From: Haloarchaeobius amylolyticus
Lineage (GTDB): Archaea > Halobacteriota > Halobacteria > Halobacteriales > Natrialbaceae
Reading direction: 5' to 3'
Assembly (NCBI RefSeq): GCF_026616195.1
Contig: NZ_JANHDH010000002.1
Coordinates: 310,001-374,000, forward strand
DNA: 64,000 bases
The number at the start of each line of letters is the position of its first letter. The first letter of the stretch is position 1. This document shows positions 1-64,000 of the stretch, one piece after another. A program made the position numbers and the translations under genes. The notes beneath the pieces are model-generated. The model had not been told where the DNA came from and did not search any database. It saw only the letters and a list, made by a program, of their open reading frames with translations.

Positions 1-1
1 G

Positions 2-487
2 GATGCGATTGATGCTCTTGCCGAACAATTCCAATCAGTTCACGGCTCTCCAATGCTCGGTGGCCTCCGTGAGGACGACCCAGTTGATCAGGTGATTATG
101 CCTGCCCGCAATGAGAAAGACCAGTTGTTGGACGCGATGGAAGCCCTCAATGAAGTATTCTTTGAACGGATTGGAGGGAACCATATCGATAATATTCAGG
201 ACTACCTTCCGGAGGAACGAGCTGAAGAGGTGGACGGATCGAAATCTGCACTCTATGAAATGTCCGTCTACCTGTTCAATGAGAGTAGAGCGGGGGATTT
301 GCTTGATCCACTTAATGCTGTGTACGACCTTCGTATTGACCGTGCCCACCGCGGGAATAGTAAATGGCAGCGAGCTATGGATTCTGTTGATATGAGCCGC
401 CCGGTCAGGGACTACCGAGGTACGTATATCCAGATTATGACTCAGGTGGCAGAGTCGCTAGAGGAAATTGAAGAAGAACTGGACTGA
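2..487 (+). CDS. C-terminal part of an unknown protein (HEPN-like motif)
   Basis: The reading frame is open from the left edge, so the start lies outside the window; 161 codons are visible before the TGA. No family is recognised with confidence. The visible part looks helical and acidic and ends in a Glu-rich helix. Near its middle, the stretch DLRIDRAHRG contains R-x4-H, the spacing of the catalytic motif in HEPN ribonuclease domains, but one short motif is weak evidence. Base composition is clearly more AT-rich than the genes after position 1600, as in the next gene, which suggests horizontally acquired DNA. Position next to a tRNA gene fits an integrated element or a defence island. Function unknown. 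Confidence 0.65.
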   Translation, partial: DAIDALAEQFQSVHGSPMLGGLREDDPVDQVIMPARNEKDQLLDAMEALNEVFFERIGGNHIDNIQDYLPEERAEEVDGSKSALYEMSVYLFNESRAGDLLDPLNAVYDLRIDRAHRGNSKWQRAMDSVDMSRPVRDYRGTYIQIMTQVAESLEEIEEELD

Positions 488-782
488 CATTGAAACTCCA
501 ACTGGAAGGTATCGGTTCCGCATCTCAGATCTGAATACGCGCCCTGTATTTAGCACGGCCTCGACGAATTGTCTCTGAAAAGGTATTTAAACAAAGTCAG
601 CTATATTAATTTGACATTTATTTGGGCGGCTTGCAACTCTCCAAAGATGGTAACAGAGTGTAAATTCGAAGATTCGTACTATTTAAAGAGAGATGCTGGA
701 TTCATGCAAGCGTGTTCGCGTGGGGGATCTATGAGTCGGGTATCACGAATATTTTTCAGGCCACTAAATAACCATCTTACCG
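488..782. other. AT-rich intergenic region
   Basis: This 295-bp stretch separates two genes of the low-GC segment. It holds several TATA-like runs (around 582-590, 678-688 and 762-772) that could be archaeal core promoters for the gene at 783 or for short transcripts. No credible coding region was seen: the overlapping open frame here has no domain and runs through the next gene in another frame. Confidence 0.5.
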
Positions 783-1340
783 ATGGAAAGAACTGTAGAT
801 GGCGAAAAATGGGTAACACGTGGATGGGTCAGCGTTCTCGAGGTCCTCTATGAGACTGATGTTGTAGTAAGTCTGAGCCATATGACTGTCCCTGAAAATA
901 TTTCAGAAGATGGGTATGAGGTTGTAGAACGTCTATCTTCAGATTCCACGTTACTTACAGAGACTGAACTCACCGAAAATCAAGCCATAATTGAACTAAA
1001 CCATCTTCTTGATGAGGGTCTTATTCACTATATCAAACCATTCGATGACACAGATTTCGTTGTGTATCGTTTGACTGAGGAGGGGTACCAAGTTGCTCAT
1101 GATCAGCACCGGACAAAAAAGGAAGATGAGTGGCGTTCGGAGAGTCGAAAAATCGACATAGTGCTCACGCTTGCTACCGGACTGCTGGCAGCGACGGCCT
1201 TGATTCAGGCGTACTTGGCGTATCAGGAGATCCAGCCACCAGAGCAGATGTGGTTGTTAGGAGGCGCTAGTGTCGTGTTTCTGTTTACTTTTTCGCTCGT
1301 TATTGGCCGGCGTGGCGGCCGTGGACCTGACCTTTGGTGA
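783..1340 (+). CDS. Winged-helix domain protein with two C-terminal membrane segments
   Basis: Predicted 185 residues. Residues about 10-115 look like a winged-helix domain: helical segments, a likely recognition helix near 70-80 (ENQAIIELNHLLDEGLIHYI) and a wing ending in a RLTEEGY motif, a pattern common in archaeal wHTH proteins. Two hydrophobic segments follow (about 125-145 and 155-175), then a short basic tail. The protein may therefore be a membrane-tethered regulator or sensor. Its DNA is AT-rich like the upstream gene, unlike the rest of the window. The neighbouring tRNA and the composition suggest it belongs to an integrated element. The partner and target are unknown. Confidence 0.65.
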   Translation: MERTVDGEKWVTRGWVSVLEVLYETDVVVSLSHMTVPENISEDGYEVVERLSSDSTLLTETELTENQAIIELNHLLDEGLIHYIKPFDDTDFVVYRLTEEGYQVAHDQHRTKKEDEWRSESRKIDIVLTLATGLLAATALIQAYLAYQEIQPPEQMWLLGGASVVFLFTFSLVIGRRGGRGPDLW

Positions 1341-1535
1341 TACAGAGCACGAGACATGGACTCACACGAAAACGTATGACCACAGGATTATGCTCTCTGC
1401 GCACCTTAAATCAGCAGAATCGCGTGAAGGCGACGACCCGCGGTACGAAGCGTATCGAACTCGCTGACGCGTAGGACACTCAATATAAGAGGGACCTACC
1501 GCTGTCTGTCGAATTTGAAACGGTACGAAACGGGA

Positions 1536-1608
1536 CGGACCCGACGGGATTTGAACCCGCGACATCTTGGTCCGGAACCAAGCACTCTGTCCACTGAGCT
1601 ACGGGCCC
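1536..1608 (-). tRNA. tRNA-Arg (anticodon CCG)
   Basis: Read on the minus strand, a full cloverleaf is visible: acceptor GGGCCCG pairs with CGGGTCC (one G-U), the anticodon arm is CTTGG-TTCCGGA-CCAAG, and the T arm is GCGGG-TTCAAAT-CCCGT. The anticodon CCG reads the Arg codon CGG. No intron is present and CCA is not encoded. A TATA-like TTATG lies about 30 bp upstream (near 1640). The 3' end faces the AT-rich segment at 1-1535, which makes it a likely attachment site for an integrated element. Confidence 0.95.
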
Positions 1609-1686
1609 TCAGGGAACCGTAGCAATCGCGCCGACATAACGGTTGTGAACTGGACAAGCGATAGGGGGCGCTTCGATGGCAGGCCG

Positions 1687-3141
1687 TTATTCCTCGCCGC
1701 CGTCGGCGACCGACGGGCTCGGCCCTCGCTTGTCGATGACCGACTGCTTCCACGTCCCGCGGGTGAACCAGAGGCCAGCGGCGATGGCGCCGACGACGTT
1801 GCCCATGGCCATCCCGTACCAGAAGCCGGTCGCGCCCATCCCGTAGCCGGCGATGCCGAGGATGGGGACGGTGTCGAACGCGAGGACCGAGACGGTCGCC
1901 ACCCGGCCGATCCAGAGCGCGACGAGCGAGAAGACGAGGGCGGTCTTGGTGTTGCCGGCGCCGCGGTAGGCGCCGAGCAGGACCTGCAGGACGCCGATGA
2001 AGGCGAACTCGACGGTGCGGATCTGGATGTACTCGGCGCCGAGGTCGATGGTGGCGAGGGCGTCGGGGATGTCCTTGCTGACGAAGGCGTCGACGAGGAC
2101 GGTGGGGAAGAGGAACACGAGGACGCCGACGACGAGCAGGACGCCGCCGGAGACCTTCGCGGCGAGCCAGACGGCGCGTTCGGCGCGCTCGGTGTTGCCT
2201 GCACCGAGGTTCTGGCCGACCATGGTGTTGGTGGCGCGGCCGAGGCCCATCGCGGGGAGGAAGATGAGCGAGGCGATGCGGTTGCCGAGGCCGTAGGCGG
2301 CGACGACGGGCGGGGCGAACTGGACGATCATGGCGGTCAGCGTGACCATGGCGAGCGCGCTGGCGGACTGTTCGAGCGCGCTGGGGACGCCGATGTCGAC
2401 GATGTCCCTGATGACGTCGAGGTCCGGCGCGAGGTGGTGGAGCTCGATGGTGGGGCCGGCGTCGGTCATGAAGAGGATGTAGAGGCCGAGGACGGTCCCG
2501 AGGCCGCGGGAGGCGACCGTGGCGACGGCGGCGCCGACGATGCCCATGCCGTCGATGGGCCCCCAGCCGAAGATGAGGATGGGGTCTAAGACGACGTTCA
2601 TGGCGACGCTGGCGAGCATGACCCGCATCGGGGTCTTGGTGTTGCCGTAACCGCGCATGAGCGCCGAGAAGACGAAGAAGCCGAACATGAAGACGATGCC
2701 GAGGAAGAACACCTCCATGTAGCGGGCGGCGAGGGGGATGACGTTCGCGGCGGTCTCGGCCTGGCTGGGGAGGAGGCCGAGCATCTCCTCGGTGAAGACG
2801 TAGCCGACGAGGCCGAGGCCGACCGCGAGGATGGAGACGAACGAGATGGTCTGGCCGGCGACGCGGCCCGCCGAGCCCTCGCTCTTCGCGCCGGTGTACT
2901 GGGCGACGAGGATGCTGCCCGCCGCGGTGAAGCCGCCGGCGACCGAGATGAGGAGGAAGATGAGGGGGAACGCGAGACTGATGGCGGCCAGGGCGTCGGT
3001 GTCGAACTGCCCGAGCCAGAAGGTGTCCGCGATGTTGTACGTGACCTGGAGGAGCTGGAGGGCGACGATCGGCCACGCGAGCCGGAACATGGGTCGCGCG
3101 AGGCCACCCTCTGTGATACTGTCTGAGGGTGTGCTGTTCAC
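1687..3141 (-). CDS. MATE family efflux transporter
   Basis: Predicted 484 residues, normal for the MATE family of cation-coupled multidrug/toxin exporters. About twelve hydrophobic segments are visible in two homologous halves. The N-terminal region (ARPMFRLAWPIVALQLLQV, then NIADTFWLGQ) matches the start of MATE domains, and the second half repeats it (GLGRATNTMVGQNLGAGN). The chosen start is a GTG at 3141; the short acidic/polar leader before the first helix fits a cytosolic N-terminus. It is a single gene with a tRNA downstream and a ferredoxin gene upstream. An inverted repeat GAAAC-N6-GTTTC lies at 3155-3170 over the expected core promoter. The substrate cannot be read from the sequence. 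Confidence 0.93.
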   Translation of the reverse strand: MNSTPSDSITEGGLARPMFRLAWPIVALQLLQVTYNIADTFWLGQFDTDALAAISLAFPLIFLLISVAGGFTAAGSILVAQYTGAKSEGSAGRVAGQTISFVSILAVGLGLVGYVFTEEMLGLLPSQAETAANVIPLAARYMEVFFLGIVFMFGFFVFSALMRGYGNTKTPMRVMLASVAMNVVLDPILIFGWGPIDGMGIVGAAVATVASRGLGTVLGLYILFMTDAGPTIELHHLAPDLDVIRDIVDIGVPSALEQSASALAMVTLTAMIVQFAPPVVAAYGLGNRIASLIFLPAMGLGRATNTMVGQNLGAGNTERAERAVWLAAKVSGGVLLVVGVLVFLFPTVLVDAFVSKDIPDALATIDLGAEYIQIRTVEFAFIGVLQVLLGAYRGAGNTKTALVFSLVALWIGRVATVSVLAFDTVPILGIAGYGMGATGFWYGMAMGNVVGAIAAGLWFTRGTWKQSVIDKRGPSPSVADGGEE

Positions 3142-3154
3142 GCTACTTCGAAAC

Positions 3155-3170
3155 GAAACACTACCGTTTC
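3155..3170. promoter_or_regulatory. Inverted repeat upstream of the MATE gene
   Basis: GAAAC and GTTTC form a 5-bp inverted repeat separated by 6 bp, 14-29 bp before the GTG start of the exporter. This is where a TATA/BRE element would lie, so a bound repressor could block transcription. Arms this short can occur by chance. Confidence 0.3.
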
Positions 3171-3252
3171 AATCTGTTGTATCGAGGTGACGGCCGCGAA
3201 AGAAATCTCTCCGGGGCGTGTGAGAAACGAAGAACGGGGGGTCTGCGGGCTG

Positions 3253-3840
3253 TTACGGCGTCTCGTTCGTCTCGATGGTGAACTCGGCCTTGGGGTAGGC
3301 GACACACGTCAGGACGTAGCCGTCCTCGAGTTCGGGGTCGTCGAGCATCTCCTGGTTGTCGTGGACGACGTAGTCGCGGGAGTCGCCGCCGTCGGCGATG
3401 TGGCCCGCACAGGAGACACACTGGCCCTGTCGGCAGGCGTAGGGGAGGTCCCAGCCCTCGTCCTCGCCGGCTTCGAGCAGGGTCTCGTTGTTGGCGACCT
3501 CGACGGTCGCGCCCTCCTTCGTGTACTCGATGTCGAAGTACTCGACCTCGTCCTCGGGGATATCGGCCGGGCTCGTGGACTCCTCTTCGGCGTCCTCGCC
3601 GCCCTCGAGTTCGCCACCGGCCTCGCCGCCGGCGATGGCGCCGGCAGCGCCACCGCCGCCGATGGCGCGGTTCATGGGTTCGGGGAAGTCGGTTTCGGCG
3701 ACGGTCGACGCGCGTCGTTCGAGGACCTCCTGCGAGATGTCCTCGGTGGGGGTCCATGCGGTCCCACGCAAGAAGTGCATGACGACGGCGATGACCGTCA
3801 GGGAGAGCCCGATAGCCAGTCCCAGTTCGTTGATGGCCAT
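3253..3840 (-). CDS. Membrane-anchored plant-type 2Fe-2S ferredoxin
   Basis: Predicted 195 residues. A hydrophobic segment at about 5-24 anchors the protein. A Gly/Ala and acidic linker follows (about 60-95), then a plant-type 2Fe-2S domain (about 100-190). The cluster ligands are visible: C136-x4-C141-x2-C144 and C179. It is an electron carrier, probably held at the inner face of the membrane; the partner oxidoreductase is not in the neighbourhood. The linker is unusual compared with soluble haloarchaeal ferredoxins of about 129 residues. A TATA-like TTAAACCC lies about 30 bp upstream of the ATG, giving a near-leaderless transcript. Confidence 0.88.
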   Translation of the reverse strand: MAINELGLAIGLSLTVIAVVMHFLRGTAWTPTEDISQEVLERRASTVAETDFPEPMNRAIGGGGAAGAIAGGEAGGELEGGEDAEEESTSPADIPEDEVEYFDIEYTKEGATVEVANNETLLEAGEDEGWDLPYACRQGQCVSCAGHIADGGDSRDYVVHDNQEMLDDPELEDGYVLTCVAYPKAEFTIETNETP

Positions 3841-3969
3841 GTGTTCGGAGATTTGGAGTACGGGTTTAATTCATTTGTGATTGGCGAGCGGGCACAGGGG
3901 AGGGAATCGGCCGTCACTCGCGCTGGCAGAAGGGGGTGAGACGAGTCGTCGTCGGAGGGGGTCGGCTGG

Positions 3970-4380
3970 TCACTCGCGGTTCGACCGGGCGGCGCCGTAC
4001 TGCCGGCAGTAGCACTCCAGCAGTTCCTCGAGGAGGAGGGCGTCGCGGGAACTGCTGTTGTAGTGGTGGTCGATGAAGTCCTCGGCGTCCTGGACGTTCC
4101 CGCGGATGACGAACCGCCGGATGGTCGCGACGGACTCGAAGAAGGGGAGGCCGGACTCGGGGCCTTCGGCCGGTTCGATGAGCTGTTCGTCGGGGAAGAC
4201 GTCGTTCTTGATGTCCTCGAAGTCGACGGTCGACGGCTCGTAGTCGTCCGAGAGTTGCTCGAGGATGTACTCGGACGCGAAGCGGTAGAACTCCGATTTG
4301 CTCTCGAAGACCCCCTCCTCGACGAGTGACTCGATCTCGTCGACGGTCGATTCGGAGAATCGGACCGTACTTTTCACCAT
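3970..4380 (-). CDS. Ribbon-helix-helix (CopG-like) regulator
   Basis: With the start at MVKSTVRF the product has 136 residues. Residues 1-45 show the ribbon-helix-helix pattern: a basic beta strand (KSTVRFSE), helix 1 (VDEIESLVEEG) and helix 2 beginning at the SKSEFYRFA motif. Such proteins bind DNA as dimers through the strand. The C-terminal 80 residues are unassigned and contain a CYC motif near the end. This start is chosen because TAATTTATG at about 4400-4410 lies some 26 bp upstream, which would give a leaderless mRNA; the longer in-frame start would place this element inside the gene. The target is unknown, and the gene is divergent from the permease at 4658. Confidence 0.8.
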   Translation of the reverse strand: MVKSTVRFSESTVDEIESLVEEGVFESKSEFYRFASEYILEQLSDDYEPSTVDFEDIKNDVFPDEQLIEPAEGPESGLPFFESVATIRRFVIRGNVQDAEDFIDHHYNSSSRDALLLEELLECYCRQYGAARSNRE

Positions 4381-4657
4381 ACCATCTCCTGTCTCCGACC
4401 CAATACATAAATTATCGGGCCGGACTGTCACTCGCGTCCCTGGGTCGGGGTGGCTCGTCTCGACCGGTGCCGCCGCGTCGACCGGGGGAGAGTATTAGTG
4501 TCGGGTCCCTGTTAGAGAGAGACATGCAATCGGTGGTGGGGCGGTGGGCGGTCGACGACGAAGCGTCGACGCTCGCCCCGGTCGCTGGGGGCGAGACGGG
4601 ACGAGGCACGGCCAGGGGCCAGCACGGGTGTCGGCCCGGTCGACGCGAGTCCGAGCG

Positions 4658-6022
4658 ATGACGGCCGGCGACGGCGGGGGCGGCGACGGGGCCGGCGACA
4701 GCGTCGGCCTGCTGCAGGCGGTCGCCATCGAGGTGGGGCTCATCGTCGGGGCGGGGCTGTTCTCGCTGACGGGCGTCGCGACGACGCTGGCTGGCACCGC
4801 GGTCCCGCTGTCCTACGTGTTCACGTTCACCGTCGTCGCGATGAGTCTGGTGCCGACGGCGGCGCTCGCGGCCGCCCGGCCCGTGACCGGCGGGAACTAC
4901 TGGTACCCGAGCCGGCTCTGGTCACCGCGGGTCGCGTTCCTCACCGCCTGGGGGCTCTCCATCAGCATGTTCGGCGGCGGCCTGCCGGTGTACGCCCTGA
5001 GCTTCGGCCGGTACGTCGACTCGCTCGTCGCGGTCGACCCGGTGGGCGTCGGCGTCGTCGTCCTGACCGCGTTCTACCTGGTCAACCTCGCCGGTATCGA
5101 CGTGGCCGCCAGCGTCCAGTTGCTGCTGTTCGCCACGCTGGTTGCGAGTCTCGTCGTGTTCATCGTGGTCGGGGCCCCCGCCGTCGAGCCCGCGAACTTC
5201 GAGCCGTTCCTCTCGACGGGGGTCACCGGCCTCCTGACGGGCGCCGGCGTGCTGTACTTCGTCTGCCTCGGCGCGAACTTCATCGTGGACCTCGGCGAGG
5301 ACGTGCAGGCCGCGACGGTGACCATCCCGCGGTCGCTGGCGGTGAGCATCCCGCTCGTGTTCGTCCTCTACGTCGGCACGGCGCTGGTCGCGGTCGGAAC
5401 CGTCGGCGCAGCCGGCCCGGGGTCGATGGACGGCGCGACGCTCAGCGTCCCGGCCCAGGTCGCCCTCCCGCCGGCGCTGGCGACGTTCTTCGTCGTGGGT
5501 GGGGCGCTGTTCGCCATCGCGACCAGCATCAACGCCGTGTTCATCATCGCTCCGAAGTACATGGTCGTCCTCGCCGACGACGGCTTCTTCCCGGCGGTAC
5601 TGGCGGACACGAACGCCCGGTTCGACACGCCGCACTGGGGGCTCACGCTCGTCTTCCTGCTCTCGCTCGCCTCCCTGCTCAGCCCGCTGCCGGTCGCGGA
5701 CCTCGGCTCGCTGCTCGGGTTCGGCGGCATCGTCCTCATCGTCCCGATGATGGTCGCCGCGGTCAGGTTCGTCCGCCGGCACCCCGACCGGTACGCGGCG
5801 ACGCCACTGCCGGTCCCTGCCCGGGTGACGGTCGCACTGGCGGTGGCGGCCGTCTGTGCGAACGCCGTGTTGCTCGTCCTGCTCGCCAGCCAGAGCCCGC
5901 TGCTGTTCGGTGCGTGGGCCGGGCTGACCGTCGGTGCCGGCGGGGCGTACTACCTCGTCCGGCGACGGTACCTCGCCGGGCGGGGAATCGGCCTCCTGGA
6001 GGGGTTCGACGAGGAGTTTTAA
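4658..6022 (+). CDS. APC-superfamily amino-acid permease
   Basis: Predicted 454 residues with about twelve hydrophobic helices, typical of the amino acid-polyamine-organocation superfamily. The helix-1 signature VGLIVGAGLFSLTG resembles the conserved substrate-binding glycine stretch (G-x-G-F). The start at MTAGDGGG follows a poorly conserved GC-rich leader that could be read as a longer frame. The 3-hydroxyacyl-CoA dehydrogenase gene begins 23 bp after the stop, so the two are probably co-transcribed. That pairing hints at uptake of an amino acid whose carbon skeleton is degraded through CoA esters, but this is inference. The substrate is unknown. Confidence 0.88.
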   Translation: MTAGDGGGGDGAGDSVGLLQAVAIEVGLIVGAGLFSLTGVATTLAGTAVPLSYVFTFTVVAMSLVPTAALAAARPVTGGNYWYPSRLWSPRVAFLTAWGLSISMFGGGLPVYALSFGRYVDSLVAVDPVGVGVVVLTAFYLVNLAGIDVAASVQLLLFATLVASLVVFIVVGAPAVEPANFEPFLSTGVTGLLTGAGVLYFVCLGANFIVDLGEDVQAATVTIPRSLAVSIPLVFVLYVGTALVAVGTVGAAGPGSMDGATLSVPAQVALPPALATFFVVGGALFAIATSINAVFIIAPKYMVVLADDGFFPAVLADTNARFDTPHWGLTLVFLLSLASLLSPLPVADLGSLLGFGGIVLIVPMMVAAVRFVRRHPDRYAATPLPVPARVTVALAVAAVCANAVLLVLLASQSPLLFGAWAGLTVGAGGAYYLVRRRYLAGRGIGLLEGFDEEF

Positions 6023-6045
6023 GCCCTCGCCCCGTCGCCCCGGAC

Positions 6046-7194
6046 ATGTCACCTGATAGCACGAGTCGGGGGTCGCTCGCCGGCCGTCACGTCGGCGTCG
6101 TCGGCGCCGGGGTGATGGGTCGGGACATCGCCGCCCTGCTGGCGAACGGCGGTGCCGAGGTCGTCCTCGTGGACGTCGACGAGGACGCGCTCGCGGCGGC
6201 CGAACGGTACCACGAGCGCGAGGTCGGAGCGGCGCTCGTCGACGCGGGCCTGCGGCCGGCGGACGCCGGCGAGACGGTCGTCTCCCGCGTCCACTACGCG
6301 ACGGGCCTCGACGCGCTCGCCGACTGCGAGTTCGTGGTCGAGGCGATCAGCGAGGACCTCGCCGCGAAACACGGGCTGCTCGCGGACCTCGAAGCCGTCC
6401 TCGACCCCGACGCGGTCATCGGGACCAACACCTCCTCGCTGACCGCCAGCGACGTGGCTGCGGCGGCCGACCACCCGGAACGGGTCGTCCTCTTCCACTT
6501 CGCCAACCCCGCCATCCCGCGCGACGTCGTCGAGGTGAACGGCGAACGGGCCAGCGAGGCCGCCCTCGACCTCGCGGTGTCGGTCGCCCGCGGGATGGGG
6601 AAGGAACCGTTCCGGCTCGGCACCGAGCGCCGGGCGAACGGCCTCAGCCGCCTCTCGGCGGCCATCAAGTGCGCCGGGACCTGGGAGCTGCTGGCCGCCG
6701 ACGCGGCCGCCATCGAGGTGGGCGCGCGGAACATGGGGTTCCCCCGCGGCCCGCTCGCGTTCGTCGACCTCATCGGGCTCGACATCCACCTCGCCACGGT
6801 CGACAACCTCGCCGAGGAGTACGACGGGCGCTTCGCCCCGCCCACCCCGGTCCGCGAGCGCATGGAGGGCATGGTCGCCGACGGGCGGGCGGGAGCGAAG
6901 GACGGGGAGGGCTTCTTCGTCTGGGAGGACGGCGAGGCGGTCCTGCCCGCTGTCGAAGCGCCCCACGACGTCCAGCCCATCGTCGCCGCGCTGGTGAACG
7001 AGGCACACCGGATGGTCGACGACGACGTCGCGGACGCCGAGACGCTGAACGAGATACTGAAGCGCGGGAGCGGCGGGGCGGTCGGCCCGTTCGATATCGA
7101 GTCGATGGTCGGCGCAGACGTGCTCCGGGACGTGCTCGAGGCGCGGTACGCGGAGACGGACGCCGGGGTGTACGAGCCGGCGGACTCGCTCTGA
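6046..7194 (+). CDS. 3-hydroxyacyl-CoA dehydrogenase (NAD-dependent)
   Basis: Predicted 382 residues. The N-terminal Rossmann fold begins with VGVVGAGVMGRDIA (G20-x-G22-x2-G25) followed by VDVDEDAL, where Asp marks NAD preference. The family signature around HFANPAIPRDVVEVN corresponds to HFFNP...LVEV in known enzymes, and the C-terminal 3HCDH helices follow (GPLAFVDLIGLD). It oxidises 3-hydroxyacyl-CoA to 3-ketoacyl-CoA in beta-oxidation or the reverse reaction in butanoate metabolism. The start is the ATG 23 bp after the permease stop, with which it probably forms an operon. It is a stand-alone dehydrogenase, without the enoyl-CoA hydratase domain fused in many haloarchaeal homologues. Confidence 0.9.
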   Translation: MSPDSTSRGSLAGRHVGVVGAGVMGRDIAALLANGGAEVVLVDVDEDALAAAERYHEREVGAALVDAGLRPADAGETVVSRVHYATGLDALADCEFVVEAISEDLAAKHGLLADLEAVLDPDAVIGTNTSSLTASDVAAAADHPERVVLFHFANPAIPRDVVEVNGERASEAALDLAVSVARGMGKEPFRLGTERRANGLSRLSAAIKCAGTWELLAADAAAIEVGARNMGFPRGPLAFVDLIGLDIHLATVDNLAEEYDGRFAPPTPVRERMEGMVADGRAGAKDGEGFFVWEDGEAVLPAVEAPHDVQPIVAALVNEAHRMVDDDVADAETLNEILKRGSGGAVGPFDIESMVGADVLRDVLEARYAETDAGVYEPADSL

Positions 7195-7215
7195 CCCGGG
7201 TACACGGAGGCGCCG

Positions 7216-8868
7216 TCAGTCCATCAGCACGGGCGGCACCGCACCGGGGTCGACCCGCACGTCGAGCAGCGTCGGTCGGTCGCGGGCGAGCGCGTCGGCG
7301 AGTTCCGGGCGGACCGCGTCCGGGTCCTCGACGACGGCCCCCGCACAGCCGAACCCGCGGGCCACGGCCGCGTAGTCGGTGCCGGCCTCGAAGTCGGTCG
7401 AGACGTCGACGCCCCAGTTCGTCAGCTGGCTGGCCTTCGAGGAGGCGAGCGACTGGTTGTTCAGCACGACGACCACGACCGGGAGGTCCTCGCGCACGGC
7501 GGTCTCGAGGTCGGCGATGTGGTAGCCGATGCCGCCGTCGCCCGAGACGGCGACGACCGCCCGGTCCGGGTCGGCCGCCTGCGCGCCGAGTGCCTGCGGG
7601 AGACAGCAGTTGATCCCGTCGCTCCCGCGGGCCTGGATGTAGCCGATACCGGGCTCGCGGACCTCGTAGAAGGCGCCGGTGAAGAAGCCGGGGAACGACG
7701 TCGCGGAGACGAGCAGGCCGTCCTCCGGCATCGTGGACTGGAGCTCGGCGACGACGCGGGCCGGGTCGATGGGCGTCCGGTCGCTCTCCAGTCGCCCGGC
7801 GTACTCCTCGCGCCACGCCTCGCGGTCCGCGGCGACCTGCTCGATGCGGGGTCGTCGCTCGCTGAAGTCGACCGCGAGGAGTGCCTCGCGCAGCGCCTCG
7901 ACCGTCGCCCGGAGGTCGGCCTGGACGGCCACGTCGGCGTCGTAGTTGCGCCCGAGCCAGTGCGGGTCGAGGTCGACGTGGGCCAGCGTGGCGTCGTCCG
8001 GGAGCAGGGACCAGCCGACGGTCGACAGCTCGCCGAAGCGACAGCCCAGCCCCAGGATGGCATCGGCGTCCTCGACGAGGTCGTTCGCCACCTCGCAGTA
8101 CCCCCAGCGGCCGACGACGCCGCCGGCGTACGGTTCGTCCTCGGCGACGACGCCCTTCCCGTTCATCGACGTGACGACGGGGGTGTTCGTCTCGGCCGCG
8201 AACGCGGTCACGGCGTCGGCGGCGTCCGCGCGCAGTGCGCCCTCGCCCGCGACGACGACCGGGCGCTCGGCCTCGGTCACCACGTCGGCGAGTGCCGCCA
8301 CGTCGTCCGCGGCGGGCGCGGGTCGCCCGGTGGCGAACTCGAGCGAGAGTGCCTCACCCGGTCCCGCCTCCGTCTCCCCCGCGAGGACGTCCTCGGGCAG
8401 GTTCACGTGTGTCGGCTCCGGGACGCCGACCGTGGCCGCACGCGCCGCGTTCCGGACCGCCTCGACGACCCGGTCGGGCGATTCGGGGTCGTGACTCGCG
8501 CCGACGAACGCGTCGAGGATGGCCGCGTTGTCCGCGTCCTGGATGGCCTCGCGTCCCCTGAAGGACCGGTCGTTGTCCCCGGTGAGCGCGAGGACCGGAC
8601 TCGAGGCACCCTCGGCCTCGGTCAGCCCGACGCCGGTGTACGCCGCCCCGGGGCCGCCCACGCCGTCGCAGACGCCGAGTCGGCCCGTGACGCGAGCGTA
8701 GGCGTCGGCCATCATCGCCGCGCTGGCCTCGCTTCGCGGATGCACGTGTCGGATTCCCGAGTCCGCGAGCGCGGCGTAGTACGGTTCCAGCTGTTCGCAC
8801 GGGAAGCCGAAGACGGTCGAGACGCCGCTCGCTTCGAGCGTCGCGACCAGGTCCGCCGCCGCGGTCAT
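7216..8868 (-). CDS. Thiamine-pyrophosphate-dependent enzyme (acetolactate synthase family)
   Basis: Predicted 550 residues with the three-domain layout of the ALS/pyruvate-decarboxylase family. The PYR domain holds the conserved catalytic Glu in the PRSEASAAMMADAYARVTG region. The central domain lies around 190-330. The PP domain holds GDG...NN (GDGGIGYH near 441 and LNNQSLA near 467), the TPP/Mg binding motif. The reaction cannot be fixed: acetolactate synthase, a 2-oxoacid decarboxylase or a related lyase are all possible. There is no ilvN small subunit next to it, which argues against the main biosynthetic ALS. The start is set at MTAAADLV because upstream codons in the frame are non-homologous. 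It lies 95 bp downstream of gnd on the same strand. Confidence 0.85.
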   Translation of the reverse strand: MTAAADLVATLEASGVSTVFGFPCEQLEPYYAALADSGIRHVHPRSEASAAMMADAYARVTGRLGVCDGVGGPGAAYTGVGLTEAEGASSPVLALTGDNDRSFRGREAIQDADNAAILDAFVGASHDPESPDRVVEAVRNAARAATVGVPEPTHVNLPEDVLAGETEAGPGEALSLEFATGRPAPAADDVAALADVVTEAERPVVVAGEGALRADAADAVTAFAAETNTPVVTSMNGKGVVAEDEPYAGGVVGRWGYCEVANDLVEDADAILGLGCRFGELSTVGWSLLPDDATLAHVDLDPHWLGRNYDADVAVQADLRATVEALREALLAVDFSERRPRIEQVAADREAWREEYAGRLESDRTPIDPARVVAELQSTMPEDGLLVSATSFPGFFTGAFYEVREPGIGYIQARGSDGINCCLPQALGAQAADPDRAVVAVSGDGGIGYHIADLETAVREDLPVVVVVLNNQSLASSKASQLTNWGVDVSTDFEAGTDYAAVARGFGCAGAVVEDPDAVRPELADALARDRPTLLDVRVDPGAVPPVLMD

Positions 8869-8963
8869 CGACGACCACCAGAACTGGTAAGTGCTGACAT
8901 ACAACACGAGGCGCGGCGACCCCTGAAAAGTGTATCTCCGCTGGAATCGGTCGCCTGCTGTCC

Positions 8964-9866
8964 TCAGTCGTCGCGGGCGACCTCGTGGCGGCCGAAGCCG
9001 TACCGGAGGCGGTTCGCCAGCCGGCGGGAGAACCGGCCCTGTTCGGGGGCGCGCGACCCGAAGCGCTCGGCGAGCGACTGGTAGATGAGCGGGACGGGAA
9101 CCTCCTGTTCGAGCGCCTCCTGCACCGTCCAGGTGCCGGTCGAGCCGCCCGCGACGTGGTCGGCCACGTCGCCGAGGTCGTTGCCCTCCTCGCGGAACGC
9201 CTCCTCGCACAACTCGAGCAGCCACGACCGGATGACCGCGCCGTTGTTCCAGGTGCGCGAGACGGCCTCGAGGTCGAGGTCGTATCGGCCGTTCGCGAGC
9301 AGTTCGAAGCCCTCGCCGTAGGCCTGCATCAGCACGTACTCGACGCCGTTGTGGACCATCTTGACGTAGTGGCCGGAGCCGGCGGGGCCCATGCGGTCGT
9401 GGCCGTCGGGGCCGGTCGCGACCGCGTCGAAGACCGGGACCAGCTCGTCGTAGGCCCACTGCGGGCCGCCGACCATGAGCGAGAAGCCGAGTTCCGCGCC
9501 CGCGGGGCCGCCGGAGGTCCCGCAGTCGAGGTAGGCCGCGTCGGTCGATTCGGCGCGGCGGACCGAGTCCTCGAAGTGGGAGTTCCCGCCGTCGACGACC
9601 ACGTCGTCCTCGTCGAGCAGCGGTTCGAGGTCGTCCAGTGCGGCGTCGACCGGTTCGCCGGCCGGCACCATCAGCCAGATGCGCTTGTCCTCGCCGAGTT
9701 CGTTCGCCAGCCCGCGGACCGAGTCGGCGGGGGTGGCCCCTGCATCGGCGGCGGCCGCGACGGCGTCGTCGTCGAGGTCGAACGCGACCACGTCGTGGCC
9801 GGCGTCGAGAACTCTGTCTACCACGATACGGCCCATCCGGCCGAGTCCGATTACGCCCAGTTGCAT
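8964..9866 (-). CDS. gnd: 6-phosphogluconate dehydrogenase (decarboxylating)
   Basis: Predicted 300 residues, the length of the short NAD-type Gnd/YqeC class rather than the 470-residue classical enzyme. It starts MQLGVIGLGRMGRIV with the Rossmann G-x-G-x2-G, then shows the substrate-binding GGNSHFEDS and the catalytic region GPAGSGHYVKMVHNGVEY, with the conserved Lys and Asn. It converts 6-phosphogluconate to ribulose 5-phosphate and CO2 in the oxidative pentose phosphate pathway, the main pentose route known in haloarchaea. The TPP enzyme follows 95 bp downstream; a common function is not evident. Confidence 0.93.
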   Translation of the reverse strand: MQLGVIGLGRMGRIVVDRVLDAGHDVVAFDLDDDAVAAAADAGATPADSVRGLANELGEDKRIWLMVPAGEPVDAALDDLEPLLDEDDVVVDGGNSHFEDSVRRAESTDAAYLDCGTSGGPAGAELGFSLMVGGPQWAYDELVPVFDAVATGPDGHDRMGPAGSGHYVKMVHNGVEYVLMQAYGEGFELLANGRYDLDLEAVSRTWNNGAVIRSWLLELCEEAFREEGNDLGDVADHVAGGSTGTWTVQEALEQEVPVPLIYQSLAERFGSRAPEQGRFSRRLANRLRYGFGRHEVARDD

Positions 9867-9994
9867 GGCTCAGGGTGTTCGGGCAGGCACCGTAGGGGTT
9901 GTGATTGGCGGTCGTCGCCGCGGTTGGCGCCCGCCCCACGACTGTCCTCGTCAGCGGATGTCCCCGAGGCCGATACACCAGCGGTGTGGCAGCC

Positions 9995-10510
9995 TCAGAC
10001 CGAGAGCGTCGCACCGCCGGGAGTGACCAGACTGGCCCCGTCCGGCGGCTCGCCGTCGACGTCGAACGTCGTCAGTGCGACACCTACCGCTTCGTCGCCG
10101 GAGTCCAGTGGCGACTTGGGTTGCCGTTCGAGTTCGACCCGGAGGCGGCCGTCCCGCCACTCGGTTTCGGCGGGCCAGAAGTATGCCGGGTTACTCGCCG
10201 ACGTCCGGAGAGTCGTGAGCAGCGCGAACTGGTCGGTCGCGAGACTCGCGACCTCGGCGGCGTACCGTCGTGCATCTGGTTCGTCGGTCACGTCGAGGGT
10301 CGCACCCTCGGTGAACAGTCCCGCGTACAGGTACTGGTCGGCGTCGCTGTCGATGCCGTGTCGGACGAACGGTGTCTGGAGCGGGCGGATTGTGGCGCGT
10401 CCGGTTGGGTTGTACACGTCGGGCTGGCCGCCACCCGACTGGAGGTCGCTACACCCGCCGAGGAGTGTCATCCCGGCGGAGATCGTTCCGAGGAGGGCAC
10501 GTCGTCGCAT
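9995..10510 (-). CDS. Tat-type lipoprotein of unknown function
   Basis: Predicted 171 residues. The N-terminus MRRRALLG followed by a hydrophobic stretch and the lipobox LLGGC (Cys about residue 20) indicates a Tat-exported, lipid-anchored protein on the outer face of the membrane, the common haloarchaeal export style. The mature part has no recognised domain; it is mostly predicted beta strand with a few aromatic motifs (YAGLF, NPAYFWPAE). The gene lies between gnd and a divergent thioesterase gene. Function unknown. Confidence 0.75.
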   Translation of the reverse strand: MRRRALLGTISAGMTLLGGCSDLQSGGGQPDVYNPTGRATIRPLQTPFVRHGIDSDADQYLYAGLFTEGATLDVTDEPDARRYAAEVASLATDQFALLTTLRTSASNPAYFWPAETEWRDGRLRVELERQPKSPLDSGDEAVGVALTTFDVDGEPPDGASLVTPGGATLSV

Positions 10511-10650
10511 CGACGAAATAACGTGTCCGATACGTGGAAAATGTTTGCCACGATAGCCGACACACGCTCACCCGTCTGCCCAGAATCCACGGTCGGCCCG
10601 TTCTCTCCCGTTGGCGAAACGGTTTCACGGTGGCTCTCCTGTCCAGTGCC

Positions 10651-11091
10651 ATGACCGTCGCAGACATCTTCGACGCGATGCCCTACGCCCAGCACCTCGG
10701 CATCGAACTCACCGATGCCGACGAGGGCTACGCTCGCGGGGTCCTCGAACTCGGCGAGGAGCACTCGTCGGTCCCCGGTCGGGTCGTCGCCCACGGCGGC
10801 GTGGTCCACTCCCTCGCGGACCACGTCGGCGGCGCGGCCATCATCTCCCTCGTCCACAAGCCCACACCCACCATCGACATCCGCATCGACCACCTCTCGC
10901 CGGCGACCGACGACCTCGTCGCCGAAGCGGAGGTCGTCCGGAACGGGGGTGACGTCGCGACCGTCGACATCACGGTCGAGGACGTGACCGGCCAGTCGGT
11001 CGCCACCGCCCGCGGCGTCTACAAGACCGGCGGTGGCGACGGCGGGTCCGCCTGGGTCGACGGCGGCGAGGAGTTCCCGACCGGTCCCTGA
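10651..11091 (+). CDS. PaaI-type hotdog thioesterase
   Basis: Predicted 146 residues, normal for the PaaI/YbgC hotdog fold. The signature VVAHGGVVHSLADHVGGAA contains the conserved HGG at the start of the central helix with the acidic residue that follows (D). The second half contains IDIRIDHLSPAT and the family ending ARGVYKTGG. It probably hydrolyses an acyl-CoA thioester, perhaps from aromatic or short-chain acid breakdown. A paralogue at 59526-59942 shares the same motifs in the same order. The start MTVADIF is chosen because upstream codons are non-conserved; the stop is followed by a convergent ABC permease gene. Confidence 0.87.
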   Translation: MTVADIFDAMPYAQHLGIELTDADEGYARGVLELGEEHSSVPGRVVAHGGVVHSLADHVGGAAIISLVHKPTPTIDIRIDHLSPATDDLVAEAEVVRNGGDVATVDITVEDVTGQSVATARGVYKTGGGDGGSAWVDGGEEFPTGP

Positions 11092-11139
11092 CCGGTCCCC
11101 GGCCGGCTCCTGACGGCCCCCGACCGATCCCTGCCCGGC

Positions 11140-11973
11140 CTACTGCACCTTCGAACTCGACGCCTTCGTGAGCACGTAGATGGCGACCGCGCCGAGCGCG
11201 AGGTCGAGCGCGACGAGGACGGCCAGCGATTCGAGGATGACGCCGGTGTCCCAGCCGAACAGCATTATCTCGCGGGCGGCCTCGACCCCGTAGGTGATGG
11301 GGTTGAGTTCGGCGAACGTCTGGACCCACTCCGGGAGCGCCTGCTTGGGCAGGAACGCGGTCGAGAGGAACAGCAGGGGGAACTGGAGGATGTTCGCCGC
11401 GATGATGGTCGCCTCGGAGTTCTTCGTCTTGATGGCGATGACGTTCGAGAACGACGCGAACCAGATGGAGAAGACGATGCCGACGCCGATGATGGCGAGC
11501 GCGCCGGGGATGCCCGTGGCGACCTCCGCCCCGAGCAGGCTGCCGAGCCCGAGTACGATGCATATCTGGACCGCGATGCGTAGCATCTCCGAGAGCGTCT
11601 TCCCGACGAAGACGGCCGAGCGCCGCATCGGCGAGACCAGCGTCTTCTCGAACATCCCGTCCTCGATGTCCTCGACGAGGCCGATGCCGGAGGTGGCGGC
11701 CGCGATGAGCGCGACCTGCATCACGATGGCCGGGGTCAGGTACGAGACGTAGCTGATGTCGCCGGGCAGGCCCGAGAGGGCGGCGCCCGCGACCCCGCCG
11801 AACACCTCCGAGAAGAGGATGAGGAAGACGGCGGGCTGGATGGTCGAGACCGTGAGCACGAACGGGTTCCGCACTGCCTTGAGGTTCCAGCGCTTGAAGT
11901 TCACCCAGACGTCGCCGAGCCAGCCGTTGCCGGGTGCGATGGTCTGGCCCCCGGTAGCGGTCTCGGAGCTCAT
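11140..11973 (-). CDS. ABC-2 type transporter permease
   Basis: Predicted 277 residues with six hydrophobic helices, matching the ABC-2 membrane subunit family used by drug/antibiotic exporters. The family region SPMRRSAVFVGKTLSEMLR is visible, as is the closing part NPITYGVEAAREIML. The ATG overlaps the stop of the ATPase gene by four bases (ATGA), so translation is likely coupled. With 11970-12998 it forms a two-gene exporter that also appears linked to the HxlR-type regulator just upstream. The substrate is unknown. Confidence 0.92.
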   Translation of the reverse strand: MSSETATGGQTIAPGNGWLGDVWVNFKRWNLKAVRNPFVLTVSTIQPAVFLILFSEVFGGVAGAALSGLPGDISYVSYLTPAIVMQVALIAAATSGIGLVEDIEDGMFEKTLVSPMRRSAVFVGKTLSEMLRIAVQICIVLGLGSLLGAEVATGIPGALAIIGVGIVFSIWFASFSNVIAIKTKNSEATIIAANILQFPLLFLSTAFLPKQALPEWVQTFAELNPITYGVEAAREIMLFGWDTGVILESLAVLVALDLALGAVAIYVLTKASSSKVQ

Positions 11974-12998
11974 CGCAGCACCTCCTCGGCGGCGACCGCC
12001 GACGATTCGGCCTCGGAGGCCGTCTCCTCGGTCGGCTCGCCCGTGATGGCGAGGAACACGTCGTCCAGCGTCGGCGAGTGGACGGTGAACCCCGTCGGCG
12101 TGAAGCCGGCCTCCTTCAGCGCGATGAGCACGTCGGTTCCGACCGACCGGGCGCGCTCGGAGGCGACGCTGACGCCCTCCTCGGTCGTCTGGACCTCGGC
12201 CCCGTCGAGCAGCCCCGACTCCCGGACGACCTCGGCCGCCCGCGAGCGCCGGTCCGGGGTCGGGTCGTCGAGTTCGATCTCCAGGACGTCGCCGCCGACC
12301 CGCGCTTTGAGGTCGTCGGGCGCGCCCTCGATGACGATCTCGCCGTCCTTGATGACCGCGAGGCGCTCGCAGAGTTCGTCGGCCTCCTCCAGGTACTGCG
12401 TCGTCAGGAAGACCGTGGTGCCCTCCTCGTTGATGCGCCGGAAGTACTCCCAGAGCCGGTTCCTGGCTTTGGGGTCGAGCCCTGTCGTCGGCTCGTCGAG
12501 GAAGACGATGGGTGGCTCGTGGACCAGCACGGTCGCCACGTCGAGCCGTTTCTTCATCCCGCCGGAGAACGTCTTGGCCCTCTTGTCGGCCACGTCGGCG
12601 AGGTCGGTCAGGTCGAGCAACTCGTCGATGCGGTCGGCGCGTTCGCTCTTGGGCACGCCGAAGGCCTCCGCGGCGAACTTCACGTTCTCGCGGGCGGTCA
12701 GCTCCGGGTCGACGCTCGTCTCCTGTGGCATGTAACCGATGGAGCGCCGGACCGCCCGCGGGTCGGCGGTCACGTCGTGCCCGTTGACCGTTATCTCGCC
12801 ACCGGTCGGCTGGAGCAGCGTCACCAGCGTCTTGATGGTCGTCGTCTTCCCGGCCCCGTTCGGGCCGAGGAACCCGAAGAACTCCCCGTCCGGGATGGCG
12901 AGGTCGATACCCCTGACGGCCTCGGTGCCGTCGCCGTAGGTCAGGCGAACGTCCCGCGCGTCGATGGCGAGTCGTTCGGAACCGTCTGTCATCGGCAC
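11970..12998 (-). CDS. ABC transporter ATP-binding protein (DrrA-like)
   Basis: Predicted 342 residues (340 if the second ATG at 12992 is used). It shows Walker A GPNGAGKTT (about 45-53), the Q-loop YMPQE, the signature FSGGMKKRLD, and Walker B IVFLDEPTTGLD. A C-terminal extension of about 100 residues resembles the DUF4162 domain of DrrA-type daunorubicin/drug exporter ATPases. It drives the permease encoded by the overlapping downstream gene. A TATA box (TTATATAG, 13019-13026) sits about 25 bp upstream, predicting a leaderless transcript starting at or beside the ATG. Palindromic sites directly above this box suggest control by the adjacent regulator. Confidence 0.94.
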   Translation of the reverse strand: MPMTDGSERLAIDARDVRLTYGDGTEAVRGIDLAIPDGEFFGFLGPNGAGKTTTIKTLVTLLQPTGGEITVNGHDVTADPRAVRRSIGYMPQETSVDPELTARENVKFAAEAFGVPKSERADRIDELLDLTDLADVADKRAKTFSGGMKKRLDVATVLVHEPPIVFLDEPTTGLDPKARNRLWEYFRRINEEGTTVFLTTQYLEEADELCERLAVIKDGEIVIEGAPDDLKARVGGDVLEIELDDPTPDRRSRAAEVVRESGLLDGAEVQTTEEGVSVASERARSVGTDVLIALKEAGFTPTGFTVHSPTLDDVFLAITGEPTEETASEAESSAVAAEEVLR

Positions 12999-13018
12999 AG
13001 GGTAGCACCGCCGCCTGC

Positions 13019-13064
13019 TTATATAGTCATCTCGGCGACCCTGTAGTAACTACAGGAACTGTAG
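13019..13064 (-). promoter_or_regulatory. Promoter and putative operator of the ABC exporter
   Basis: On the minus strand a TATA box (13019-13026) lies some 26 bp before the exporter ATG. Just upstream, CTGTAGTAACTACAG (13041-13055) is a 7-bp inverted repeat around one base, and another CTGTAG occurs at 13059-13064, ending directly at the stop of the regulator gene. A related palindrome sits upstream of the regulator itself (13489-13500). The position above the BRE/TATA would suit an activator or a repressor that blocks factor B. Confidence 0.6.
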
Positions 13065-13445
13065 CTATTCGAGTTCGTGGCTCGCGGCCCAGCGGTGGAG
13101 GTGCTCGAACATCGGGTCGAGCGCGTCGGCCGTCTCGGTGGTCCGGTACTCGACCCGGGGCGGTATCTCGTCGTAGGACCGCCGGGTCAGCAGGCCGGCC
13201 TCGGTGAGTTCGCCGAGGCGGTTCGAGAGAGTCGTCGGCGACACCTCCAGCCGGTCCTCGAGTTCGGAGAAGCGGTAGGCGTCGTCGCCGAGAGCGAACT
13301 CCCGGAGGATGGCCATGGTGTGGGCCTTCCCCAGCAGGTCGAGCAACTCGGTGACCCGGCGGTCGATGGCTTCGAGTTCGGACGCCGAGGCGTTCGCCCG
13401 CTGTTCGCGGGCCTCTGCACGGATGGCCTCGATGTCGATGTCCAT
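13065..13445 (-). CDS. HxlR-family winged-helix regulator
   Basis: Predicted 126 residues. The core LLDLLGKAHTMAILREFALG (about 35-55) is the HxlR/MarR-like first helix. The recognition part is VSPTTLSNRLGELTEAGLL and the wing RRSYDEIPPRVEYRTTE is highly typical of HxlR. The last segment LDPMFEHLHRWA also fits. These proteins bind short palindromes as dimers and often control adjacent transporter or oxidoreductase genes. It is transcribed 66 bp upstream of the ABC exporter on the same strand, with matching palindromes before both genes, which supports a role in exporter control and autoregulation. The effector is unknown. Confidence 0.88.
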   Translation of the reverse strand: MDIDIEAIRAEAREQRANASASELEAIDRRVTELLDLLGKAHTMAILREFALGDDAYRFSELEDRLEVSPTTLSNRLGELTEAGLLTRRSYDEIPPRVEYRTTETADALDPMFEHLHRWAASHELE

Positions 13446-13488
13446 ACGCCACCCAGCGTCGCCGGGACGAAAACTGTCGGGGCTCCAG

Positions 13489-13500
13489 ACACTGTAGTGT
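13489..13500. promoter_or_regulatory. Putative operator upstream of the HxlR gene
   Basis: ACACTGTAGTGT is a 5-bp inverted repeat with a 2-bp centre, 44-55 bp before the regulator start and just upstream of the expected core promoter. It shares CTGTAGT with the palindrome in front of the ABC exporter. Confidence 0.45.
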
Positions 13501-13580
13501 AGCCGGCCGCGCCACGGTCCCCACCAGCCGACCCTGCCGTTTGGTCGGGGTTTTTCCCGGTGGGCGACGTAGCCACAGGT

Positions 13581-13946
13581 ATGCTCGGCTCCCCGAAGAT
13601 CCGAAAGGCAGTGTCGGCCGCGACCGCGGCGTACGGGCTTCTCAGTCTCATCGCCCCGCGCAAGACCGTCAAGATCGCCCAGCGCGTCGTGCTCTCCCCG
13701 ACGTTCGAGAACACCGGCGAACTCGAACCCCGCGACTGGTACGTCGAGTCGGCCCGCGCGTCCGGCCTGGGCATGCTCGTCGGCGGCCTGTTCGGCTACA
13801 TCCTCGCCGACCGCGCCGGCGACAAGGCCGAGGCCGCGAAGACCGAGCCCGTCGAACTCGACGTCGACGAGGCCGCGGAAGACGAGGCGGCGGACGCAGA
13901 CGAGGTCGAAGACGAGTCCGAGACCATCGACATCGACGACGACTGA
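13581..13946 (+). CDS. Conserved-type small protein with acidic tail
   Basis: Predicted 121 residues from MLGSPKIRKAV. There is one amphipathic/hydrophobic stretch near 10-25 (AAYGLLSLIAP) and a second near 60-75 (GLGMLVGGLFGYILADRAG). They are followed by a strongly acidic C-terminus (about 85-121, mostly Asp and Glu). This suggests a membrane-associated protein with a soluble acidic tail. No family name is recognised. The gene starts on the far side of the HxlR operator region and converges with kynU. Function unknown. Confidence 0.7.
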   Translation: MLGSPKIRKAVSAATAAYGLLSLIAPRKTVKIAQRVVLSPTFENTGELEPRDWYVESARASGLGMLVGGLFGYILADRAGDKAEAAKTEPVELDVDEAAEDEAADADEVEDESETIDIDDD

Positions 13947-13976
13947 GACGGCCTCTCCTTCTGTCCCGGCGACGAC

Positions 13977-15284
13977 CTACGTCACGCCGCCGGACTGCGG
14001 TTCGTACTCCCGGAACAGCTCGTTCGCCGCGATGTCGTGCAGGTCCTCGACCACGGTCCAGACCTCCTCGAAGCCGACGTAGTACGGCGAGGGCGCCACG
14101 CGAACCACGTTCGGCGGGCGGTAGTCCACGACCACGCCGCGCTCTTTGAGCGCCTGGCTGATGCGGTATGCCTCCTCGTGCTCTATCGCGACGTGCCCAC
14201 CCCGGCGCTCTGGGTCGCGGGGAGTCCCGACCGCGTACCCGAGGTCCACGAGGCGTTCGTCGGCGAGACGAATCAGGTAGTCCGTCAGCAGCACCGACTT
14301 CTCGCGCAGCGCCTCGATACCGGCGTCGTGGGTCACGTCGAGTGCGCCGTCCAGGGGCGCGGCCGCCAGCACCGGAATCGTGCCGATCTGCCACGCGCCG
14401 GCGTCGTCGGCGGGGGTGAACGCGTGGTTCATCTCGAACTGGGTCGCCTTGTCGTGGCCCCACCAGCCGGCGAGGGCGGGCTCGGCGTCGAAGTGGCGCT
14501 CGTTCACGTACAGGCCGGCGATGGCGCCCGGCCCGGCGTTGAGGTACTTGTAGGTGCACCAGACCGCGAAGTCGACGCCCACCTCGTCGAACTCGTGGGG
14601 AACCACCCCGACCGAGTGCGCCGCGTCGAACCCGGCGAGGGCGTCGTGCTCGTGGGCGAGTTCGGTGATTGCTTCCACGTCCAGCAGTTGCCCGGACCGG
14701 TACAGCACCGTCGGCATGAACACGATGTCCACGTCGTGGGTTTCGAGGGCCGTCTCGACCGCATCTGCGGTGATGGTCCGGCCGTCCTCGCTCTCGACGC
14801 GCAGGAGGTGCTCGTCGGGGTCGAGGCCGCGCTGGCGCAACTGGGCGGCGATGGCGTAGTGGTCGGTCGGGAAGTCGAGGTCGTTCACGAGGACGGTCTC
14901 GCCGTCGTGGGCGTCGAGCATCGTCCCGACCAGCGTGTGGATGTTGACGGTGGTCGAGTTGCCGACGACCACTTCGGACTCGCGGGCGCCGACGAGGGGG
15001 GCGATGCGGTCCCCGAGGCGCTCGCCGTAGTGGAACCAGTCCGGGTCGGCGTCGGTCCAGCCGCGGATGGCGAGTTCCTTCCACTCCTCGACCACCTGGT
15101 CGAGGGCGGCCGCCGCGTCCTCGGAGCAGAGGCCGAGCGAGTTCCCGTCCATGTAGCGCTCGTCCTCGGGCACGAAGAACCGCTCGCGCAGGTCGGCCAG
15201 CGGGTCCGCGTCGTCGAGGTCGCGGGCGTACTCGCGGTCGGGCGAGAAGTCGTCGGCGTCGTCACCGACGGTCGGTGTGGGCAT
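13977..15284 (-). CDS. kynU: Kynureninase
   Basis: Predicted 435 residues, close to other kynureninases. It is a fold-type I PLP enzyme: the early motif DGNSLGL, the cofactor-binding GNSTTVNIHTLVGTML, FDAAHSVGVVPHEFDEVGVDFAVWCTYKYLN with the PLP-binding Lys at about 246, and the C-terminal APSPYYVGFEEVW. It cleaves L-kynurenine to anthranilate and alanine in tryptophan breakdown. No tryptophan dioxygenase or kynurenine formamidase gene lies beside it, so partners must be elsewhere or this enzyme serves another amino-acid derivative. It is followed by a convergent small gene and preceded by a glutaredoxin gene on the same strand. Confidence 0.93.
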   Translation of the reverse strand: MPTPTVGDDADDFSPDREYARDLDDADPLADLRERFFVPEDERYMDGNSLGLCSEDAAAALDQVVEEWKELAIRGWTDADPDWFHYGERLGDRIAPLVGARESEVVVGNSTTVNIHTLVGTMLDAHDGETVLVNDLDFPTDHYAIAAQLRQRGLDPDEHLLRVESEDGRTITADAVETALETHDVDIVFMPTVLYRSGQLLDVEAITELAHEHDALAGFDAAHSVGVVPHEFDEVGVDFAVWCTYKYLNAGPGAIAGLYVNERHFDAEPALAGWWGHDKATQFEMNHAFTPADDAGAWQIGTIPVLAAAPLDGALDVTHDAGIEALREKSVLLTDYLIRLADERLVDLGYAVGTPRDPERRGGHVAIEHEEAYRISQALKERGVVVDYRPPNVVRVAPSPYYVGFEEVWTVVEDLHDIAANELFREYEPQSGGVT

Positions 15285-15338
15285 GGCTGTCAGGTACGGC
15301 CGCCCAGAAGTAGTGCTTTCGATGGCGAAACCGGGGGC

Positions 15339-15584
15339 CTACGCCTCGGCGTAGGTCGTGTCGATGTACTCGAGGATGTTCGCGGACTCGTTCATCGTCA
15401 CGCCGGTCTCGTCGTCGACGAGGACGGGGACCGCGCGCTGGCCGGAGACGCGTTTCACCTCGTCGCGCTCGGAGTGCAGCGCCTCGACCCAGACGCTCTC
15501 GTATTCCACGTCGAGTTCGTCGAGCCGGTCGGCCACCTTCTCGCACCACGGACAGCCGTCGAGCTGGTAGAGTGTCAGCGACAT
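15339..15584 (-). CDS. Glutaredoxin-like protein
   Basis: Predicted 81 residues, a minimal glutaredoxin/GST-N fold. The active site is CPWC at residues 11-14. The cis-proline AVPVLVD and the end motif ESANILEYIDTTY follow as in glutaredoxins and GST N-terminal domains. It probably reduces disulfides or mixed disulfides; haloarchaea use gamma-glutamylcysteine rather than glutathione, so the thiol partner may be that. The ATG is 78 bp from the divergent membrane-protein ATG, with a 9-bp palindrome between. Confidence 0.9.
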   Translation of the reverse strand: MSLTLYQLDGCPWCEKVADRLDELDVEYESVWVEALHSERDEVKRVSGQRAVPVLVDDETGVTMNESANILEYIDTTYAEA

Positions 15585-15609
15585 GCCCGGGGGTACACAC
15601 GCCAGGCGA

Positions 15610-15635
15610 AAAACCCTGCCGGGAGACAGGGTTTT
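15610..15635. promoter_or_regulatory. 9-bp palindrome in a divergent promoter
   Basis: AAAACCCTG and CAGGGTTTT form perfect 9-bp inverted arms around an 8-bp centre. The arms fall about 26 bp upstream of both divergent ATGs (15584 minus and 15663 plus), exactly where each core promoter should be. The symmetry may therefore reflect two mirrored promoter elements, a shared operator, or both. Confidence 0.55.
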
Positions 15636-15662
15636 CAGGTCGCCAGTCCTACCACCGACACC

Positions 15663-16217
15663 ATGATGGCGACCACCCACGCGTTCGTGGGACTCCTCCT
15701 GGCCGTCGCCGTCAACGCCGTCGCCCCCGGGTTCGGGGTCGTCGCGGCGCTGGCGGGACTCGCCGGCGGCACGTTCCCGGACCTCGACATGGCGGCGGTC
15801 CACCGCAAGACCCTGCACTTCCCCGTCTGGTACTCGGTCGCGACCGTGCCGGCTGCCGCCGCGGCCGTGCTCGCGCCGAGTCAGCTGACCGTCGGCGCGG
15901 CGGTCTTCCTCGCGGCGGCCGCCATCCACTCGGCGAGCGACGCCCTCGGCGGCGGCCTCGAACTCCGGCCCTGGGAGGCGACCTCCACCCGGGCGGTGTA
16001 CGTCCACCCGCTGAAGCGCTGGGTCGCCCCCCGGCGCTACATCCGGTACGACGGCGCCCCGGAGGACTTCGCGGTCGGCGCCCTCGTCGCGGTGCCGGGT
16101 CTGCTCGTCTTCGACGGGCTGGTCCGCCAGCTCGTCGTCGGCGGGTTGCTCGTCTCGCTCGGGTACACGATGATCCGGAAACAGCTCCCCCGGCTCACGC
16201 CGGAACGGTTCCGGTGA
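15663..16217 (+). CDS. Membrane-bound metal-dependent hydrolase-like protein (YdjM/DUF457 type)
   Basis: Predicted 184 residues (ATG at 15663, or the adjacent one at 15666). It has four or so hydrophobic helices. The N-terminal THAFVGLLLAV with an early His, followed by GGTFPDLDM, matches the pattern of the YdjM/DUF457 family of integral membrane proteins proposed to be zinc hydrolases. Further conserved-looking His residues occur in VHRKTLHFP and IHSASDALGG. The catalytic activity of this family is inferred, not firmly shown. It diverges from the glutaredoxin gene and converges with a large membrane protein gene. Confidence 0.75.
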   Translation: MMATTHAFVGLLLAVAVNAVAPGFGVVAALAGLAGGTFPDLDMAAVHRKTLHFPVWYSVATVPAAAAAVLAPSQLTVGAAVFLAAAAIHSASDALGGGLELRPWEATSTRAVYVHPLKRWVAPRRYIRYDGAPEDFAVGALVAVPGLLVFDGLVRQLVVGGLLVSLGYTMIRKQLPRLTPERFR

Positions 16218-16278
16218 CGCGACCGGCGGCGGCGCAACAATCGGCGATTCGACGACCGGCGACCCGACGACCGACGGC

Positions 16279-17985
16279 TCAGTCCACGGTGTAGGCGTCG
16301 TACTGCCCGACCGCGTACTGGAAGGAGGCCAGCGGCGCGACCGCCCCGGCCAGCACCAGCGCGTACCCGACCGGCTGGGCCGTCCCGGCCGCCAGCGAGA
16401 GCTCCCACGGGGTCGCGACCGCGACGACCAGCCCGAGGATGCCGACGGTGGCCTCCCGGGCGACCGGGACGAACGCGAGTGCGGCACCGTACGCGACGGC
16501 CCCGAGCGCCAGCGAGAACACCAGCATCGCGGTCTTGCTCGGGACGACCGCCTTCCGGTTCCCGGCGACCTTCACGCTCCCGAACCGGGGGAACGAGACG
16601 CCGATGCCCGCGGCGAGCACGGGCGCGAGGACGACGCCGAGCAGGCCCGTCCCGACCGCCGCGGCCGCCAGGTCCGGCGAGAGCGGACTGGCCGCCGCGC
16701 TCGCACCGACGACCACCAGCGCGACGGGCAGGCCGGGGAGCACCCCGGCGAGGACGTGCCCCGTGACGAACTGCCGGCCGGTGAGGGGCGAACTCAGCGT
16801 CGCGGGCAGCACCGGGCCGTCGTCGCCGAGGGGGTTCAGCGTGAACGCCATCGCGGCGCCCCAGGCGACGTACAGCGCCAGCAGGAAGGGCATGTGCGCC
16901 GGGACCTCGCCGGTCTCGACGATGGTCGCGAACTGCTGGAGGAACGCGAACAGGGGGTAGCCGAGGTAGAGCAGTTTGATGGGCGCGCGCCGGGTCCGGA
17001 GCCACGCGACCCGGACCACCTGCCGGGTCGGCCGGGCCAGTGGCCGCAGCAGTGGGTCGGTGACCCGCGACAGGACGCTGTCGCCGGTCAGCGCGTCGGG
17101 GCCGACCGCGGCCGATTCCGCCTCGTCCGTCTCGGCGTCGTGGGCCGGGTCGGAGAACCAGTGGTACGAGGCGACCCGCACCGTGGCGACCTGCAGCACC
17201 GGCAGGAGCGCGAGGGTCGCGGTCACCGCCGCGCCCGCCCGGAGGAGCGACGGCGAGACGGCCGGTGCGCCGAGCAACAGCAGGTCGCCGTACCACGACA
17301 GGGGCGACGCCTGCACCGGGTCGAACAGCAGCGACACCGCCTCGCCGAAGGTGCCGGTGAAGATGAGGCCGAAGTAGGCCACGAACGCCACGGCGACGAG
17401 GACGCCCCGGTTGCGCGCCAGTGGCGGGTAGCGCGTGACGAGGTGGTGCGCGACCAGCCCGACGAGGTAGCCGAGCCAGATGCCCGGCAGGCCGACGCCG
17501 ACGACGACCGCCGGCAGGGCGAGCACGACGCCGGGTGCCCCCGCGCCGTAGCTGAAGCCGACCACGACGACGAGGACCGGCGCGAGCAGCCACGAGAGGT
17601 AGAGGACGAACTCGCTGCAGACCACGGCCGGCACCACGTCGCGGACGCGGCTCGCGAGCAACAGCCCGGCCGGCTCGTCGACGGTCGCGCGCTTCCCGAC
17701 GGTCCGGATGGCGCTCATCAGGACCAGCCCGAGGAAGGCGAGGCCGACGGCGCCCCGGACCAGCCCGACGACCCCGTCGGCGACTGGGATGTCCGGCACG
17801 TCGCCGGCCCGGAACGCCTCGCCGACCTGCACGAGTGCGTACCCGGCGATGCCGGCGATGACGGTGAACATCGCGACCGTGAACGCCACCGCGACCAGTT
17901 GCGTCCGGTTGTCGCCGACGCCGCGGACGGTCCGGCGGACCTCGGTGCGAGCGATGCGGCGCACGTGGTCGAACCGGGGCATCAC
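16279..17985 (-). CDS. Polytopic membrane protein, ABC-2-like exporter permease
   Basis: Predicted 568 residues, mostly hydrophobic, with about twelve or more helices in two halves separated by a polar loop near 265-320. The N-terminus HVRRIARTEVRRTVR, a basic stretch before the first helix, and motifs like LSSPLTGRQFVTGHVL resemble large archaeal ABC-2-type permeases. No ATPase gene is adjacent, so it either uses a distant ATPase or works differently. No sharper assignment can be made. A second multi-helix protein gene follows upstream on the same strand (18154-19338), 168 bp away. Confidence 0.7.
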   Translation of the reverse strand: MMPRFDHVRRIARTEVRRTVRGVGDNRTQLVAVAFTVAMFTVIAGIAGYALVQVGEAFRAGDVPDIPVADGVVGLVRGAVGLAFLGLVLMSAIRTVGKRATVDEPAGLLLASRVRDVVPAVVCSEFVLYLSWLLAPVLVVVVGFSYGAGAPGVVLALPAVVVGVGLPGIWLGYLVGLVAHHLVTRYPPLARNRGVLVAVAFVAYFGLIFTGTFGEAVSLLFDPVQASPLSWYGDLLLLGAPAVSPSLLRAGAAVTATLALLPVLQVATVRVASYHWFSDPAHDAETDEAESAAVGPDALTGDSVLSRVTDPLLRPLARPTRQVVRVAWLRTRRAPIKLLYLGYPLFAFLQQFATIVETGEVPAHMPFLLALYVAWGAAMAFTLNPLGDDGPVLPATLSSPLTGRQFVTGHVLAGVLPGLPVALVVVGASAAASPLSPDLAAAAVGTGLLGVVLAPVLAAGIGVSFPRFGSVKVAGNRKAVVPSKTAMLVFSLALGAVAYGAALAFVPVAREATVGILGLVVAVATPWELSLAAGTAQPVGYALVLAGAVAPLASFQYAVGQYDAYTVD

Positions 17986-18153
17986 GGCGAATCACGCCAC
18001 GGCTGGGCCTGCGGGTGGGAGAGACTGTGCCTCGGGCGGGTCGGGACCCGGGGCGCGGGGCGAGGGCGAAGCACGGGCCGACGGTTCGGGTGGGTCCGAC
18101 AAAAGCGTACAGACTGCCTGGCGGCTGGCCGACGACCGCCGCGGGCACGCGGC

Positions 18154-19338
18154 TCACACCACGTGGGCCGTGACGACGAACAGCAACCACAGCATCGACC
18201 CGACGACGAGCGCCGGTTCGAAGTCGAACTCCTCGCGGGGGCGGGCGCCGGCCGCGATGAGGCCGATAGCCACGGCCAGTCCGACCCGGTGCATCACGAT
18301 CTCGATGGGGAGGACCGAGATGCCGATGACGGCGTAGTCGACGACGACGGCCATGCCGAAGCCGAGCGCGCCGAACAGGAAGCCGTCGGTCGGTTCGAGG
18401 CGGCGCCCGGCCGCGAACGCGACGGCCGGGGTCCCGAACACGAGGACGGGATACAGCGCGGCCACGACGACGTCGGGGTCGAGCGTGAGGTAGTTCTCCG
18501 CCGCGACGCCGCCGGCCCGGACCGCGAGCACGACCGCCGGGATGGCGAGGAACAGGACGACCCGCCAGACGGTGTGGCGGGTCCAGAGCCGGTCGACCGC
18601 CTGTTCGATGGACGGGACGAACGCGGTCGCGCCGAGCAGGGGGAGGAGCGCGAGGTGGACGAGCGTGGTCCAGCCGTCGTGGTCGTAGGTGTCGCCGTTG
18701 TCGTAGTAGACGCGCTGGACCTCGCTGGTCCCGGCCGCGGCCATGAAGTCCTGCTCGATGGTGACGCGGGCCTCCTCGAGGCTGTCGACCGTGTGGGTCA
18801 GGGTGAACCAGTCCCAGTGCTCGTCGTGTGCCTGTACGACGGTCCAGTTCTCCTCGGCCTGCTTGAGGTCGTACACCCGGACGTGGTACTGGCCGCCGAA
18901 GTAGTCGCCGTGGTGCAACTGGCTCGTCTGTGCGGTCCACACCTGCTGGGTGTCGGTCTCGTAGTAGACGTACCGCTTCGCGCCGTAGGCGTCGGACCAG
19001 GTGACGCCCGTGCCGTTGTCGACCTGTCGCTCGGAGCGGTTCTCCTCGGTGAAGGCCGGTTCGCTGTCGTTGAACGCCGTCTCTCCCGTCCTGAGCCGCC
19101 GGGTCACCTCGTCGGCGTCGGCCTGCACGACGAGGTTGATCGAACTCGCGCGCCGCTCGAAGCTCCGCTTCGGGCCCACGTAGGGCCAGATGGCGGTGTC
19201 GCTCTCGCCGAGGGTCACGAGGTGGCGGTCCGGTTCCTCGCGGTCGGGCGTGCTCACCGACGGGGCGGTGAGCGTGGTCCCGACGAGCAGGACCGCGATG
19301 GCGACGGCGAACAGCACGAGTCGGTTCCTTGTCCACAT
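18154..19338 (-). CDS. Membrane protein with extracytoplasmic N-terminal domain
   Basis: Predicted 394 residues. One helix near 7-25 acts as signal anchor. Residues about 26-210 form a soluble region rich in Tyr, Trp and acidic residues. Six or seven hydrophobic helices fill about 215-394. The soluble part contains several Asn-x-Ser/Thr sites, in line with an outside location. No family is recognised. The topology suggests a surface-exposed sensor, binding protein or enzyme fused to a membrane body. It is transcribed in the same direction as, and upstream of, the ABC-2-like permease, so the two might act together. Confidence 0.65.
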   Translation of the reverse strand: MWTRNRLVLFAVAIAVLLVGTTLTAPSVSTPDREEPDRHLVTLGESDTAIWPYVGPKRSFERRASSINLVVQADADEVTRRLRTGETAFNDSEPAFTEENRSERQVDNGTGVTWSDAYGAKRYVYYETDTQQVWTAQTSQLHHGDYFGGQYHVRVYDLKQAEENWTVVQAHDEHWDWFTLTHTVDSLEEARVTIEQDFMAAAGTSEVQRVYYDNGDTYDHDGWTTLVHLALLPLLGATAFVPSIEQAVDRLWTRHTVWRVVLFLAIPAVVLAVRAGGVAAENYLTLDPDVVVAALYPVLVFGTPAVAFAAGRRLEPTDGFLFGALGFGMAVVVDYAVIGISVLPIEIVMHRVGLAVAIGLIAAGARPREEFDFEPALVVGSMLWLLFVVTAHVV

Positions 19339-19467
19339 CGTTCCGGTTCGATTCCGTATGTCGTCCCCGTGGGGTGATAACTGTACGCATCGAGAGCGTC
19401 CCGGCGACGTCCGGTCCAGCGCCGGGGTCAGTGAAATTTATACGTCTCGACGGTGAGAGCGTTCACG

Positions 19468-20454
19468 ATGGACGAGGGTCAGCACACTGACGAGGCGGTC
19501 GTGACGGTCGAGATACCCGCGGGACTCGCCGACCGTATCGACCGACTGTACGCCGACTGCCACGGCTACCACCCCTCGTCGCTCCAGGAGAGCCTGACGA
19601 CCCTCTGTGACCTCGCCTCCGGCCGACTGGACCCCAACGCGGCCGAACGCCCCGGCGAGGTCGTCGATTCGGCCGCTGGCACGACGCCTGCAGAGACTCC
19701 CGACGGGACGGCCGAGCAGGCGGTGACGGAGACGGCCGACGCCACCGGCGCTGCCCCCGACCCGGGCAACCCTGCCGGCGACGCGCCGACCGCGGAGGCG
19801 GGCCCCACAGAGCCGTCGACTGGCGCACACCCAGAACCGGTTCACGCGGCGGGCACAGAGGCAGAGGCCGGTTCCGCAACCGCCGAACTCGCCTCGGACT
19901 TCGAGGGCCCTCACGGGGCGGGCGACCTCGACGACCACATCGACGACGCGTTCCCGGCCCGCTGGAGCGTCTCCCCCGCGGTCCGCCGGCAGGTCCGGGC
20001 CGTCGTCGACCACTTCATCCGCGACCCGGCCGAGAGCGACGGGCCGGCCGAGCGCGAACAGGCCGCCCTCGCGGCCGTCGCGGCACGCGAGGACCGGTCC
20101 GCCGACGCGCTCCACGACGACCTCGTCGCCGCACTGTACGGCAACGCCGGCCTCCCGGACGACCTCGCGGCCGAGTTCTTCAGCGAGGCGCTGGCGAGCG
20201 TGGTCGAGCCCGAGCCAGCCGTCGGCGGGCAGACCGCCGGGGGCGACGCCGGCGAGGACGCCTTCGGCGCGGGGGCACTGCAGACGGGCGACGCCTTCGA
20301 CGTGGACACCCTGCTCGGGGACGTCTCCCAGCCGATGGCCGACTGCGAACGCTGCGGCGAGACGCACCCGGTGAACGACCTGGAGACGGTGCTCGGCTCG
20401 AAGACCGCGACCATCGAGTTGCTCTGTGCGGACTGTGCAGGGCCGTCGGAATAG
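19468..20454 (+). CDS. Protein with RHH-like N-terminus, disordered linker and C-terminal zinc ribbon
   Basis: Predicted 328 residues. The first 55 residues (VVTVEIPAGLADRIDRLYA and following helices) resemble a ribbon-helix-helix or similar small DNA-binding fold. Residues about 58-155 are a low-complexity linker of Ala, Gly, Pro, Thr, Asp and Glu. Residues about 160-240 are helical. The C-terminus holds C293-x2-C296 and C320-x2-C323, a zinc ribbon. The start MDEGQH is preferred over an earlier in-frame GTG because a TATA-like ATTTATA lies about 28 bp upstream, giving a leaderless mRNA. The layout suggests a nucleic-acid-binding or regulatory protein, but no family is recognised. Confidence 0.72.
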   Translation: MDEGQHTDEAVVTVEIPAGLADRIDRLYADCHGYHPSSLQESLTTLCDLASGRLDPNAAERPGEVVDSAAGTTPAETPDGTAEQAVTETADATGAAPDPGNPAGDAPTAEAGPTEPSTGAHPEPVHAAGTEAEAGSATAELASDFEGPHGAGDLDDHIDDAFPARWSVSPAVRRQVRAVVDHFIRDPAESDGPAEREQAALAAVAAREDRSADALHDDLVAALYGNAGLPDDLAAEFFSEALASVVEPEPAVGGQTAGGDAGEDAFGAGALQTGDAFDVDTLLGDVSQPMADCERCGETHPVNDLETVLGSKTATIELLCADCAGPSE

Positions 20455-20490
20455 TCAACGCTTTTCGCCCCCCGGTCACATCCCGCGGAT

Positions 20491-20973
20491 ATGGTCGCCA
20501 TCCTCGACCTCGTGATGCGGACGTTGCACAGCGTGACCGCCGCCCTGTGGGCCGGGAGCGTGCTCTTTCTCACCCTCGGGCTCCTCCCCTCGGCGCTAGA
20601 CGGCGCACTGAACGCGAACCCGATGGAGTCGATCGTCGGCCGGTTCCGCTGGGTCACCCGCGCCTCCTCGGTGGTCCTCTTCGTCACCGGTGGCCACCTC
20701 GCCGGCACCCTCTACACCATCGGCGACAGTGGCGGCGTCTCCCTGTTCGGGAGCGCCCGGGGCCACCTCGTGCTGGCGATGCTCGCGCTCTGGCTGGTCC
20801 TCACCGGCCTCTGCGAGGTCGGCGCGAGCAAGCTCGCCGACGGCTTCTCCGAGAAGAAGGTGCGGGCGCCGGCCGCGGACGCGAAACCGTTCCTCTACGG
20901 CGCCAGCCTCGCCGCGGTCGCGCTGCTGGTCGTCGCGGTCCTCATCGTCTACGGCGGCGGCACGGTCTACTGA
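20491..20973 (+). CDS. CopD-like four-helix membrane protein
   Basis: Predicted 160 residues with four hydrophobic helices. The first helix TLHSVTAALWAGSVLFL and the later TGGHLAGTLY place His and Arg/Trp residues at membrane edges, as in the CopD/DUF2269-like family of copper- or haem-associated membrane proteins. The link to copper is suggestive because the copper module begins about 870 bp downstream, but a methyltransferase gene lies between. No metal-binding Met/Cys cluster is visible. A function in copper uptake is possible but unproven. Confidence 0.65.
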   Translation: MVAILDLVMRTLHSVTAALWAGSVLFLTLGLLPSALDGALNANPMESIVGRFRWVTRASSVVLFVTGGHLAGTLYTIGDSGGVSLFGSARGHLVLAMLALWLVLTGLCEVGASKLADGFSEKKVRAPAADAKPFLYGASLAAVALLVVAVLIVYGGGTVY

Positions 20974-21041
20974 CCCCGGTCCTGCTGTCCTGACCTGTCG
21001 GACGCCAGTGCTTTTTCCGTCGGGGCGTCGAAACCCGGTCC

Positions 21042-21809
21042 ATGAGCCACTGGACCGAGGAACTGTTCGTCGAGCACCCGGAGGTGTTCGCGGTGACGAT
21101 GCGACAGCGCGTCGACGACGCCCCGGAGCAGGTCGAGCAGGTGCTCGGCCTCGCCCGCGACCACGGCGTCGAGCCCGCGACCGCCCTCGACGTGGCCTGC
21201 GGCATCGGCCGGCACGCGGTCGAACTCGCCGGGTCGGGGGTGACGGTCCGGGGCGTCGACATCTCGCCGGCGTACGTCGAGACCGCCCGGGACCGGGCCG
21301 CCGAGGCGGGCGTGGCCGACCGCGCGACCTTCGAGGTGGGCGACATGCGCGACCTCGATGCGGTCGACGGCGAGTACGACCTCGTCACCAACATGTGGAC
21401 CGCCTTCGGCTACTTCGACGAGGCGACGAACGAGGCGGTCGCGGCCGGCCTGCACGGGACGGTCGCCGACGACGGCGTGCTGGTGATGGAGCTGGCGAAC
21501 AAGGAGGCGACGATGGCGAACTTCCGGTCCTCGTTCGCGGCCCGGGACGATGGCGTCCTCAGCGTCGAGGAGGGCGAGTACACCCCGGCGACGGGCCGGA
21601 TGGAGACGACGCTGACGCTGTTCGAGGAGCGCGACGACGGCTACGACCACGTCGGCGAGGTGTCGTGGGACCTGCGGCTGTACGCCCCGGCGGAGCTGCG
21701 CCGGCTGCTCGAACGCGCCGGGTTCTCGGCCGTCCACCTGTACGGGGGGCTCGACGGGAGCGAGCTGGAACGCGAGAGCCACCGGCTGGTGGTCGTCGCA
21801 GAACCCTGA
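21042..21809 (+). CDS. Class I SAM-dependent methyltransferase
   Basis: Predicted 255 residues. The SAM-binding motif I is ALDVACGIGRHAVELA, motif II region VRGVDISPAYVETAR, and motif III-like EVGDMRDLD, in standard order over residues about 45-110. The C-terminal half has the strand-rich end typical of the fold. The substrate cannot be deduced; proteins of this type methylate small molecules or proteins. It sits between the CopD-like gene and the convergent CopZ-like gene and may have no link to copper. Confidence 0.87.
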   Translation: MSHWTEELFVEHPEVFAVTMRQRVDDAPEQVEQVLGLARDHGVEPATALDVACGIGRHAVELAGSGVTVRGVDISPAYVETARDRAAEAGVADRATFEVGDMRDLDAVDGEYDLVTNMWTAFGYFDEATNEAVAAGLHGTVADDGVLVMELANKEATMANFRSSFAARDDGVLSVEEGEYTPATGRMETTLTLFEERDDGYDHVGEVSWDLRLYAPAELRRLLERAGFSAVHLYGGLDGSELERESHRLVVVAEP

Positions 21810-21838
21810 GAAACGGCGGGTCGATTCAGCAGGTCGGT

Positions 21839-22036
21839 TCAGGCCGAGGCGTCGTAGCCGGCGTCCTCGACGGCCGCGACGAGGTCGTCGACGTCGGCGC
21901 TCCCCGTCACGGTCACCGAGTTCGCCTCGTTGTCGGCCGTCGCGTCCTCGACGCCCGCGACGTCCAGCAGGGCGTCCTCGACCGTCTGTTCGCAGTGCCC
22001 ACAGCTCATGCCTTCGACCGTCAGTGTCTGGCTCAT
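21839..22036 (-). CDS. copZ: CopZ-like copper chaperone (HMA domain)
   Basis: Predicted 65 residues, a single heavy-metal-associated domain. The metal site is GMSCGHC (C12-x2-C15) and the closing motif is AVEDAGYDASA. It would bind Cu(I) in the cytosol and hand it to CopA or the regulator. The His between the Cys pair, instead of the Ala of CopA's own domains, is common in chaperones. The gene diverges from the Lrp/TRASH regulator at 22167, so the 130-bp spacer probably contains both promoters. A TATA-like GAATAATC about 25 bp upstream fits a leaderless mRNA. Confidence 0.92.
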   Translation of the reverse strand: MSQTLTVEGMSCGHCEQTVEDALLDVAGVEDATADNEANSVTVTGSADVDDLVAAVEDAGYDASA

Positions 22037-22166
22037 GGTCGAGGATAGGGGGAGGAGGATTATTCGCCTTTCCGTTCGTGGTCGGGGACTCCACCTGCTG
22101 GTTCGCTTTCGACTCCAAAGTAGGATTGGGGTCACACTCTTGACTCTGGGTGTCGTCGACCCCGGT

Positions 22167-22757
22167 ATGCGCGACCTCGACGATACGGACATGGAGATAC
22201 TGCGCGCCCTCGCCGACGACGCCCGCCGGTCGTTCGCCGACATCGGCGAGCAGGTCGGCCTCTCCGGCCCTGCCGTCTCCGACCGGGTGAAGCGACTGCA
22301 GGAGGTCGGCGTCGTCCGCGGGTTCACGGTCGACGTGGACCGGTCGCAACTCCGCGAGGGGACGCCCGTCCTGGTGCGCCTCGAACTCGACGCCGGGATG
22401 GCCGACGCGGTGAAGGCAGACCTGCGCGAGGCCGAGGCGGTCGAACACCTGTTCACGGCGGCCGACGGCGACCTGACGTTCCACGCCCGGGTGCCGGACA
22501 CGGCGGTCCACCGGTGGCTCGCCTCGGTGACCGACACGGCCCTCGTCCGGGACGTCTCGGTCGAACTGCTGTCGAACGTGGACTGGTCGCCGAGCGTCGG
22601 CGGCACCGAGTTCGCGCTCGAGTGCGCCGAGTGCGGCAACACCGTCACCAGCGAGGGTGTCTCCGCCAGGGTCGGCGACTCCGTCTACAACTTCTGCTGT
22701 ACGTCCTGCGAGGGCCGGTTCCGGAACCGGTACGAGCGTCTGGAGGAAGGGGCGTGA
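22167..22757 (+). CDS. Lrp/AsnC-type regulator with C-terminal TRASH metal-binding domain
   Basis: Predicted 196 residues. Residues 1-60 are an AsnC-type HTH (DLDDTDMEILRALADDARRS, then GLSGPAVSDRVKRLQEVGVV). Residues about 65-140 are a RAM-like effector domain. The end is a TRASH domain with C153-x2-C156 and C177/C178-x2-3-C181. A haloarchaeal protein of this architecture in Halobacterium regulates the copper ATPase, so copper sensing is the likely role. The position between the CopZ-like chaperone (divergent) and CopA (downstream, same strand, 121-bp gap) strongly supports it. The start MRDLDD is fixed by the HTH pattern. Confidence 0.92.
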   Translation: MRDLDDTDMEILRALADDARRSFADIGEQVGLSGPAVSDRVKRLQEVGVVRGFTVDVDRSQLREGTPVLVRLELDAGMADAVKADLREAEAVEHLFTAADGDLTFHARVPDTAVHRWLASVTDTALVRDVSVELLSNVDWSPSVGGTEFALECAECGNTVTSEGVSARVGDSVYNFCCTSCEGRFRNRYERLEEGA

Positions 22758-22793
22758 CTGCTCACGGAACGTGTGCGGAACCCGGACTGTAGC

Positions 22794-22829
22794 TTCGAAT
22801 CGAAATTCGAACCGGTCTTCCAGAACCGG
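22794..22829. promoter_or_regulatory. Clustered palindromes upstream of copA
   Basis: Two TTCGAA palindromes occur at 22794-22799 and 22806-22811, 12 bp start to start, followed by CCGGT (22812-22816) and ACCGG (22825-22829) as an inverted repeat. All lie 50-85 bp before the copA ATG and upstream of a weak TATA-like TTGAAAG at about 22849-22855. They are candidate binding sites for the Lrp/TRASH regulator. Confidence 0.5.
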
Positions 22830-22878
22830 CATCGAAAGCACAACCCGATTGAAAGAGTAGCCCCTACGTTCTACCGAG

Positions 22879-25449
22879 ATGCCAGAGCGGACGATACAAC
22901 TCGAGATATCGGGCATGTCCTGTGCCAACTGCTCGAACACGGTGCAGGACGCCCTCACGTCGCTCGACGGGGTGCGCGAGGCGTCGGTCAACTTCGCGAC
23001 CGACGCCGGGAGTGTCACCTACGAGTCGAGCGAGGTGTCGCTGGCCGCGGTCCTCGACGCTATCCGGGACGCGGGCTACGAGCCCGTCACGGAGTCGACG
23101 ACCGTCGGTATCACCGACATGTCGTGTGCGAACTGTGCGGAGACCATCGACGACGCCCTCGAACGGACCCCCGGAATCGTCCGGGCGGACGTGAACTTCG
23201 CGACCGACGAGGCCAGCATCGAGTACGTCCCCGATGTGGTCTCCCGTGCCGACCTCTACCAGGCCATCGAGGATTCGGGCTACACGCCGGTCCGCGACGA
23301 GTCCGGCGAGGGCGAGGACGAGGCGCGCGAGTCGGCCCGCGACGCCGAGATTCGCAAGCAGAAGCGGCTGACGCTCATCGGGGCCGCCTTCTCGCTCCCG
23401 CTGCTGTTCATGCTCGTCGAGCACCTGTTCTTCCCCGGCGTGCTGCCCGCGGCGGTGCCGGGCACCGGCCTGTCCATCGGCTGGGTCGCCTTCGCGCTCG
23501 CGACGCCGGTCCAGTACCTGCTCGGCAAGCCGTTCTACGCCAACTCCTACAAGTCGCTGGTGAAGAACCGGACCGCGAACATGGACGTGCTCATCGCGCT
23601 CGGGTCGTCGACGGCGTACTTCTACAGCCTCGGCGTGCTCGTCTTCGCGATAGAGGGTGCCGGCCTCTACTTCGACACGGCCGCGCTCATCCTCGTGTTC
23701 ATCACGCTCGGGAACTACCTCGAGGCGCGCTCGAAGGGGCAGGCCAGCGAGGCGCTTCGCTCCCTGCTGGAGATGGAGGCCGACACCGCGACCGTCGTCG
23801 AGGATGACGGGACCGAACGCGAGGTCCCCCTCGAGGACGTGCAGGTCGGCGACCGGATGAAGGTCCGGCCCGGCGAGAAGATTCCCACCGACGGCGTCGT
23901 CGTGGAGGGCGACTCGGCCGTGGACGAGTCCATGGTCACCGGTGAGTCCGTCCCCGTGTCGAAGGAGCCCGGCGACGAGGTCGTCGGCTCGACCATCAAC
24001 GAGAACGGCGTGCTCGTCGTCGAGGCGACGAAGGTGGGCGAGGACACGGCCATCCAGCAGATCGTCCAGACGGTCAAGGAGGCCCAGTCCCGCCAGCCCG
24101 AGATCCAGAACCTCGCGGACCGCATCTCGGCGTACTTCGTCCCCGCGGTCATCGTCAACGCGCTGTTCTGGGGGGCGGTGTGGTACCTCGCCCCCGAGGC
24201 CCTCGCCGGGGTCGTGAACGCCCTGCCCCTCTGGGGGGTCATCCTGGGCGGGCCGGCCGCCATCGGCGCCCAGGAGTTCGCCATCATCGTGTTCGCCTCG
24301 GCGGTCCTCATCGCCTGCCCCTGTGCCCTCGGGCTCGCGACCCCCGCGGCCACCATGGTCGGGACGACCATCGGCGCCCAGAACGGCGTCCTGTTCAAGG
24401 GCGGTGACGTGCTGGAGCGCGTTCGGGACGTCGAGACCGTCGTCTTCGACAAGACCGGCACCCTCACCACCGGCGAGATGCGCCTGACCGACGTGGTCGT
24501 CGTGGACCCGCCCCGGGCCGACGGCGCGGGCGCGGCCACCACCGACCCCGAGACGCTGGACGAGGAGTTCGTCCTCCGGATGGCCGCCGCCGCCGAGCAG
24601 AACAGCGAGCACCCGCTCGCCCAGGCCATCGTCGCGGGCGCCGAAGAGCGCGGCATCGACCTCCCCGACTCGACGGACTTCGAGAACGTCCCCGGGAAGG
24701 GCATCGTCGCCACCGTCGAGGGCCGTGCGGTCCGGGTCGGCAAGCGCGAACTGCTCCAGGAGGCCGGCATCGACACCGACCCCGCCGAGGACGCGATGGA
24801 CCGCCTCGAGAGCGAGGGGAAGACCGCGATGCTGGTCGCCGTGGACGACGAACTGGCCGGCGTCGTCGCCGACGCCGACACCATCAAGGACTCCGCGACG
24901 GACGCCGTCGCCGCCCTCCACGACCGCGGCGTCGCGGTCCACATGATCACCGGCGACAACGAGCGCACCGCCCGCGCCGTCGCCGAGCAGGTCGGCATCG
25001 ACCCGGCGAACGTCCGGGCCGGCGTCCTCCCCGAGGACAAGGCCGACGCGGTCGACGCCATCCAGCAGGACGGCACGAAGGCCATGATGGTCGGCGACGG
25101 CGTGAACGACGCGCCCGCCCTCGCCACCGCCTACGTCGGCACCGCCATCGGCTCCGGGACCGACGTGGCCATCGAGGCCGCCGACGTGACCCTGATGCGC
25201 GACGACCCGCTCGACGTGGTGAAGGCCATCCGCATCTCCGACGGCACGCTCCAGAAGATCAAGCAGAACCTCTTCTGGGCGCTCGGCTACAACACCGCGA
25301 TGATCCCGCTGGCCTCGCTCGGCCTGCTCCAGCCCGTGCTGGCGGCCGGCGCGATGGCGCTCTCGTCGGTCTCGGTGCTCACGAACAGCCTGCTGTTCCG
25401 GCGCTACACGCCCGACCACGACTACGAGCTGTTCGGCTGGCTGCGCTGA
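22879..25449 (+). CDS. copA: Copper-exporting P1B-1 ATPase
   Basis: Predicted 856 residues. Two N-terminal HMA domains carry GMSCANC (12-18) and DMSCANC (80-86). Eight transmembrane helices are expected; helix 6 has CPC (480-482) and the helix 7-8 region has GYNTA and MALSS, the pattern of Cu(I)-selective P1B-1 pumps. The phosphorylation site is DKTGT (524-528), the nucleotide-domain motif is SEHPLA, and the hinge is GDGVNDAP (from 739). It exports Cu(I), or delivers it outward, using ATP. It follows the Lrp/TRASH regulator in the same direction with a 121-bp spacer holding its own candidate promoter. The chaperone gene nearby completes the module. Confidence 0.97.
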
Positions 25450-25580
25450 GGCGCGGGCCGGGACTCGACGCTGTCCGCTCTTCCATTTTCCACTGGGACC
25501 TCCCGACAGGTGCCTGCTCCTCGTGACCGACCACCTCGGTCGGTGCATACGGATTTAGCCCGCGCCGTTCATGTAAGGCT

Positions 25581-26372
25581 ATGAACAACCGAGCGCCCGG
25601 CGCCGAGCGCGTGTCCCCGCAGCAGCGATTCACGGCGGACTACATGCGGGTGGCGGGCACCCGGAGCAACGTCCACGGCCTGGTGGAGGTCGACGTCACC
25701 GCGGCCAGAGAGCGCCTGCGGACCATCGAGACGGAGACCGGCACGGCCCTCTCGTTCACGGCCTTCGTCGTCGGCTGTCTGGCGACGGCCGTGGCGGAAC
25801 AGCCACGGGTCCATCGCTACCGGGACTGGCGCGGGCGGGTCCACGAGTTCGAGGAGGTGGACGTGAACGTCCTGGTCGAGCGGGAGGTCGACGGCGACCG
25901 CGCCGGCGTCCCCCACGTCATCCGGGGGGCTGACCGGCGGTCTGTCCGGTCGATCCACGACGAGATCCGCGCCGTCCAGGCGGACGCCTCGACGCGTTCC
26001 GAGGGCAGGCTCGCCCGGCTCGCCCGGCGCCTGCCCGGCTTCGTTCGCAGGCAGATATGGCGGCTTCCGCGGGTGTCACCGGAACGATGGAAGCGCCTCG
26101 CCGGCACCGTCGCCGTCACGTCGGTCGGGATGTTCGGCACCGGGAACGGGTGGGCCATCAGCCCGACGAACTACACGCTCCAGCTCACCGTCGGCGGTAT
26201 CGGGACCAGACCGCGCCTCGTCGACGGCGAACTCGAGTCACGGGAGTACCTGAGCCTCACCGTCACCTTCGACCACGACGTGGTCGACGGGGCGCCGGCC
26301 GCGCGGTTCGTCCAGCGCCTCGGGGAGCATCTCGAAGCCGGGACCGGGCTGGACACCGCGGCGGCCGAGTGA
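25581..26372 (+). CDS. Stand-alone 2-oxoacid dehydrogenase acyltransferase-like protein
   Basis: Predicted 263 residues, similar to the catalytic domain of E2 subunits (CoA-dependent acyltransferases). The active-site motif H232-x3-D236-G237 is present in TFDHDVVDGAPAARF, as is the substrate region SFTAFVVGCLATAVAEQP near the N-terminus. There is no lipoyl domain and no E3-binding domain, so it cannot work as a normal E2 with a swinging arm. A central basic segment (about 135-175) is unusual. It may be an acyltransferase with a soluble acyl-CoA donor, or a degenerate copy. No E1 or E3 genes are near. Its gene is convergent with a small membrane protein gene only 5 bp away. Confidence 0.8.
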   Translation: MNNRAPGAERVSPQQRFTADYMRVAGTRSNVHGLVEVDVTAARERLRTIETETGTALSFTAFVVGCLATAVAEQPRVHRYRDWRGRVHEFEEVDVNVLVEREVDGDRAGVPHVIRGADRRSVRSIHDEIRAVQADASTRSEGRLARLARRLPGFVRRQIWRLPRVSPERWKRLAGTVAVTSVGMFGTGNGWAISPTNYTLQLTVGGIGTRPRLVDGELESREYLSLTVTFDHDVVDGAPAARFVQRLGEHLEAGTGLDTAAAE

Positions 26373-26377
26373 AAGCG

Positions 26378-26602
26378 TCACATGAGCATCGCGGGCCCAC
26401 CGAAGGCCATGAGGAGGGCGATGACCGCGACGACGACGCCCATGAGCCGCATCACGAGGAGGCGACCTTCACCCGGTTCGATCTGGGTCGTCCCGGCGGG
26501 GCCGCGCATCTGCCATCGACTCATCTGGCGGGGGAACGCGGCCGTCGCGAGCGACAGGACCGCGATGAGGAGGGCCACGAACTGGAATATCGCGGGGGGC
26601 AT
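26378..26602 (-). CDS. Small two-helix membrane protein
   Basis: Predicted 74 residues with hydrophobic segments at about 3-22 and 50-70, separated by a basic/polar loop containing PRQMSRWQMRGP. No family is recognised. It lies 85 bp downstream of the M48 protease gene on the same strand and may be co-transcribed. This kind of small protein often accompanies membrane proteases or transporters in haloarchaea, but a link is only suggested by position. Confidence 0.65.
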   Translation of the reverse strand: MPPAIFQFVALLIAVLSLATAAFPRQMSRWQMRGPAGTTQIEPGEGRLLVMRLMGVVVAVIALLMAFGGPAMLM

Positions 26603-26687
26603 GGTCGAGTGACTGTCGAGGAGCGCAGGAAAATTTTGTGGTGCCCCGGGTGAGGTTCCCGCCCTGCGCGACTGACCGGCCGTCTCG

Positions 26688-27887
26688 CTAGCTGTTGGTC
26701 GCAGCCGACCCCTTCGACTCCAGTTCCGTCGCCAGCCGCTGCAACCGCTCGATCCTGTCCTGCGTCGACGGGTGGGTCCGGAACGGGAACGCCCGGCCGT
26801 CGGGGTCCAGCGTCGGCACGATGTCCAGTGCCGCATATGCCTCCGACCACTCCCGCGGGTCCTCCTGCGGGACCCCGTGTTCGTCGTCCAGCCGGGCCAG
26901 TGCGCTGGCGAGCGCGGCAGGGTTCCCCGTCAACTCCGCCGCCCCGGCGTCGGCGGCCCACTCCCGGCCCCGGGAGAGGAACGCGACGCCGAACTCGCCG
27001 TACCGGAGCGCCATGCGAACGAACAGGTTGAACACCACGTCGCCGGGGTCGTCCGGGTGCTCGTCGATGTACAGCCCTTCGGCGTAGACTATCGGGGCGA
27101 TCGCGGTCGCCATCACCCGGCTGTCGCCGTTGGCGAGGTGGCTGACCTCGTGGGCGAGGACGGCTTCGAGTTCGTCGTCGGGGAGCACGTCGAGCAGGCC
27201 CTCGGAGACGACGAGGATCGCCGACGACCCGGACCCGATGGTGAACGCCTCGGGGCGGTCCCGGGGCGTGACCTGCACTGCCGGGGCCGGGACGCTCCCC
27301 TGCCTGGCGAGCCTGGCGACCACCTCGGGCAGTCGGTCGTCCACCTCGTCGGCCGGGACCGCCTCCGAGATGGAGCGTTCCTGCAGGCGCCGGATGGTCT
27401 TCTTCACCCCGCTGACGAAGCCGTAGATACCGAGCAGGAAGCCGATGGCGAGGACGAGGATGCCGAGGGAGAACGGGCTGAGGACCGCGAGGACCGCGAG
27501 CGTGATGGCCGCGGCGGCCTCGACGAGCAGCGAGTAGAGCGCGCCGAGGCAGACGAGGACGAGGAGCCACTGGGGGAGGTCCGAGGGCGGGAACAGGTAG
27601 TCGTCTCTGGCCCGCGGGGCGACGCGCTGCCAGCCCACGTAGACCAGCCAGAGGGCGGCGAGCGCGGCGACGGCGACGATGCCCGGATGGATGCCGAGCA
27701 CCGCCGAGAGCCGTGGGGCTTCGAGTGCGAACGTCGCCACCTTCGAGGGAATCCAGCCGACGACACCGAGCAGGAGCGCCGACCCGAGAACACCGGTGAA
27801 CAGCGCCACCCAGAACGACAGCGAGGCCACGATTACGGTCGCGACTGCCATCCGCACCACCAGCGAGAGCCTGAGACGCACGTCCAT
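26688..27887 (-). CDS. M48 family (HtpX-like) membrane metalloprotease
   Basis: Predicted 399 residues. The zinc motif HEVSH (246-250) lies in LAHEVSHLANGDSRVMA, typical of M48 peptidases, with the third ligand Glu expected near REWAADAGAAELTGNP. Hydrophobic helices occur at about 10-45, 60-85, 95-160 and around the catalytic site. The C-terminus FPFRTHPSTQDRIERLQ is the usual M48 ending. The family removes misfolded membrane proteins in bacteria; the N-terminal membrane part here is longer than in bacterial HtpX. It probably serves membrane quality control. A 74-residue membrane protein gene follows. Confidence 0.9.
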   Translation of the reverse strand: MDVRLRLSLVVRMAVATVIVASLSFWVALFTGVLGSALLLGVVGWIPSKVATFALEAPRLSAVLGIHPGIVAVAALAALWLVYVGWQRVAPRARDDYLFPPSDLPQWLLVLVCLGALYSLLVEAAAAITLAVLAVLSPFSLGILVLAIGFLLGIYGFVSGVKKTIRRLQERSISEAVPADEVDDRLPEVVARLARQGSVPAPAVQVTPRDRPEAFTIGSGSSAILVVSEGLLDVLPDDELEAVLAHEVSHLANGDSRVMATAIAPIVYAEGLYIDEHPDDPGDVVFNLFVRMALRYGEFGVAFLSRGREWAADAGAAELTGNPAALASALARLDDEHGVPQEDPREWSEAYAALDIVPTLDPDGRAFPFRTHPSTQDRIERLQRLATELESKGSAATNS

Positions 27888-28051
27888 ACCGAACGTCTCA
27901 GTTCAACAGAATTTCAAGGTTCCGGCTGTGGCGGCGGGGGGCGGCTGGGGCTGGCGCCGCCGACCCCGCGTCGGGGCCTCGGCTGCCGGTCTCGTGCGCT
28001 GATACCTCGTGACAGGGTGGTGTTTTCACCTCACGGCGCGTCTGTGCACCC

Positions 28052-28570
28052 ATGGTTCCACTTCCCTCACAGCTCCTCGGCCTCGTCCTGCAGGTGCAGG
28101 GCAACGGCGTCGACGTGAACGTCAATCCGGGTGCCGGACTCGTCGGCGGTGCCGTCAGCGCGTTCCTGACGACCCTCATCGTCGGGGCCATCCTCGTCGC
28201 GCTGGCACCGGGATACACCGAGAAGATGATGGCGTACGTCCGCGACGAACCCATCGGGTCGGCCATCTACGGCGTGCTGAGCCTCGTGCTCGTGCTCGTC
28301 CTGATGGTCATCCTCGTCATCACCATCGTCGGCATCCTCCTCGCCATCCCGCTGGGCATCGTCCTGTTCGTGGCCTGGGCGGTCGGCGCGGCCATCGCCT
28401 ACCTCGCCATCGCGGAGCGCCTCGTCGGCCGCGAGGACGGCTGGACGAAGCCCCTGCTGGTCGGCGCGGCCATCAACGGTGGCCTCGCCCTGACGGGCAT
28501 CGGCGGCATCGTCTCGTTCTGCATCGGCGCGGCGGGCTTCGGTGCGGTCCTGCGGAACTGGCTCAACTGA
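28052..28570 (+). CDS. Four-helix membrane protein
   Basis: Predicted 172 residues with hydrophobic segments at about 28-52, 72-95, 96-120 and 135-165. The short N-terminal segment includes a polar strand QGNGVDVNVNPGAG. The pattern, including TEKMMAYVRDEPIGSAIYG and a Gly-rich last helix, resembles a membrane domain often attached to polymer-forming or bactofilin-like domains in haloarchaea. That domain is missing here. Its stop overlaps the stop of the convergent oxidoreductase gene by 8 bp. Function unknown. Confidence 0.72.
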   Translation: MVPLPSQLLGLVLQVQGNGVDVNVNPGAGLVGGAVSAFLTTLIVGAILVALAPGYTEKMMAYVRDEPIGSAIYGVLSLVLVLVLMVILVITIVGILLAIPLGIVLFVAWAVGAAIAYLAIAERLVGREDGWTKPLLVGAAINGGLALTGIGGIVSFCIGAAGFGAVLRNWLN

Positions 28571-29654
28571 CCGGCACGTCGACCGTCTCCTCCTTCTCGG
28601 CGGCCTCGTAGATCGCCTCCACGAGTGCCATGTCCCGGACGCCCTCGGCCGCGCCGGCGATGGGCTCCTCGTCCCGGAGCACGCACTGGGCGAAGTAGGC
28701 GAACTGTGGCGTGAGCTGGTCGACCTCGCCGAGTTTGACCGTCTCGGTCAGCTCGTCGCGCTCCAGCGTCACGGTCTGCTCGTTCCCCTCGACGAAGATG
28801 GGGTCGAGGGTGATGCGACCCTCGGTGCCCGTGATGCGGAGCTGGTGGCCGGTGTAGGCGTCGAAACTGGCGTTGCACTGGGCCTGCACGCCGTTCTCGA
28901 AGACGCACTGGAAGGCGACGTGTTCGTCCACGTCGGCGAAGGCGGCGTCCGGGCTGGCGGTCGTCGCCGAGACGCTGACCGGCTCCGAATCGAGGACGAA
29001 CCGGGTGGTGTTGAGCGGGTAGAGGCCGATGTCGGTGAGCGCGCCACCACCCGAGAGGCCCTTGTCGACCCGCCAGCGGTCCGACTCCGCGTCGGGGTCG
29101 TCGAGCAGCCGGAAGGTGAAGCTCCCGTGGACGTGGACCGGGTCGCCGACGAACCCCGATTCGACGAGGTCGCGGGCCCGCCGGACCGCCGGGCCGAACT
29201 GCATCCGGTAGGCGACCATGAAGGGGATGCCGGCCTCCGCGACCGTCTCCGCGATGCGTTCGGCGCCCTCGCGGGTGGCGGCCATCGCCTTCTCGCAGAG
29301 CACCGCCTTGTCCAGCCGGGCCGCCGTCTCGACGTAGGGCTCGTGGAGCGCGTGGGGCGTCACGACGTACACCGCGTCGTAGTCCTCGGCGGCGACGCCG
29401 TCGTGGTACTCGTCGTAGGTGATGGCCCGGGCCATGTCGAACTCGCCGGCGACCGACTCGGCCTTCGCTGGCGAACTGCTCACCGCGACGGTCGCCTCGC
29501 AGTCGCTCGCCCGGGCGAACGCCGGGAGCGCGTACTCCCGGGCGAAGCTACCGAGGCCGACCACCGCGAACCGAACCGGGCCGCCCTCGGTGGGTGCTCG
29601 CCAGTCCTCGCGCTGCCACTCGTCGAACCGGGTGCCGGATGGGGACGCTGTCAT
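28563..29654 (-). CDS. Gfo/Idh/MocA family oxidoreductase
   Basis: Predicted 363 residues. The N-terminal Rossmann fold shows VVGLGSFAREYALPAF, then YVVTPHALHEPYV and LCEKAMAAT, where the conserved EKP motif has become EKA but keeps the Lys used for catalysis. The C-terminal alpha/beta domain contains GGGALTDIGLYPLN, with the conserved D-x-G pattern and a likely substrate-binding region. Enzymes of this family oxidise or reduce sugars or related compounds with NAD(P). The start MTASPSG is chosen as the ATG before conserved sequence. It lies 66 bp from the end of the ABC exporter gene upstream on the same strand. Confidence 0.88.
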   Translation of the reverse strand: MTASPSGTRFDEWQREDWRAPTEGGPVRFAVVGLGSFAREYALPAFARASDCEATVAVSSSPAKAESVAGEFDMARAITYDEYHDGVAAEDYDAVYVVTPHALHEPYVETAARLDKAVLCEKAMAATREGAERIAETVAEAGIPFMVAYRMQFGPAVRRARDLVESGFVGDPVHVHGSFTFRLLDDPDAESDRWRVDKGLSGGGALTDIGLYPLNTTRFVLDSEPVSVSATTASPDAAFADVDEHVAFQCVFENGVQAQCNASFDAYTGHQLRITGTEGRITLDPIFVEGNEQTVTLERDELTETVKLGEVDQLTPQFAYFAQCVLRDEEPIAGAAEGVRDMALVEAIYEAAEKEETVDVPVS

Positions 29655-29720
29655 CGTCTCGTCGCCTGGCACGTCGGCGGGGGGACCCAAAGGTCTGCCC
29701 CCGGCGGTCGGTGCTGCCGG

Positions 29721-31667
29721 CTACACCGCGGACTCGCCCGACTCGCCCTCGCCGTCGCTTTCGCCTTCCCGTCTCCCCTCCCCGTCCGAGAGCAGCCGCC
29801 GGACCAGCCCCTCGGCGTCGCCCTCGAACTCGCCGGCCTGCACGCGCCAGAGCGTCGCGTACAGCCCACCCAACGCGACCAGTTCGTCGTGGGTGCCACG
29901 CTCGACGATGCGGCCGTCCTCGACCACGAGAATCTGGTCGGCGTGGCGCACCGTCGAGAGCCGGTGGGCGATGACGAACGTGGTTCGGTCGGCCGTGAGC
30001 CGGGTCAGGGCGCGCTGGATGTACAGTTCCGTCTCGGTGTCCACCGCCGAGGTCGCCTCGTCCAGCACGAGGATGGCCGGGTCCTGCAGCATCGCCCGTG
30101 CCAGCGAGAGGCGCTGGCGCTGGCCGCCGGAGAGCTTCACGCCGCGCTCGCCGATGCGGGTGTCGTAGCCGTCGGGCAGGTCCAGCACGAACTCGTGGGC
30201 TTCGGCGGCCCGGGCGGCCTCCCGGACCGCCTCGTCGGTGGCGTCGAAGCTCCCGTAGGCGATGTTCTCGCGGACCGAGCCGTCGAAGAGGAACACGTCT
30301 TGGCTGACGTAGCCGACGTGGTCGCGCAGGCTGTCGAACGCGAGGTCGCGCACGTCGTGTCCGTCGACGCGGATCGCGCCGGAGTCCACGTCGTAGAGCC
30401 GGAGCAGGAGCTTCGCGGCGGTCGATTTCCCGGCGCCCGTGGGCCCGACGAAGGCGATCGTCTCGCCCGGGTCCGCGGTGAAGGTCACGTCGTGCAGCAC
30501 CGGCTCGCCCTCGACGTAGCTGAAGTCGACGTGGTCGTACTCGACGCGACCCGCGACGGAATCGAGGGTGACGGGCTCGTCGGCCTCGGCGACCGCGACC
30601 GGGAGGTCCTTCAGCCCGAAGATGCGCTCGCCGGAGGCGCGGGCGTTCTCGTAGGAGTTGACGATGCGACCCATCCCCGCGAGGGGGTCGACGAACCGCT
30701 GGGTCATGAACAGGAACGTGACGAACTCGCCGACGTACAGCGTCCCCGAGAACCCCGGCGGCGGCCCGGCGACCAGCCAGTAGCCGCCGAGCAGGAACGT
30801 CGCGGCGAAGGCGACGCCCGCGAGCATGTCCATCCCCGGCTGGTAGAGGTACTCGAGGCGAGCCACCGCCCAGGTGCGCTCGTAGATGTCCCACGAGGCG
30901 TCGGTGACGCGGCCGTCCTCGTACTCGCCGGTGTTGCTCGTCTTGATGACCTCCATCCCGCCGAGGTTGTTCTCTAATCTGGTGTTCAGGTCCCCGAAAC
31001 TGGAGCGCAGGGCACGATAGAGGGGTCGGATGGTCCGCATGAACCAGACGGTGAAGGTGAGCAACAGGGGCACGCCGACCAGGCTGACCAGTGCCAGCTG
31101 CCAGTTCAGGTAGAGCAACAGGGCGGCGATGCCGACGACCGTCACGACGAGCTGGATGGCTCCACTTACCGTGCCGTTCAGGAACTGCTTGAGGTTGCGC
31201 ACGTCGTTGTTCAGCACGGACATCACCTGCCCGGTCTGCTTGTCGTCGAAGAAGGCCATGTCGAGCCGTTGCATCGCCCGGTAGGTGTCGGTCCGCAGGG
31301 CGTGTTGCACCCGGTTCGAGAACAGCGAGAGGCTGACGCCCTGCGTCCAGCCGAAGACGACGCTCCCGACGAACGCGCCGACGATGAGCGCGACCGAGAG
31401 CCAGAGCTGGTCGAGCGTCGTGGCCGGGAGCAGCGAGCCCGGGACCAGCGGGAGCCGGAATGGCGTGTTGTCGTTGAACACCGAGTCGATGGCGATACCG
31501 AGCACCAGCGGCGGCACCAGCCCCACGAGCCGCGAGAACAGGCTGGTCACCAGCCCGAGGACGAACAGGTGGAGGTCGTCGCGCCCGTAGGTTCGAAAGA
31601 GCCGGAGCATCGGGTCCGGGGCGTCCGCGTCGGGTTCGAAGGGAAGGGTCTCTCTGCCCGGTCTCAT
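29721..31667 (-). CDS. ABC exporter, fused permease and ATPase (MsbA/LmrA type)
   Basis: Predicted 648 residues. The first 360 residues carry six transmembrane helices of an ABC exporter domain. The ATPase domain follows with Walker A GPTGAGKST (about 407-416), signature LSGGQRQRLSLARA, Walker B ILVLDEATSAVD and the H-loop IAHRLSTVRHAD. Half-transporters of this kind act as homo- or heterodimers and export lipids, drugs or peptides. The C-terminus is a hydrophilic Glu/Ser/Gly tail (about 610-648). No partner half-transporter is adjacent, so a homodimer is likely. Confidence 0.94.
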   Translation of the reverse strand: MRPGRETLPFEPDADAPDPMLRLFRTYGRDDLHLFVLGLVTSLFSRLVGLVPPLVLGIAIDSVFNDNTPFRLPLVPGSLLPATTLDQLWLSVALIVGAFVGSVVFGWTQGVSLSLFSNRVQHALRTDTYRAMQRLDMAFFDDKQTGQVMSVLNNDVRNLKQFLNGTVSGAIQLVVTVVGIAALLLYLNWQLALVSLVGVPLLLTFTVWFMRTIRPLYRALRSSFGDLNTRLENNLGGMEVIKTSNTGEYEDGRVTDASWDIYERTWAVARLEYLYQPGMDMLAGVAFAATFLLGGYWLVAGPPPGFSGTLYVGEFVTFLFMTQRFVDPLAGMGRIVNSYENARASGERIFGLKDLPVAVAEADEPVTLDSVAGRVEYDHVDFSYVEGEPVLHDVTFTADPGETIAFVGPTGAGKSTAAKLLLRLYDVDSGAIRVDGHDVRDLAFDSLRDHVGYVSQDVFLFDGSVRENIAYGSFDATDEAVREAARAAEAHEFVLDLPDGYDTRIGERGVKLSGGQRQRLSLARAMLQDPAILVLDEATSAVDTETELYIQRALTRLTADRTTFVIAHRLSTVRHADQILVVEDGRIVERGTHDELVALGGLYATLWRVQAGEFEGDAEGLVRRLLSDGEGRREGESDGEGESGESAV

Positions 31668-31884
31668 CGGGCCTCCGTCGTGGGCGGGTGCCGGCGGTTC
31701 CGTGCGCCGGGTCCCGCGGCTGTGGTGTGTCGTCGCGGCATGGCTGCTGATAGGGTGCTGGTCGAAGACGGCGACCGCTGGACCGGGGCGCCGTCACTAA
31801 CCAGATGTTAGGCTCCGACGGGACATAGCCAGAGCGGTCACCGGTGGCTCACCGGGTGGAGACGGCAACGACGCCGACGACGCT

Positions 31885-32952
31885 TCAGTCGTCGGCCGCC
31901 GCGCCCTCGATGTCGCCGTCGACCATCGCCGCGACGGAGTGGATGCCCTCGCGGTCGCGGGCGCTCTCGGCGACCTGTACGAACTCGGCCTTGGCGCGGG
32001 CCTCCGCGATGTCGCGGCCGCCGCAGTACGAGAGCCCCGAGCGCATCCCCGACAGGAACTCGGCGAGGTGCTCGTCGAACGGGCCGACGGCCGGCGTGAG
32101 CGCCTCGACGCCCTCGCCGTGTTCGAGGGTGAGGTCCTTGTCGGTGCGCTCGTGGTTCGCCGCCTCGCTGGCCATCCCCCGCGAGACCTTGTAGCGCTCG
32201 CCGTCGAGCGTGACGGTCCGGCCGGGGGCCTCGTCGGTGCCGGCGAAGTAGCCACCCATCATCACCGCGTCGGCCCCCGCCATGAGCGCCTTCACGGCGT
32301 CGCCGGAGGACCGGATGCCGCCGTCGGCGATGGTGGTGACGCCACAGCGCTCGGCGGCCGCGGCGCAGTCGTCGACCGCGGTGAGCTGGGGCATACCCGC
32401 GCCGGTCCGCTCCCGGGTCGTGCAGTGCGAGCCGGGGCCGACGCCGACCTTGACGCAGTCCGCGCCGGCCGCCGCGAGGTCCTCGACCCCCTGTGCCGTG
32501 ACGACGTTCCCGACCACGAGCGGAACGTCGGGGAATTCGTCCGCGAGCCGGCGCGTCGCGTCGAGACACGTCTCCAGGTGGCCGTGCGCCACGTCGACGA
32601 CGAGTGCGCAGGCGCCGGCCTCGACGCAGGCCGCGGCGCGTGCCTCGAAGTCCTCGTCGATGCCGACCGCGATGGCCACGCGTTCGCCCGCGTCCACCAC
32701 CTGCTCGACCTCGGCGACCTGCTCGGCGATCGTGCAGAAGCGATGGAGGACGCCGAGGCCGCCCGCCCGCGAGAGCGCGATGGCGAGCTCGGCCTCCGTC
32801 ACGGTGTCCATCGCCGCGCTCAGGACGGGGACGTCGAGGTCGAGCCCCGGCGCGAGCGTCGTCGAGAGGGTCACGTCGTCGCGACTCTCCACGGGCGAGC
32901 GCTGTGGGACGAGCAACACGTCGCCGTACGAGAGCCCGGTTCTGAGTTCCAT
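31885..32952 (-). CDS. IMP dehydrogenase/GMP reductase family protein
   Basis: Predicted 355 residues, a TIM barrel without the CBS pair of canonical IMPDH, and near the length of GMP reductases. The N-terminal YGDVLLVPQRSPVESRDDV, PVLSAAMDTVTE, catalytic loop GPGSHCTTR (Cys about 177), DGGIR and MMGGYFAGTDEAPG are all present. It either oxidises IMP to XMP or reduces GMP to IMP with NAD(P). The mid-size flap (YKVSRGMASEAAN) resembles both. Haloarchaea usually have a separate CBS-containing guaB, so GMP reductase is a reasonable guess. The next gene on this strand ends far upstream, so it is probably transcribed alone. Confidence 0.87.
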   Translation of the reverse strand: MELRTGLSYGDVLLVPQRSPVESRDDVTLSTTLAPGLDLDVPVLSAAMDTVTEAELAIALSRAGGLGVLHRFCTIAEQVAEVEQVVDAGERVAIAVGIDEDFEARAAACVEAGACALVVDVAHGHLETCLDATRRLADEFPDVPLVVGNVVTAQGVEDLAAAGADCVKVGVGPGSHCTTRERTGAGMPQLTAVDDCAAAAERCGVTTIADGGIRSSGDAVKALMAGADAVMMGGYFAGTDEAPGRTVTLDGERYKVSRGMASEAANHERTDKDLTLEHGEGVEALTPAVGPFDEHLAEFLSGMRSGLSYCGGRDIAEARAKAEFVQVAESARDREGIHSVAAMVDGDIEGAAADD

Positions 32953-33182
32953 CGTATGTTCCGCAGGCTAGAAGAACCGTCAGGCGGGTAAGTCCACCGT
33001 TACGCCTCGACTCACTGTCACTTACCGCGGCCACCGCCCGGAACCTGACCGACCAGCAGCACGGTGGCCTTGGATTCCGAGGGCACGCCGCCACTGCACA
33101 CTCGATTCGAAGCCACGACCGGGCTGTGACCCGGTGACCCCGAAGGGGAACCGAGGTGAACGAGGACCCCGTAGCCTCCAGT

Positions 33183-33545
33183 ATGGACACTGCCGCAGCG
33201 CGGTCCGGCCTCGGTATCGTCGCGCTCCTGCTCGCCGCCGTGCTCCTCGTCCCGCTGCTGTTCGGCGGGATGATGGGCATGGGGATGGGCGGGGGCGGTG
33301 CGACCTGGCACGACCACTGGATGGGCTTCGACGGCCAGTGGTCGTGGTGGTGGTTCGCCGCCAGCCTCGTCGGCCGACTGCTCGTCCTCGCGGTGGTCGT
33401 CGGCGGTGGCTACCTGCTGCTGAAGTCCCTCGGCGGCGGGAACGAGGGCGACCCTGCCCTCGACGAACTCCGCCGGGCGTACGCCCGCGGCGACCTGACC
33501 GACGAGGAGTTCGAGCGCCGCCGCGAGCGACTCGAACGGGACTGA
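33183..33545 (+). CDS. SHOCT-domain membrane protein
   Basis: Predicted 120 residues. Two hydrophobic segments lie at about 8-25 and 58-80, with a Met/Gly/Trp/His-rich loop between (GMMGMGMGGGGATWHDHWMG). The C-terminal DELRRAYARGDLTDEEFERR (about 93-113) is a SHOCT domain, a short helix pair found at the ends of many bacterial and archaeal proteins, often involved in oligomer formation. The start MDTAAARS is preferred over an earlier in-frame ATG because it directly precedes the first helix. Function otherwise unknown. Confidence 0.85.
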   Translation: MDTAAARSGLGIVALLLAAVLLVPLLFGGMMGMGMGGGGATWHDHWMGFDGQWSWWWFAASLVGRLLVLAVVVGGGYLLLKSLGGGNEGDPALDELRRAYARGDLTDEEFERRRERLERD

Positions 33546-33629
33546 CCAGACCCAACCTGTCTCGTCCCGGCCGCGCTGGCCGGCTGAAAACGGGACCGTG
33601 GGGACTACGCGGGCGTCCCCCTGCCGAAC

Positions 33630-34445
33630 TCAGACGCCGGTCACGGTGACCGACCCGTTCACCGCCGACGCCTCTATCTCGTAGCCGCCCTGTCCGTGGG
33701 TCGCGAGCAGTCGGCGCGAGGACTGGCTGGCGACCGCGAGGTCACAGTCCTCGACGGTCACGCGCCCGATGAGCGTCTCGGCCAGCACGTCGGCGTCGAG
33801 GTCGGCTGCGAGCCGGACCGTCAGCGACCCGTTCGGGGACCCCACCTCGGCGTTCCGCCGGAGCGAGTGGACCGCCACGTCGACCGACCCGTTGGCCGTC
33901 TCGGCGGCGTCGATGCCGGTACAGCCGCGGGCGGTCACGCTCCCGTTTGCGGCCTGCAGCGAGACGAAGCCGGCCACGTCGGTCGCCTCGATGCCCCCGT
34001 TGGCCACCTCGGCCCGGGTGTCGCCGGTGACGCCGTCGAGGGTGATGCTCCCGTTGACGAGTTCGACGTGGTCGACCGCGACGCTCGCCGGGACCGCGAT
34101 GTCGAGGTCCGCCTTCGCCCGGACGTTCCTGCCCACGCCCTCGTCCTCGGGTTCGACCACGACGCGGAGGGTGCCGTCCGCGACGGTCGTCCTGACGTGG
34201 AGGCGGTCGAGGTGGTCGGCGCCGGCGCGGGTCCGCTTGGTCGCGGTGACGGTGACGGTGTCGTCCTCGGTCAGGCGCAGGACCGCGTCACCGTTGACGC
34301 TTTCGACGGTGAGACGGTCGAGTGCTGTCGCGTCGACCGTCTCTTCGACGGTGGCGGTGGTCTCCGTGCCGGTGTCGAGGGTGGCCTGGTCGACGATGCC
34401 GTCGACGAGGGAGCCGAGGAAGCCGCGGTTTGATTCGGTCGTCAT
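33630..34445 (-). CDS. DUF4097-type beta-repeat protein
   Basis: Predicted 271 residues. The sequence shows repeated strands of the form VELVNGSITLDGVTGD, VANGGIEATDVAG and AANGSVTARGCTG, the regularly spaced NGS/NGG turns that mark DUF4097 putative adhesin domains forming a beta-helix or prism. There is no signal peptide, so it may be cytosolic in spite of the family name. The N-terminal GFLGSLVDGIVDQATLD is helical. It lies alone between a convergent SHOCT gene and the end of the nucleotidase gene. Biological role unknown. Confidence 0.8.
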   Translation of the reverse strand: MTTESNRGFLGSLVDGIVDQATLDTGTETTATVEETVDATALDRLTVESVNGDAVLRLTEDDTVTVTATKRTRAGADHLDRLHVRTTVADGTLRVVVEPEDEGVGRNVRAKADLDIAVPASVAVDHVELVNGSITLDGVTGDTRAEVANGGIEATDVAGFVSLQAANGSVTARGCTGIDAAETANGSVDVAVHSLRRNAEVGSPNGSLTVRLAADLDADVLAETLIGRVTVEDCDLAVASQSSRRLLATHGQGGYEIEASAVNGSVTVTGV

Positions 34446-34608
34446 AGGAGCAGAGACGGCTGCGAGCAGGGTATAGGTTCGCAGAACTCCGTTTCTGTCC
34501 TGGCGCGAACTGAAACGAACTTCTGTCGGGGAGTTGCTATCTTACTGGCCCGAAAAATGGAACTCGGTTCGCGTGTGGTGCCAGTGCCGGTGTCCGACTG
34601 GGTCGCCC

Positions 34609-36651
34609 CTACGCGACGGGCGCGGCGGGCGTGGCCGGCACGCCGGCCGGGACGGTGGCGCTGGCGTTCGCGGACTGGCCGCGGTCGGCCTCGTCGTCGT
34701 CAGCACCGTGGCCCGACCTGTCGGCGCAGGCGTTCCCGCCGGAGTCGCTCGCGCGCAGGTCGGCGTTCACGACCGAGTGCTCGAAGTAGACCCGGTCGAA
34801 CGCCGTCGTCTCGTACTTCCCGTAGAGTTCGAGGTCGCCGCCCTCGCCCGCCATGCGGCGGAAGGCGGCGTTCTCGAAGGTGACCTCGATGGTCCCGTCG
34901 GTGAGGGTGACCGACTCGGCGGCGAGGCGCTCGCTGCTGGCGCCGTCGACCACGTAGAAGCTATCCGGCACGGTCGCGGTCGTCCCGTTCGGTGCGTCGA
35001 TGGTCACCGTCGCCATCCCCTTCTCGACGGAGATGTCCCGGACCGCGGTGACGCTGTCGACCCGCCGGATGCGGTTCGTGTCCGCGGGCGAGACGGGCGT
35101 GTTGTTCCGGATGTAGTCGAGCAGGGCGGTCCCGTACAGCGTGTTCGTCGTGCTGACGCGGGTCGCGTTCGTCAGGACCGAGCCCTCCCAGCCGGCCATG
35201 TAGGAGTTGACCGTCACGGTGTAGGTCTCGTCCTCGTCGAGCGGTTCGCCGTTCACCCACGCCTCGCGGATGTACGGCTCCTCGCCCTCGTGGCCGACCC
35301 ACTCGTAGGTGACGCCGCTGACCTGGAGCTGGGCCTCCGAGCCGTAGCGCTGGCCGGTCTCGCTCTCCAGCGTGACGACCTGGCTGGCGAGCAGTTGCTT
35401 CAGTTCGGCGCCGGTCAACTCGACCGTCACGAGCGTGTTGCGGAACGGCAGGATGTTGTACACGTCCCCGACGGTGACGTTCCCGGGGCCGTAGACGCTG
35501 TTCGAGCGGATGCCGCCGGCGTTCGTGATGGCGACCTCGGCGCCGGTCTTGGCGCGGAAACTGTCGCCGATCATGTTGCCGAGGGCGGTCTCGTCGTGGT
35601 AGTTCGAGGCGAACCGGGCGTCGAGGGGGACGGTCGTCCGGCCCGCCACGTCTTCGAGGGTGTCCTCGCGCGCTTTCGAGATGATGTCCGCGACCGTCTC
35701 GTTGCGCGGGACGTCCTCGGTGACGTTCAGCAGGCGACCGTTCCAGGCCGTCACGTCGCCGTTCTCGACGGTGAGGTCGACCTCGCCGACGTGCTCGGCG
35801 CGGGCCTCGGCCTCGACGATGACGGCTCCTGCGGTCTCCTGGGGCGGGTACTCGACCTCGTCGTCACCGACCACGATGGCGTCGACGTTGTCGGTCTCGC
35901 GGGCCAGGGTCTTCGACTCGGGGATGCCGATGTGGGCGGCCGCAACGACCACGTCGACGCCGCGTTCCTCCTTCAGCATCGTGGCGTACTCGCTTGCGGT
36001 CTCGGAGTAGTTCCGGAGCTCGTAGCCCTTCTCGTCGAAGTCGACGGCGGTCTTGGACTTGATGGCCTCGTCGGCGAGCCCGACGATGCCGACCTTCACG
36101 CCGTCGCGCTCGACGACGGTGTAGGGTTCGGTGCCCGGGATGGGCTCACCGGTCTCCTGGTCGACGATGTTCGCCATCAGCCAGGGGAACTCGGACTCGT
36201 TCGAGAAGTTCTCGACCGCGCCGAAGCCGTAGTCGAGGTCGTGGTTCCCGATGACCTCGGCGTCGGGCTCGAGGACGTTCAGCGCGGCCACGGGCGTCCG
36301 CCACTGCGTCAGCGGCGAGAGCGCGTGGGGGCTGATCTGGTCACCACCGCCGACCACGACGGTCGGGTTGTCGTGGGCGGCCCGGCGCTCGTTGATGAGG
36401 TGGACCATCCGCGGGAACGTCTGGTTCTCGACGGCCGCGGTCTGGATGTCGTTGTAGGTCAGCAGCGTCAGCGTGGTCGAGCCGTTGGACTCGTTGTCGG
36501 GCGCCTCGGCCGCGAGCGAGGACCCGGTGGCGGGCGCGGTCGCACCGGCCCGTGTCTCGGGGGACGATACCGGTTCGCTCGCCGCCACCGGGCCGACAGC
36601 CCCGGCGGCGACGAGGAGCGTGACGAGCAGGACCGTGAGTAACCGTCGCAT
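34609..36651 (-). CDS. Secreted 5'-nucleotidase/UshA-like metallophosphatase with altered metal site
   Basis: Predicted 680 residues. A signal peptide spans about 1-24. The metallophosphatase domain (about 60-350) and the 5'-nucleotidase C-terminal domain (about 355-560, with NAGGIRSNSVYGPGNVTVGDVYNILPF) follow, then about 100 residues of unknown fold and a polar tail. Motifs seen: LTYNDIQ (67-70), GGGDQIS (D104), GNHDLD (N136, H137) and AAAHIG (H240). In bacterial UshA the first motif has D-x-H and the last GHxQ/H; here they are NDIQ and VGDDE (262-265), so at least two metal ligands are replaced. It may still bind one metal or have changed activity. It probably acts outside the cell, freeing phosphate or nucleosides. 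Confidence 0.85.
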   Translation of the reverse strand: MRRLLTVLLVTLLVAAGAVGPVAASEPVSSPETRAGATAPATGSSLAAEAPDNESNGSTTLTLLTYNDIQTAAVENQTFPRMVHLINERRAAHDNPTVVVGGGDQISPHALSPLTQWRTPVAALNVLEPDAEVIGNHDLDYGFGAVENFSNESEFPWLMANIVDQETGEPIPGTEPYTVVERDGVKVGIVGLADEAIKSKTAVDFDEKGYELRNYSETASEYATMLKEERGVDVVVAAAHIGIPESKTLARETDNVDAIVVGDDEVEYPPQETAGAVIVEAEARAEHVGEVDLTVENGDVTAWNGRLLNVTEDVPRNETVADIISKAREDTLEDVAGRTTVPLDARFASNYHDETALGNMIGDSFRAKTGAEVAITNAGGIRSNSVYGPGNVTVGDVYNILPFRNTLVTVELTGAELKQLLASQVVTLESETGQRYGSEAQLQVSGVTYEWVGHEGEEPYIREAWVNGEPLDEDETYTVTVNSYMAGWEGSVLTNATRVSTTNTLYGTALLDYIRNNTPVSPADTNRIRRVDSVTAVRDISVEKGMATVTIDAPNGTTATVPDSFYVVDGASSERLAAESVTLTDGTIEVTFENAAFRRMAGEGGDLELYGKYETTAFDRVYFEHSVVNADLRASDSGGNACADRSGHGADDDEADRGQSANASATVPAGVPATPAAPVA

Positions 36652-36655
36652 GCGC

Positions 36656-36675
36656 GGTTACCACTACCGATAACC
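36656..36675. promoter_or_regulatory. Inverted repeat at the nucleotidase transcription start
   Basis: GGTTA (36656-36660) and TAACC (36671-36675) form a 5-bp inverted repeat with 10 bp between. On the minus strand it lies between a TATA-like TTTTACATT (about 36680-36688) and the ATG at 36651, over the predicted transcription start. It could be an operator or a small RNA hairpin. The arms are short. Confidence 0.35.
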
Positions 36676-36865
36676 GGAATGTAAAAGTATGTATGACGAC
36701 ACGAGTGGGGAACAGTCCGGAATATAGAGTATATACTGTGGGCTGCTGCTGGCGTTCTCTGGGCACTGTCGGCGCAGTCACGCCGAAAAAAGTTAGAATT
36801 TTGAACTGTACTGGAATCGGTCGGTTCGGGACAGGGGCCTCGCGGGGCTCGACAGTACCCGCCGG

Positions 36866-37519
36866 TCAGTACCCGAGGTTCTCGCGGACCAGCACGACCG
36901 TCGTCCGGTCCTCCTCGGTCTCGTGCCGGTAGATGAGCTGCTTCGCGATGACCGAGCCCTGGCCGTAGGCCTCCTGAGCGCGGGCGTCCTCGAGCTTGTA
37001 GGCGAACTGCTCCAGCCGGTCGAGGGCGGCGTCGAGGTCCTCGGTGATCTTGTTCACGCCCGAGACGAGCACGAGGTTCCCGGCGGCGAAGGGGTACGCG
37101 CCGATGCGGCTCCCGGAGGCGTCGGCGGCGACGAGTTCGCCGGTCTGGGCGATGGCGTTGACGCTTCCGAGGAAGTAGTCGGCGGCCTGAGCCTCGCGGC
37201 GGAACTGCTGGCGCTCTTCGTCGTCGTCGATGGTCCAGACCTGCGAGTGGAGGTCCTCCCAGTCGTGGTCGCCCGATTCGAGCAGGTCCATGAAGCCGAT
37301 CTCCTCCAGTGTCGTGGAGTGACCGTTCATGACCGAGACGCCGTCGGGAATCCGGTCGGTGACGGCGTCGAGGGCGGCCGCGGCGTCGTCCACGACGACC
37401 ACGTCGAAGCCACGGTCTTCGAGGTTCGCGACCGTCGCCTCGACGGTCTCGTCGTCGGGGAGCTGGTCGTACGATTCGTCGGCGGAGACGTCGTCGAGGT
37501 ACTGCGATTTCTGTGACAT
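36866..37519 (-). CDS. LUD-domain protein (lactate utilisation LutC-like)
   Basis: Predicted 217 residues, a single LUD domain. Visible elements are the N-terminal LPDDETVEATVANLEDRGFDVVVVDDAAAALDAV, the loop NGHSTTLEEIG and SVNAIAQTGELVAADASGSR, which match the family (GxSxTxxxxG and DxxGTxV-like positions). In bacteria LutC works with iron-sulfur proteins LutA and LutB in lactate oxidation; neither gene is close, so the function here is uncertain. The start MSQKSQYL is set before the domain. The divergent phosphorylase gene shares a 249-bp region with two palindromes. Confidence 0.85.
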   Translation of the reverse strand: MSQKSQYLDDVSADESYDQLPDDETVEATVANLEDRGFDVVVVDDAAAALDAVTDRIPDGVSVMNGHSTTLEEIGFMDLLESGDHDWEDLHSQVWTIDDDEERQQFRREAQAADYFLGSVNAIAQTGELVAADASGSRIGAYPFAAGNLVLVSGVNKITEDLDAALDRLEQFAYKLEDARAQEAYGQGSVIAKQLIYRHETEEDRTTVVLVRENLGY

Positions 37520-37663
37520 GGGTGGTGGGGTAGGGATGTCTCTGGTGAGGGGGAATACGCGCGAGGGCGGCGGCCCGTGACGGACTGCGCCCCCTGGAAC
37601 TGTCCTCGTCATTACGCAGGGACGGCACCCCCATAAACGCTCGCGGACGCCGGGTTCACCAGG

Positions 37664-37723
37664 TGACATGGGTGTCAGCGGGGGGCATCCGTGTCTGCCC
37701 GTGCTCCTGACATGGGGTGTCAG
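37664..37723. promoter_or_regulatory. Pair of TGACA/TGTCA palindromes
   Basis: TGACA-tggg-TGTCA at 37664-37677 and CTGACA-tgggg-TGTCAG at 37707-37723 are near-identical inverted repeats, 44 bp apart. They lie 46-105 bp before the phosphorylase ATG (37769) and upstream of the divergent LUD gene (37519). The repetition and spacing suggest two operator sites for one dimeric regulator. Confidence 0.6.
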
Positions 37724-37768
37724 CGAGCGACCACGAAGGCCTTGAGCACGGCACGCCTCTCTACGACT

Positions 37769-39247
37769 ATGCGACTGACTGCCAAGGAGGTCGACATCGG
37801 GACGCGACACCCGACCGTCCTCCTCAACACGGCCGACGCCGAGGAACTCGCGGTGAACCCACTCGACCGCGTCCAGATGCAGTCGGCGGACCGGACCACC
37901 ATCGCCATCGTCGAGCTGATGGACGAGGTCGTCGCGCGGGGCGAACTCGGTGTCACGAAGGGCATCCGTCACGTCACCGGCGAGGTGGAGGTCAAACCGG
38001 CCCCCCGGCCACGGTCGGTCGAGTACATCCGGAAGAAGCTCGACGACATCGAGCTGGAACGACACGAACTGGTGGCCATCGTCCACGACATCGACGCGAA
38101 CCGCCTGAGCGACGTCGAACTCGGTGCCTACGTCACCGGCGTCTACACGAACGGGCTCTCGCTGTCGGAGACGACGTACCTGACCGAGTGCATGACCGAG
38201 GCCGGGAAGGTCGTGATGTGGGAGGACGACGTCGTCGCGGACAAGCACTCCATCGGCGGGGTCGCCGGCAACCGCGTCACGCCCATCGTGGTCGCCATCG
38301 TCGCCGCCTGCGGGCTCAAGATACCCAAGACCTCCTCGCGGGCGGTGACCTCGCCCGCCGGGACCGCGGACACGATGGAGGTGTTCTGCGAGGTGGAGTT
38401 CTCCCTGGAGGAGATGAAGGAGATCGTCGAGGAGACGAACGGCTGTTTCGTCTGGGGTGGGAGCGTCAACCTCTCGCCGGTCGACGACAAGATCATCCGT
38501 GCCGAGACGCCGCTGTCGCTCGACCCGCCGGGACAGCTCATCGCCTCCGTGCTCTCGAAGAAGAAGAGCGCCGGGTCGACCCACGTCGTGGTCGACCTCC
38601 CCTACGGCGAGGGGGCGAAGGTCCAGAGCCTCGTCGAGGCCCGCGAACTCGCCGAGGACTTCAAGCGCGTCGCCGAACACCTCGGGTTGACCGTCGAGTG
38701 CACCATCACCACGGGCGAACAGCCCATCGGCCGGGGGATCGGTCCCGTGCTCGAAGCCCGCGACGTCCTCGCGGTCCTGGAAGGCGGTGGGCCACAGGAA
38801 CTCAGGCTGAAGGCGCTCCGGCTCGCGGACATCCTGCTCGAATGCTGTGGCATCGACGAGGACGCGACCGCGGTGCTCGACTCCGGGCGGGCGCTCGAAC
38901 GGTTCCGCCGGATCGTCGCCGCCCAGGACGGCGACCCGGACGTGACGATGGCCGACCTCGAACCGGGGGCAGAGACCGCGGTCGTCGAGTCGGAACGCGA
39001 CGGTGTCGTCACGCACGTCAACAACCGCCTCGTGAGCGCCATCGCCCGCCGGGCCGGGGCTCCCCGCGACGCGGGGGCCGGCCTCTACCTGCACCGGCGC
39101 GAGGACGACGAGGTGAGCGTCGGCGACCCGCTGTTCACCATCTACGCCGAGCAGGCCGCGAAACTCGAGGACGCGCTCGAACTCGCCGAACGGACCGAGG
39201 CCATCCGGGTCCGGGGGCCAGAGGACGCGCTGGTCGAGCGACTCTGA
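37769..39247 (+). CDS. deoA: AMP phosphorylase/thymidine phosphorylase family enzyme
   Basis: Predicted 492 residues, close to archaeal AMP phosphorylases (about 503). The N-terminal domain (about 1-85) is of the archaeal type. The central region shows MTEAGKVVMWEDDVVADKHSIGGVAGNRVTP (conserved KHSxGG), then KTSSRAVTSPAGTADTMEV and the C-terminal LRLADILLECCG and ITTGEQPIG. It splits a nucleoside monophosphate, or a nucleoside, with phosphate to a base and ribose 1,5-bisphosphate or ribose 1-phosphate. In Thermococcus such an enzyme starts the pentose bisphosphate pathway; the substrate in haloarchaea is not settled from this sequence. Paired palindromes lie just upstream. Confidence 0.9.
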   Translation: MRLTAKEVDIGTRHPTVLLNTADAEELAVNPLDRVQMQSADRTTIAIVELMDEVVARGELGVTKGIRHVTGEVEVKPAPRPRSVEYIRKKLDDIELERHELVAIVHDIDANRLSDVELGAYVTGVYTNGLSLSETTYLTECMTEAGKVVMWEDDVVADKHSIGGVAGNRVTPIVVAIVAACGLKIPKTSSRAVTSPAGTADTMEVFCEVEFSLEEMKEIVEETNGCFVWGGSVNLSPVDDKIIRAETPLSLDPPGQLIASVLSKKKSAGSTHVVVDLPYGEGAKVQSLVEARELAEDFKRVAEHLGLTVECTITTGEQPIGRGIGPVLEARDVLAVLEGGGPQELRLKALRLADILLECCGIDEDATAVLDSGRALERFRRIVAAQDGDPDVTMADLEPGAETAVVESERDGVVTHVNNRLVSAIARRAGAPRDAGAGLYLHRREDDEVSVGDPLFTIYAEQAAKLEDALELAERTEAIRVRGPEDALVERL

Positions 39248-39319
39248 ACTGGCTCGCTCACTGCTCATCAGGCTGAGTACTCGTCCACGATTTACCCGCG
39301 AATCGCGTACTCTGGAGCG

Positions 39320-41077
39320 ATGACCAGCGCCGACGACCAGGGGGACCGCCGGACAGCAGTCTCCCGCCGGAGCCGCCGCCACGCCGCCAGTGCGACCACC
39401 GCGGCCGCCGCCTTCGCGGTTCTGGCACGGGCCGGGACGGCCGCGACGCCGGTCGCACCGGAGTCACCCGACGCCGAGCACGCCGCCGTGTTCGCGGTCG
39501 ACCGCGAGGCCGCCGCGGACGTGTTCCCGCAGTCGGTCGCCAGTGGTGGCCCGACGCCAAGCGGGGTGCTCTGCTGGACGCGCATCGCACCCGAGTTCGT
39601 GGTCCCGGCGACGCCCCTCGGCATCGAGGTCGCGGCCGACGACGCCTTCGCCGACGTGGTCTTCCGCGGGGTCGTCCCGGCCGCCGCCATCGGCCCCCAC
39701 GACGACCACTGCGTGACGGTCGACCTCGACGGCCGTCTCCCCGCGGACCGCCACCTGTTCTATCGGTTCGTCTACGACGGGGCGGCGAGCCGGGTCGGGC
39801 GGTGTCGGACGCTCCCCACCCCGGACGCCTCGCCCCCGGAACTCGCCCTCGGCGTGCTCTCGTGCAACAACTACCGGCAGGGCTACTTCGGGGCGCTGGC
39901 CCACGTCGCGGCCGAGGACCTCGACTACCTGCTCCACCTCGGCGACCTCATCTACGAGTACGCCGGCGAGAGCGCCCTGCCCGGCCGCGACATCGCGTTG
40001 CCCAGCGGCGAGGCCATCGCCTGGTCGCTCGCGGACTTCCGGCACCTCCACCGGACCTACCGGAGCGACCCCTTCATGCAGCGGGCGCTGGAGCGTCACA
40101 CCCTCCTGCACGTCTGGGACGACCACGAGATCGTCAACGACCGCTGGTGGGACCCCGAGACAGACGCCCCGGCGACCGACGACCACCCGATGGGCGACGA
40201 CCCGGAGTTCATGCGCGAACTCTACGTCGCGGGCCTCGCGGCGATGACGGAGTACGTCCCCTCTCGCGTCCGGTACCCGGCTGGAGCGCCGGACCCGACC
40301 CGGATCCGCGACGAGGTGCGCCTCTACCGGTCGCTCCGGTTCGGCGACCTCGCCGACCTGTTCCTGACCGACGAGCGCCTGTACCGGTCGCCGCCCCCGG
40401 CGGTCGCGGCGGCCGCGCCCGGACAGGACCCCTGGGCTGCGGGCACGCCCGGCGACCCGACCCGGACGATGCTTGGCGGCGAGCAGCGCCGGTGGCTGGT
40501 CGACGGGGTCACCCGGTCCGACGCGACGTGGAAGCTATGGGGGAACGAGGTGGTGCTCTCGCCGCTGTCGTTCGGGAAGTCCGGCACCGGGAGACGCAAC
40601 CCCGACGCCTGGGACGGCTTCGGGTTCGAACGCCGGTACCTGCTCCGGTCGTTCCGGGCGGCCGACGTGACGAACCTCGTGGTCCTGACCGGCGACATGC
40701 ACTCCTACCTCGCGGGCCACCTCCTCGGTTCCTACGACGGGGTCGACTCGGCGTCGGACCTGCCGGCACCAGGGAAGCGCGTCGGCGTCGAGTTCATGAC
40801 GCCCGCGGTGTCGAGCGACAACCTCGCCGCGCTGGGGGCGGTCCCGGCGACCGCGGGCGAGCGCGTGGTCGACCACCTGGTCCGGGCCCAGAACCCCCAC
40901 GTCGCGTGGTTCAACAGCAGTCGCTGGGGGTACACGACGCTGCGGCTCACCAGGGAGGAGTGCGTCTGGACGGCCTGGGGCGTGGACAGGACGGAGAATA
41001 CGGCGGCCGCGAGGAGGCGGCTCCTGCGGCGGTTCCGGGTGCCCGCAGGACGGGCCGAGTTACAGCGACTCGCGTGA
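39320..41077 (+). CDS. PhoD-type alkaline phosphatase/phosphodiesterase
   Basis: Predicted 585 residues. An Arg-rich N-terminus (SRRSRRHAASATT) followed by a hydrophobic stretch suggests Tat export. The PhoD N-terminal strand domain is at about 55-165 (VFPQSVASGGPTPSGVLCWTRI) and the metallophosphatase domain at 170-560. Motifs visible include VLSCNNYRQGYFGALAHVA, HLGDLIYEYAG, LLHVWDDHEIVND and VVLTGDMHSYLAG. The enzyme releases phosphate from phosphoesters outside the cell, probably in phosphate scavenging. It follows the phosphorylase gene by 72 bp in the same direction, and with the nucleotidase homologue this is a phosphate/nucleotide salvage neighbourhood. Confidence 0.92.
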   Translation: MTSADDQGDRRTAVSRRSRRHAASATTAAAAFAVLARAGTAATPVAPESPDAEHAAVFAVDREAAADVFPQSVASGGPTPSGVLCWTRIAPEFVVPATPLGIEVAADDAFADVVFRGVVPAAAIGPHDDHCVTVDLDGRLPADRHLFYRFVYDGAASRVGRCRTLPTPDASPPELALGVLSCNNYRQGYFGALAHVAAEDLDYLLHLGDLIYEYAGESALPGRDIALPSGEAIAWSLADFRHLHRTYRSDPFMQRALERHTLLHVWDDHEIVNDRWWDPETDAPATDDHPMGDDPEFMRELYVAGLAAMTEYVPSRVRYPAGAPDPTRIRDEVRLYRSLRFGDLADLFLTDERLYRSPPPAVAAAAPGQDPWAAGTPGDPTRTMLGGEQRRWLVDGVTRSDATWKLWGNEVVLSPLSFGKSGTGRRNPDAWDGFGFERRYLLRSFRAADVTNLVVLTGDMHSYLAGHLLGSYDGVDSASDLPAPGKRVGVEFMTPAVSSDNLAALGAVPATAGERVVDHLVRAQNPHVAWFNSSRWGYTTLRLTREECVWTAWGVDRTENTAAARRRLLRRFRVPAGRAELQRLA

Positions 41078-41095
41078 CCGGACCGCTCGCGGGGT

Positions 41096-41431
41096 TCAGT
41101 CGCTCGCGTGTTCCTCGACGAACGCGACGACCTCGTCGGTCGGGACGAAGCCGTCTGCCAGTCGTGCGACCGGTTCGCCGTCGCGGAACAGGATGAGCGT
41201 CGGGACGCTCCGGATGTCGAACTCGTCCATCAGCGAGATGTCGTCGCCGGGGTTGACCATGGCGACGGTCGCGTCGGTGACCCGGGCGACGTTGCCGAGT
41301 ATCGGTTCCATGGACTGGCACTTGCCACAGCCCTTCGTGTAGAACTCGACGAGGACGAGGGGTTCGGTGGCGACGAGGTCGTCCAGTTCGGCACCGCCTG
41401 TCAGGCGATGGGGGCGCTGGTGCTGGCTCAT
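41096..41431 (-). CDS. Thioredoxin
   Basis: Predicted 111 residues with a thioredoxin fold. The active site is CGKC (C35-C38) in LVEFYTKGCGKCQSME; the conserved cis-Pro is in SVPTLILF. The classical WCGPC is changed to GCGKC, which probably raises the redox potential or alters specificity; such variants are common among the many haloarchaeal thioredoxins. It has no signal peptide, so it is cytosolic. It is convergent with the PhoD gene and followed at some distance by a Ca/Na exchanger gene in the same orientation. Confidence 0.9.
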   Translation of the reverse strand: MSQHQRPHRLTGGAELDDLVATEPLVLVEFYTKGCGKCQSMEPILGNVARVTDATVAMVNPGDDISLMDEFDIRSVPTLILFRDGEPVARLADGFVPTDEVVAFVEEHASD

Positions 41432-41535
41432 GGGGGGTGCTACGGCGGCCGCCGTTTTAGGGGTGCGGCTGGATGGCGCAGGCCGCGCCAGACTGGCGAG
41501 TGTTCGCACGCGACGCTGCCGCGGGAGAACGACAC

Positions 41536-42519
41536 TCACCCCGCGAGGAACCCGACCACCCAGTTCACGAACCCGACGACGACGAGCAGTGCGCCCTCCC
41601 ACCGGGCGAGTTCCTCCTCGGTCCCCAGCAGCACCACGACCAGCAGGCAGAGCACGAGCAGGGCGATGCTGCTCGGGTACGCGGCCGGCCCCACGTTCAG
41701 GGGTGTGATGAGGCTCGCCAGCCCGAGCACGCCGAGCAGGTTGAACACCGAACTCCCGATGAGGTTCCCGGCGGAGAGGCCCGCACTCCCCCGGCGAGCC
41801 GCGATGAGCGAGGTCGCGAACTCGGGCGCGGAGGTGCCGGCCGCGACGACGGTCGCACCGATGACCCACTCGGAGATGCCCGCGGCCTGGGCGATGCCGA
41901 CCGCGCCCTCGACCAGCAGGTGCCCGCCGACGACGACCACGGCCAGTCCCACGAGCAGTTTCGGCACGTCGAGCAGCTCGAACCCGCTGACCTCGGCGAG
42001 GTCGACCGGTTCGTCGCCGTCGTCGTCCCCCGCCCCGACGAGGGTCTCCGGCATCGGCTCCCGCGAGCTCAGCGTCGCCAGCAGCGACAGGTACGCGAAC
42101 AGGGCGACGAAGAGGACGCTCCCCTCCAGCCGGTCGAGCTGGCCGTCGACGAGGAAGGCGGTCGTCAGCACGACCGCGACGAGGAGGGCCGTCCCGTCGC
42201 GCTGGACGAGGTCGTACGAGACCGGGAGCGCGCCGGCCAGCGCGACACCGCCGAGGACGAACCCGAGGTTGAACACGTTCGAGCCGATGACGTTCCCGAC
42301 CGAGACCGCGGCCTTCCCGGTGAGCGCGGCGTCGATCGTCACGACGAACTCCGGGGCCGAGGTGCCGAAGGCGACGACGGTGAGCCCGATGACCAGCGTC
42401 GGGATGCCGAGCCGCCAGGCGATGCGGACCGCGGACTCGACGAGGACGACCGCGCCGAACCAGAGGCCGGCGGCGCCCAGCACGACGAACAGGAGGTCGG
42501 TGAGGGTGGCGGTGACCAT
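41536..42519 (-). CDS. Sodium/calcium exchanger family protein (CaCA, YrbG type)
   Basis: Predicted 327 residues with about ten hydrophobic helices in two inverted halves. Each half contains the alpha-repeat signature GTSAPEF: VVAFGTSAPEFVVTIDAALTG and VVAAGTSAPEFATSLIAARRG, followed by GNVIGSNVFNLG and GNLIGSSVFNLL, whose acidic and Asn residues bind Ca/Na. A hydrophilic acidic loop separates the halves (about 150-170). It exchanges cations across the membrane, important in a high-salt cell. The ATG at 42519 is preferred because it starts the first helix region, although an in-frame start 21 bp earlier is possible. Confidence 0.92.
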   Translation of the reverse strand: MVTATLTDLLFVVLGAAGLWFGAVVLVESAVRIAWRLGIPTLVIGLTVVAFGTSAPEFVVTIDAALTGKAAVSVGNVIGSNVFNLGFVLGGVALAGALPVSYDLVQRDGTALLVAVVLTTAFLVDGQLDRLEGSVLFVALFAYLSLLATLSSREPMPETLVGAGDDDGDEPVDLAEVSGFELLDVPKLLVGLAVVVVGGHLLVEGAVGIAQAAGISEWVIGATVVAAGTSAPEFATSLIAARRGSAGLSAGNLIGSSVFNLLGVLGLASLITPLNVGPAAYPSSIALLVLCLLVVVLLGTEEELARWEGALLVVVGFVNWVVGFLAG

Positions 42520-42588
42520 TGCCTGTCTGTCCTCACTCACGTCGGTGGGTTAACGCTTCTCGTCGGGGCAGGACAGGAACCGCTGGCG

Positions 42589-43599
42589 TCAGCGATACCG
42601 CCGGACCGCCGCCTCGACGTCGTCCCAGGCGTCGGCGGCGGCCGGGACCACGTCCGCGAGCGAGAGGAAGCCGTGGCACATGCCGGGGTAGTGCAGGTCG
42701 GCGACGGGCACCCCGGCGTCGGCCAGTGCTGCGGCGTAGGCCCGCCCCTCGTCCCGGAGTGGGTCGACCCCGCCCGTGACGACGACTGCGGGCGGCAGAT
42801 TCCGGTAGCTGCCGCGCTCCAGCGGCGAGAGGTCCGGCGGCCCGCCGCTGGCGGCTGCGCCCCGTGTCACCGCCGCGCCCTCGCCTCCGGCGGCGACGTG
42901 CGCCGCAGCCTGGGTCGCCGTCACCTCGTCGTCGCCCTGGTACAGCGCCCAGAACCAGACGAGGTCGCGCCGGGTCAGCAGCGGGCCGTCGGCGTGTTCG
43001 ACGTGCGATCTCCGGTCGCAACGTGGGTCGAGCATCGGGTAGAAGAGCAGCTGGCAGGTGAGGCTGGTGCGGCCTCCCGCCGGGGCTGGTTCGTCGCGCA
43101 GGCGGCGGGCGACGGTCGCGGCCAGGTTCGCGCCGGCGCTGGAGCCGGCGACGCCGACCCGGTCCGGGTCGATGCCGAATTCGTCGCTCCCGGCGAGGAC
43201 GAGGCGGGTCAGGGCCTCGACGTCGGCCAGCCCCGCGGGGAACGGGTGTTCGGGCGCGAGCCGGTAATCGACGCTCACGACGACGCTGTCCGTCCCGGTC
43301 GCGAGCCGTGCCGCGAGGTCGTCGGCGGAGTCGAGGGTGCCGAGGACGAAGCCGCCGCCGTGGGCGAAGACGAGCCCCGGGGCGGGTGCCTCGACGCCGG
43401 GCGGGCGGTAGACCCGGACCGCGACGTCGCGGCTGCCGAGCGGGACGGTCACGTCCTCGGTCTCCACCGCCGGGGCGCTCGCGCCGCCGAACGTCTCGTC
43501 CTCGACGCGCCGGGCGTCTTCGACGCCGAGTTCGTGCCACTCCGGCAGGTCGGTCAGGTCGTCGAGGACGGTCGCGAGGGTCGGGTCGAGTGCGGCCAC
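42589..43599 (-). CDS. Alpha/beta hydrolase, hormone-sensitive lipase family esterase
   Basis: Predicted 336 residues. The oxyanion motif HGGGFVLG and the nucleophile G-S-S-A-G (GVAGSSAGANLA) are characteristic of the HSL family. The acid is in VTGGVDPLRDEG and the catalytic His in YPGMCHGFLS. A loop of about 20 Gly/Ala residues between the nucleophile half and the acid (around VAAGGEGAAVTRG) is an expansion compared with typical members. It hydrolyses short-chain carboxyl esters or amides; the natural substrate is unknown. There is no signal peptide. Confidence 0.92.
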   Translation of the reverse strand: MAALDPTLATVLDDLTDLPEWHELGVEDARRVEDETFGGASAPAVETEDVTVPLGSRDVAVRVYRPPGVEAPAPGLVFAHGGGFVLGTLDSADDLAARLATGTDSVVVSVDYRLAPEHPFPAGLADVEALTRLVLAGSDEFGIDPDRVGVAGSSAGANLAATVARRLRDEPAPAGGRTSLTCQLLFYPMLDPRCDRRSHVEHADGPLLTRRDLVWFWALYQGDDEVTATQAAAHVAAGGEGAAVTRGAAASGGPPDLSPLERGSYRNLPPAVVVTGGVDPLRDEGRAYAAALADAGVPVADLHYPGMCHGFLSLADVVPAAADAWDDVEAAVRRYR

Positions 43600-43709
43600 T
43601 GTCTGGCGGACAGAGGGACGGCGGTGGCTTGAAATCTGCTGTTCTCGCGTTCTCAGCGCGTGAGAACTAGCTGACAGGTAGTCGGGGGTCGGGAGCGTAT
43701 CTCCAGACG

Positions 43710-44138
43710 ATGTACGACGACATCCTCATCCCCACAGACGGCAAGGACGGCTCGCAGGTGGCCATCGAGCACGGCGTCGACCTGGCGGAGCGACACGGCG
43801 CGCGCGTGCACGGCCTCTTCGTCATCGACGAGGACGTGTTCGAGCACTACGCCGCGACCGACGCCATCGAGAACGCGGAGGCGGCCCTGGCCGACCTCGG
43901 CGAGGACGCCCTCTACCAGGTCGCCTCGGCCGCGGACGGCGCGAACCTCGATTTCGAGGCGGTCGAGGTCCGCGGCAAACCCCACGAGGCCATCCTCGAG
44001 TACGCCGCCGACCACGGCATCGACTGCATCGTCATGGGCGAGGGCCAGCACTCCGACGAGTACCGGCGCCTCCTCGGCTCCTGTACCGAGCGCGTGGTGC
44101 GCCTCAGCGACGTGCCGGTACTGGTCGTCAAGGCCTGA
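43710..44138 (+). CDS. UspA-type universal stress protein
   Basis: Predicted 142 residues, one Usp domain. It starts MYDDILIPTDGKDGS, and ends in the nucleotide-binding-like pattern IDCIVMGEGQHSDEYRRLLGSCTERVVRLSDVPVLVVK (read here only as G-x2-G...G-S). ATP binding seems likely. These proteins accumulate under stress; the specific partner is unknown. It lies divergent from the esterase gene and upstream of a winged-helix regulator gene. Confidence 0.93.
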   Translation: MYDDILIPTDGKDGSQVAIEHGVDLAERHGARVHGLFVIDEDVFEHYAATDAIENAEAALADLGEDALYQVASAADGANLDFEAVEVRGKPHEAILEYAADHGIDCIVMGEGQHSDEYRRLLGSCTERVVRLSDVPVLVVKA

Positions 44139-44248
44139 GCTCGGACTGCCTCGCTTCTCCTGTCGGCGCGACGCCCCCGAGTGGCGACGCTCCCATTCGC
44201 GGGACGGTCCCGCACGTTCAAGTGCGTCTGTGGAGAAACCGCGCACGA

Positions 44249-44686
44249 GTGAGTACCGACCCGTCCCGGCTCCTGCGGTTGTTGCACGACGAGTACGCGC
44301 GGTCGATACTGCTCCGAACGAGTGCGAAACCGATGTCTGCAAGCGAACTCAGCGAGGACTGCGACATGTCCCGCTCGACCGTCTACCGGCGAGCCGACGA
44401 ACTCGTCGAGGAGGGATTGCTCCGGTCGTACACGCGCCCGGACCCGGACGGCCACCACCCGACCGTCTACGAGGCGACCGTCTCCTCGGTGTCGTTCGAC
44501 ATCGACGACGGCGAACTCGCCGTGACGGTCACCGACGACGCGGCCGCGGCCGGGGGGTCCGACGACGCCGAGGGCGTCGAGGCAGCCCAGGAACACGACG
44601 ACCACCACGAACACGACGACGACCGCGACGACCTCGCGGACCGCTGGACACAGCTCTGGAGCGGCGTCAGGGGTGAGGACGCGTGA
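44249..44686 (+). CDS. Winged-helix regulator with His/Asp-rich tail
   Basis: Predicted 145 residues from a GTG at 44249; a start at 44222 is possible, but a TATA-like TTCAAG at about 44216 fits transcription beginning near 44243. Residues about 28-75 are the wHTH (MSASELSEDCDMSRSTVYRRADELVEEGLL). The C-terminal region has a linker crowded with His and Asp/Glu (EHDDHHEHDDDRDD), possibly metal binding. The stop overlaps the next gene's GTG by four bases, so the two are probably translated together. The pair regulator plus small membrane protein is a recurring haloarchaeal arrangement; the regulated process is unknown. Confidence 0.82.
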   Translation: MSTDPSRLLRLLHDEYARSILLRTSAKPMSASELSEDCDMSRSTVYRRADELVEEGLLRSYTRPDPDGHHPTVYEATVSSVSFDIDDGELAVTVTDDAAAAGGSDDAEGVEAAQEHDDHHEHDDDRDDLADRWTQLWSGVRGEDA

Positions 44687-44946
44687 GTACGGCACTGTGG
44701 GTCGCCAAGGCGCTCACGGTCCTGCTCGGGCTGTTCGTCGCGGTCCAGAGCTACCGCGGCTACCGGCGCAACGACAGCCAGCCGATGCTGTACCTCGCCG
44801 TCGGCTTCGTCTTCATCAGCCTCGGCGGGGTCGTCGACTGCAACCTCTTCGCGGCGCTCGGGATGGCGAAACCCCTCGACGGGTTCCTCCCGACCTGCTT
44901 CACCACGCTGGGGCTGGGGACGGTCGCCTACTCGATGTTCTACTGA
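44683..44946 (+). CDS. Small three-helix membrane protein (DUF7521-like)
   Basis: Predicted 87 residues from the overlapping GTG start. Hydrophobic segments lie at about 5-24, 36-56 and 68-85, with YRGYRRNDSQPMLYLAVGF between the first two. It resembles the small membrane partner that often follows a wHTH gene in haloarchaea. The 4-bp overlap with the regulator gene is strong evidence of co-translation. It may be a membrane sensor for the regulator, which is inference. The gene is convergent with the CAGC-motif membrane protein 4 bp away. Confidence 0.75.
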   Translation: MSTALWVAKALTVLLGLFVAVQSYRGYRRNDSQPMLYLAVGFVFISLGGVVDCNLFAALGMAKPLDGFLPTCFTTLGLGTVAYSMFY

Positions 44947-44950
44947 CCCG

Positions 44951-45499
44951 TCAGCCCGCGCCGGGGCGGTACCGGCAGGTCGTCGGGTCGCCGGTCCGAC
45001 CGAGGAAGAACAGCAACAGCAGGAGGCCGCCGACCCGGAGGAGGTTCCCGTGGAAGGGCATGGCGGCGAGCGCGCCGGCGAAGCCGAACAGGCCGAGGAC
45101 GCCGGCGCCACAGCCGGCACAGCCGGAGACGACGAGGCCGGGGAGGGTCCCGCCGAGGTCGGTCGACCCGGAGAGCCCCTGGACCGACACCTGCGCGACC
45201 GCGTTCACCGCCGCGACGCCGGTCAGGGCGGCGTAGACCACGATGAGTGCGAGGCCGAGCCAGCCGTTCGAGCGGACCGTCGTCTGCGTCAGGGAGACCA
45301 GGACGTAGTCGAGGTAGTGCAGGCCCGCGCCGAGCATCTGGGCGCTGTAGGTCGGGAAGGTGCTCAACACCAGCACGCAGTAGGTCAGGACGGCGACGAG
45401 GAGGGCCGCGGTCGCTCGCCGGGGGGACCCGACCGGGTAGCCGAGGGCCTCGCGGAGGCCGGCGCCGAACCGTCGGAGGCGGGTAGCTGTCTGGACCAT
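44951..45499 (-). CDS. Membrane protein with a CAGC motif, partner of the DsbA-like gene
   Basis: Predicted 182 residues with about four hydrophobic helices: 30-50, 80-100, 118-140 and 150-168. Before the third helix is the motif SGCAGC (C127, C130), in a Gly-rich context. The Cys pair sits at a membrane edge, a position suited to redox chemistry or metal binding. Its gene begins 9 bp after the end of the DsbA-like lipoprotein gene, so the two are almost certainly an operon. A role as membrane redox partner for the DsbA-like protein is plausible but not shown. Confidence 0.72.
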   Translation of the reverse strand: MVQTATRLRRFGAGLREALGYPVGSPRRATAALLVAVLTYCVLVLSTFPTYSAQMLGAGLHYLDYVLVSLTQTTVRSNGWLGLALIVVYAALTGVAAVNAVAQVSVQGLSGSTDLGGTLPGLVVSGCAGCGAGVLGLFGFAGALAAMPFHGNLLRVGGLLLLLFFLGRTGDPTTCRYRPGAG

Positions 45500-45508
45500 C
45501 GTTCGGAG

Positions 45509-46321
45509 TCAGGCGAGCATCGACCGGAGGACGCTCGCGAAGCGTTCGTAGGGCTGTGCGCCGGCGATCTGTCTCGTCTCCTCGTCGGCCTTGTCGTGCA
45601 GCAGGAACGAGGGTGTGACCGCGATACCGTGGGACTTCGCCCGCTCGACGTCGGCGCGGATGGTGTCCTTCACCGCCTGCTCCGACTCCGACAGGCACGT
45701 CTCGACGCCGTCCCGGGAGACGCCGTCGACGGATTCGGTTATCGAGAGCAGGTTCTCCCGGTTCGCCCAGCCGGAGTTCGGCTTCTCCTGGGCGGCGTAC
45801 ACCGCCTCGTGCCAGTCGAGGTACGTCCCCGGGTCGTCGTCCTTGACCCGCCGCCAGACGCACTTGCTGTGGGCCGCCGCCCGCCAGGAGGCCGAGCCGA
45901 TGTTCGGGAGTTCGAGGTAGACGAGTCGGACCTGGCCGTCGGCGACGGGTCCCTCGACGAGCTTCGGGCGGGTGTTCTTCTCGAAACGCTTGCAGAACGG
46001 GCACTGGAAGTCGCTCCAGTAGTAGAGGTCGACGGGCGCGTCGGGGGCGCCCTGCACCGGGTTGCCCGCGAGGGAGGTGCCAAGCGGCGTCTCCTTCGTG
46101 CTGGCGCGGACGCGCGCCGGGTCGTCGCTGGCGGTTCCGCCACCGCCGCCACTGCCGCCGGTCGTCGTCACGTCGCCACCGCCCCCGGACTCGCCGGGGA
46201 CACTCGACCCGAGCGCGGCACAGCCCGACAGCGCCGTGAGACCGGCGGCGCCGGCGGCACCGGCGAGTCTGAGGGCGTCACGTCGCGTCGCGCCGTCGCT
46301 GGAAGCGCGTCTCTCGCTCAT
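45509..46321 (-). CDS. DsbA-like thiol-disulfide lipoprotein
   Basis: Predicted 270 residues. The N-terminus has a Tat signal (TRRDALRLAG) and the lipobox LSGC (Cys 34), then a Gly/Ser/Thr linker (about 38-65). The thioredoxin fold starts near 85: YYWSDFQCPFCKRFEKN has the active site CPFC (C107-C110) and the cis-Pro is in VTPSFLL. It is probably tethered to the outer face of the membrane and makes or isomerises disulfides in exported proteins. Four other Cys residues suggest additional pairs. It is directly followed by a membrane protein with a CAGC motif. Confidence 0.92.
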   Translation of the reverse strand: MSERRASSDGATRRDALRLAGAAGAAGLTALSGCAALGSSVPGESGGGGDVTTTGGSGGGGGTASDDPARVRASTKETPLGTSLAGNPVQGAPDAPVDLYYWSDFQCPFCKRFEKNTRPKLVEGPVADGQVRLVYLELPNIGSASWRAAAHSKCVWRRVKDDDPGTYLDWHEAVYAAQEKPNSGWANRENLLSITESVDGVSRDGVETCLSESEQAVKDTIRADVERAKSHGIAVTPSFLLHDKADEETRQIAGAQPYERFASVLRSMLA

Positions 46322-46450
46322 CGAGTCCCGGTTCGGTCGCCGGGGTGAAAGGGGGTCGAGCGCTGTCGCTGGCCCGGCAGACGGCCGAAAGGATTATATT
46401 ACAATTCTCGCCCCGTCGCCTCGTGCCCGTCGCCCGGCGGCGACACCGCC

Positions 46451-47344
46451 TCACTCGTCGATGCGCACCAGGTCCGACACGTCCGGGATGTCGGCCGAGG
46501 CCTCGGTTATCTGGCGCATGCGTTCGGTGTGCTTCTCGGCGGCGTAGGCGGCCAGCCCATCGGGCCCGATGCCGGGTGCGTCCTGGTTCGCCGCGCCCGA
46601 GACGACCTGCTGGGTGAGCATCGCGAGGTCGGTGGTCAGGTCGTAGAGGTCCTGCGGGTCGACCGCGCCCGACTCGACGAGGTCCTTCAGTTTCGCCATC
46701 CCGAAGCCGACGTGGCGGCCCTCGTCCGACCGGATCTTCGAGAACCCGTCGACCAGTCCCGGTAACTCCGGGACGCCCTCGGTCGTCCCGTCGAAGGTGT
46801 TCTGGACGCCGTAGTAACCGGTCTGGGCGAGGATGCCCTCGATGGTCAGGTGGTAGTGACAGTATGCCTCGGCACGGGTCCGTGGGGTGTCCTCGGAGAG
46901 CAGGCGGTGCATCGCCGCCTCGTTGCGCTCGAACAGCTCGACGTAGGCGTCGTTGTACCACTTCTGGTCGCGGGGGTCCGAGCGCGCGAGTCCCCGGCGG
47001 TCCTCCTCGGGGTGGACGACACCGGTCCAGTAGCGGTGGAAGAAGTCGGCGTGCTTGGCCTCCTCGTAGAGCTGTGTCGTCACGAACAGCTGGTCGTTCA
47101 CGTCCCCGAGCACCACGCCCAGCGGCGAGAGGTCCTCCGTGACCGCCTCCTCGCCCGCGCCGAACAGCGCCAGCGTCGTGCGCAGGCGGGTGAACGTGTC
47201 GTCGTCGAGTGTCTGGATGCGCGCTCGGTCCACGTCGAGGTCGATGGCGCCGGGGTCCCAGTGTCGCTCGACCGCGTTCCGGTAGTACCGGTACGAGCGA
47301 CTCTCGGTGTCGATGTGGCCGTCCGCGTCGAACGCCGTGGTCAT
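46451..47344 (-). CDS. R2-like diiron protein (ribonucleotide reductase R2/R2lox fold)
   Basis: Predicted 297 residues, ferritin-like. Metal ligand motifs are QLYEEAKHADFFH (E95-x2-H98), TIEGILAQTGYY (E169) and DEGRHVGFG (E208-x2-H211), with a first Glu near 65-70. The length and motif spacing fit R2lox (ligand-binding oxidase) and some short R2 subunits. The radical-bearing Tyr of classical R2 is not obvious. No large subunit gene is adjacent, which supports an oxidase or a separate role. It is divergent from the MutS-related gene. The start MTTAFDADGH is chosen since the upstream frame has no conserved sequence. Confidence 0.85.
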   Translation of the reverse strand: MTTAFDADGHIDTESRSYRYYRNAVERHWDPGAIDLDVDRARIQTLDDDTFTRLRTTLALFGAGEEAVTEDLSPLGVVLGDVNDQLFVTTQLYEEAKHADFFHRYWTGVVHPEEDRRGLARSDPRDQKWYNDAYVELFERNEAAMHRLLSEDTPRTRAEAYCHYHLTIEGILAQTGYYGVQNTFDGTTEGVPELPGLVDGFSKIRSDEGRHVGFGMAKLKDLVESGAVDPQDLYDLTTDLAMLTQQVVSGAANQDAPGIGPDGLAAYAAEKHTERMRQITEASADIPDVSDLVRIDE

Positions 47345-47453
47345 GCTTGCAGGTTCGGGGGCCACCGGAAAAATCGTACCGGCGTTCATCGTGGAACCTC
47401 TTCGCCAGCCAACATCCGGGCACTTCATTGGGGACCGGCCCGTGGCGGCGCAC

Positions 47454-49199
47454 ATGCGACTGGACGACTACTGGGGAGTCGGGCCGAAGACCCGGGCACT
47501 CCTCGCCGACGAACTGGGCGAGGAACGGGCCATCCGGGCCATCGAGTCGGCCGACGTGCGGACGCTCACGCAGGCGGGGCTCTCGCGCGGCCGGGCCACC
47601 CGCATCCTCCGGCGGGCGACCGGCGGGGCAGGGATGGACGTACTCGCGACGAGCGACGCGCGCTCGGTCTACAAGGACCTCATCGACCTCGCGAGCAAGC
47701 ACGCCGTCACCGAGGGCGCGGCCGACAGCATCCGGGTGCTGACGCCGCTGGCCACGAAGGAGGCGATGGAAGACCGACTCGACGACGTGACGACCGCGCA
47801 GGCGTCGTGGGAGCGCATCGACGAGGGCGACCGCGAGGCCGTCCTCGCCGCGTTCGAGCGCTACGACGAGGCCGGCGGCGGCGAGAAGCCGGCCGTCGAG
47901 GCCGCGATGGCGCTGCTCGACGCGGGCGTCACCGACGGGGTGTTCGAACCGCTGGCGGCGCTGGACCGCGAGGCCCTCGACGAGGCCGCGGAGGCACTCG
48001 GCGCCCTCGAAGACGGTCGGGTCGCCGCCGGGGCTGACGACCGGCTCGACCGCCTGCGGGACGCCCAGGCCGCCGTCGACACGATGGAGGCCAACGCCGA
48101 GTCGGTCATCGAACGGGTCCGCGACGGCGGCGCGCGCACGACCGACGAGTTCAGCGAGGCGTTCGTCGAGCACGTCCGGAGCGAGGCCCAGGTCGACCCG
48201 GGGCGCGTCCGCGACGCGGTGCCCGAGGACGCCCGGGACGTGACCGACTTCGTGAGCAGCACCCTGCGCAACCTCTCCTCGTCACTGCGCGAGGCGGCCG
48301 ACGAACGCGAGCGCGAGGTCCGGGTCGACCTCCAGCACGCCATCAGCGACGCCCGCGAGGACGTCGACCGGGCGGTCGCGGCGGTCGACGACATCGCGCT
48401 CGACCTCTCGCTGGCCCGGTTCGCCACCGAGTTCGACCTCGTGGAGCCGACGTTCGTCGACGGCGAGGCCGCGGTCGCCGTCGCGGGCGCACGCAACCTC
48501 GACCTCGTGGCCCGCGGCGAATCGGTCCAGCCCATCCGGTACGCGCTCGGGCCGCACTCGCTGGGCGACCCGCCGGCCGGCGAGCGCGTCGCGGTCGTCA
48601 CCGGGGCGAACTCCGGCGGGAAGACGACCCTCCTCGAAACCGTCTGCCAGGTCGTCCTGCTGGCGCACATGGGCCTGCCCGTCCCGGCCGAGCGCGCCGA
48701 GGTGGCGCTGTTCGACGACGTGGTGTTCCACCGCCGGCACGCCAGTTTCAACGCGGGCGTGCTCGAATCGACGCTCAAGTCGGTCGTGCCGCCCCTGACT
48801 GGCGACGGCCGGACGCTGATGCTCGTCGACGAGTTCGAGGCCATCACCGAACCGGGCAGTGCCGCGGACCTGCTGCACGGGCTGGTCACGCTGACGGTCG
48901 ACCGCGACGCGCTGGGCGCGTTCGTCACGCACCTCGCGGACGACCTCGAACCGCTCCCGCCGGCGGCGCGGGTCGACGGTATCTTCGCCGAGGGACTCAC
49001 CGCCGACCTCGAACTGGAGGTCGACTACCAGCCCCGGTTCGGCGAACTGGGCAAGTCCACCCCGGAGTTCATCGTGTCACGGCTGGTCGCGAACGCCAGC
49101 GACCGGGTCGAACGCACCGGGTTCGAGACGCTGGCCGCGGCTGTCGGTGACGAGCTGGTGCAGAAGACGCTGGCCGACGCGGAGTGGGCGCAGGACTAG
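47454..49199 (+). CDS. MutS-related ATPase (MutS5-like) with N-terminal HhH
   Basis: Predicted 581 residues. Residues about 1-55 form a helix-hairpin-helix-like region (YWGVGPKTRALLADELG). A long helical region (about 60-360) has few conserved features, with alternating acidic/Arg helices resembling the MutS clamp/lever. The ATPase domain has Walker A GANSGGKTT (384-392) and Walker B MLVDEFEAITEPG, with the C-terminal GELGKSTPEFIVSRL. There is no mismatch-recognition domain, so it is not the repair MutS; it resembles the MutS5/MutS2 side of the family used in recombination or ribosome-collision roles. Canonical mutS and mutL lie further on. It converges with a small gene one base apart. Confidence 0.85.
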   Translation: MRLDDYWGVGPKTRALLADELGEERAIRAIESADVRTLTQAGLSRGRATRILRRATGGAGMDVLATSDARSVYKDLIDLASKHAVTEGAADSIRVLTPLATKEAMEDRLDDVTTAQASWERIDEGDREAVLAAFERYDEAGGGEKPAVEAAMALLDAGVTDGVFEPLAALDREALDEAAEALGALEDGRVAAGADDRLDRLRDAQAAVDTMEANAESVIERVRDGGARTTDEFSEAFVEHVRSEAQVDPGRVRDAVPEDARDVTDFVSSTLRNLSSSLREAADEREREVRVDLQHAISDAREDVDRAVAAVDDIALDLSLARFATEFDLVEPTFVDGEAAVAVAGARNLDLVARGESVQPIRYALGPHSLGDPPAGERVAVVTGANSGGKTTLLETVCQVVLLAHMGLPVPAERAEVALFDDVVFHRRHASFNAGVLESTLKSVVPPLTGDGRTLMLVDEFEAITEPGSAADLLHGLVTLTVDRDALGAFVTHLADDLEPLPPAARVDGIFAEGLTADLELEVDYQPRFGELGKSTPEFIVSRLVANASDRVERTGFETLAAAVGDELVQKTLADAEWAQD

Positions 49200-49200
49200 C

Positions 49201-49437
49201 TCAGACCTTCTTGTTGCTCGGAATCACGCGTTCGTCCTGCTGGGACGCGGCGACGCGGCCGCTGAGTCCCCAGCCGAACAGGATGATGCCGCCGATGAAG
49301 ATGGCCGTCGCGACCATGATGTACTCGAGTGGCGGCGTCGCGTAGCCGAAGAACGGTCCCTTCGCGACGTACCAGCCGGAGCTGAGTGTCACGAACAGTC
49401 CCAGCAGTTCGAGGATTCTCCCCAGTATCCTTCCCAT
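49201..49437 (-). CDS. Small membrane protein
   Basis: Predicted 78 residues from MGRILGRIL. Two hydrophobic segments at about 6-22 and 40-60 are separated by a polar stretch with GPFFGYATPPLEY. The C-terminus is basic/polar (QQDERVIPSNKKV). No family recognised. It converges with the MutS-related gene one base apart, and is transcribed away from the Hsp20 genes with a 148-bp AT-rich spacer in between. Confidence 0.65.
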   Translation of the reverse strand: MGRILGRILELLGLFVTLSSGWYVAKGPFFGYATPPLEYIMVATAIFIGGIILFGWGLSGRVAASQQDERVIPSNKKV

Positions 49438-49585
49438 ATCACATCGTTCCAACGGCCACAAGGTTAAAGTTACTCGAAAAAATCACGCGGCTGGTTGGTG
49501 AAAATTACACCGAATGGTTTCTAAAAGGAACGGTTATTTCAACAGTACATGCGAGTGAACGCGTCTCTGGAGACGCGGATTCGAC

Positions 49586-50056
49586 TTACTGGATGTCGAT
49601 GCTGCGGCCCGACTCCTCGTCCATCGTCGCGAAGGGGAGGTGGACCTCGAGGACGCCGTTGCGGTACGAGGCGGTGATCTCGTCGGCGAGGATCTCGCGG
49701 GGGATGCGGACCTGTTCGCTCATGCGGCGCGAGCGGCGCATCCAGACGTTCTCGGCGGACTCGTCCTCCTCGCGCTCGGCGACGATGCGGAGCATGCCGT
49801 CGTCGTAGGTGCACGCGATGTCGGACTTCTCGAAGCCGGGGATGTCCATGACGAAGACGTACATCGTGTCCTCCTCGGTGAGCATCATGCCGGACTGCTC
49901 GAAGCCGCGCGAACCGACGTTGGCTCGGGTCGTGAGGTCCCCGCGTCGGGTCTCGAGTTCGGGTGTCATGCCGGCCCAGTTGCGGCGCATCTGGTCGAAC
50001 ATGCGGTCCATCTGGTCGAACATCGAGTTCATGTCGTCGAATCTCTTGAAGCTCAT
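49586..50056 (-). CDS. Hsp20 small heat shock protein
   Basis: Predicted 156 residues. A Met/Arg/Asp N-terminus (DDMNSMFDQMDRMFDQMRR) is followed by the alpha-crystallin domain (about 55-156): VFVMDIPGFEKSDI, the block AENVWMRRSRRMSE and the end YRNGVLEVHLP, which matches the A-x-x-x-G-V-L motif. It holds unfolded proteins. The start MSFKRFDDM is chosen over a start in a conserved promoter block: a TATA-like TTTATATCC is found about 30 bp upstream. The next gene upstream on the same strand is a second, much larger Hsp20, with which it shares a 34-nt identical stretch (49724-49757 and 50421-50454). Confidence 0.94.
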   Translation of the reverse strand: MSFKRFDDMNSMFDQMDRMFDQMRRNWAGMTPELETRRGDLTTRANVGSRGFEQSGMMLTEEDTMYVFVMDIPGFEKSDIACTYDDGMLRIVAEREEDESAENVWMRRSRRMSEQVRIPREILADEITASYRNGVLEVHLPFATMDEESGRSIDIQ

Positions 50057-50077
50057 AGTACTCACCACACGTACCAC

Positions 50078-50092
50078 CCATAAGGATATAAA
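50078..50092 (-). promoter_or_regulatory. Conserved core promoter of the Hsp20 gene
   Basis: Read on the minus strand it is TTTATATCCTTATGG, ending 21 bp before the ATG. The upstream Hsp20 gene has the same 15-mer with two changes (51286-51300), and the following GTAC and GTGGT blocks are also shared. This suggests a common heat or stress control element. Confidence 0.7.
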
Positions 50093-50279
50093 CATATGTG
50101 GATGGCTGTTAGCACGCTTCTTTCGCGTGGAAACGAAGGTCTGAGGGAATTCGTACTCGGTAGGGGACCTATCTGGCAGATGGGTCGTCCTGTCGCCCCG
50201 GGCGGCGCATCGCGTCGGCGGTCCCGGAACCAGTCAAAGAACAGGAACACCCGCTGGTGTCGTGTGTGCGGTCGACTCC

Positions 50280-51266
50280 TCAGTCGCGGATGGAGATGAC
50301 CTGGGCGCTGCGGCCGTCGCGGCCGGCGATGGGCATGCGGACCTCGAGGATGCCGTTGCGGTACGACGCGCTGAAGCCGTCGACGTCGACGGGGCGCGGG
50401 ACCGGGATGCGCTCGCTCACGCGGCGCGAGCGGCGCATCCAGACGTTCTCGGCGTCGCGGCTGCCCTCGCGGGAGGCGTCGACGTAGAAGACGCCGTCCT
50501 CGTAGGAGCACTCGATGTCACCGCGCTCGAAGCCGGGCAGTTCACAGATACAGACGTACTCGCCGTCGATCTCGCGGAGCTCGTAGCCGCGGCCCGCCTC
50601 GACCGGGGAGCCGGCGTAGTAGCCCGTCTCCTCGGACATGTACTCGCCCATGGGGCGCATCGCGGGGCGGTCCATCGGGCGGGGTGCGAAGCGTCGGTAG
50701 TAGTCGCCGCGGGACTCGCCGCGCGGTGCGTCCATCCCGCGGCCACGCGGGTAGTAGTCCTCGCTCATGCGGTAGTCGCCGCGCGGGTAGTAGTAGTCGC
50801 CGCGCGCGTAGAACTCGGGTCGGTAGTCGCCGCGGAACTCGCTGCGGGGGGAGTAGCTCTCACCGCGGGGGTAGTAGCTCTCGCCACGCGGGTAGTATCC
50901 CTCGCCGCGATAGTAGCTCTCGCCACGCGAGTAGTAGTCGCCCTCGCCGCGGTAGCCCTCCGACGGGTAGTAGTCGGGACGCCGGTAGTCACCGCGGTAC
51001 TCGCCGCGTGGGTAGTAGTAGTCGTCCTCGTATCGCGGGCGCGACCCCTCGTAGCGTCGTCGCGGATAGGAGCGACCGGCTCGTCGGCCGTCCCATTCCT
51101 CGAAGAACCGCGGCACCTCGCCGCCGCGGCGGTCGCCCGCCGCGTAGTAGTCACCGCCCATGCGCTCGTCGCCGCGCATCGCGTCGTAGCCGCGACGCAT
51201 CGGGGCGGGGAAGCGGGTCGGTCGGTCGTACGTGTAGTCCATGTCGGACGGAGTGTAGCTCGCCAT
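50280..51266 (-). CDS. Hsp20 with long Tyr/Arg/Gly-rich N-terminal low-complexity domain
   Basis: Predicted 328 residues, about double a normal Hsp20. The alpha-crystallin domain occupies about 225-328: ICELPGFERGDIECSYEDG, the shared block DAENVWMRRSRRVSE and YRNGILEVRMP. Residues about 60-200 are low-complexity; in 81-190 I count 27 Tyr, 19 Arg and 16 Gly among 110, with 12 RG[DE] motifs and repeats such as YYPRGES. There is no Lys in this segment. Such composition is unusual in a halophile and resembles disordered domains that phase separate. The start MASYTPSD lies 20 bp below a promoter block nearly identical to that of the smaller Hsp20 downstream. Confidence 0.9.
   Translation of the reverse strand: MASYTPSDMDYTYDRPTRFPAPMRRGYDAMRGDERMGGDYYAAGDRRGGEVPRFFEEWDGRRAGRSYPRRRYEGSRPRYEDDYYYPRGEYRGDYRRPDYYPSEGYRGEGDYYSRGESYYRGEGYYPRGESYYPRGESYSPRSEFRGDYRPEFYARGDYYYPRGDYRMSEDYYPRGRGMDAPRGESRGDYYRRFAPRPMDRPAMRPMGEYMSEETGYYAGSPVEAGRGYELREIDGEYVCICELPGFERGDIECSYEDGVFYVDASREGSRDAENVWMRRSRRVSERIPVPRPVDVDGFSASYRNGILEVRMPIAGRDGRSAQVISIRD
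50697..51026 (-). repeat. Imperfect repeats coding the YYPRGE-type low-complexity domain
   Basis: The DNA repeats units of about 18-21 bp coding Tyr-Tyr-Pro-Arg-Gly-Glu-Ser and variants, most regular near 50835-50940. TAC, CGC/CGT and GGC/GGT codons recur with some third-base variation, so the repeat is kept at protein level more than at DNA level. It lies wholly within the Hsp20 coding sequence. Confidence 0.8.
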
Positions 51267-51285
51267 GGGTACCACGATGTACGAA

Positions 51286-51300
51286 CCATAAGAAGATAAA
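51286..51300 (-). promoter_or_regulatory. Conserved core promoter of the large Hsp20 gene
   Basis: On the minus strand TTTATCTTCTTATGG, with two mismatches to the block before the smaller Hsp20. TATA-like TTTATC lies about 33 bp from the ATG, so the mRNA would have a 5'UTR of only a few bases. Confidence 0.7.
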
Positions 51301-51374
51301 TACATCTGCAGTCTGTGTAATGGTGCTTTAGAAGGCTGGAGAACACCACCGGGAATATAATGGTCTGATTTATA

Positions 51375-52784
51375 TTATTTCTCGACCGCGGCCGCGGCCT
51401 CCCGGAACAGTCCGTCGAGGATCTCCGGCGTGGTCGGGTGGTACGCCCGGTCCGGTAGCTCGCGCACGTCGAGTTCCATCTCGACCGCGAGCTGGAGCGT
51501 CTTCGCCATCACGTCGGCGTGGTAGTGCAGCCCCTGGTAGCCGAGGACGGTCCCGTCGTCGGCGTCGACCACGAGCGAGGCCAGCCCCTCGGGCACGTCC
51601 TTCGTCTTGAACACGCCGTCGTCGCTGGCCTCGCGGGTGACGTGGACGAAGTCGAGGCCGGCCTCCTCCGCGGAGGACTTCGAGTGCCCCACGCGGGCGA
51701 AGGGGTAGACCCCCAGCCCGGAGAAGATGACGTGGTGGTGGACGTTCTCGTACTCGGTGATGTCCTCCTCGTCACCGCGGGCGTGGGCGAGGATGTTGTC
51801 CGCGGCGGTGAACCCCTGCTCTTTCGCGACGTGGAGGATGGGCTCCTTCCCGTTCACGTCGCCGACCACGAAGACGTGGTCGTCCTCGCGGGCCTGCATG
51901 GTGTCGCGGACCCAGCCTTCCTCGGGGTCCAGGCTGGTGTTCTGCAGCCCGAGGCGGTCGAGGTTCGGCTTGCGACCGGTAAAGAGGAACAGTTCGTCGG
52001 CCTCGACGACCGTCTCCTCGCCGTCCTCGTCGAGATAGAGGCGGACCCCGCCGTCCTCGGTGGGTTCGAGGCGCTGCTCGTAGGCGTGGCGGCGCACGTC
52101 GATGTCCCAGTTCTCCTCGTAGATGTCGAGTGCGGCGTCGCCGAAGGGCGCATCGGCCTCGTCGATGGGCCGGGCGTCGTGCTCGACCACGGTCAGGGAG
52201 GTCCCGCCGGCCTCGGCGATGTACGGGACGAGTTCCATCCCGATGTAGCCAAAGCCCATGACGATGCCCGAGTCGGGGAACTCGGTCCGGTCGAGGACGT
52301 CCGCGCTCGTCGAGAAGTCGACCGAGTCGATGCCCGGCAGGTCCGGGACATTCACGGACGACCCCGTCGCGACCACGACGTAGTCCGGTTCGATGGTCTC
52401 GCCGCCGACCGCGATGACCCGGTCGTCGACGAACTCGGCGGTGTCGTGGATGAACTCGACGTTCTCGCGCTCGGCGAGGTCGTGGATGGACTCGCGGCGG
52501 TGGCCGGCCCACGAGAGGGTGTGTTCGTTCTTGCGCTCGACCACGGCCTCCAGGTCGACGTCGGGGAGGTCGCCCACCAGCCGGTCGTCGTGTCGTGCCT
52601 GGAACCGGTGGGCGCCCGCGGAGAGGACCTCCTTCGAGGGCATACAGCCCCGGAGGATGCAGAGCCCACCACCCGGCTCGCCGTCGTCGACGAGGGTCAA
52701 CTCGATACCGGGTTCGTCGGCCAGCTCGCCGGCGACCGCGGCGCCGGCACTCCCGTACGCGCCGATGATAGCGACGTGTGTCAT
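51375..52784 (-). CDS. Dihydrolipoamide dehydrogenase-like flavoprotein
   Basis: Predicted 469 residues of the class I pyridine nucleotide-disulfide oxidoreductase family. FAD binding is at the start (HVAIIGAYGSAGAAVA), the redox motif is GGGLCILRGCMPSK (C-x4-C), NAD(P) binding is MGFGYIGMEL and the second FAD site is HVFVVGDVNGKEP. The C-terminal dimer domain ends with AYHPTTPEILD, supplying the catalytic His next to Pro-Thr. It may be lipoamide dehydrogenase, mercuric reductase-like or another disulfide reductase. Changes in the redox motif (GGGLC instead of GGTC) set it apart from the typical Lpd of the oxoacid complexes. No E1/E2 genes are adjacent. It lies 108 bp upstream of the large Hsp20 gene region. 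Confidence 0.88.
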   Translation of the reverse strand: MTHVAIIGAYGSAGAAVAGELADEPGIELTLVDDGEPGGGLCILRGCMPSKEVLSAGAHRFQARHDDRLVGDLPDVDLEAVVERKNEHTLSWAGHRRESIHDLAERENVEFIHDTAEFVDDRVIAVGGETIEPDYVVVATGSSVNVPDLPGIDSVDFSTSADVLDRTEFPDSGIVMGFGYIGMELVPYIAEAGGTSLTVVEHDARPIDEADAPFGDAALDIYEENWDIDVRRHAYEQRLEPTEDGGVRLYLDEDGEETVVEADELFLFTGRKPNLDRLGLQNTSLDPEEGWVRDTMQAREDDHVFVVGDVNGKEPILHVAKEQGFTAADNILAHARGDEEDITEYENVHHHVIFSGLGVYPFARVGHSKSSAEEAGLDFVHVTREASDDGVFKTKDVPEGLASLVVDADDGTVLGYQGLHYHADVMAKTLQLAVEMELDVRELPDRAYHPTTPEILDGLFREAAAAVEK

Positions 52785-52842
52785 CGTCCGGGACTGCGAC
52801 AGCCACGGGGAAAGCGGTTGTCCCCGATTGCGTCGGCGACGC

Positions 52843-53322
52843 CTAATCGAACAGTCGGGAGCGTTCGGCCACCTGGTCGATGGCGCTTGGCTCTGCCTTC
52901 CGGACGATGTACACGTCGTAGCGGTCGTCGGCTGCGATGGTGCTGCCGACGCTCCGGAGCGACGTGACCAGTCTGCCGGCGTCGTCGCTCCCGACGAACA
53001 CCACGGAGGCGCCGACCTCCCGGGCCTTGTTGCGGACCTTCGAGGCGATGGTCCCAGGCGAGGCGTACTGGTCGGTCAGGACGTACTCGAACCGGGCCTC
53101 GGGGGCGAGGTCCCGGACGTCCGCACGGATCTGTGTCACGACCGTCTCGACGTCGAACGCCTCGTCCGCCGCGAGCCACCCGTGCTTGCGCGCGTAGCGC
53201 GAATCGTGCGGCACGACCGTCACCACCACCACGTTCACGTCCATCAACTCCCCCAGCGCGACGGCCCGGTCGAGCGCGGTCCGTGCCAGTTCCCCACCGT
53301 CGTACGGTACCACGAACGTCAT
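52843..53322 (-). CDS. UspA-type universal stress protein
   Basis: Predicted 159 residues, one Usp domain: MTFVVPYDGGELARTALDRAV at the start and VGASVVFVGSDDAGRL near residue 110. The ATP-binding glycine loop is less regular than in the copy at 43710-44138, so ATP binding is doubtful. A start at MTFVV fits a TATA-like TTTAATACC about 25 bp upstream. It sits in a block with two Hsp20 genes and a flavin reductase, in line with a stress function. Confidence 0.88.
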   Translation of the reverse strand: MTFVVPYDGGELARTALDRAVALGELMDVNVVVVTVVPHDSRYARKHGWLAADEAFDVETVVTQIRADVRDLAPEARFEYVLTDQYASPGTIASKVRNKAREVGASVVFVGSDDAGRLVTSLRSVGSTIAADDRYDVYIVRKAEPSAIDQVAERSRLFD

Positions 53323-53430
53323 ACCTGTCTGTCGGCCGTACTGGGTATTAAACGAACTGCCCACGCGAGGGGTGGCGGGGACCGAGCACGAAACGGGGGA
53401 TTCGCCTGGAGGGCGAGCGATGCGAGGAAT

Positions 53431-53451
53431 CGGGAACCGGGAACCGGGAAT
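53431..53451. repeat. Short tandem repeat
   Basis: Three copies of CGGGAAC/T in a row in the spacer between the UspA gene and the surface-protein gene. Too short to interpret; it may be replication slippage. Confidence 0.6.
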
Positions 53452-53505
53452 CGTCAGCGGGGTGGCTGTCGATGGACTGCCTATCGACGGGCTGGCTGTC
53501 GGTGC

Positions 53506-54759
53506 TCAGCCCTGGATGCGCGCGACGCCAACGAGGGCCGCGATGGCGAGGCTGGCGACACCGAGGCCGAAGCCGGGCGAGCCGCCACTGGCGCCGGCGT
53601 CGTCGTCCGAGCCGTCACCGGCCGTCGTCGAATCCCCGGCGGTCGTTCCGTCGTCGGTGGCGTCACCGTCGCCGCCGGTGGTGTCGGCCGTGGTCGTCGC
53701 CGCGCCGCCGTCGCCCGCGCCGGACATCGTCACGGTCCGGGTCGAGAAGTGGTTGACCGCGACGTAGACCTTCGCGTCGGCGTCGGCCTGGGCGCTGCTG
53801 GTCTGCTCGACCATGTACTTCGAGGTCGCGCCGTCGTCCGCAGCGGCCCGCAACTCGCTGAAGGCGCTTGCCTTCGCGGCGGCCTCGCCGTCGACCGTGA
53901 CGGAGAGGTTCTCGACGCTGCCGACGGCCTGCTCGCGGACGTGGGTCACGACGACCTTGCCCTCGTGGGCCTCGCGCTCGACGGTCAGCCGGACCTCGTT
54001 CTCGGCCTCCTGGCTCGTCTCGACCGTCGTGTTCTGGCTGTAGGTCACCGTGTCGACGACGGTCTCGCCGTCCTGCTCGGTGACGTAGACCTCGGCGGCG
54101 GCCTCACCGTCGGCGATGAGCGTCGCGGTCTGCGCCTCCTGCTGGCTGCGCTCCTCGCCGGCGGACCGGAAGACGAGCCGGGCGTCCTCGCCCAACTTCG
54201 CCGTCACGTCGCCCTCCTCGTCGACGGCGACGCGCCCGTCACCGACCACGATGAACGAGCCAGTCGTCCCGTTCTCGGTGGTCACGGTGACGCGACTGTC
54301 GCTCTGCTGGTCGGCGGTCGCGCCGGCGGCGACGTCCGCGTCGACGACCTGGGACTGCTCGGCCGCCGTGACGACGAGCGTCCCGTCGTCGTTGTCGTGG
54401 GCGGTCAGTTCCGCGCCGCTCTGGGTCCGGACGTCGGCCTGCGTCGTCGACTCGGCGGCGACCGAGAGGCCGGCCGCGTCGAGTTCGGTGACGGTCTGCA
54501 GGTCGAGGTCACCGTCGAGGCCGACGCCGAGCCCCTCCTTGACCTGCGACTCGGACTGGACCTGGACGGACTCGACCATCGTGTGGCCGTTCACCGTGTA
54601 GTTCGCGACCGCGTCCGACTGCGCCTGGAACGTGACGTGCGCTCCGGCGTAGGTACTCGTCTCGGGTGTTGTACTCGTCGCTGCGGTCGCGCCGGCGGCC
54701 GAGGCCGGGACCGACGCGACAACCATCAGCATCGCGAACAGTACTGGTATCCGTTTCAT
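53506..54759 (-). CDS. PGF-CTERM surface protein
   Basis: Predicted 417 residues. A signal peptide is at about 1-24 (MKRIPVLFAMLMVVASVPASA). The body is beta-rich, with many Gln/Glu/Ser/Thr/Val repeats, several N-x-S/T sites and no recognised enzyme domain. A Thr/Gly/Asp linker (about 345-390) precedes PGF (395-397), a hydrophobic helix and a basic end: the PGF-CTERM signal read by archaeosortase A, which swaps the helix for a lipid anchor. It is therefore expected to be exported, lipid-modified and possibly glycosylated at the cell surface. Its role is unknown; the strongly acidic/Ser-rich body suggests an adhesin or stabilising layer protein. Confidence 0.85.
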   Translation of the reverse strand: MKRIPVLFAMLMVVASVPASAAGATAATSTTPETSTYAGAHVTFQAQSDAVANYTVNGHTMVESVQVQSESQVKEGLGVGLDGDLDLQTVTELDAAGLSVAAESTTQADVRTQSGAELTAHDNDDGTLVVTAAEQSQVVDADVAAGATADQQSDSRVTVTTENGTTGSFIVVGDGRVAVDEEGDVTAKLGEDARLVFRSAGEERSQQEAQTATLIADGEAAAEVYVTEQDGETVVDTVTYSQNTTVETSQEAENEVRLTVEREAHEGKVVVTHVREQAVGSVENLSVTVDGEAAAKASAFSELRAAADDGATSKYMVEQTSSAQADADAKVYVAVNHFSTRTVTMSGAGDGGAATTTADTTGGDGDATDDGTTAGDSTTAGDGSDDDAGASGGSPGFGLGVASLAIAALVGVARIQG

Positions 54760-54880
54760 CGCATCCCCTGCTTTCCCCCGTCCGGTAGAGAACCTGTAGC
54801 CAAATCGACTAGGGTTGTCGTGTACGCTCCATACACGACTACGGGGCGGAATCGAAAGAAGACGGCGGGCGAGGGCGGTG

Positions 54881-55837
54881 CTATCGTGAGATAGCGCCGG
54901 AACTCTCGTTGATGACCGCCTCGACCTCGCGCTTCGTGACCGTCGCCACGTCGCCGGGGATGGTCCGCTTGAGCGCGGCGGTGGCGGTCGCGTACTCCAG
55001 CGCGCGCGGGACGTCGTCGCCGGAGAGCCGGCGGGCGAGGAACGCGCCGGTGAAGGAGTCGCCCGAGCCGATGGGGTCGTGGGTCTCCGTCTCGAAGGCC
55101 TCCTGCTCGTGGATGACGTTGTCGTTCCAGGCGAGCGCGCCGTTGGCGCCCCGGGTGACGACGACCGTCTTGAAGTCGAACTCGCTGGCGAGGTGGTGGG
55201 CGAGCTGGGCCGGCTGCCCGTCGTAGTCCAGCACCGTCGTCGCGTCCTTCATCCCGATGATGAGCACGTCGATGAGCTGGAACAGCGTCGTCAGCGTCTT
55301 GCGGGCCTCCTCGGGGCTCCAGAGCTTCGCGCGGTAGTTCACGTCGAAGGCGGTCATGGTCCCCGCCTGCTTGGCGGCCTGGAGCAGGTTCGCGGTCGTG
55401 TCCCGGGCCGTGTTCGACAGCGCGGGCGTGATGCCCGTGGTGAAGAAGGCGCTGGCGTCACGGATGCGGTCGACGTTGAACTCCTGGGCCTCGGCCTGCG
55501 AGATGACCGAATCCGCGCGGTCGTAGACGACGTTCGTCCCGCGGGGCTTGCCCGCCTGCTCGAGGTAGTACGTGCCGACGCGGCCCTCGTCGGCCCAGAC
55601 CACGTCGACGTCGATGTCGTGCTTGCGGACGCCACTCGCCACCCGGCGGCCCGGCGGTGTGTCCGGGAGCTTCGACATCCAGGAGGCGACCGCGCCGAGG
55701 CGCTCCGCCGCGATGGCCGTGTTCGACTCCGCGCCGGCGGCGTGGACCTCCAGCGAGTCGGTCGTCTCGATGCGCTCCTGTCCCGGTGGGGAGAGTCGCA
55801 GCATCGTCTCGCCGAAGGTTACGAGGTCGTCGCTCAT
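54881..55837 (-). CDS. kdgK: 2-keto-3-deoxygluconate kinase (PfkB family)
   Basis: Predicted 318 residues. It begins SDDLVTFGETMLRLSPPG, very close to known haloarchaeal KDG kinases, and has the ATP/anion-hole motif DPIGSGDSFTGAF with the catalytic Asp. It phosphorylates 2-keto-3-deoxygluconate in the semi-phosphorylative Entner-Doudoroff pathway, the main glucose route in haloarchaea. Other PfkB kinases (ribokinase-like) cannot be fully excluded. KDPG aldolase and glucose dehydrogenase genes are not adjacent. The gene is transcribed together in direction with rtcA, 84 bp downstream of it. Confidence 0.92.
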   Translation of the reverse strand: MSDDLVTFGETMLRLSPPGQERIETTDSLEVHAAGAESNTAIAAERLGAVASWMSKLPDTPPGRRVASGVRKHDIDVDVVWADEGRVGTYYLEQAGKPRGTNVVYDRADSVISQAEAQEFNVDRIRDASAFFTTGITPALSNTARDTTANLLQAAKQAGTMTAFDVNYRAKLWSPEEARKTLTTLFQLIDVLIIGMKDATTVLDYDGQPAQLAHHLASEFDFKTVVVTRGANGALAWNDNVIHEQEAFETETHDPIGSGDSFTGAFLARRLSGDDVPRALEYATATAALKRTIPGDVATVTKREVEAVINESSGAISR

Positions 55838-55921
55838 AGCTGTCCGCGGGGCACCTCCGCCTGCTCGCTCTCGTTAATCATACCTGCGTGAACGGACGGG
55901 TTCGGTATAAGTGTCCCCTCC

Positions 55922-56932
55922 TCAGCCGGAAAGAATTGCACCGTCGTCGTCCAGTTCGACGGACACGTCGCGGTCGAAGGCGGCCATCACCGCGCAGTTC
56001 GTCTCGACGTGGTCGGTGACGGCGGGGATGCGGACCGCGCCGCCGGCCAGCGCGAGGGGGAGCACCAGCTGGTCCGCGAGGTACTCGTCGACGGTGGCGC
56101 GCCCGGCGTGGAAGTCGGCGGCCGCGTCGGCGGCCTCCTGCCCGACCTCCTCGGCCGGTTTGCCGGGCTCGCCGAGCGCGTCGAACCCGGCCATCGTCCC
56201 CCCGTAGTCGAGGCGCACGCAGACCGCGGTCCCGGTACTGGGCGAGTCGGCGGTCCGGACAACGCGCTCTGTGACCGATGCGTCCGTCTCCGCGAGGAAG
56301 CCAGGCACCGCCGCATCCGCCTGCCGGGCCGCCACGTCCGCGTCCGTCAGGTCCGCCGACTCGGTCGAGTACACCCGGACCGCCCGGAACTCGCCGCGGT
56401 CCAGCAGTCGGATCGGTTCCAGCGAGGAGGGCGCGAGGTGCAGCGTCGCCTCGCCGCCGCCGCGGGGGTAGAACCCCGGGCGTGCCTCCTCGACCGCGGC
56501 GACCAGACCGAACCTGCGCAGCAGGGGGAGCTTGACGTGCCGGTAGTACGCCATCGAGGGCGACCACTTCACGTCGGTCCCGCCGGAGACCGTCACCGAG
56601 AGGTGGCCGTCGATGGCCGTCGCCAGCGGGAGCAGCGTCTCGAAGACCAGCGTGACGCTCCCGGCGGTCCCGACCGAGACCTCGTAGTGGCCGGGCCGGG
56701 GTGCCGTCGGCTCGAACACCAGTCGCTCGCTCCCCTCGCTGGCGCCCTCGGTCGTCGCGTCACAGACCGCCGCGATGGCCTCGACGCCGGCGAGGTGCTG
56801 TGGCTTCAGGCCGGGGTTCGGGCGCGACCCGCGGACGTTCTCGATGGTGACGGGGTCGCCCGTGAGTGCCGACAGGGTCAGCGCCGACCGGAGGATCTGG
56901 CCGCCGCCGGCCGCGCCGTCTATCACTCGCAC
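55922..56932 (-). CDS. rtcA: RNA 3'-terminal phosphate cyclase
   Basis: Predicted 336 residues. The first residues IDGAAGGGQILRSALTLSALTG and the catalytic region AVTDHVETN, with the His that receives AMP, are those of RtcA. The Gly-rich GYYPRGGG-like motif appears as PGFYPRGGGE. It converts RNA 3'-phosphate to 2',3'-cyclic phosphate using ATP, in RNA repair. RtcB ligase is not adjacent. It begins downstream of mutL on the same strand and is followed by kdgK. Confidence 0.95.
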   Translation of the reverse strand: MRVIDGAAGGGQILRSALTLSALTGDPVTIENVRGSRPNPGLKPQHLAGVEAIAAVCDATTEGASEGSERLVFEPTAPRPGHYEVSVGTAGSVTLVFETLLPLATAIDGHLSVTVSGGTDVKWSPSMAYYRHVKLPLLRRFGLVAAVEEARPGFYPRGGGEATLHLAPSSLEPIRLLDRGEFRAVRVYSTESADLTDADVAARQADAAVPGFLAETDASVTERVVRTADSPSTGTAVCVRLDYGGTMAGFDALGEPGKPAEEVGQEAADAAADFHAGRATVDEYLADQLVLPLALAGGAVRIPAVTDHVETNCAVMAAFDRDVSVELDDDGAILSG

Positions 56933-57055
56933 GGTCGGCTCCCCCCGGTGTGGCCGCTGGCTGTCGCTGTCGTGGTCGGCATACCCGGGAGGTTCCCGGC
57001 GAACGGTGGTAAATGGTGTGCAGGGGTGGTCTGGGATGACACCCTCGGCAGCCGG

Positions 57056-59287
57056 TCAGCGCTCGCGGCGCCCGCCGTGGCCGGGGTAGTCCCGCTCGAA
57101 GCGGTTCTCGATCTCCTCGCTCCCGAACTGGACCACGGTCGGTCGGCCGTGGGGGCAGGCCCAGGGGTTCTCGCAGGCGTCGAGTTCGGTGAGCAGGTCG
57201 ACGACCGACCCCTCCGTCAGGGAGGTGTTCCCCGTGATGGAGGGGTAGCACGCGAGGTCGGCGATGAAGGCGTCCGCCAGCTCCGCGACCGTCTCGGAGC
57301 CGTCGGCCTCCTCGGCGACGAAGCCGGCCAGTACGTCGCGCACGTCCTCGGGGTCGAGGGTCTTGCGGAAGACCGCCGGGACCGCGGTGACGGTCACGGT
57401 CCGGTCGCCGCTCCGTTCGGCCTGGAAGCCGAGGCGGGCCAGCGCGTCCTTGTAGTCCGGGAAGGCCGCGGCCTCGCCCGCCGTGAGCTCCAGCTCGACC
57501 GGGGCGGCGAGCGCCTGGGCGGTCGCGCCGTCGGCGAAGGTCTCCTGCAGGCGCTCGTAGTTCACGCGCTCGTCGGCGGCGTGCTGGTCGACGAGGACGA
57601 GGCCGTCCGGCCCCTCGGCGACGAGGTACGTCTCGCGGTACTGCCCGAGCACGTCGAGGCTGGGCAGCGTCTCGTACTCGCCGCGGTCGGTGGCGTCCTC
57701 GCCGGAGAGGGTGGTCTGGGTCTGTTCGCCGGAGAACTTGCGGCTGCGCTCGGAACCGGACCCGGAACCGGTGGCGGCGCTCCCGGCAGGCGACTCCTCG
57801 GAGGGCGTGTCGGCCGACTCCAGCGACCCGCCCGTGGGTCCGAAGTCGCCCAGCGCCTCGTGGTCGGGTCGGGAGACGGTCTCGCGGCGCTCGCCAGCGT
57901 TGGCGGTCGACGGCGGTTCCTCGGTCTCGGCGTCGGCTGGGGCCTCGTCCTCGGCCCCGGCGGCTGTCCCGGCTGCCTGCTCTCCGGTGCCTGTCCCGTC
58001 CTCCCGCTCTTCGGGCGGCAGCCAGCCCTCGTCGGCGTAGCGGTCCTCCGCAGTCTCGGTTGCGTCTGCCGCCCCTGCGGCGGTCGCCGGGCTGGCGTCG
58101 TCGTCGTGTGCCTGTTCGTCACCAGCAGTCGTCGTCTCGCTGCTGGGCTCCGCGGATTCGTCGACGGAATCCGGGTCTTCGCCCGCCCCCGACGCACCCC
58201 CGGCTTCGGGTCGAACCTCGGCCTCGGGCGCCTTCGACTTCCCGCGAGGCGCCGACGACCGGAGCAGGCCGGCGTCGAGCAGTGCGTCCTCAACCGCGTC
58301 GCGGACCTGCCGGCGGACGCCCGCCTCGTCGGAGAACCGGACCTCCATCTTGCGCGGGTGGACGTTGACGTCGACCTCGCCGGCGGGCATCTCCAGGAAC
58401 AGCACCACGAAGGGGTACCGGTCCGACGCCAACTGCCCGCCGTAGGCGTCCAGCACCGCGTCCCGGACGAGTTTCGAGGTGACGTACCGGCCGTTGATGA
58501 ACGTCGAGACGTACTCGCGGGTGCTGCGGGTCGTCTCCGGGTGCGAGACCAGCCCGGACACCGACTCCAGGGGCGTGTCTCGCGGGTCTTCCGCGCCCGC
58601 CGCGTCGACGGGTTGCATCGCCTTCGCGACCTCCTTCCCGTAGACGTTCATGACGGTCGACCGCAGGTTGCCCTGCCCCGTGGTCGCGAACACCTCGCGA
58701 CCGTCGTGCTCCAGCGTCACCGCCACGTCCGGGTTCGCGAGGGCGTACCGGGTCACCACGCGGTTGACGTGGCTGAACTCGGTGGCGCGGGTCTTCAGGT
58801 ACTTCCGGCGTGCCGGGGTGTTGTAGAACAGGTCGGTGACCTCGATGGTGGTGCCCTCGGGACAACCCGCCGGCCTGACCGCCTCGACCTCGCCGCCCTC
58901 GTAGACGAGTTCCGTCCCGTCGCTCCCACCCCGGGGTTTCGTCCGGATGGTCGTCCGCGACACCGCCCCGATGGTGTGCAGCGCCTCCCCGCGGAACCCG
59001 AGCGTTCCCACACCGGATTCGAGGTCCTCGATGTCACGTATCTTGCTCGTCGTGTGCTCCTGGACCGCCTTCCGGACGTCCGCCTCCGACATCCCGACGC
59101 CATCGTCCGAGACGACGATACCCTCGGTCCCGCCTTCCTCGACCGCCACCGTGATGCGCGAGGCGTCGGCGTCGAGGCTGTTCTCGACGAGTTCCTTCAC
59201 GACGGACGCCGGGCGCTCGACGACCTCGCCCGCGGCGATCCGGTCGATGGTCTTCGAGTCGAGTCGCTGGATGTCGGTGTCCGGCAT
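57056..59287 (-). CDS. mutL: DNA mismatch repair protein MutL
   Basis: Predicted 743 residues. The N-terminal GHKL ATPase has KELVENSLDADA, VSDDGVGM, TSKI and GFRGEAL. A poorly conserved Ser/Glu/Gly/Pro linker (about 350-545) is very long and low complexity. The C-terminal endonuclease domain shows DQHAADERVNYE (from about 567), the metal motif D-Q-H-A-x2-E-x4-E, and CPHGRPTVVQF. The presence of this motif predicts nicking activity in mismatch repair, as in organisms without MutH. It acts with MutS encoded at 59947-62598; a thioesterase gene lies between the two genes on the opposite strand. Confidence 0.96.
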   Translation of the reverse strand: MPDTDIQRLDSKTIDRIAAGEVVERPASVVKELVENSLDADASRITVAVEEGGTEGIVVSDDGVGMSEADVRKAVQEHTTSKIRDIEDLESGVGTLGFRGEALHTIGAVSRTTIRTKPRGGSDGTELVYEGGEVEAVRPAGCPEGTTIEVTDLFYNTPARRKYLKTRATEFSHVNRVVTRYALANPDVAVTLEHDGREVFATTGQGNLRSTVMNVYGKEVAKAMQPVDAAGAEDPRDTPLESVSGLVSHPETTRSTREYVSTFINGRYVTSKLVRDAVLDAYGGQLASDRYPFVVLFLEMPAGEVDVNVHPRKMEVRFSDEAGVRRQVRDAVEDALLDAGLLRSSAPRGKSKAPEAEVRPEAGGASGAGEDPDSVDESAEPSSETTTAGDEQAHDDDASPATAAGAADATETAEDRYADEGWLPPEEREDGTGTGEQAAGTAAGAEDEAPADAETEEPPSTANAGERRETVSRPDHEALGDFGPTGGSLESADTPSEESPAGSAATGSGSGSERSRKFSGEQTQTTLSGEDATDRGEYETLPSLDVLGQYRETYLVAEGPDGLVLVDQHAADERVNYERLQETFADGATAQALAAPVELELTAGEAAAFPDYKDALARLGFQAERSGDRTVTVTAVPAVFRKTLDPEDVRDVLAGFVAEEADGSETVAELADAFIADLACYPSITGNTSLTEGSVVDLLTELDACENPWACPHGRPTVVQFGSEEIENRFERDYPGHGGRRER

Positions 59288-59525
59288 GGTTGCTGACGAC
59301 ACTGTTCGACTGGAAGCGCAAAAACGTGCCGTGCTCGCGACGGTTCAAGTACCATGCCGCGGCCAGCCACGACACGCTCTGAGAATCGCCGCGCGTCGGT
59401 CGAGGCGGGTGTGGACCACGCCGTCGCGCGCTCTCCCACGTGGTCCCTGCTCGCCATGGTCGCGACCGGTGCCTACCGGTGGGTCGCTCCAGAAGTATCA
59501 TGTACTGTCCATGTGTGGGGATGCC

Positions 59526-59942
59526 ATGGACGTTCTCGAACGTTTCAACGAGCGGTACCCGTTCGGCGAGCACCTCGGCGTCGAGATCACCCACGTCGAG
59601 GAGGGCTACGTCGAGGGGAAGATCGAACTCGAAGACCACCACTCGCTCTCGGACACGACGCGGCTGGCCCACGGCGGCGTGGCGTTCGGACTGGCCGATT
59701 CACTCTCGGCGGCCGCGCTGGCCTCGGTCGAGGGGAACCCGGGGCCGACGCTCGACGTGCGCATCGACTACATGCGACCGGCGACCGGCGACATCTACGG
59801 GAAGGCCGAGGTCGCCCGGTACGGCAGCGACACCGGGGTCGTCGAGGTCGAACTCCTCGACGAGGACGACCGCCGGCTCGGGACGACCCGCGGTGTCTAC
59901 AAGACCAACCTGGTGGAAGAACAGAACCCGTTCGTCGGGTAG
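59526..59942 (+). CDS. PaaI-type hotdog thioesterase
   Basis: Predicted 138 residues. LAHGGVAFGLADSLSAA is the hotdog central helix with H-G-G and the acidic residue; LDVRIDYMRPATGD and TRGVYKTN follow. The gene is a paralogue of 10651-11091, with identical motif order. A start 15 bp earlier is possible (MCGDA), but the TATA-like AGTATCA near 59494 suggests transcription begins close to 59523. It probably hydrolyses an acyl-CoA thioester. It sits between mutL and mutS, divergent from mutL and convergent with mutS 4 bp away, so it is not part of the repair operon. Confidence 0.88.
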   Translation: MDVLERFNERYPFGEHLGVEITHVEEGYVEGKIELEDHHSLSDTTRLAHGGVAFGLADSLSAAALASVEGNPGPTLDVRIDYMRPATGDIYGKAEVARYGSDTGVVEVELLDEDDRRLGTTRGVYKTNLVEEQNPFVG

Positions 59943-59946
59943 TCGG

Positions 59947-62598
59947 CTAGCGGTCGGCGTCGTCCAGACGCTCCTGCCACTCCTGCACCTTGCCCATCAG
60001 CTCCACCGGTGAGGTGTGGCTCACGTCGAGGTCGTCCAGCTCCGAGAGGACCGCCTCCATCTCCGGGTCGAGTGCCGGCTCCGAGCCACCCGACTCCTCG
60101 TCCGGTACCGACCCGCCGTCGGCAGTGGTCATGCTGCCGCTCCCGAGGTCGAAGACGACCTGCTGGGTGCCGCTGTCGCCGCCCGAGGAGCCACCCTTCG
60201 CCTCGATGGCCTTCTCCTGTCTGAGCCGGTCCAGCACGTCGCGCGCCCGGTCCACGACCGGTCCCGGCACACCGGCTAAATCGGCGACGTGGATCCCGTA
60301 GGAGCGGTCGGTCGGGCCCTCGCGCACCGTCCGGAGGAACGTCACGTCGCCGTCGCGCTCGTCGGCCGCGATGTGGACGTTGACCACGCGGTCGAGGTGG
60401 TCGGCCAGCGCCGTCAGCTCGTGGTAGTGCGTCGCGAAGAGCGTCTTCGCCCGCACCTCGTTGTGCAGGTACTCGGTAGCGGCCCAGGCGATGGAGATTC
60501 CGTCGTAGGTGGCGGTCCCGCGGCCGACCTCGTCGAGGATGACGAGGGAATCTTCGGTCGCGGAGTGCAGGATGTTCGAGAGCTCCTGCATCTCGACCAT
60601 GAACGTCGACCGACCCTGGGCGAGTTCGTCGAGCGCGCCGACCCGCGTGAAGATGCCGTCGACCAGCCCCACCGTGGCCTCCGTCGCCGGGACGAAGCTC
60701 CCGACCTGCGCGAGCAGGACGATGAGTGCGTTCTGGCGCATGAACGTCGACTTCCCGCTCATGTTCGGGCCCGTCACGATGGTGAAGGTGCTATCCTCGT
60801 CCATCCGGCAGTCGTTCGGGACGAACTGGACGGTCTGCTCGACCACCGGGTGGCGCCCCTGCGAGATGTCGAGCGCCCGGTCTTCGACCAGTTCCGGCTG
60901 CGTCCAGTCGTTGGTGACGGCGTGGGTCGCGAGGCTCTGGAGCGCGTCGACCCGGGCGACGGTCCGACCCACGTCCTGGAGGAGTTCGGCGTGCCGGGCG
61001 ACGCGCTCGCGTAGCTCCTCGAACAGCGCGTACTCGAAGTCGCCGCGTTGCTCCTCGAGTTGCAGCAGGTCGCGCTCCTTCTCGGCGAGTTCGTCGGTCG
61101 TGAACCGCTTCGAGTTCTTCAGCGTCTTCACGTGCTCGAAGTGCTCTGGCACCTGGTCGGCGACCGACTTGCCGACCTGCACGTAGTAGCCGTCGGTCTT
61201 GTTCCGGTCGACCGTGACGTGGCTCAGACCGTACTCGCGTTTCACCCGGTCGGCGAGCGTGTCGAAGTACTCCTGGACCGCCTCGTGGCGTTCGATGAGG
61301 TCGTCCAGTTCGTCGTCGTAGCCACGCTTGAACAGCCCACCCTGGGTGACGGTCTTCGGCGGGTCCTCGGCGAGCGCCTCGACGAGCTCCTCGCGCAGGT
61401 CGGCCGCGGCCTCGCGGTCGGGCCGGTCGACGATCGCTGCGAGGGGAGACGAGGACAGCGCGGGCGAGGACTCGATGGCCTCGGCGAGTGCGGGGAGGAC
61501 CGCAAGCGTCTCCCGGATGCGCAGCAGGTCGGTCGCGTCCGCGCTCCCACTCGCCGTCTTCGAGGCGAGGCGTTCGAGGTCGTAGGCGTCGTCGAGCACG
61601 TCGCGCAGCTCCTCGCGGCCGAGTGCGCCCGAGGCGAGCGCGGCCACCGACGCCTGTCGCTCCTCCAGCACCGACAGGTCCTGTCGCGGGCGCTGGAGCC
61701 ACTCCTTGAGCAGGCGGCCGCCCGGACTCGTCACCGTGTGGTCGATGGTGTCGAACAGGCTCCCGGCCCGGTCGCCGTGCATCGTCTCGGTGAGCTCGAG
61801 GTTGCGCTGGGTCGTCGCGTCGAGTTCGACGTGGTCGCCGCCGTGGTAGGGCTGGACGCGGGTCATCGACGCGAGCACGCCCGTCCCTGTCTCGGCGACG
61901 TAGTCGAGGACCGCACCACCGGCTCGCACCGCGAGGTCGGTCACGCCGAGGCTGTCGAACGTCTCTGCCCCGAAGTGCTCGCGGGCGGTGTGGGTCGCCT
62001 GCCCGGGGGCGAAGGCGTCGGCGTCGTAGCTGGTCACGGTCGCGTCGGTCCGGTCGCGGACGCGGTCGCAGAACTCGGCGTCGTCCCGCAGGTCCGGACC
62101 CGGAAGCACCTCGGCGGGCGAGAACCGGTACAGTTCGGTGAGGGCGGCCTCTGCCGTCTCGACGCTCGCCACGAGGAAGCGCCCCGTCGTCACGTCGGCG
62201 AAGGCCAGCCCGTACTCGTCGCCGTCGCGGACCACCGCGGCGAGGTACTGCGCGTCGTCTCGGCTCGTCTCCAGCAGGGTGCCGGGGGTGACGACGCGCT
62301 CGATCTCCCGGTAGATGTTGCCGTTCTCCTCGCGCTGGTCGGCGACGGCCACCCGGTAGCCGCGTTCGACCAGTGCCTTCAGGTACGGTGTGAGGTCCTT
62401 CAGCGGGACGCCGGCCATCGGGTACGAGGAGCCGTGGCTCGACTTCTGGCTCACCTTCAGGTCGAGTTCGGCCGCGACGAGTTCGGCGTCGTCGGCGAAG
62501 AACTCGTAGAAGTCACCGCATTGCATCGCCAGCACGTCGGCGTCGGTCTCCTCCTTGAGCGCGAGGAACTCGCCGACGATACCCGTCGCCTCTGTCAT
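59947..62598 (-). CDS. mutS: DNA mismatch repair protein MutS
   Basis: Predicted 883 residues, normal for MutS. The mismatch-recognition domain contains MQCGDFYEFF with the F-x-E motif. The connector, lever and clamp domains follow (about 130-590). The ATPase domain has GPNMSGKST (near 610), ILDEVGRGTATYDG and ATHYHELT. It recognises mismatches and recruits MutL. The C-terminal part has a Gly/Ser linker (about 800-850) and the end ELDDLDVSHTSPVELMGKVQEWQ. It is transcribed in the same direction as mutL, separated by a thioesterase gene. Confidence 0.97.
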   Translation of the reverse strand: MTEATGIVGEFLALKEETDADVLAMQCGDFYEFFADDAELVAAELDLKVSQKSSHGSSYPMAGVPLKDLTPYLKALVERGYRVAVADQREENGNIYREIERVVTPGTLLETSRDDAQYLAAVVRDGDEYGLAFADVTTGRFLVASVETAEAALTELYRFSPAEVLPGPDLRDDAEFCDRVRDRTDATVTSYDADAFAPGQATHTAREHFGAETFDSLGVTDLAVRAGGAVLDYVAETGTGVLASMTRVQPYHGGDHVELDATTQRNLELTETMHGDRAGSLFDTIDHTVTSPGGRLLKEWLQRPRQDLSVLEERQASVAALASGALGREELRDVLDDAYDLERLASKTASGSADATDLLRIRETLAVLPALAEAIESSPALSSSPLAAIVDRPDREAAADLREELVEALAEDPPKTVTQGGLFKRGYDDELDDLIERHEAVQEYFDTLADRVKREYGLSHVTVDRNKTDGYYVQVGKSVADQVPEHFEHVKTLKNSKRFTTDELAEKERDLLQLEEQRGDFEYALFEELRERVARHAELLQDVGRTVARVDALQSLATHAVTNDWTQPELVEDRALDISQGRHPVVEQTVQFVPNDCRMDEDSTFTIVTGPNMSGKSTFMRQNALIVLLAQVGSFVPATEATVGLVDGIFTRVGALDELAQGRSTFMVEMQELSNILHSATEDSLVILDEVGRGTATYDGISIAWAATEYLHNEVRAKTLFATHYHELTALADHLDRVVNVHIAADERDGDVTFLRTVREGPTDRSYGIHVADLAGVPGPVVDRARDVLDRLRQEKAIEAKGGSSGGDSGTQQVVFDLGSGSMTTADGGSVPDEESGGSEPALDPEMEAVLSELDDLDVSHTSPVELMGKVQEWQERLDDADR

Positions 62599-62698
62599 GG
62601 GTTGTACTGGTCGGCAGGCGCGGTAAAACCCTGCGGGTTCGGCCCGCGGGCCCGTGGTTGCCGAAGGAACTTTGCCACCGTGGGGCGGGCATGTCAGT

Positions 62699-62878
62699 AT
62701 GGCAACCGACCCGAACCGACTCGTCAGGGCGCTCGTCTACGCCGTCTTCGGGTTCCTGGTGACCCTCGCGGTGGGTGTCGCGTTCCGGGTCGAGATGGGA
62801 ATCGTCCTCCTGCAGAGCGCCGCCGTCGCCCTCTCGATGGTCCTCGTGACGTTCCTGCTGGCGACGGCGAAGCTCTGA
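62699..62878 (+). CDS. Small two-helix membrane protein
   Basis: Predicted 59 residues starting MATDPNRLVRA. Two hydrophobic segments at about 10-27 and 34-54 are separated by a short acidic/basic turn. No family recognised. It diverges from mutS and lies 47 bp before the response regulator gene on the same strand. Confidence 0.7.
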   Translation: MATDPNRLVRALVYAVFGFLVTLAVGVAFRVEMGIVLLQSAAVALSMVLVTFLLATAKL

Positions 62879-62925
62879 GTCCCCCGCCGCGAGAACTATT
62901 CGGCTACAGAGCGTATCGTGTACGT

Positions 62926-63486
62926 ATGGGAGCAGATGGAGCGAGCGTCCTCGTGGTCGACGACGAGGAGGCGGTGGCCGACGCCTACGCGTTGCGACTG
63001 TCCGAGTGGTACGAGACCGAGGTCGCGTACAGCGGTTCGACCGCACTTGAGCTCGCCGAGGACTACGACGTCGTCGTCCTCGACCGGCGGATGCCGGACA
63101 TGTCCGGCGACGAGGTCCTCGCGGAGCTCCGGGCACGCGACGCGCCGTGTCGCGTCATCATGGTGACGGCGGTCGACCCCGTCACCGACATCATCGACCT
63201 GGGATTCGACGACTACCTCTGCAAACCGGTCGACAGCGAGACGCTCCGCGCCGCCATCGACTGCCAGCTCGACCTGGCCGAGTACGACGAGTCGGTCCGG
63301 TCGCTGCTCGCGCTGGTGGCGACGCTGGACCTGCTCGAATCGACGTTCTCCCGGCTCGAACTGGAACGCGAGGAAGCCTACCTCGACGCCCGCGAGCGAT
63401 GTGACGAGCTCCGGCGCGACCTCGACTCCGAGGTCGCCGACCTCGACGACCTCGTGGCGGCGGTCGAGGCCATCGACCGCGACTGA
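62926..63486 (+). CDS. Response regulator with HalX domain
   Basis: Predicted 186 residues. Residues about 6-102 form a receiver domain: acidic pair VVDDEE (11-15), phospho-acceptor Asp 53 in VVLDRRMPDMSG and Lys 100 in LCKPVD. The remainder (about 105-186) is a helical HalX domain of Leu/Glu/Arg heptads, found only in haloarchaea. It has no DNA-binding domain of its own, so it may act by protein contact. No histidine kinase gene is adjacent. The start MGADGASV is set before the receiver. Confidence 0.92.
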   Translation: MGADGASVLVVDDEEAVADAYALRLSEWYETEVAYSGSTALELAEDYDVVVLDRRMPDMSGDEVLAELRARDAPCRVIMVTAVDPVTDIIDLGFDDYLCKPVDSETLRAAIDCQLDLAEYDESVRSLLALVATLDLLESTFSRLELEREEAYLDARERCDELRRDLDSEVADLDDLVAAVEAIDRD

Positions 63487-63504
63487 CCCGTCGTCCTCCG
63501 GAGG

Positions 63505-64000
63505 CTACTCCCGGTCGATCGTGTCTGCGAGCGCCAGCACTCGCTCTCGGAGTTCTGCCGGGCTCTCGGCGACGACCTTGCACATCGGCTCCTTCCCGTG
63601 GGCGCCGTGGTCGAGGACGGCCACCGGCTGCGGGCCGTCGCCCCCGAACGCCTGCCTGGCGCCCCACTGCATCGTGCTGCCCTCCACGTCGGGCGCGGGC
63701 TGGGCGTCGCGGTCGTACGCCGCGGTCGGCCAGTCGAGCGCGTCGAGCGCCGTCTCCACGTCGTCGCCGAGTCGGCAGTTGACGGCGAACCGGAGCGCCG
63801 GGGCCGCCTCCCGGGCCGCGAGCAGGAAGCGCGCGACGTGACTGGAGGCACCGAAGCGGACGCCGCCGTTCGGCCGGACGCCGCCGTGAAGCCGGGTGAT
63901 ACGGCCGTCGACCGCGGCGACCTCGTCGGTCGTCTCGGCGAACGGGAGGGCGCCGACGACGTTCATCCCGACCTCGGGCACGAGTGCCGACGCGTCGGCC
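63505..64000 (-). CDS. ThiN-domain protein, N-terminal part outside the window
   Basis: The frame is open to the right edge, so the true N-terminus lies beyond it. The visible 164 residues form a ThiN domain: LVPEVGMNVVGALPFA, FGASSHVARFLLAARE, EGSTMQWGARQAF and DHGAHGKEPMCKVV are close to the C-terminal domain of ThiDN and of thiamine regulators. Known fusions are ThiD-ThiN (HMP kinase plus thiamine-phosphate synthase) and HTH-ThiN regulators; the missing part decides which. Either role is linked to thiamine. It converges with the response regulator gene, 18 bp from its stop. Confidence 0.85.
   Translation of the reverse strand, partial: ADASALVPEVGMNVVGALPFAETTDEVAAVDGRITRLHGGVRPNGGVRFGASSHVARFLLAAREAAPALRFAVNCRLGDDVETALDALDWPTAAYDRDAQPAPDVEGSTMQWGARQAFGGDGPQPVAVLDHGAHGKEPMCKVVAESPAELRERVLALADTIDRE

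Follow-up and report, generated by a model that had tools for sequence, protein, structure and literature searches.

A haloarchaeal small heat-shock protein with a tyrosine- and arginine-rich, predicted disordered arm

Results

A long Hsp20 gene beside a plain paralog

The window analyzed here, a 64,000-nucleotide stretch of a Haloarchaeobius amylolyticus genome (G000), carries on its reverse strand a gene for a long Hsp20 protein, which lies between a plain tandem paralog and an oxidoreductase-family gene (Table 1). The start at MASYTPS was preferred over an in-frame upstream ATG at 51305 because a TATA-like element sits within that extension. No Rfam element was found at the long Hsp20 locus. 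Elsewhere in the window, a secreted-looking protein (53506–54759, reverse strand) has a PGFG...hydrophobic...R end that resembles a PGF-CTERM sorting signal, and a MutS-family ATPase-like protein (47307–49199, forward strand) misses all curated cut-offs (KamC-like, 80.7 bits versus 300; MutS2, 66.8 versus 400) and so belongs to a MutS-related family without assignment.

Table 1 Features of the long Hsp20 locus, in window coordinates
Feature	Position	Strand	Details or basis
Long Hsp20 gene	50280..51266	−	328 aa; start MASYTPS
Alpha-crystallin domain (ACD) and C-terminal I-x-I	50289..50594	−	Pfam HSP20, model, Foldseek, phmmer
ISI (I-x-I motif), residues 324–326	50289–50297	−	Both Ile (nearly) invariant among 26 homologues
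Tyr/Arg/Gly repeat region, residues 79–195	50682..51032	−	28 Tyr, 21 Arg, 17 Gly, 23 Asp/Glu
Entire predicted disordered arm, residues 36–218 (~183 residues)	50613..51161	−	pLDDT ~40; charge–hydropathy
Short motif PRFFEEWDxRRxxxSYPRR, ahead of the repeats	51057..51113	−	Conserved; weak helix 53–62 in model
N-terminal helix, residues 22–35	51162..51203	−	Alignment with plain haloarchaeal Hsp20s; model
Plain tandem Hsp20 paralog	49586..50056	−	156 aa, armless; 169 aa from ATG at 50095
FAD/NAD(P) disulfide-oxidoreductase-family neighbor	51375..52784	−	Syntenic with an Hsp20 in G002, G004 and G005; locus marker
29-nt upstream element AGATGTATTTATCTTCTTATGGTTCGTAC	51279..51307	−	Identical ahead of the G002 ortholog; TATA-like TTTATC at 51295–51300

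On all features checked (ACD, I-x-I and signature), the long Hsp20 is a small heat-shock protein (sHsp). The ACD occupies residues ~225–326 of the 328, with Pfam HSP20 (PF00011) matching residues 232–326 (E = 2.5e-9; 37.6 bits versus a cut-off of 20.8), and solved sHsps are matched both by sequence (phmmer) and by fold (Foldseek). In an AlphaFold model based on 26 homologues, this domain is predicted to form a beta-sandwich, mostly at pLDDT >90, and A300, Y302, G305, L307, I324 and I326 are invariant or nearly invariant among 26 homologues. The segment ASYRNGILEV corresponds to the A-x-x-x-n-G-v-L signature, and the I-x-I/V motif follows it. An earlier note on this DNA had described an ordinary alpha-crystallin domain behind a Tyr/Arg/Gly-rich stretch, and this description holds, including for the ortholog in a second genome of the genus (G002). 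The NCBIfam Hsp14/Hsp20 equivalogs NF041799 and NF041800 give the long Hsp20 50.1 bits versus 100 and 39.8 bits versus 140, and these curated cut-offs are also missed by the plain paralog.

Ahead of the ACD, the N-terminal helix (residues 22–35), which is modeled at low confidence, aligns with a helix of the form F-D-x-M-x-x-M-F in plain haloarchaeal Hsp20s. Residues 32–218 are then predicted at pLDDT ~40, save for a few single residues, and residues 41–224 fall below the charge–hydropathy boundary (0.306 versus 0.415). Plain haloarchaeal Hsp20s of the Hsp14/Hsp20 type share the N-terminal helix, the ACD and the I-x-I tail, and in G004 and G005 the oxidoreductase-linked locus as well. They span 139–200 aa and have no Tyr/Arg arm, whereas the long and intermediate forms described below span 264–434 aa and contain three ACD cysteines. 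These residues (Cys239, Cys241 and Cys253, at 50508–50552 of the window; V-C-I-C-E ... I-E-C) are kept in all three long and intermediate Hsp20s, whereas plain Hsp20s read VFVMD where the others have the V-C-I-C-E cysteines. Cysteine is rare among the 46 likely open reading frames (ORFs) of the window (0.64%), and a redox or metal role for the three is possible.

The short motif preceding the repeats is limited to the three long and intermediate Hsp20s. FFEEWD was rejected as a wider motif, as its family matches in eight other genomes are the tail of an unrelated protein family. Sequence matches in the PDB between the arm and designed TPR proteins were likewise dismissed as an artefact of Tyr composition, every matching domain being weak.

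The arm has an extreme and balanced composition

Retranslation reproduced exactly the counts given in the earlier note for residues 81–190 (27 Tyr, 12 RG[DE] motifs and no Lys); the same stretch contains 19 Arg and 17 Gly, and residues 1–224 contain 41 Arg, 39 Tyr and 30 Gly. Against a background of the 46 likely ORFs, in which Tyr makes up 2.2%, the probability of at least 27 Tyr in 110 residues is 1.5e-20 per stretch, in a genome of ~14,000 such stretches, and elsewhere in these ORFs a 110-residue stretch contains at most 10 Tyr. Residues 79–195 use a ten-letter alphabet, being free of C, H, I, K, L, N, Q, T, V and W. Lys is absent from all 328 residues, which is only mildly unusual at a background of 1.5% (P = 0.006). 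Codons spelling Y-x-R-G-[DE] were found at 65 sites across the 4.6-Mb genome; seven of these sites share one 240-bp stretch of the long Hsp20 gene, and the scan found no second cluster of comparable density elsewhere in the genome.

The DNA of the arm contains tandem repeats with periods of 12–108 nt. Its GC3 of 0.91 identifies this as the coding frame and, together with a syntenic ortholog in an independent genome and dN/dS values below 1 (see below), rules out an assembly artefact or false ORF.

Charge is balanced as well. Counts of Arg versus Asp plus Glu in the three arms known from the two genomes are 35/34, 62/62 and 24/25, a net charge of ~0 in each, with the caveat that the neutrality of RGD-type units is built in. 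For comparison, the likely ORFs of the window have a mean of −0.07 per residue. The charged fraction of the arms is 0.38–0.43. Both long arms mix their charges more thoroughly than shuffled controls do (z = −2.1 and −4.2). Aromatic residues show significantly even spacing in G002 (z = −4.3) and a weak tendency towards it in G000 (z = −1.3).

The arm appears to be a novelty of one genus

The G002 locus contains three tandem Hsp20 genes, encoding plain (156 aa), intermediate (264 aa) and long (434 aa) proteins, the last of which is the syntenic ortholog of the 328-aa protein with an arm ~100 residues longer. Across the three armed copies, arm lengths are 120, 184 and 290 residues. Tyr accounts for ~20–24% of both long arms and for 11 of 120 residues in the intermediate arm, so the family does not strictly depend on high Tyr. 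The intermediate gene (L039:10597-11394), whose shorter, less Tyr-rich arm includes RGRGRGERGEY and FRFRPGFGGF, has no counterpart in the window genome and could represent an intermediate stage of arm growth. In G004 and G005, only one Hsp20, plain and without arm or cysteines, follows the oxidoreductase neighbor. In the four genus members other than G000 and G002 (L040:8186-10481, L041:8652-10740, L042:7286-9356 and L043:7721-9930), a plain Hsp20 adjoins, on the opposite strand, a gene resembling the FtsZ/tubulin family (GGGTGSGG).

In an ACD tree, the two long copies and the intermediate one group together (100/100) and are joined by the two plain copies of G000 and G002 (95/90), and this whole group stands apart from the armless Hsp20s of the four other genus members. 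Together with the single plain Hsp20 in G004 and G005, the tree shows that the arm arose after tandem duplication. It grew out of the loop that links the N-terminal helix of a duplicated plain Hsp20 to its ACD, probably in an ancestor shared by G000 and G002.

No arm was found in the four other genus members, in the remaining genomes of a 125-genome family search or elsewhere among the 392 genomes sampled from the order and the 295 sampled from the phylum, which are overlapping sets; G002 gave no row in the phylum search and so evidently lies outside that sample, making the phylum figure a statement about sampling. Those weak remote arm matches from the order and family searches that were examined proved to be other high-GC or antisense frames without comparable Tyr/Arg content, and a stop-containing match in G024 is a plain Hsp20 rather than an arm homologue. 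The plasmid matches listed for the long Hsp20 cover the ACD only. Among the genomes searched, the arm is thus a lineage novelty limited to two species of one genus.

The 29-nt element upstream of the long gene has a related counterpart ahead of both plain Hsp20 genes, suggesting that each Hsp20 gene probably has its own promoter. For one haloarchaeal Hsp5, a BRE plus TATA core alone is enough for the heat response (PMC9133787).

Composition persists while the sequence turns over

Repeat units differ by species, being of the YYPRGES type in G000 and of the DYYPRGDYRSEYRGM type in G002. Despite this rapid turnover of the arm sequence, both long copies keep the ten-letter alphabet, a net charge of zero, well-mixed charges and high Tyr. 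When the alphabet was set on G000 and G002 served as a held-out test, only 3 of 255 residues of the G002 arm fell outside the ten letters, versus ~14 expected, along with the loss of several Tyr, when neutral evolution was simulated at 0.05 substitutions per site. Among repeat units picked by nucleotide similarity alone, dN/dS is 0.49 in G000 (only 45 codon pairs) and 0.41 in G002 (overlapping comparisons), values that alignment and homogenization bias downwards. Codon-position counts on motif-selected units proved biased and gave way to these nucleotide-selected segments. Between species, dN/dS is 0.64 for the arm, where the alignment is uncertain and repeats may homogenize, and 0.43 for the ACD.

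These results bear on near-neutral repeat expansion, in which slippage or recombination within a GC-rich codon repeat stretched a tolerant loop after duplication and the composition is a by-product. The tandem DNA repeats, the restriction of the arm to two species and the unequal lengths of the orthologs would all be expected from such a process, as would residues 196–224, a short stretch without visible constraint (dN/dS = 1.86). Set against it are repeat-unit dN/dS values below 1, an alphabet better kept than in the neutral simulation, freedom from stops and frameshifts in the three arms, and neutral net charge in every one of them. We consider this explanation unlikely, and the sequence data give moderate, not conclusive, support to selection on arm composition as a better fit than random expansion. 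The earlier note had held that its idea would fail if homologues lacking the repeat were the rule and the repeat looked like random expansion: armless homologues are indeed the rule, but dN/dS below 1 and the retained composition oppose the second part.

Discussion

Haloarchaeal cytoplasm contains molar KCl, which would place a Tyr/Arg arm permanently within the high-salt regime of FUS and protamine condensation. Our preferred reading, to which we assign a probability of roughly 45%, is that a multivalent Tyr/Arg sticker arm gives the long Hsp20 its own condensing or sequestering activity under these conditions. The ACD and I-x-I tail would retain client holding and oligomer assembly, and the oligomer would present many arms at once. 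With charge attraction screened in molar KCl, Tyr–Tyr, Tyr–Arg and Arg–Arg contacts could bring the arms together reversibly. Under stress, the chaperone could then collect itself and bound misfolded clients in condensates or soft aggregates, in the manner of the sequestrase Hsp42, and the adjoining plain paralog would keep the ordinary holdase role. RNA binding would be neither needed nor favored.

Precedents exist for condensation at such salt concentrations. FUS undergoes re-entrant condensation above 1.5 M KCl, the Pro-Arg peptide PR25 condenses at 2.7 M KCl (PMC7889641), and Arg-rich protamine phase-separates at ~2.75 M KCl or NaCl via non-ionic Arg contacts (PMC9705477), although this work concerns eukaryotic proteins or model polymers. 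Like FUS-type sticker proteins, the archaeal arm has Tyr and Arg as the dominant sticky residues of a putatively disordered region, but it pairs Arg with Asp/Glu to give zero net charge, and the likeness proposed here is one of composition. RGG repeats with a folded RNA-binding domain were not found, as RG[DE] dominates and HSP20 is the sole Pfam match. The eukaryote-like Tyr–Arg spacer architecture proposed in the earlier note gains from the predicted disorder and from a sticker–spacer composition that recurs in the sister ortholog, from which condensation would follow by analogy. Its further idea, a condensing chaperone that concentrates clients or RNA, is strengthened by the high-salt Tyr/Arg and eukaryotic sHsp precedents in the case of clients and weakened in the case of RNA, as a net-neutral arm with RG[DE] instead of RGG makes RNA recruitment less likely.

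Two sHsps offer the closest parallels. In Saccharomyces Hsp42, a long disordered N-terminal region promotes sequestration of misfolded proteins, although a phase-separation origin of the resulting deposits has been left undecided (PMC13287201). In Dictyostelium HSP48, another ACD protein, condensate formation in cells depends on a disordered region of the protein itself (PMC6584373). HSP48 carries its strongly basic arm (pI 10.69) at the C-terminus and is stabilized by polyphosphate, whereas the archaeal arm is N-terminal and net neutral. The long Hsp20 resembles Hsp42 in joining a long, predicted disordered N-terminal region to the ACD. By contrast, Hsp42 combines a prion-like domain with a distinct disordered domain and belongs to a eukaryotic, low-salt setting; the likeness proposed here is one of working. 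The Hsp42 prion-like domain is Asn/Gln-rich, and the repeat region of the long Hsp20 lacks both residues. Because the equivalog cut-offs and the Asn/Gln prion-like and RGG definitions all fail, the long Hsp20 is not classed as an Hsp42 or FUS homologue but as a protein that may work like one. The earlier note knew of no archaeal sHsp with a condensation arm, and we found no description of one in the literature searched, subscription papers being mostly outside that search.

There are counterpoints to a condensing arm. With so many acidic residues, the arm could be soluble in KCl, and all other genomes searched do without it. An alternative role for the arm is that of a solubilizing bristle or spacer, a hydrated neutral polyampholyte that sets oligomer size and keeps chaperone–client complexes soluble with no self-association. 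Balanced, well-mixed charges at the observed charged fraction can favor solubility, and the freely variable arm length would suit such a function; a spacer, however, has no need for 20–24% Tyr or for the exclusion of Thr, Asn, Gln and Lys, and we regard this role as doubtful. A part in oxidation or desiccation resistance, with the Tyr-rich arm as a sacrificial radical sink or dityrosine cross-linker working with the three ACD cysteines and the neighboring disulfide oxidoreductase, seems very improbable: the cysteines are kept in every long and intermediate copy despite their general scarcity and the oxidoreductase gene adjoins the long Hsp20, but the same gene also flanks a Cys-free, armless Hsp20 in G004 and G005, and Arg, Gly and charge balance are left without explanation. 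Hardly credible is an arm that binds RNA to recruit transcripts under stress, as its Arg/Gly/Tyr richness resembles RG-type RNA-binding regions but comes with zero net charge and RG[DE] in place of RGG, and molar KCl weakens electrostatic binding of RNA.

The long Hsp20 is a real, lineage-specific sHsp variant, for which we infer a condensing role by analogy. A bolder proposal, which we put forward tentatively, is that an archaeon independently evolved a Tyr/Arg sticker-and-spacer module on a chaperone and tuned it to molar KCl by charge neutrality and non-ionic contacts, yielding a high-salt, non-eukaryotic sequestrase that arose in one genus. If the arm does condense, then the Tyr/Arg grammar of eukaryotic condensates would work, and evolve quickly, at several molar KCl with electrostatics screened. 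More generally, the two genomes provide a natural series of plain (156 aa), intermediate (264 aa), long (328 aa) and longer (434 aa) proteins, which makes the evolution of a condensation module on a folded chaperone directly testable with few constructs.
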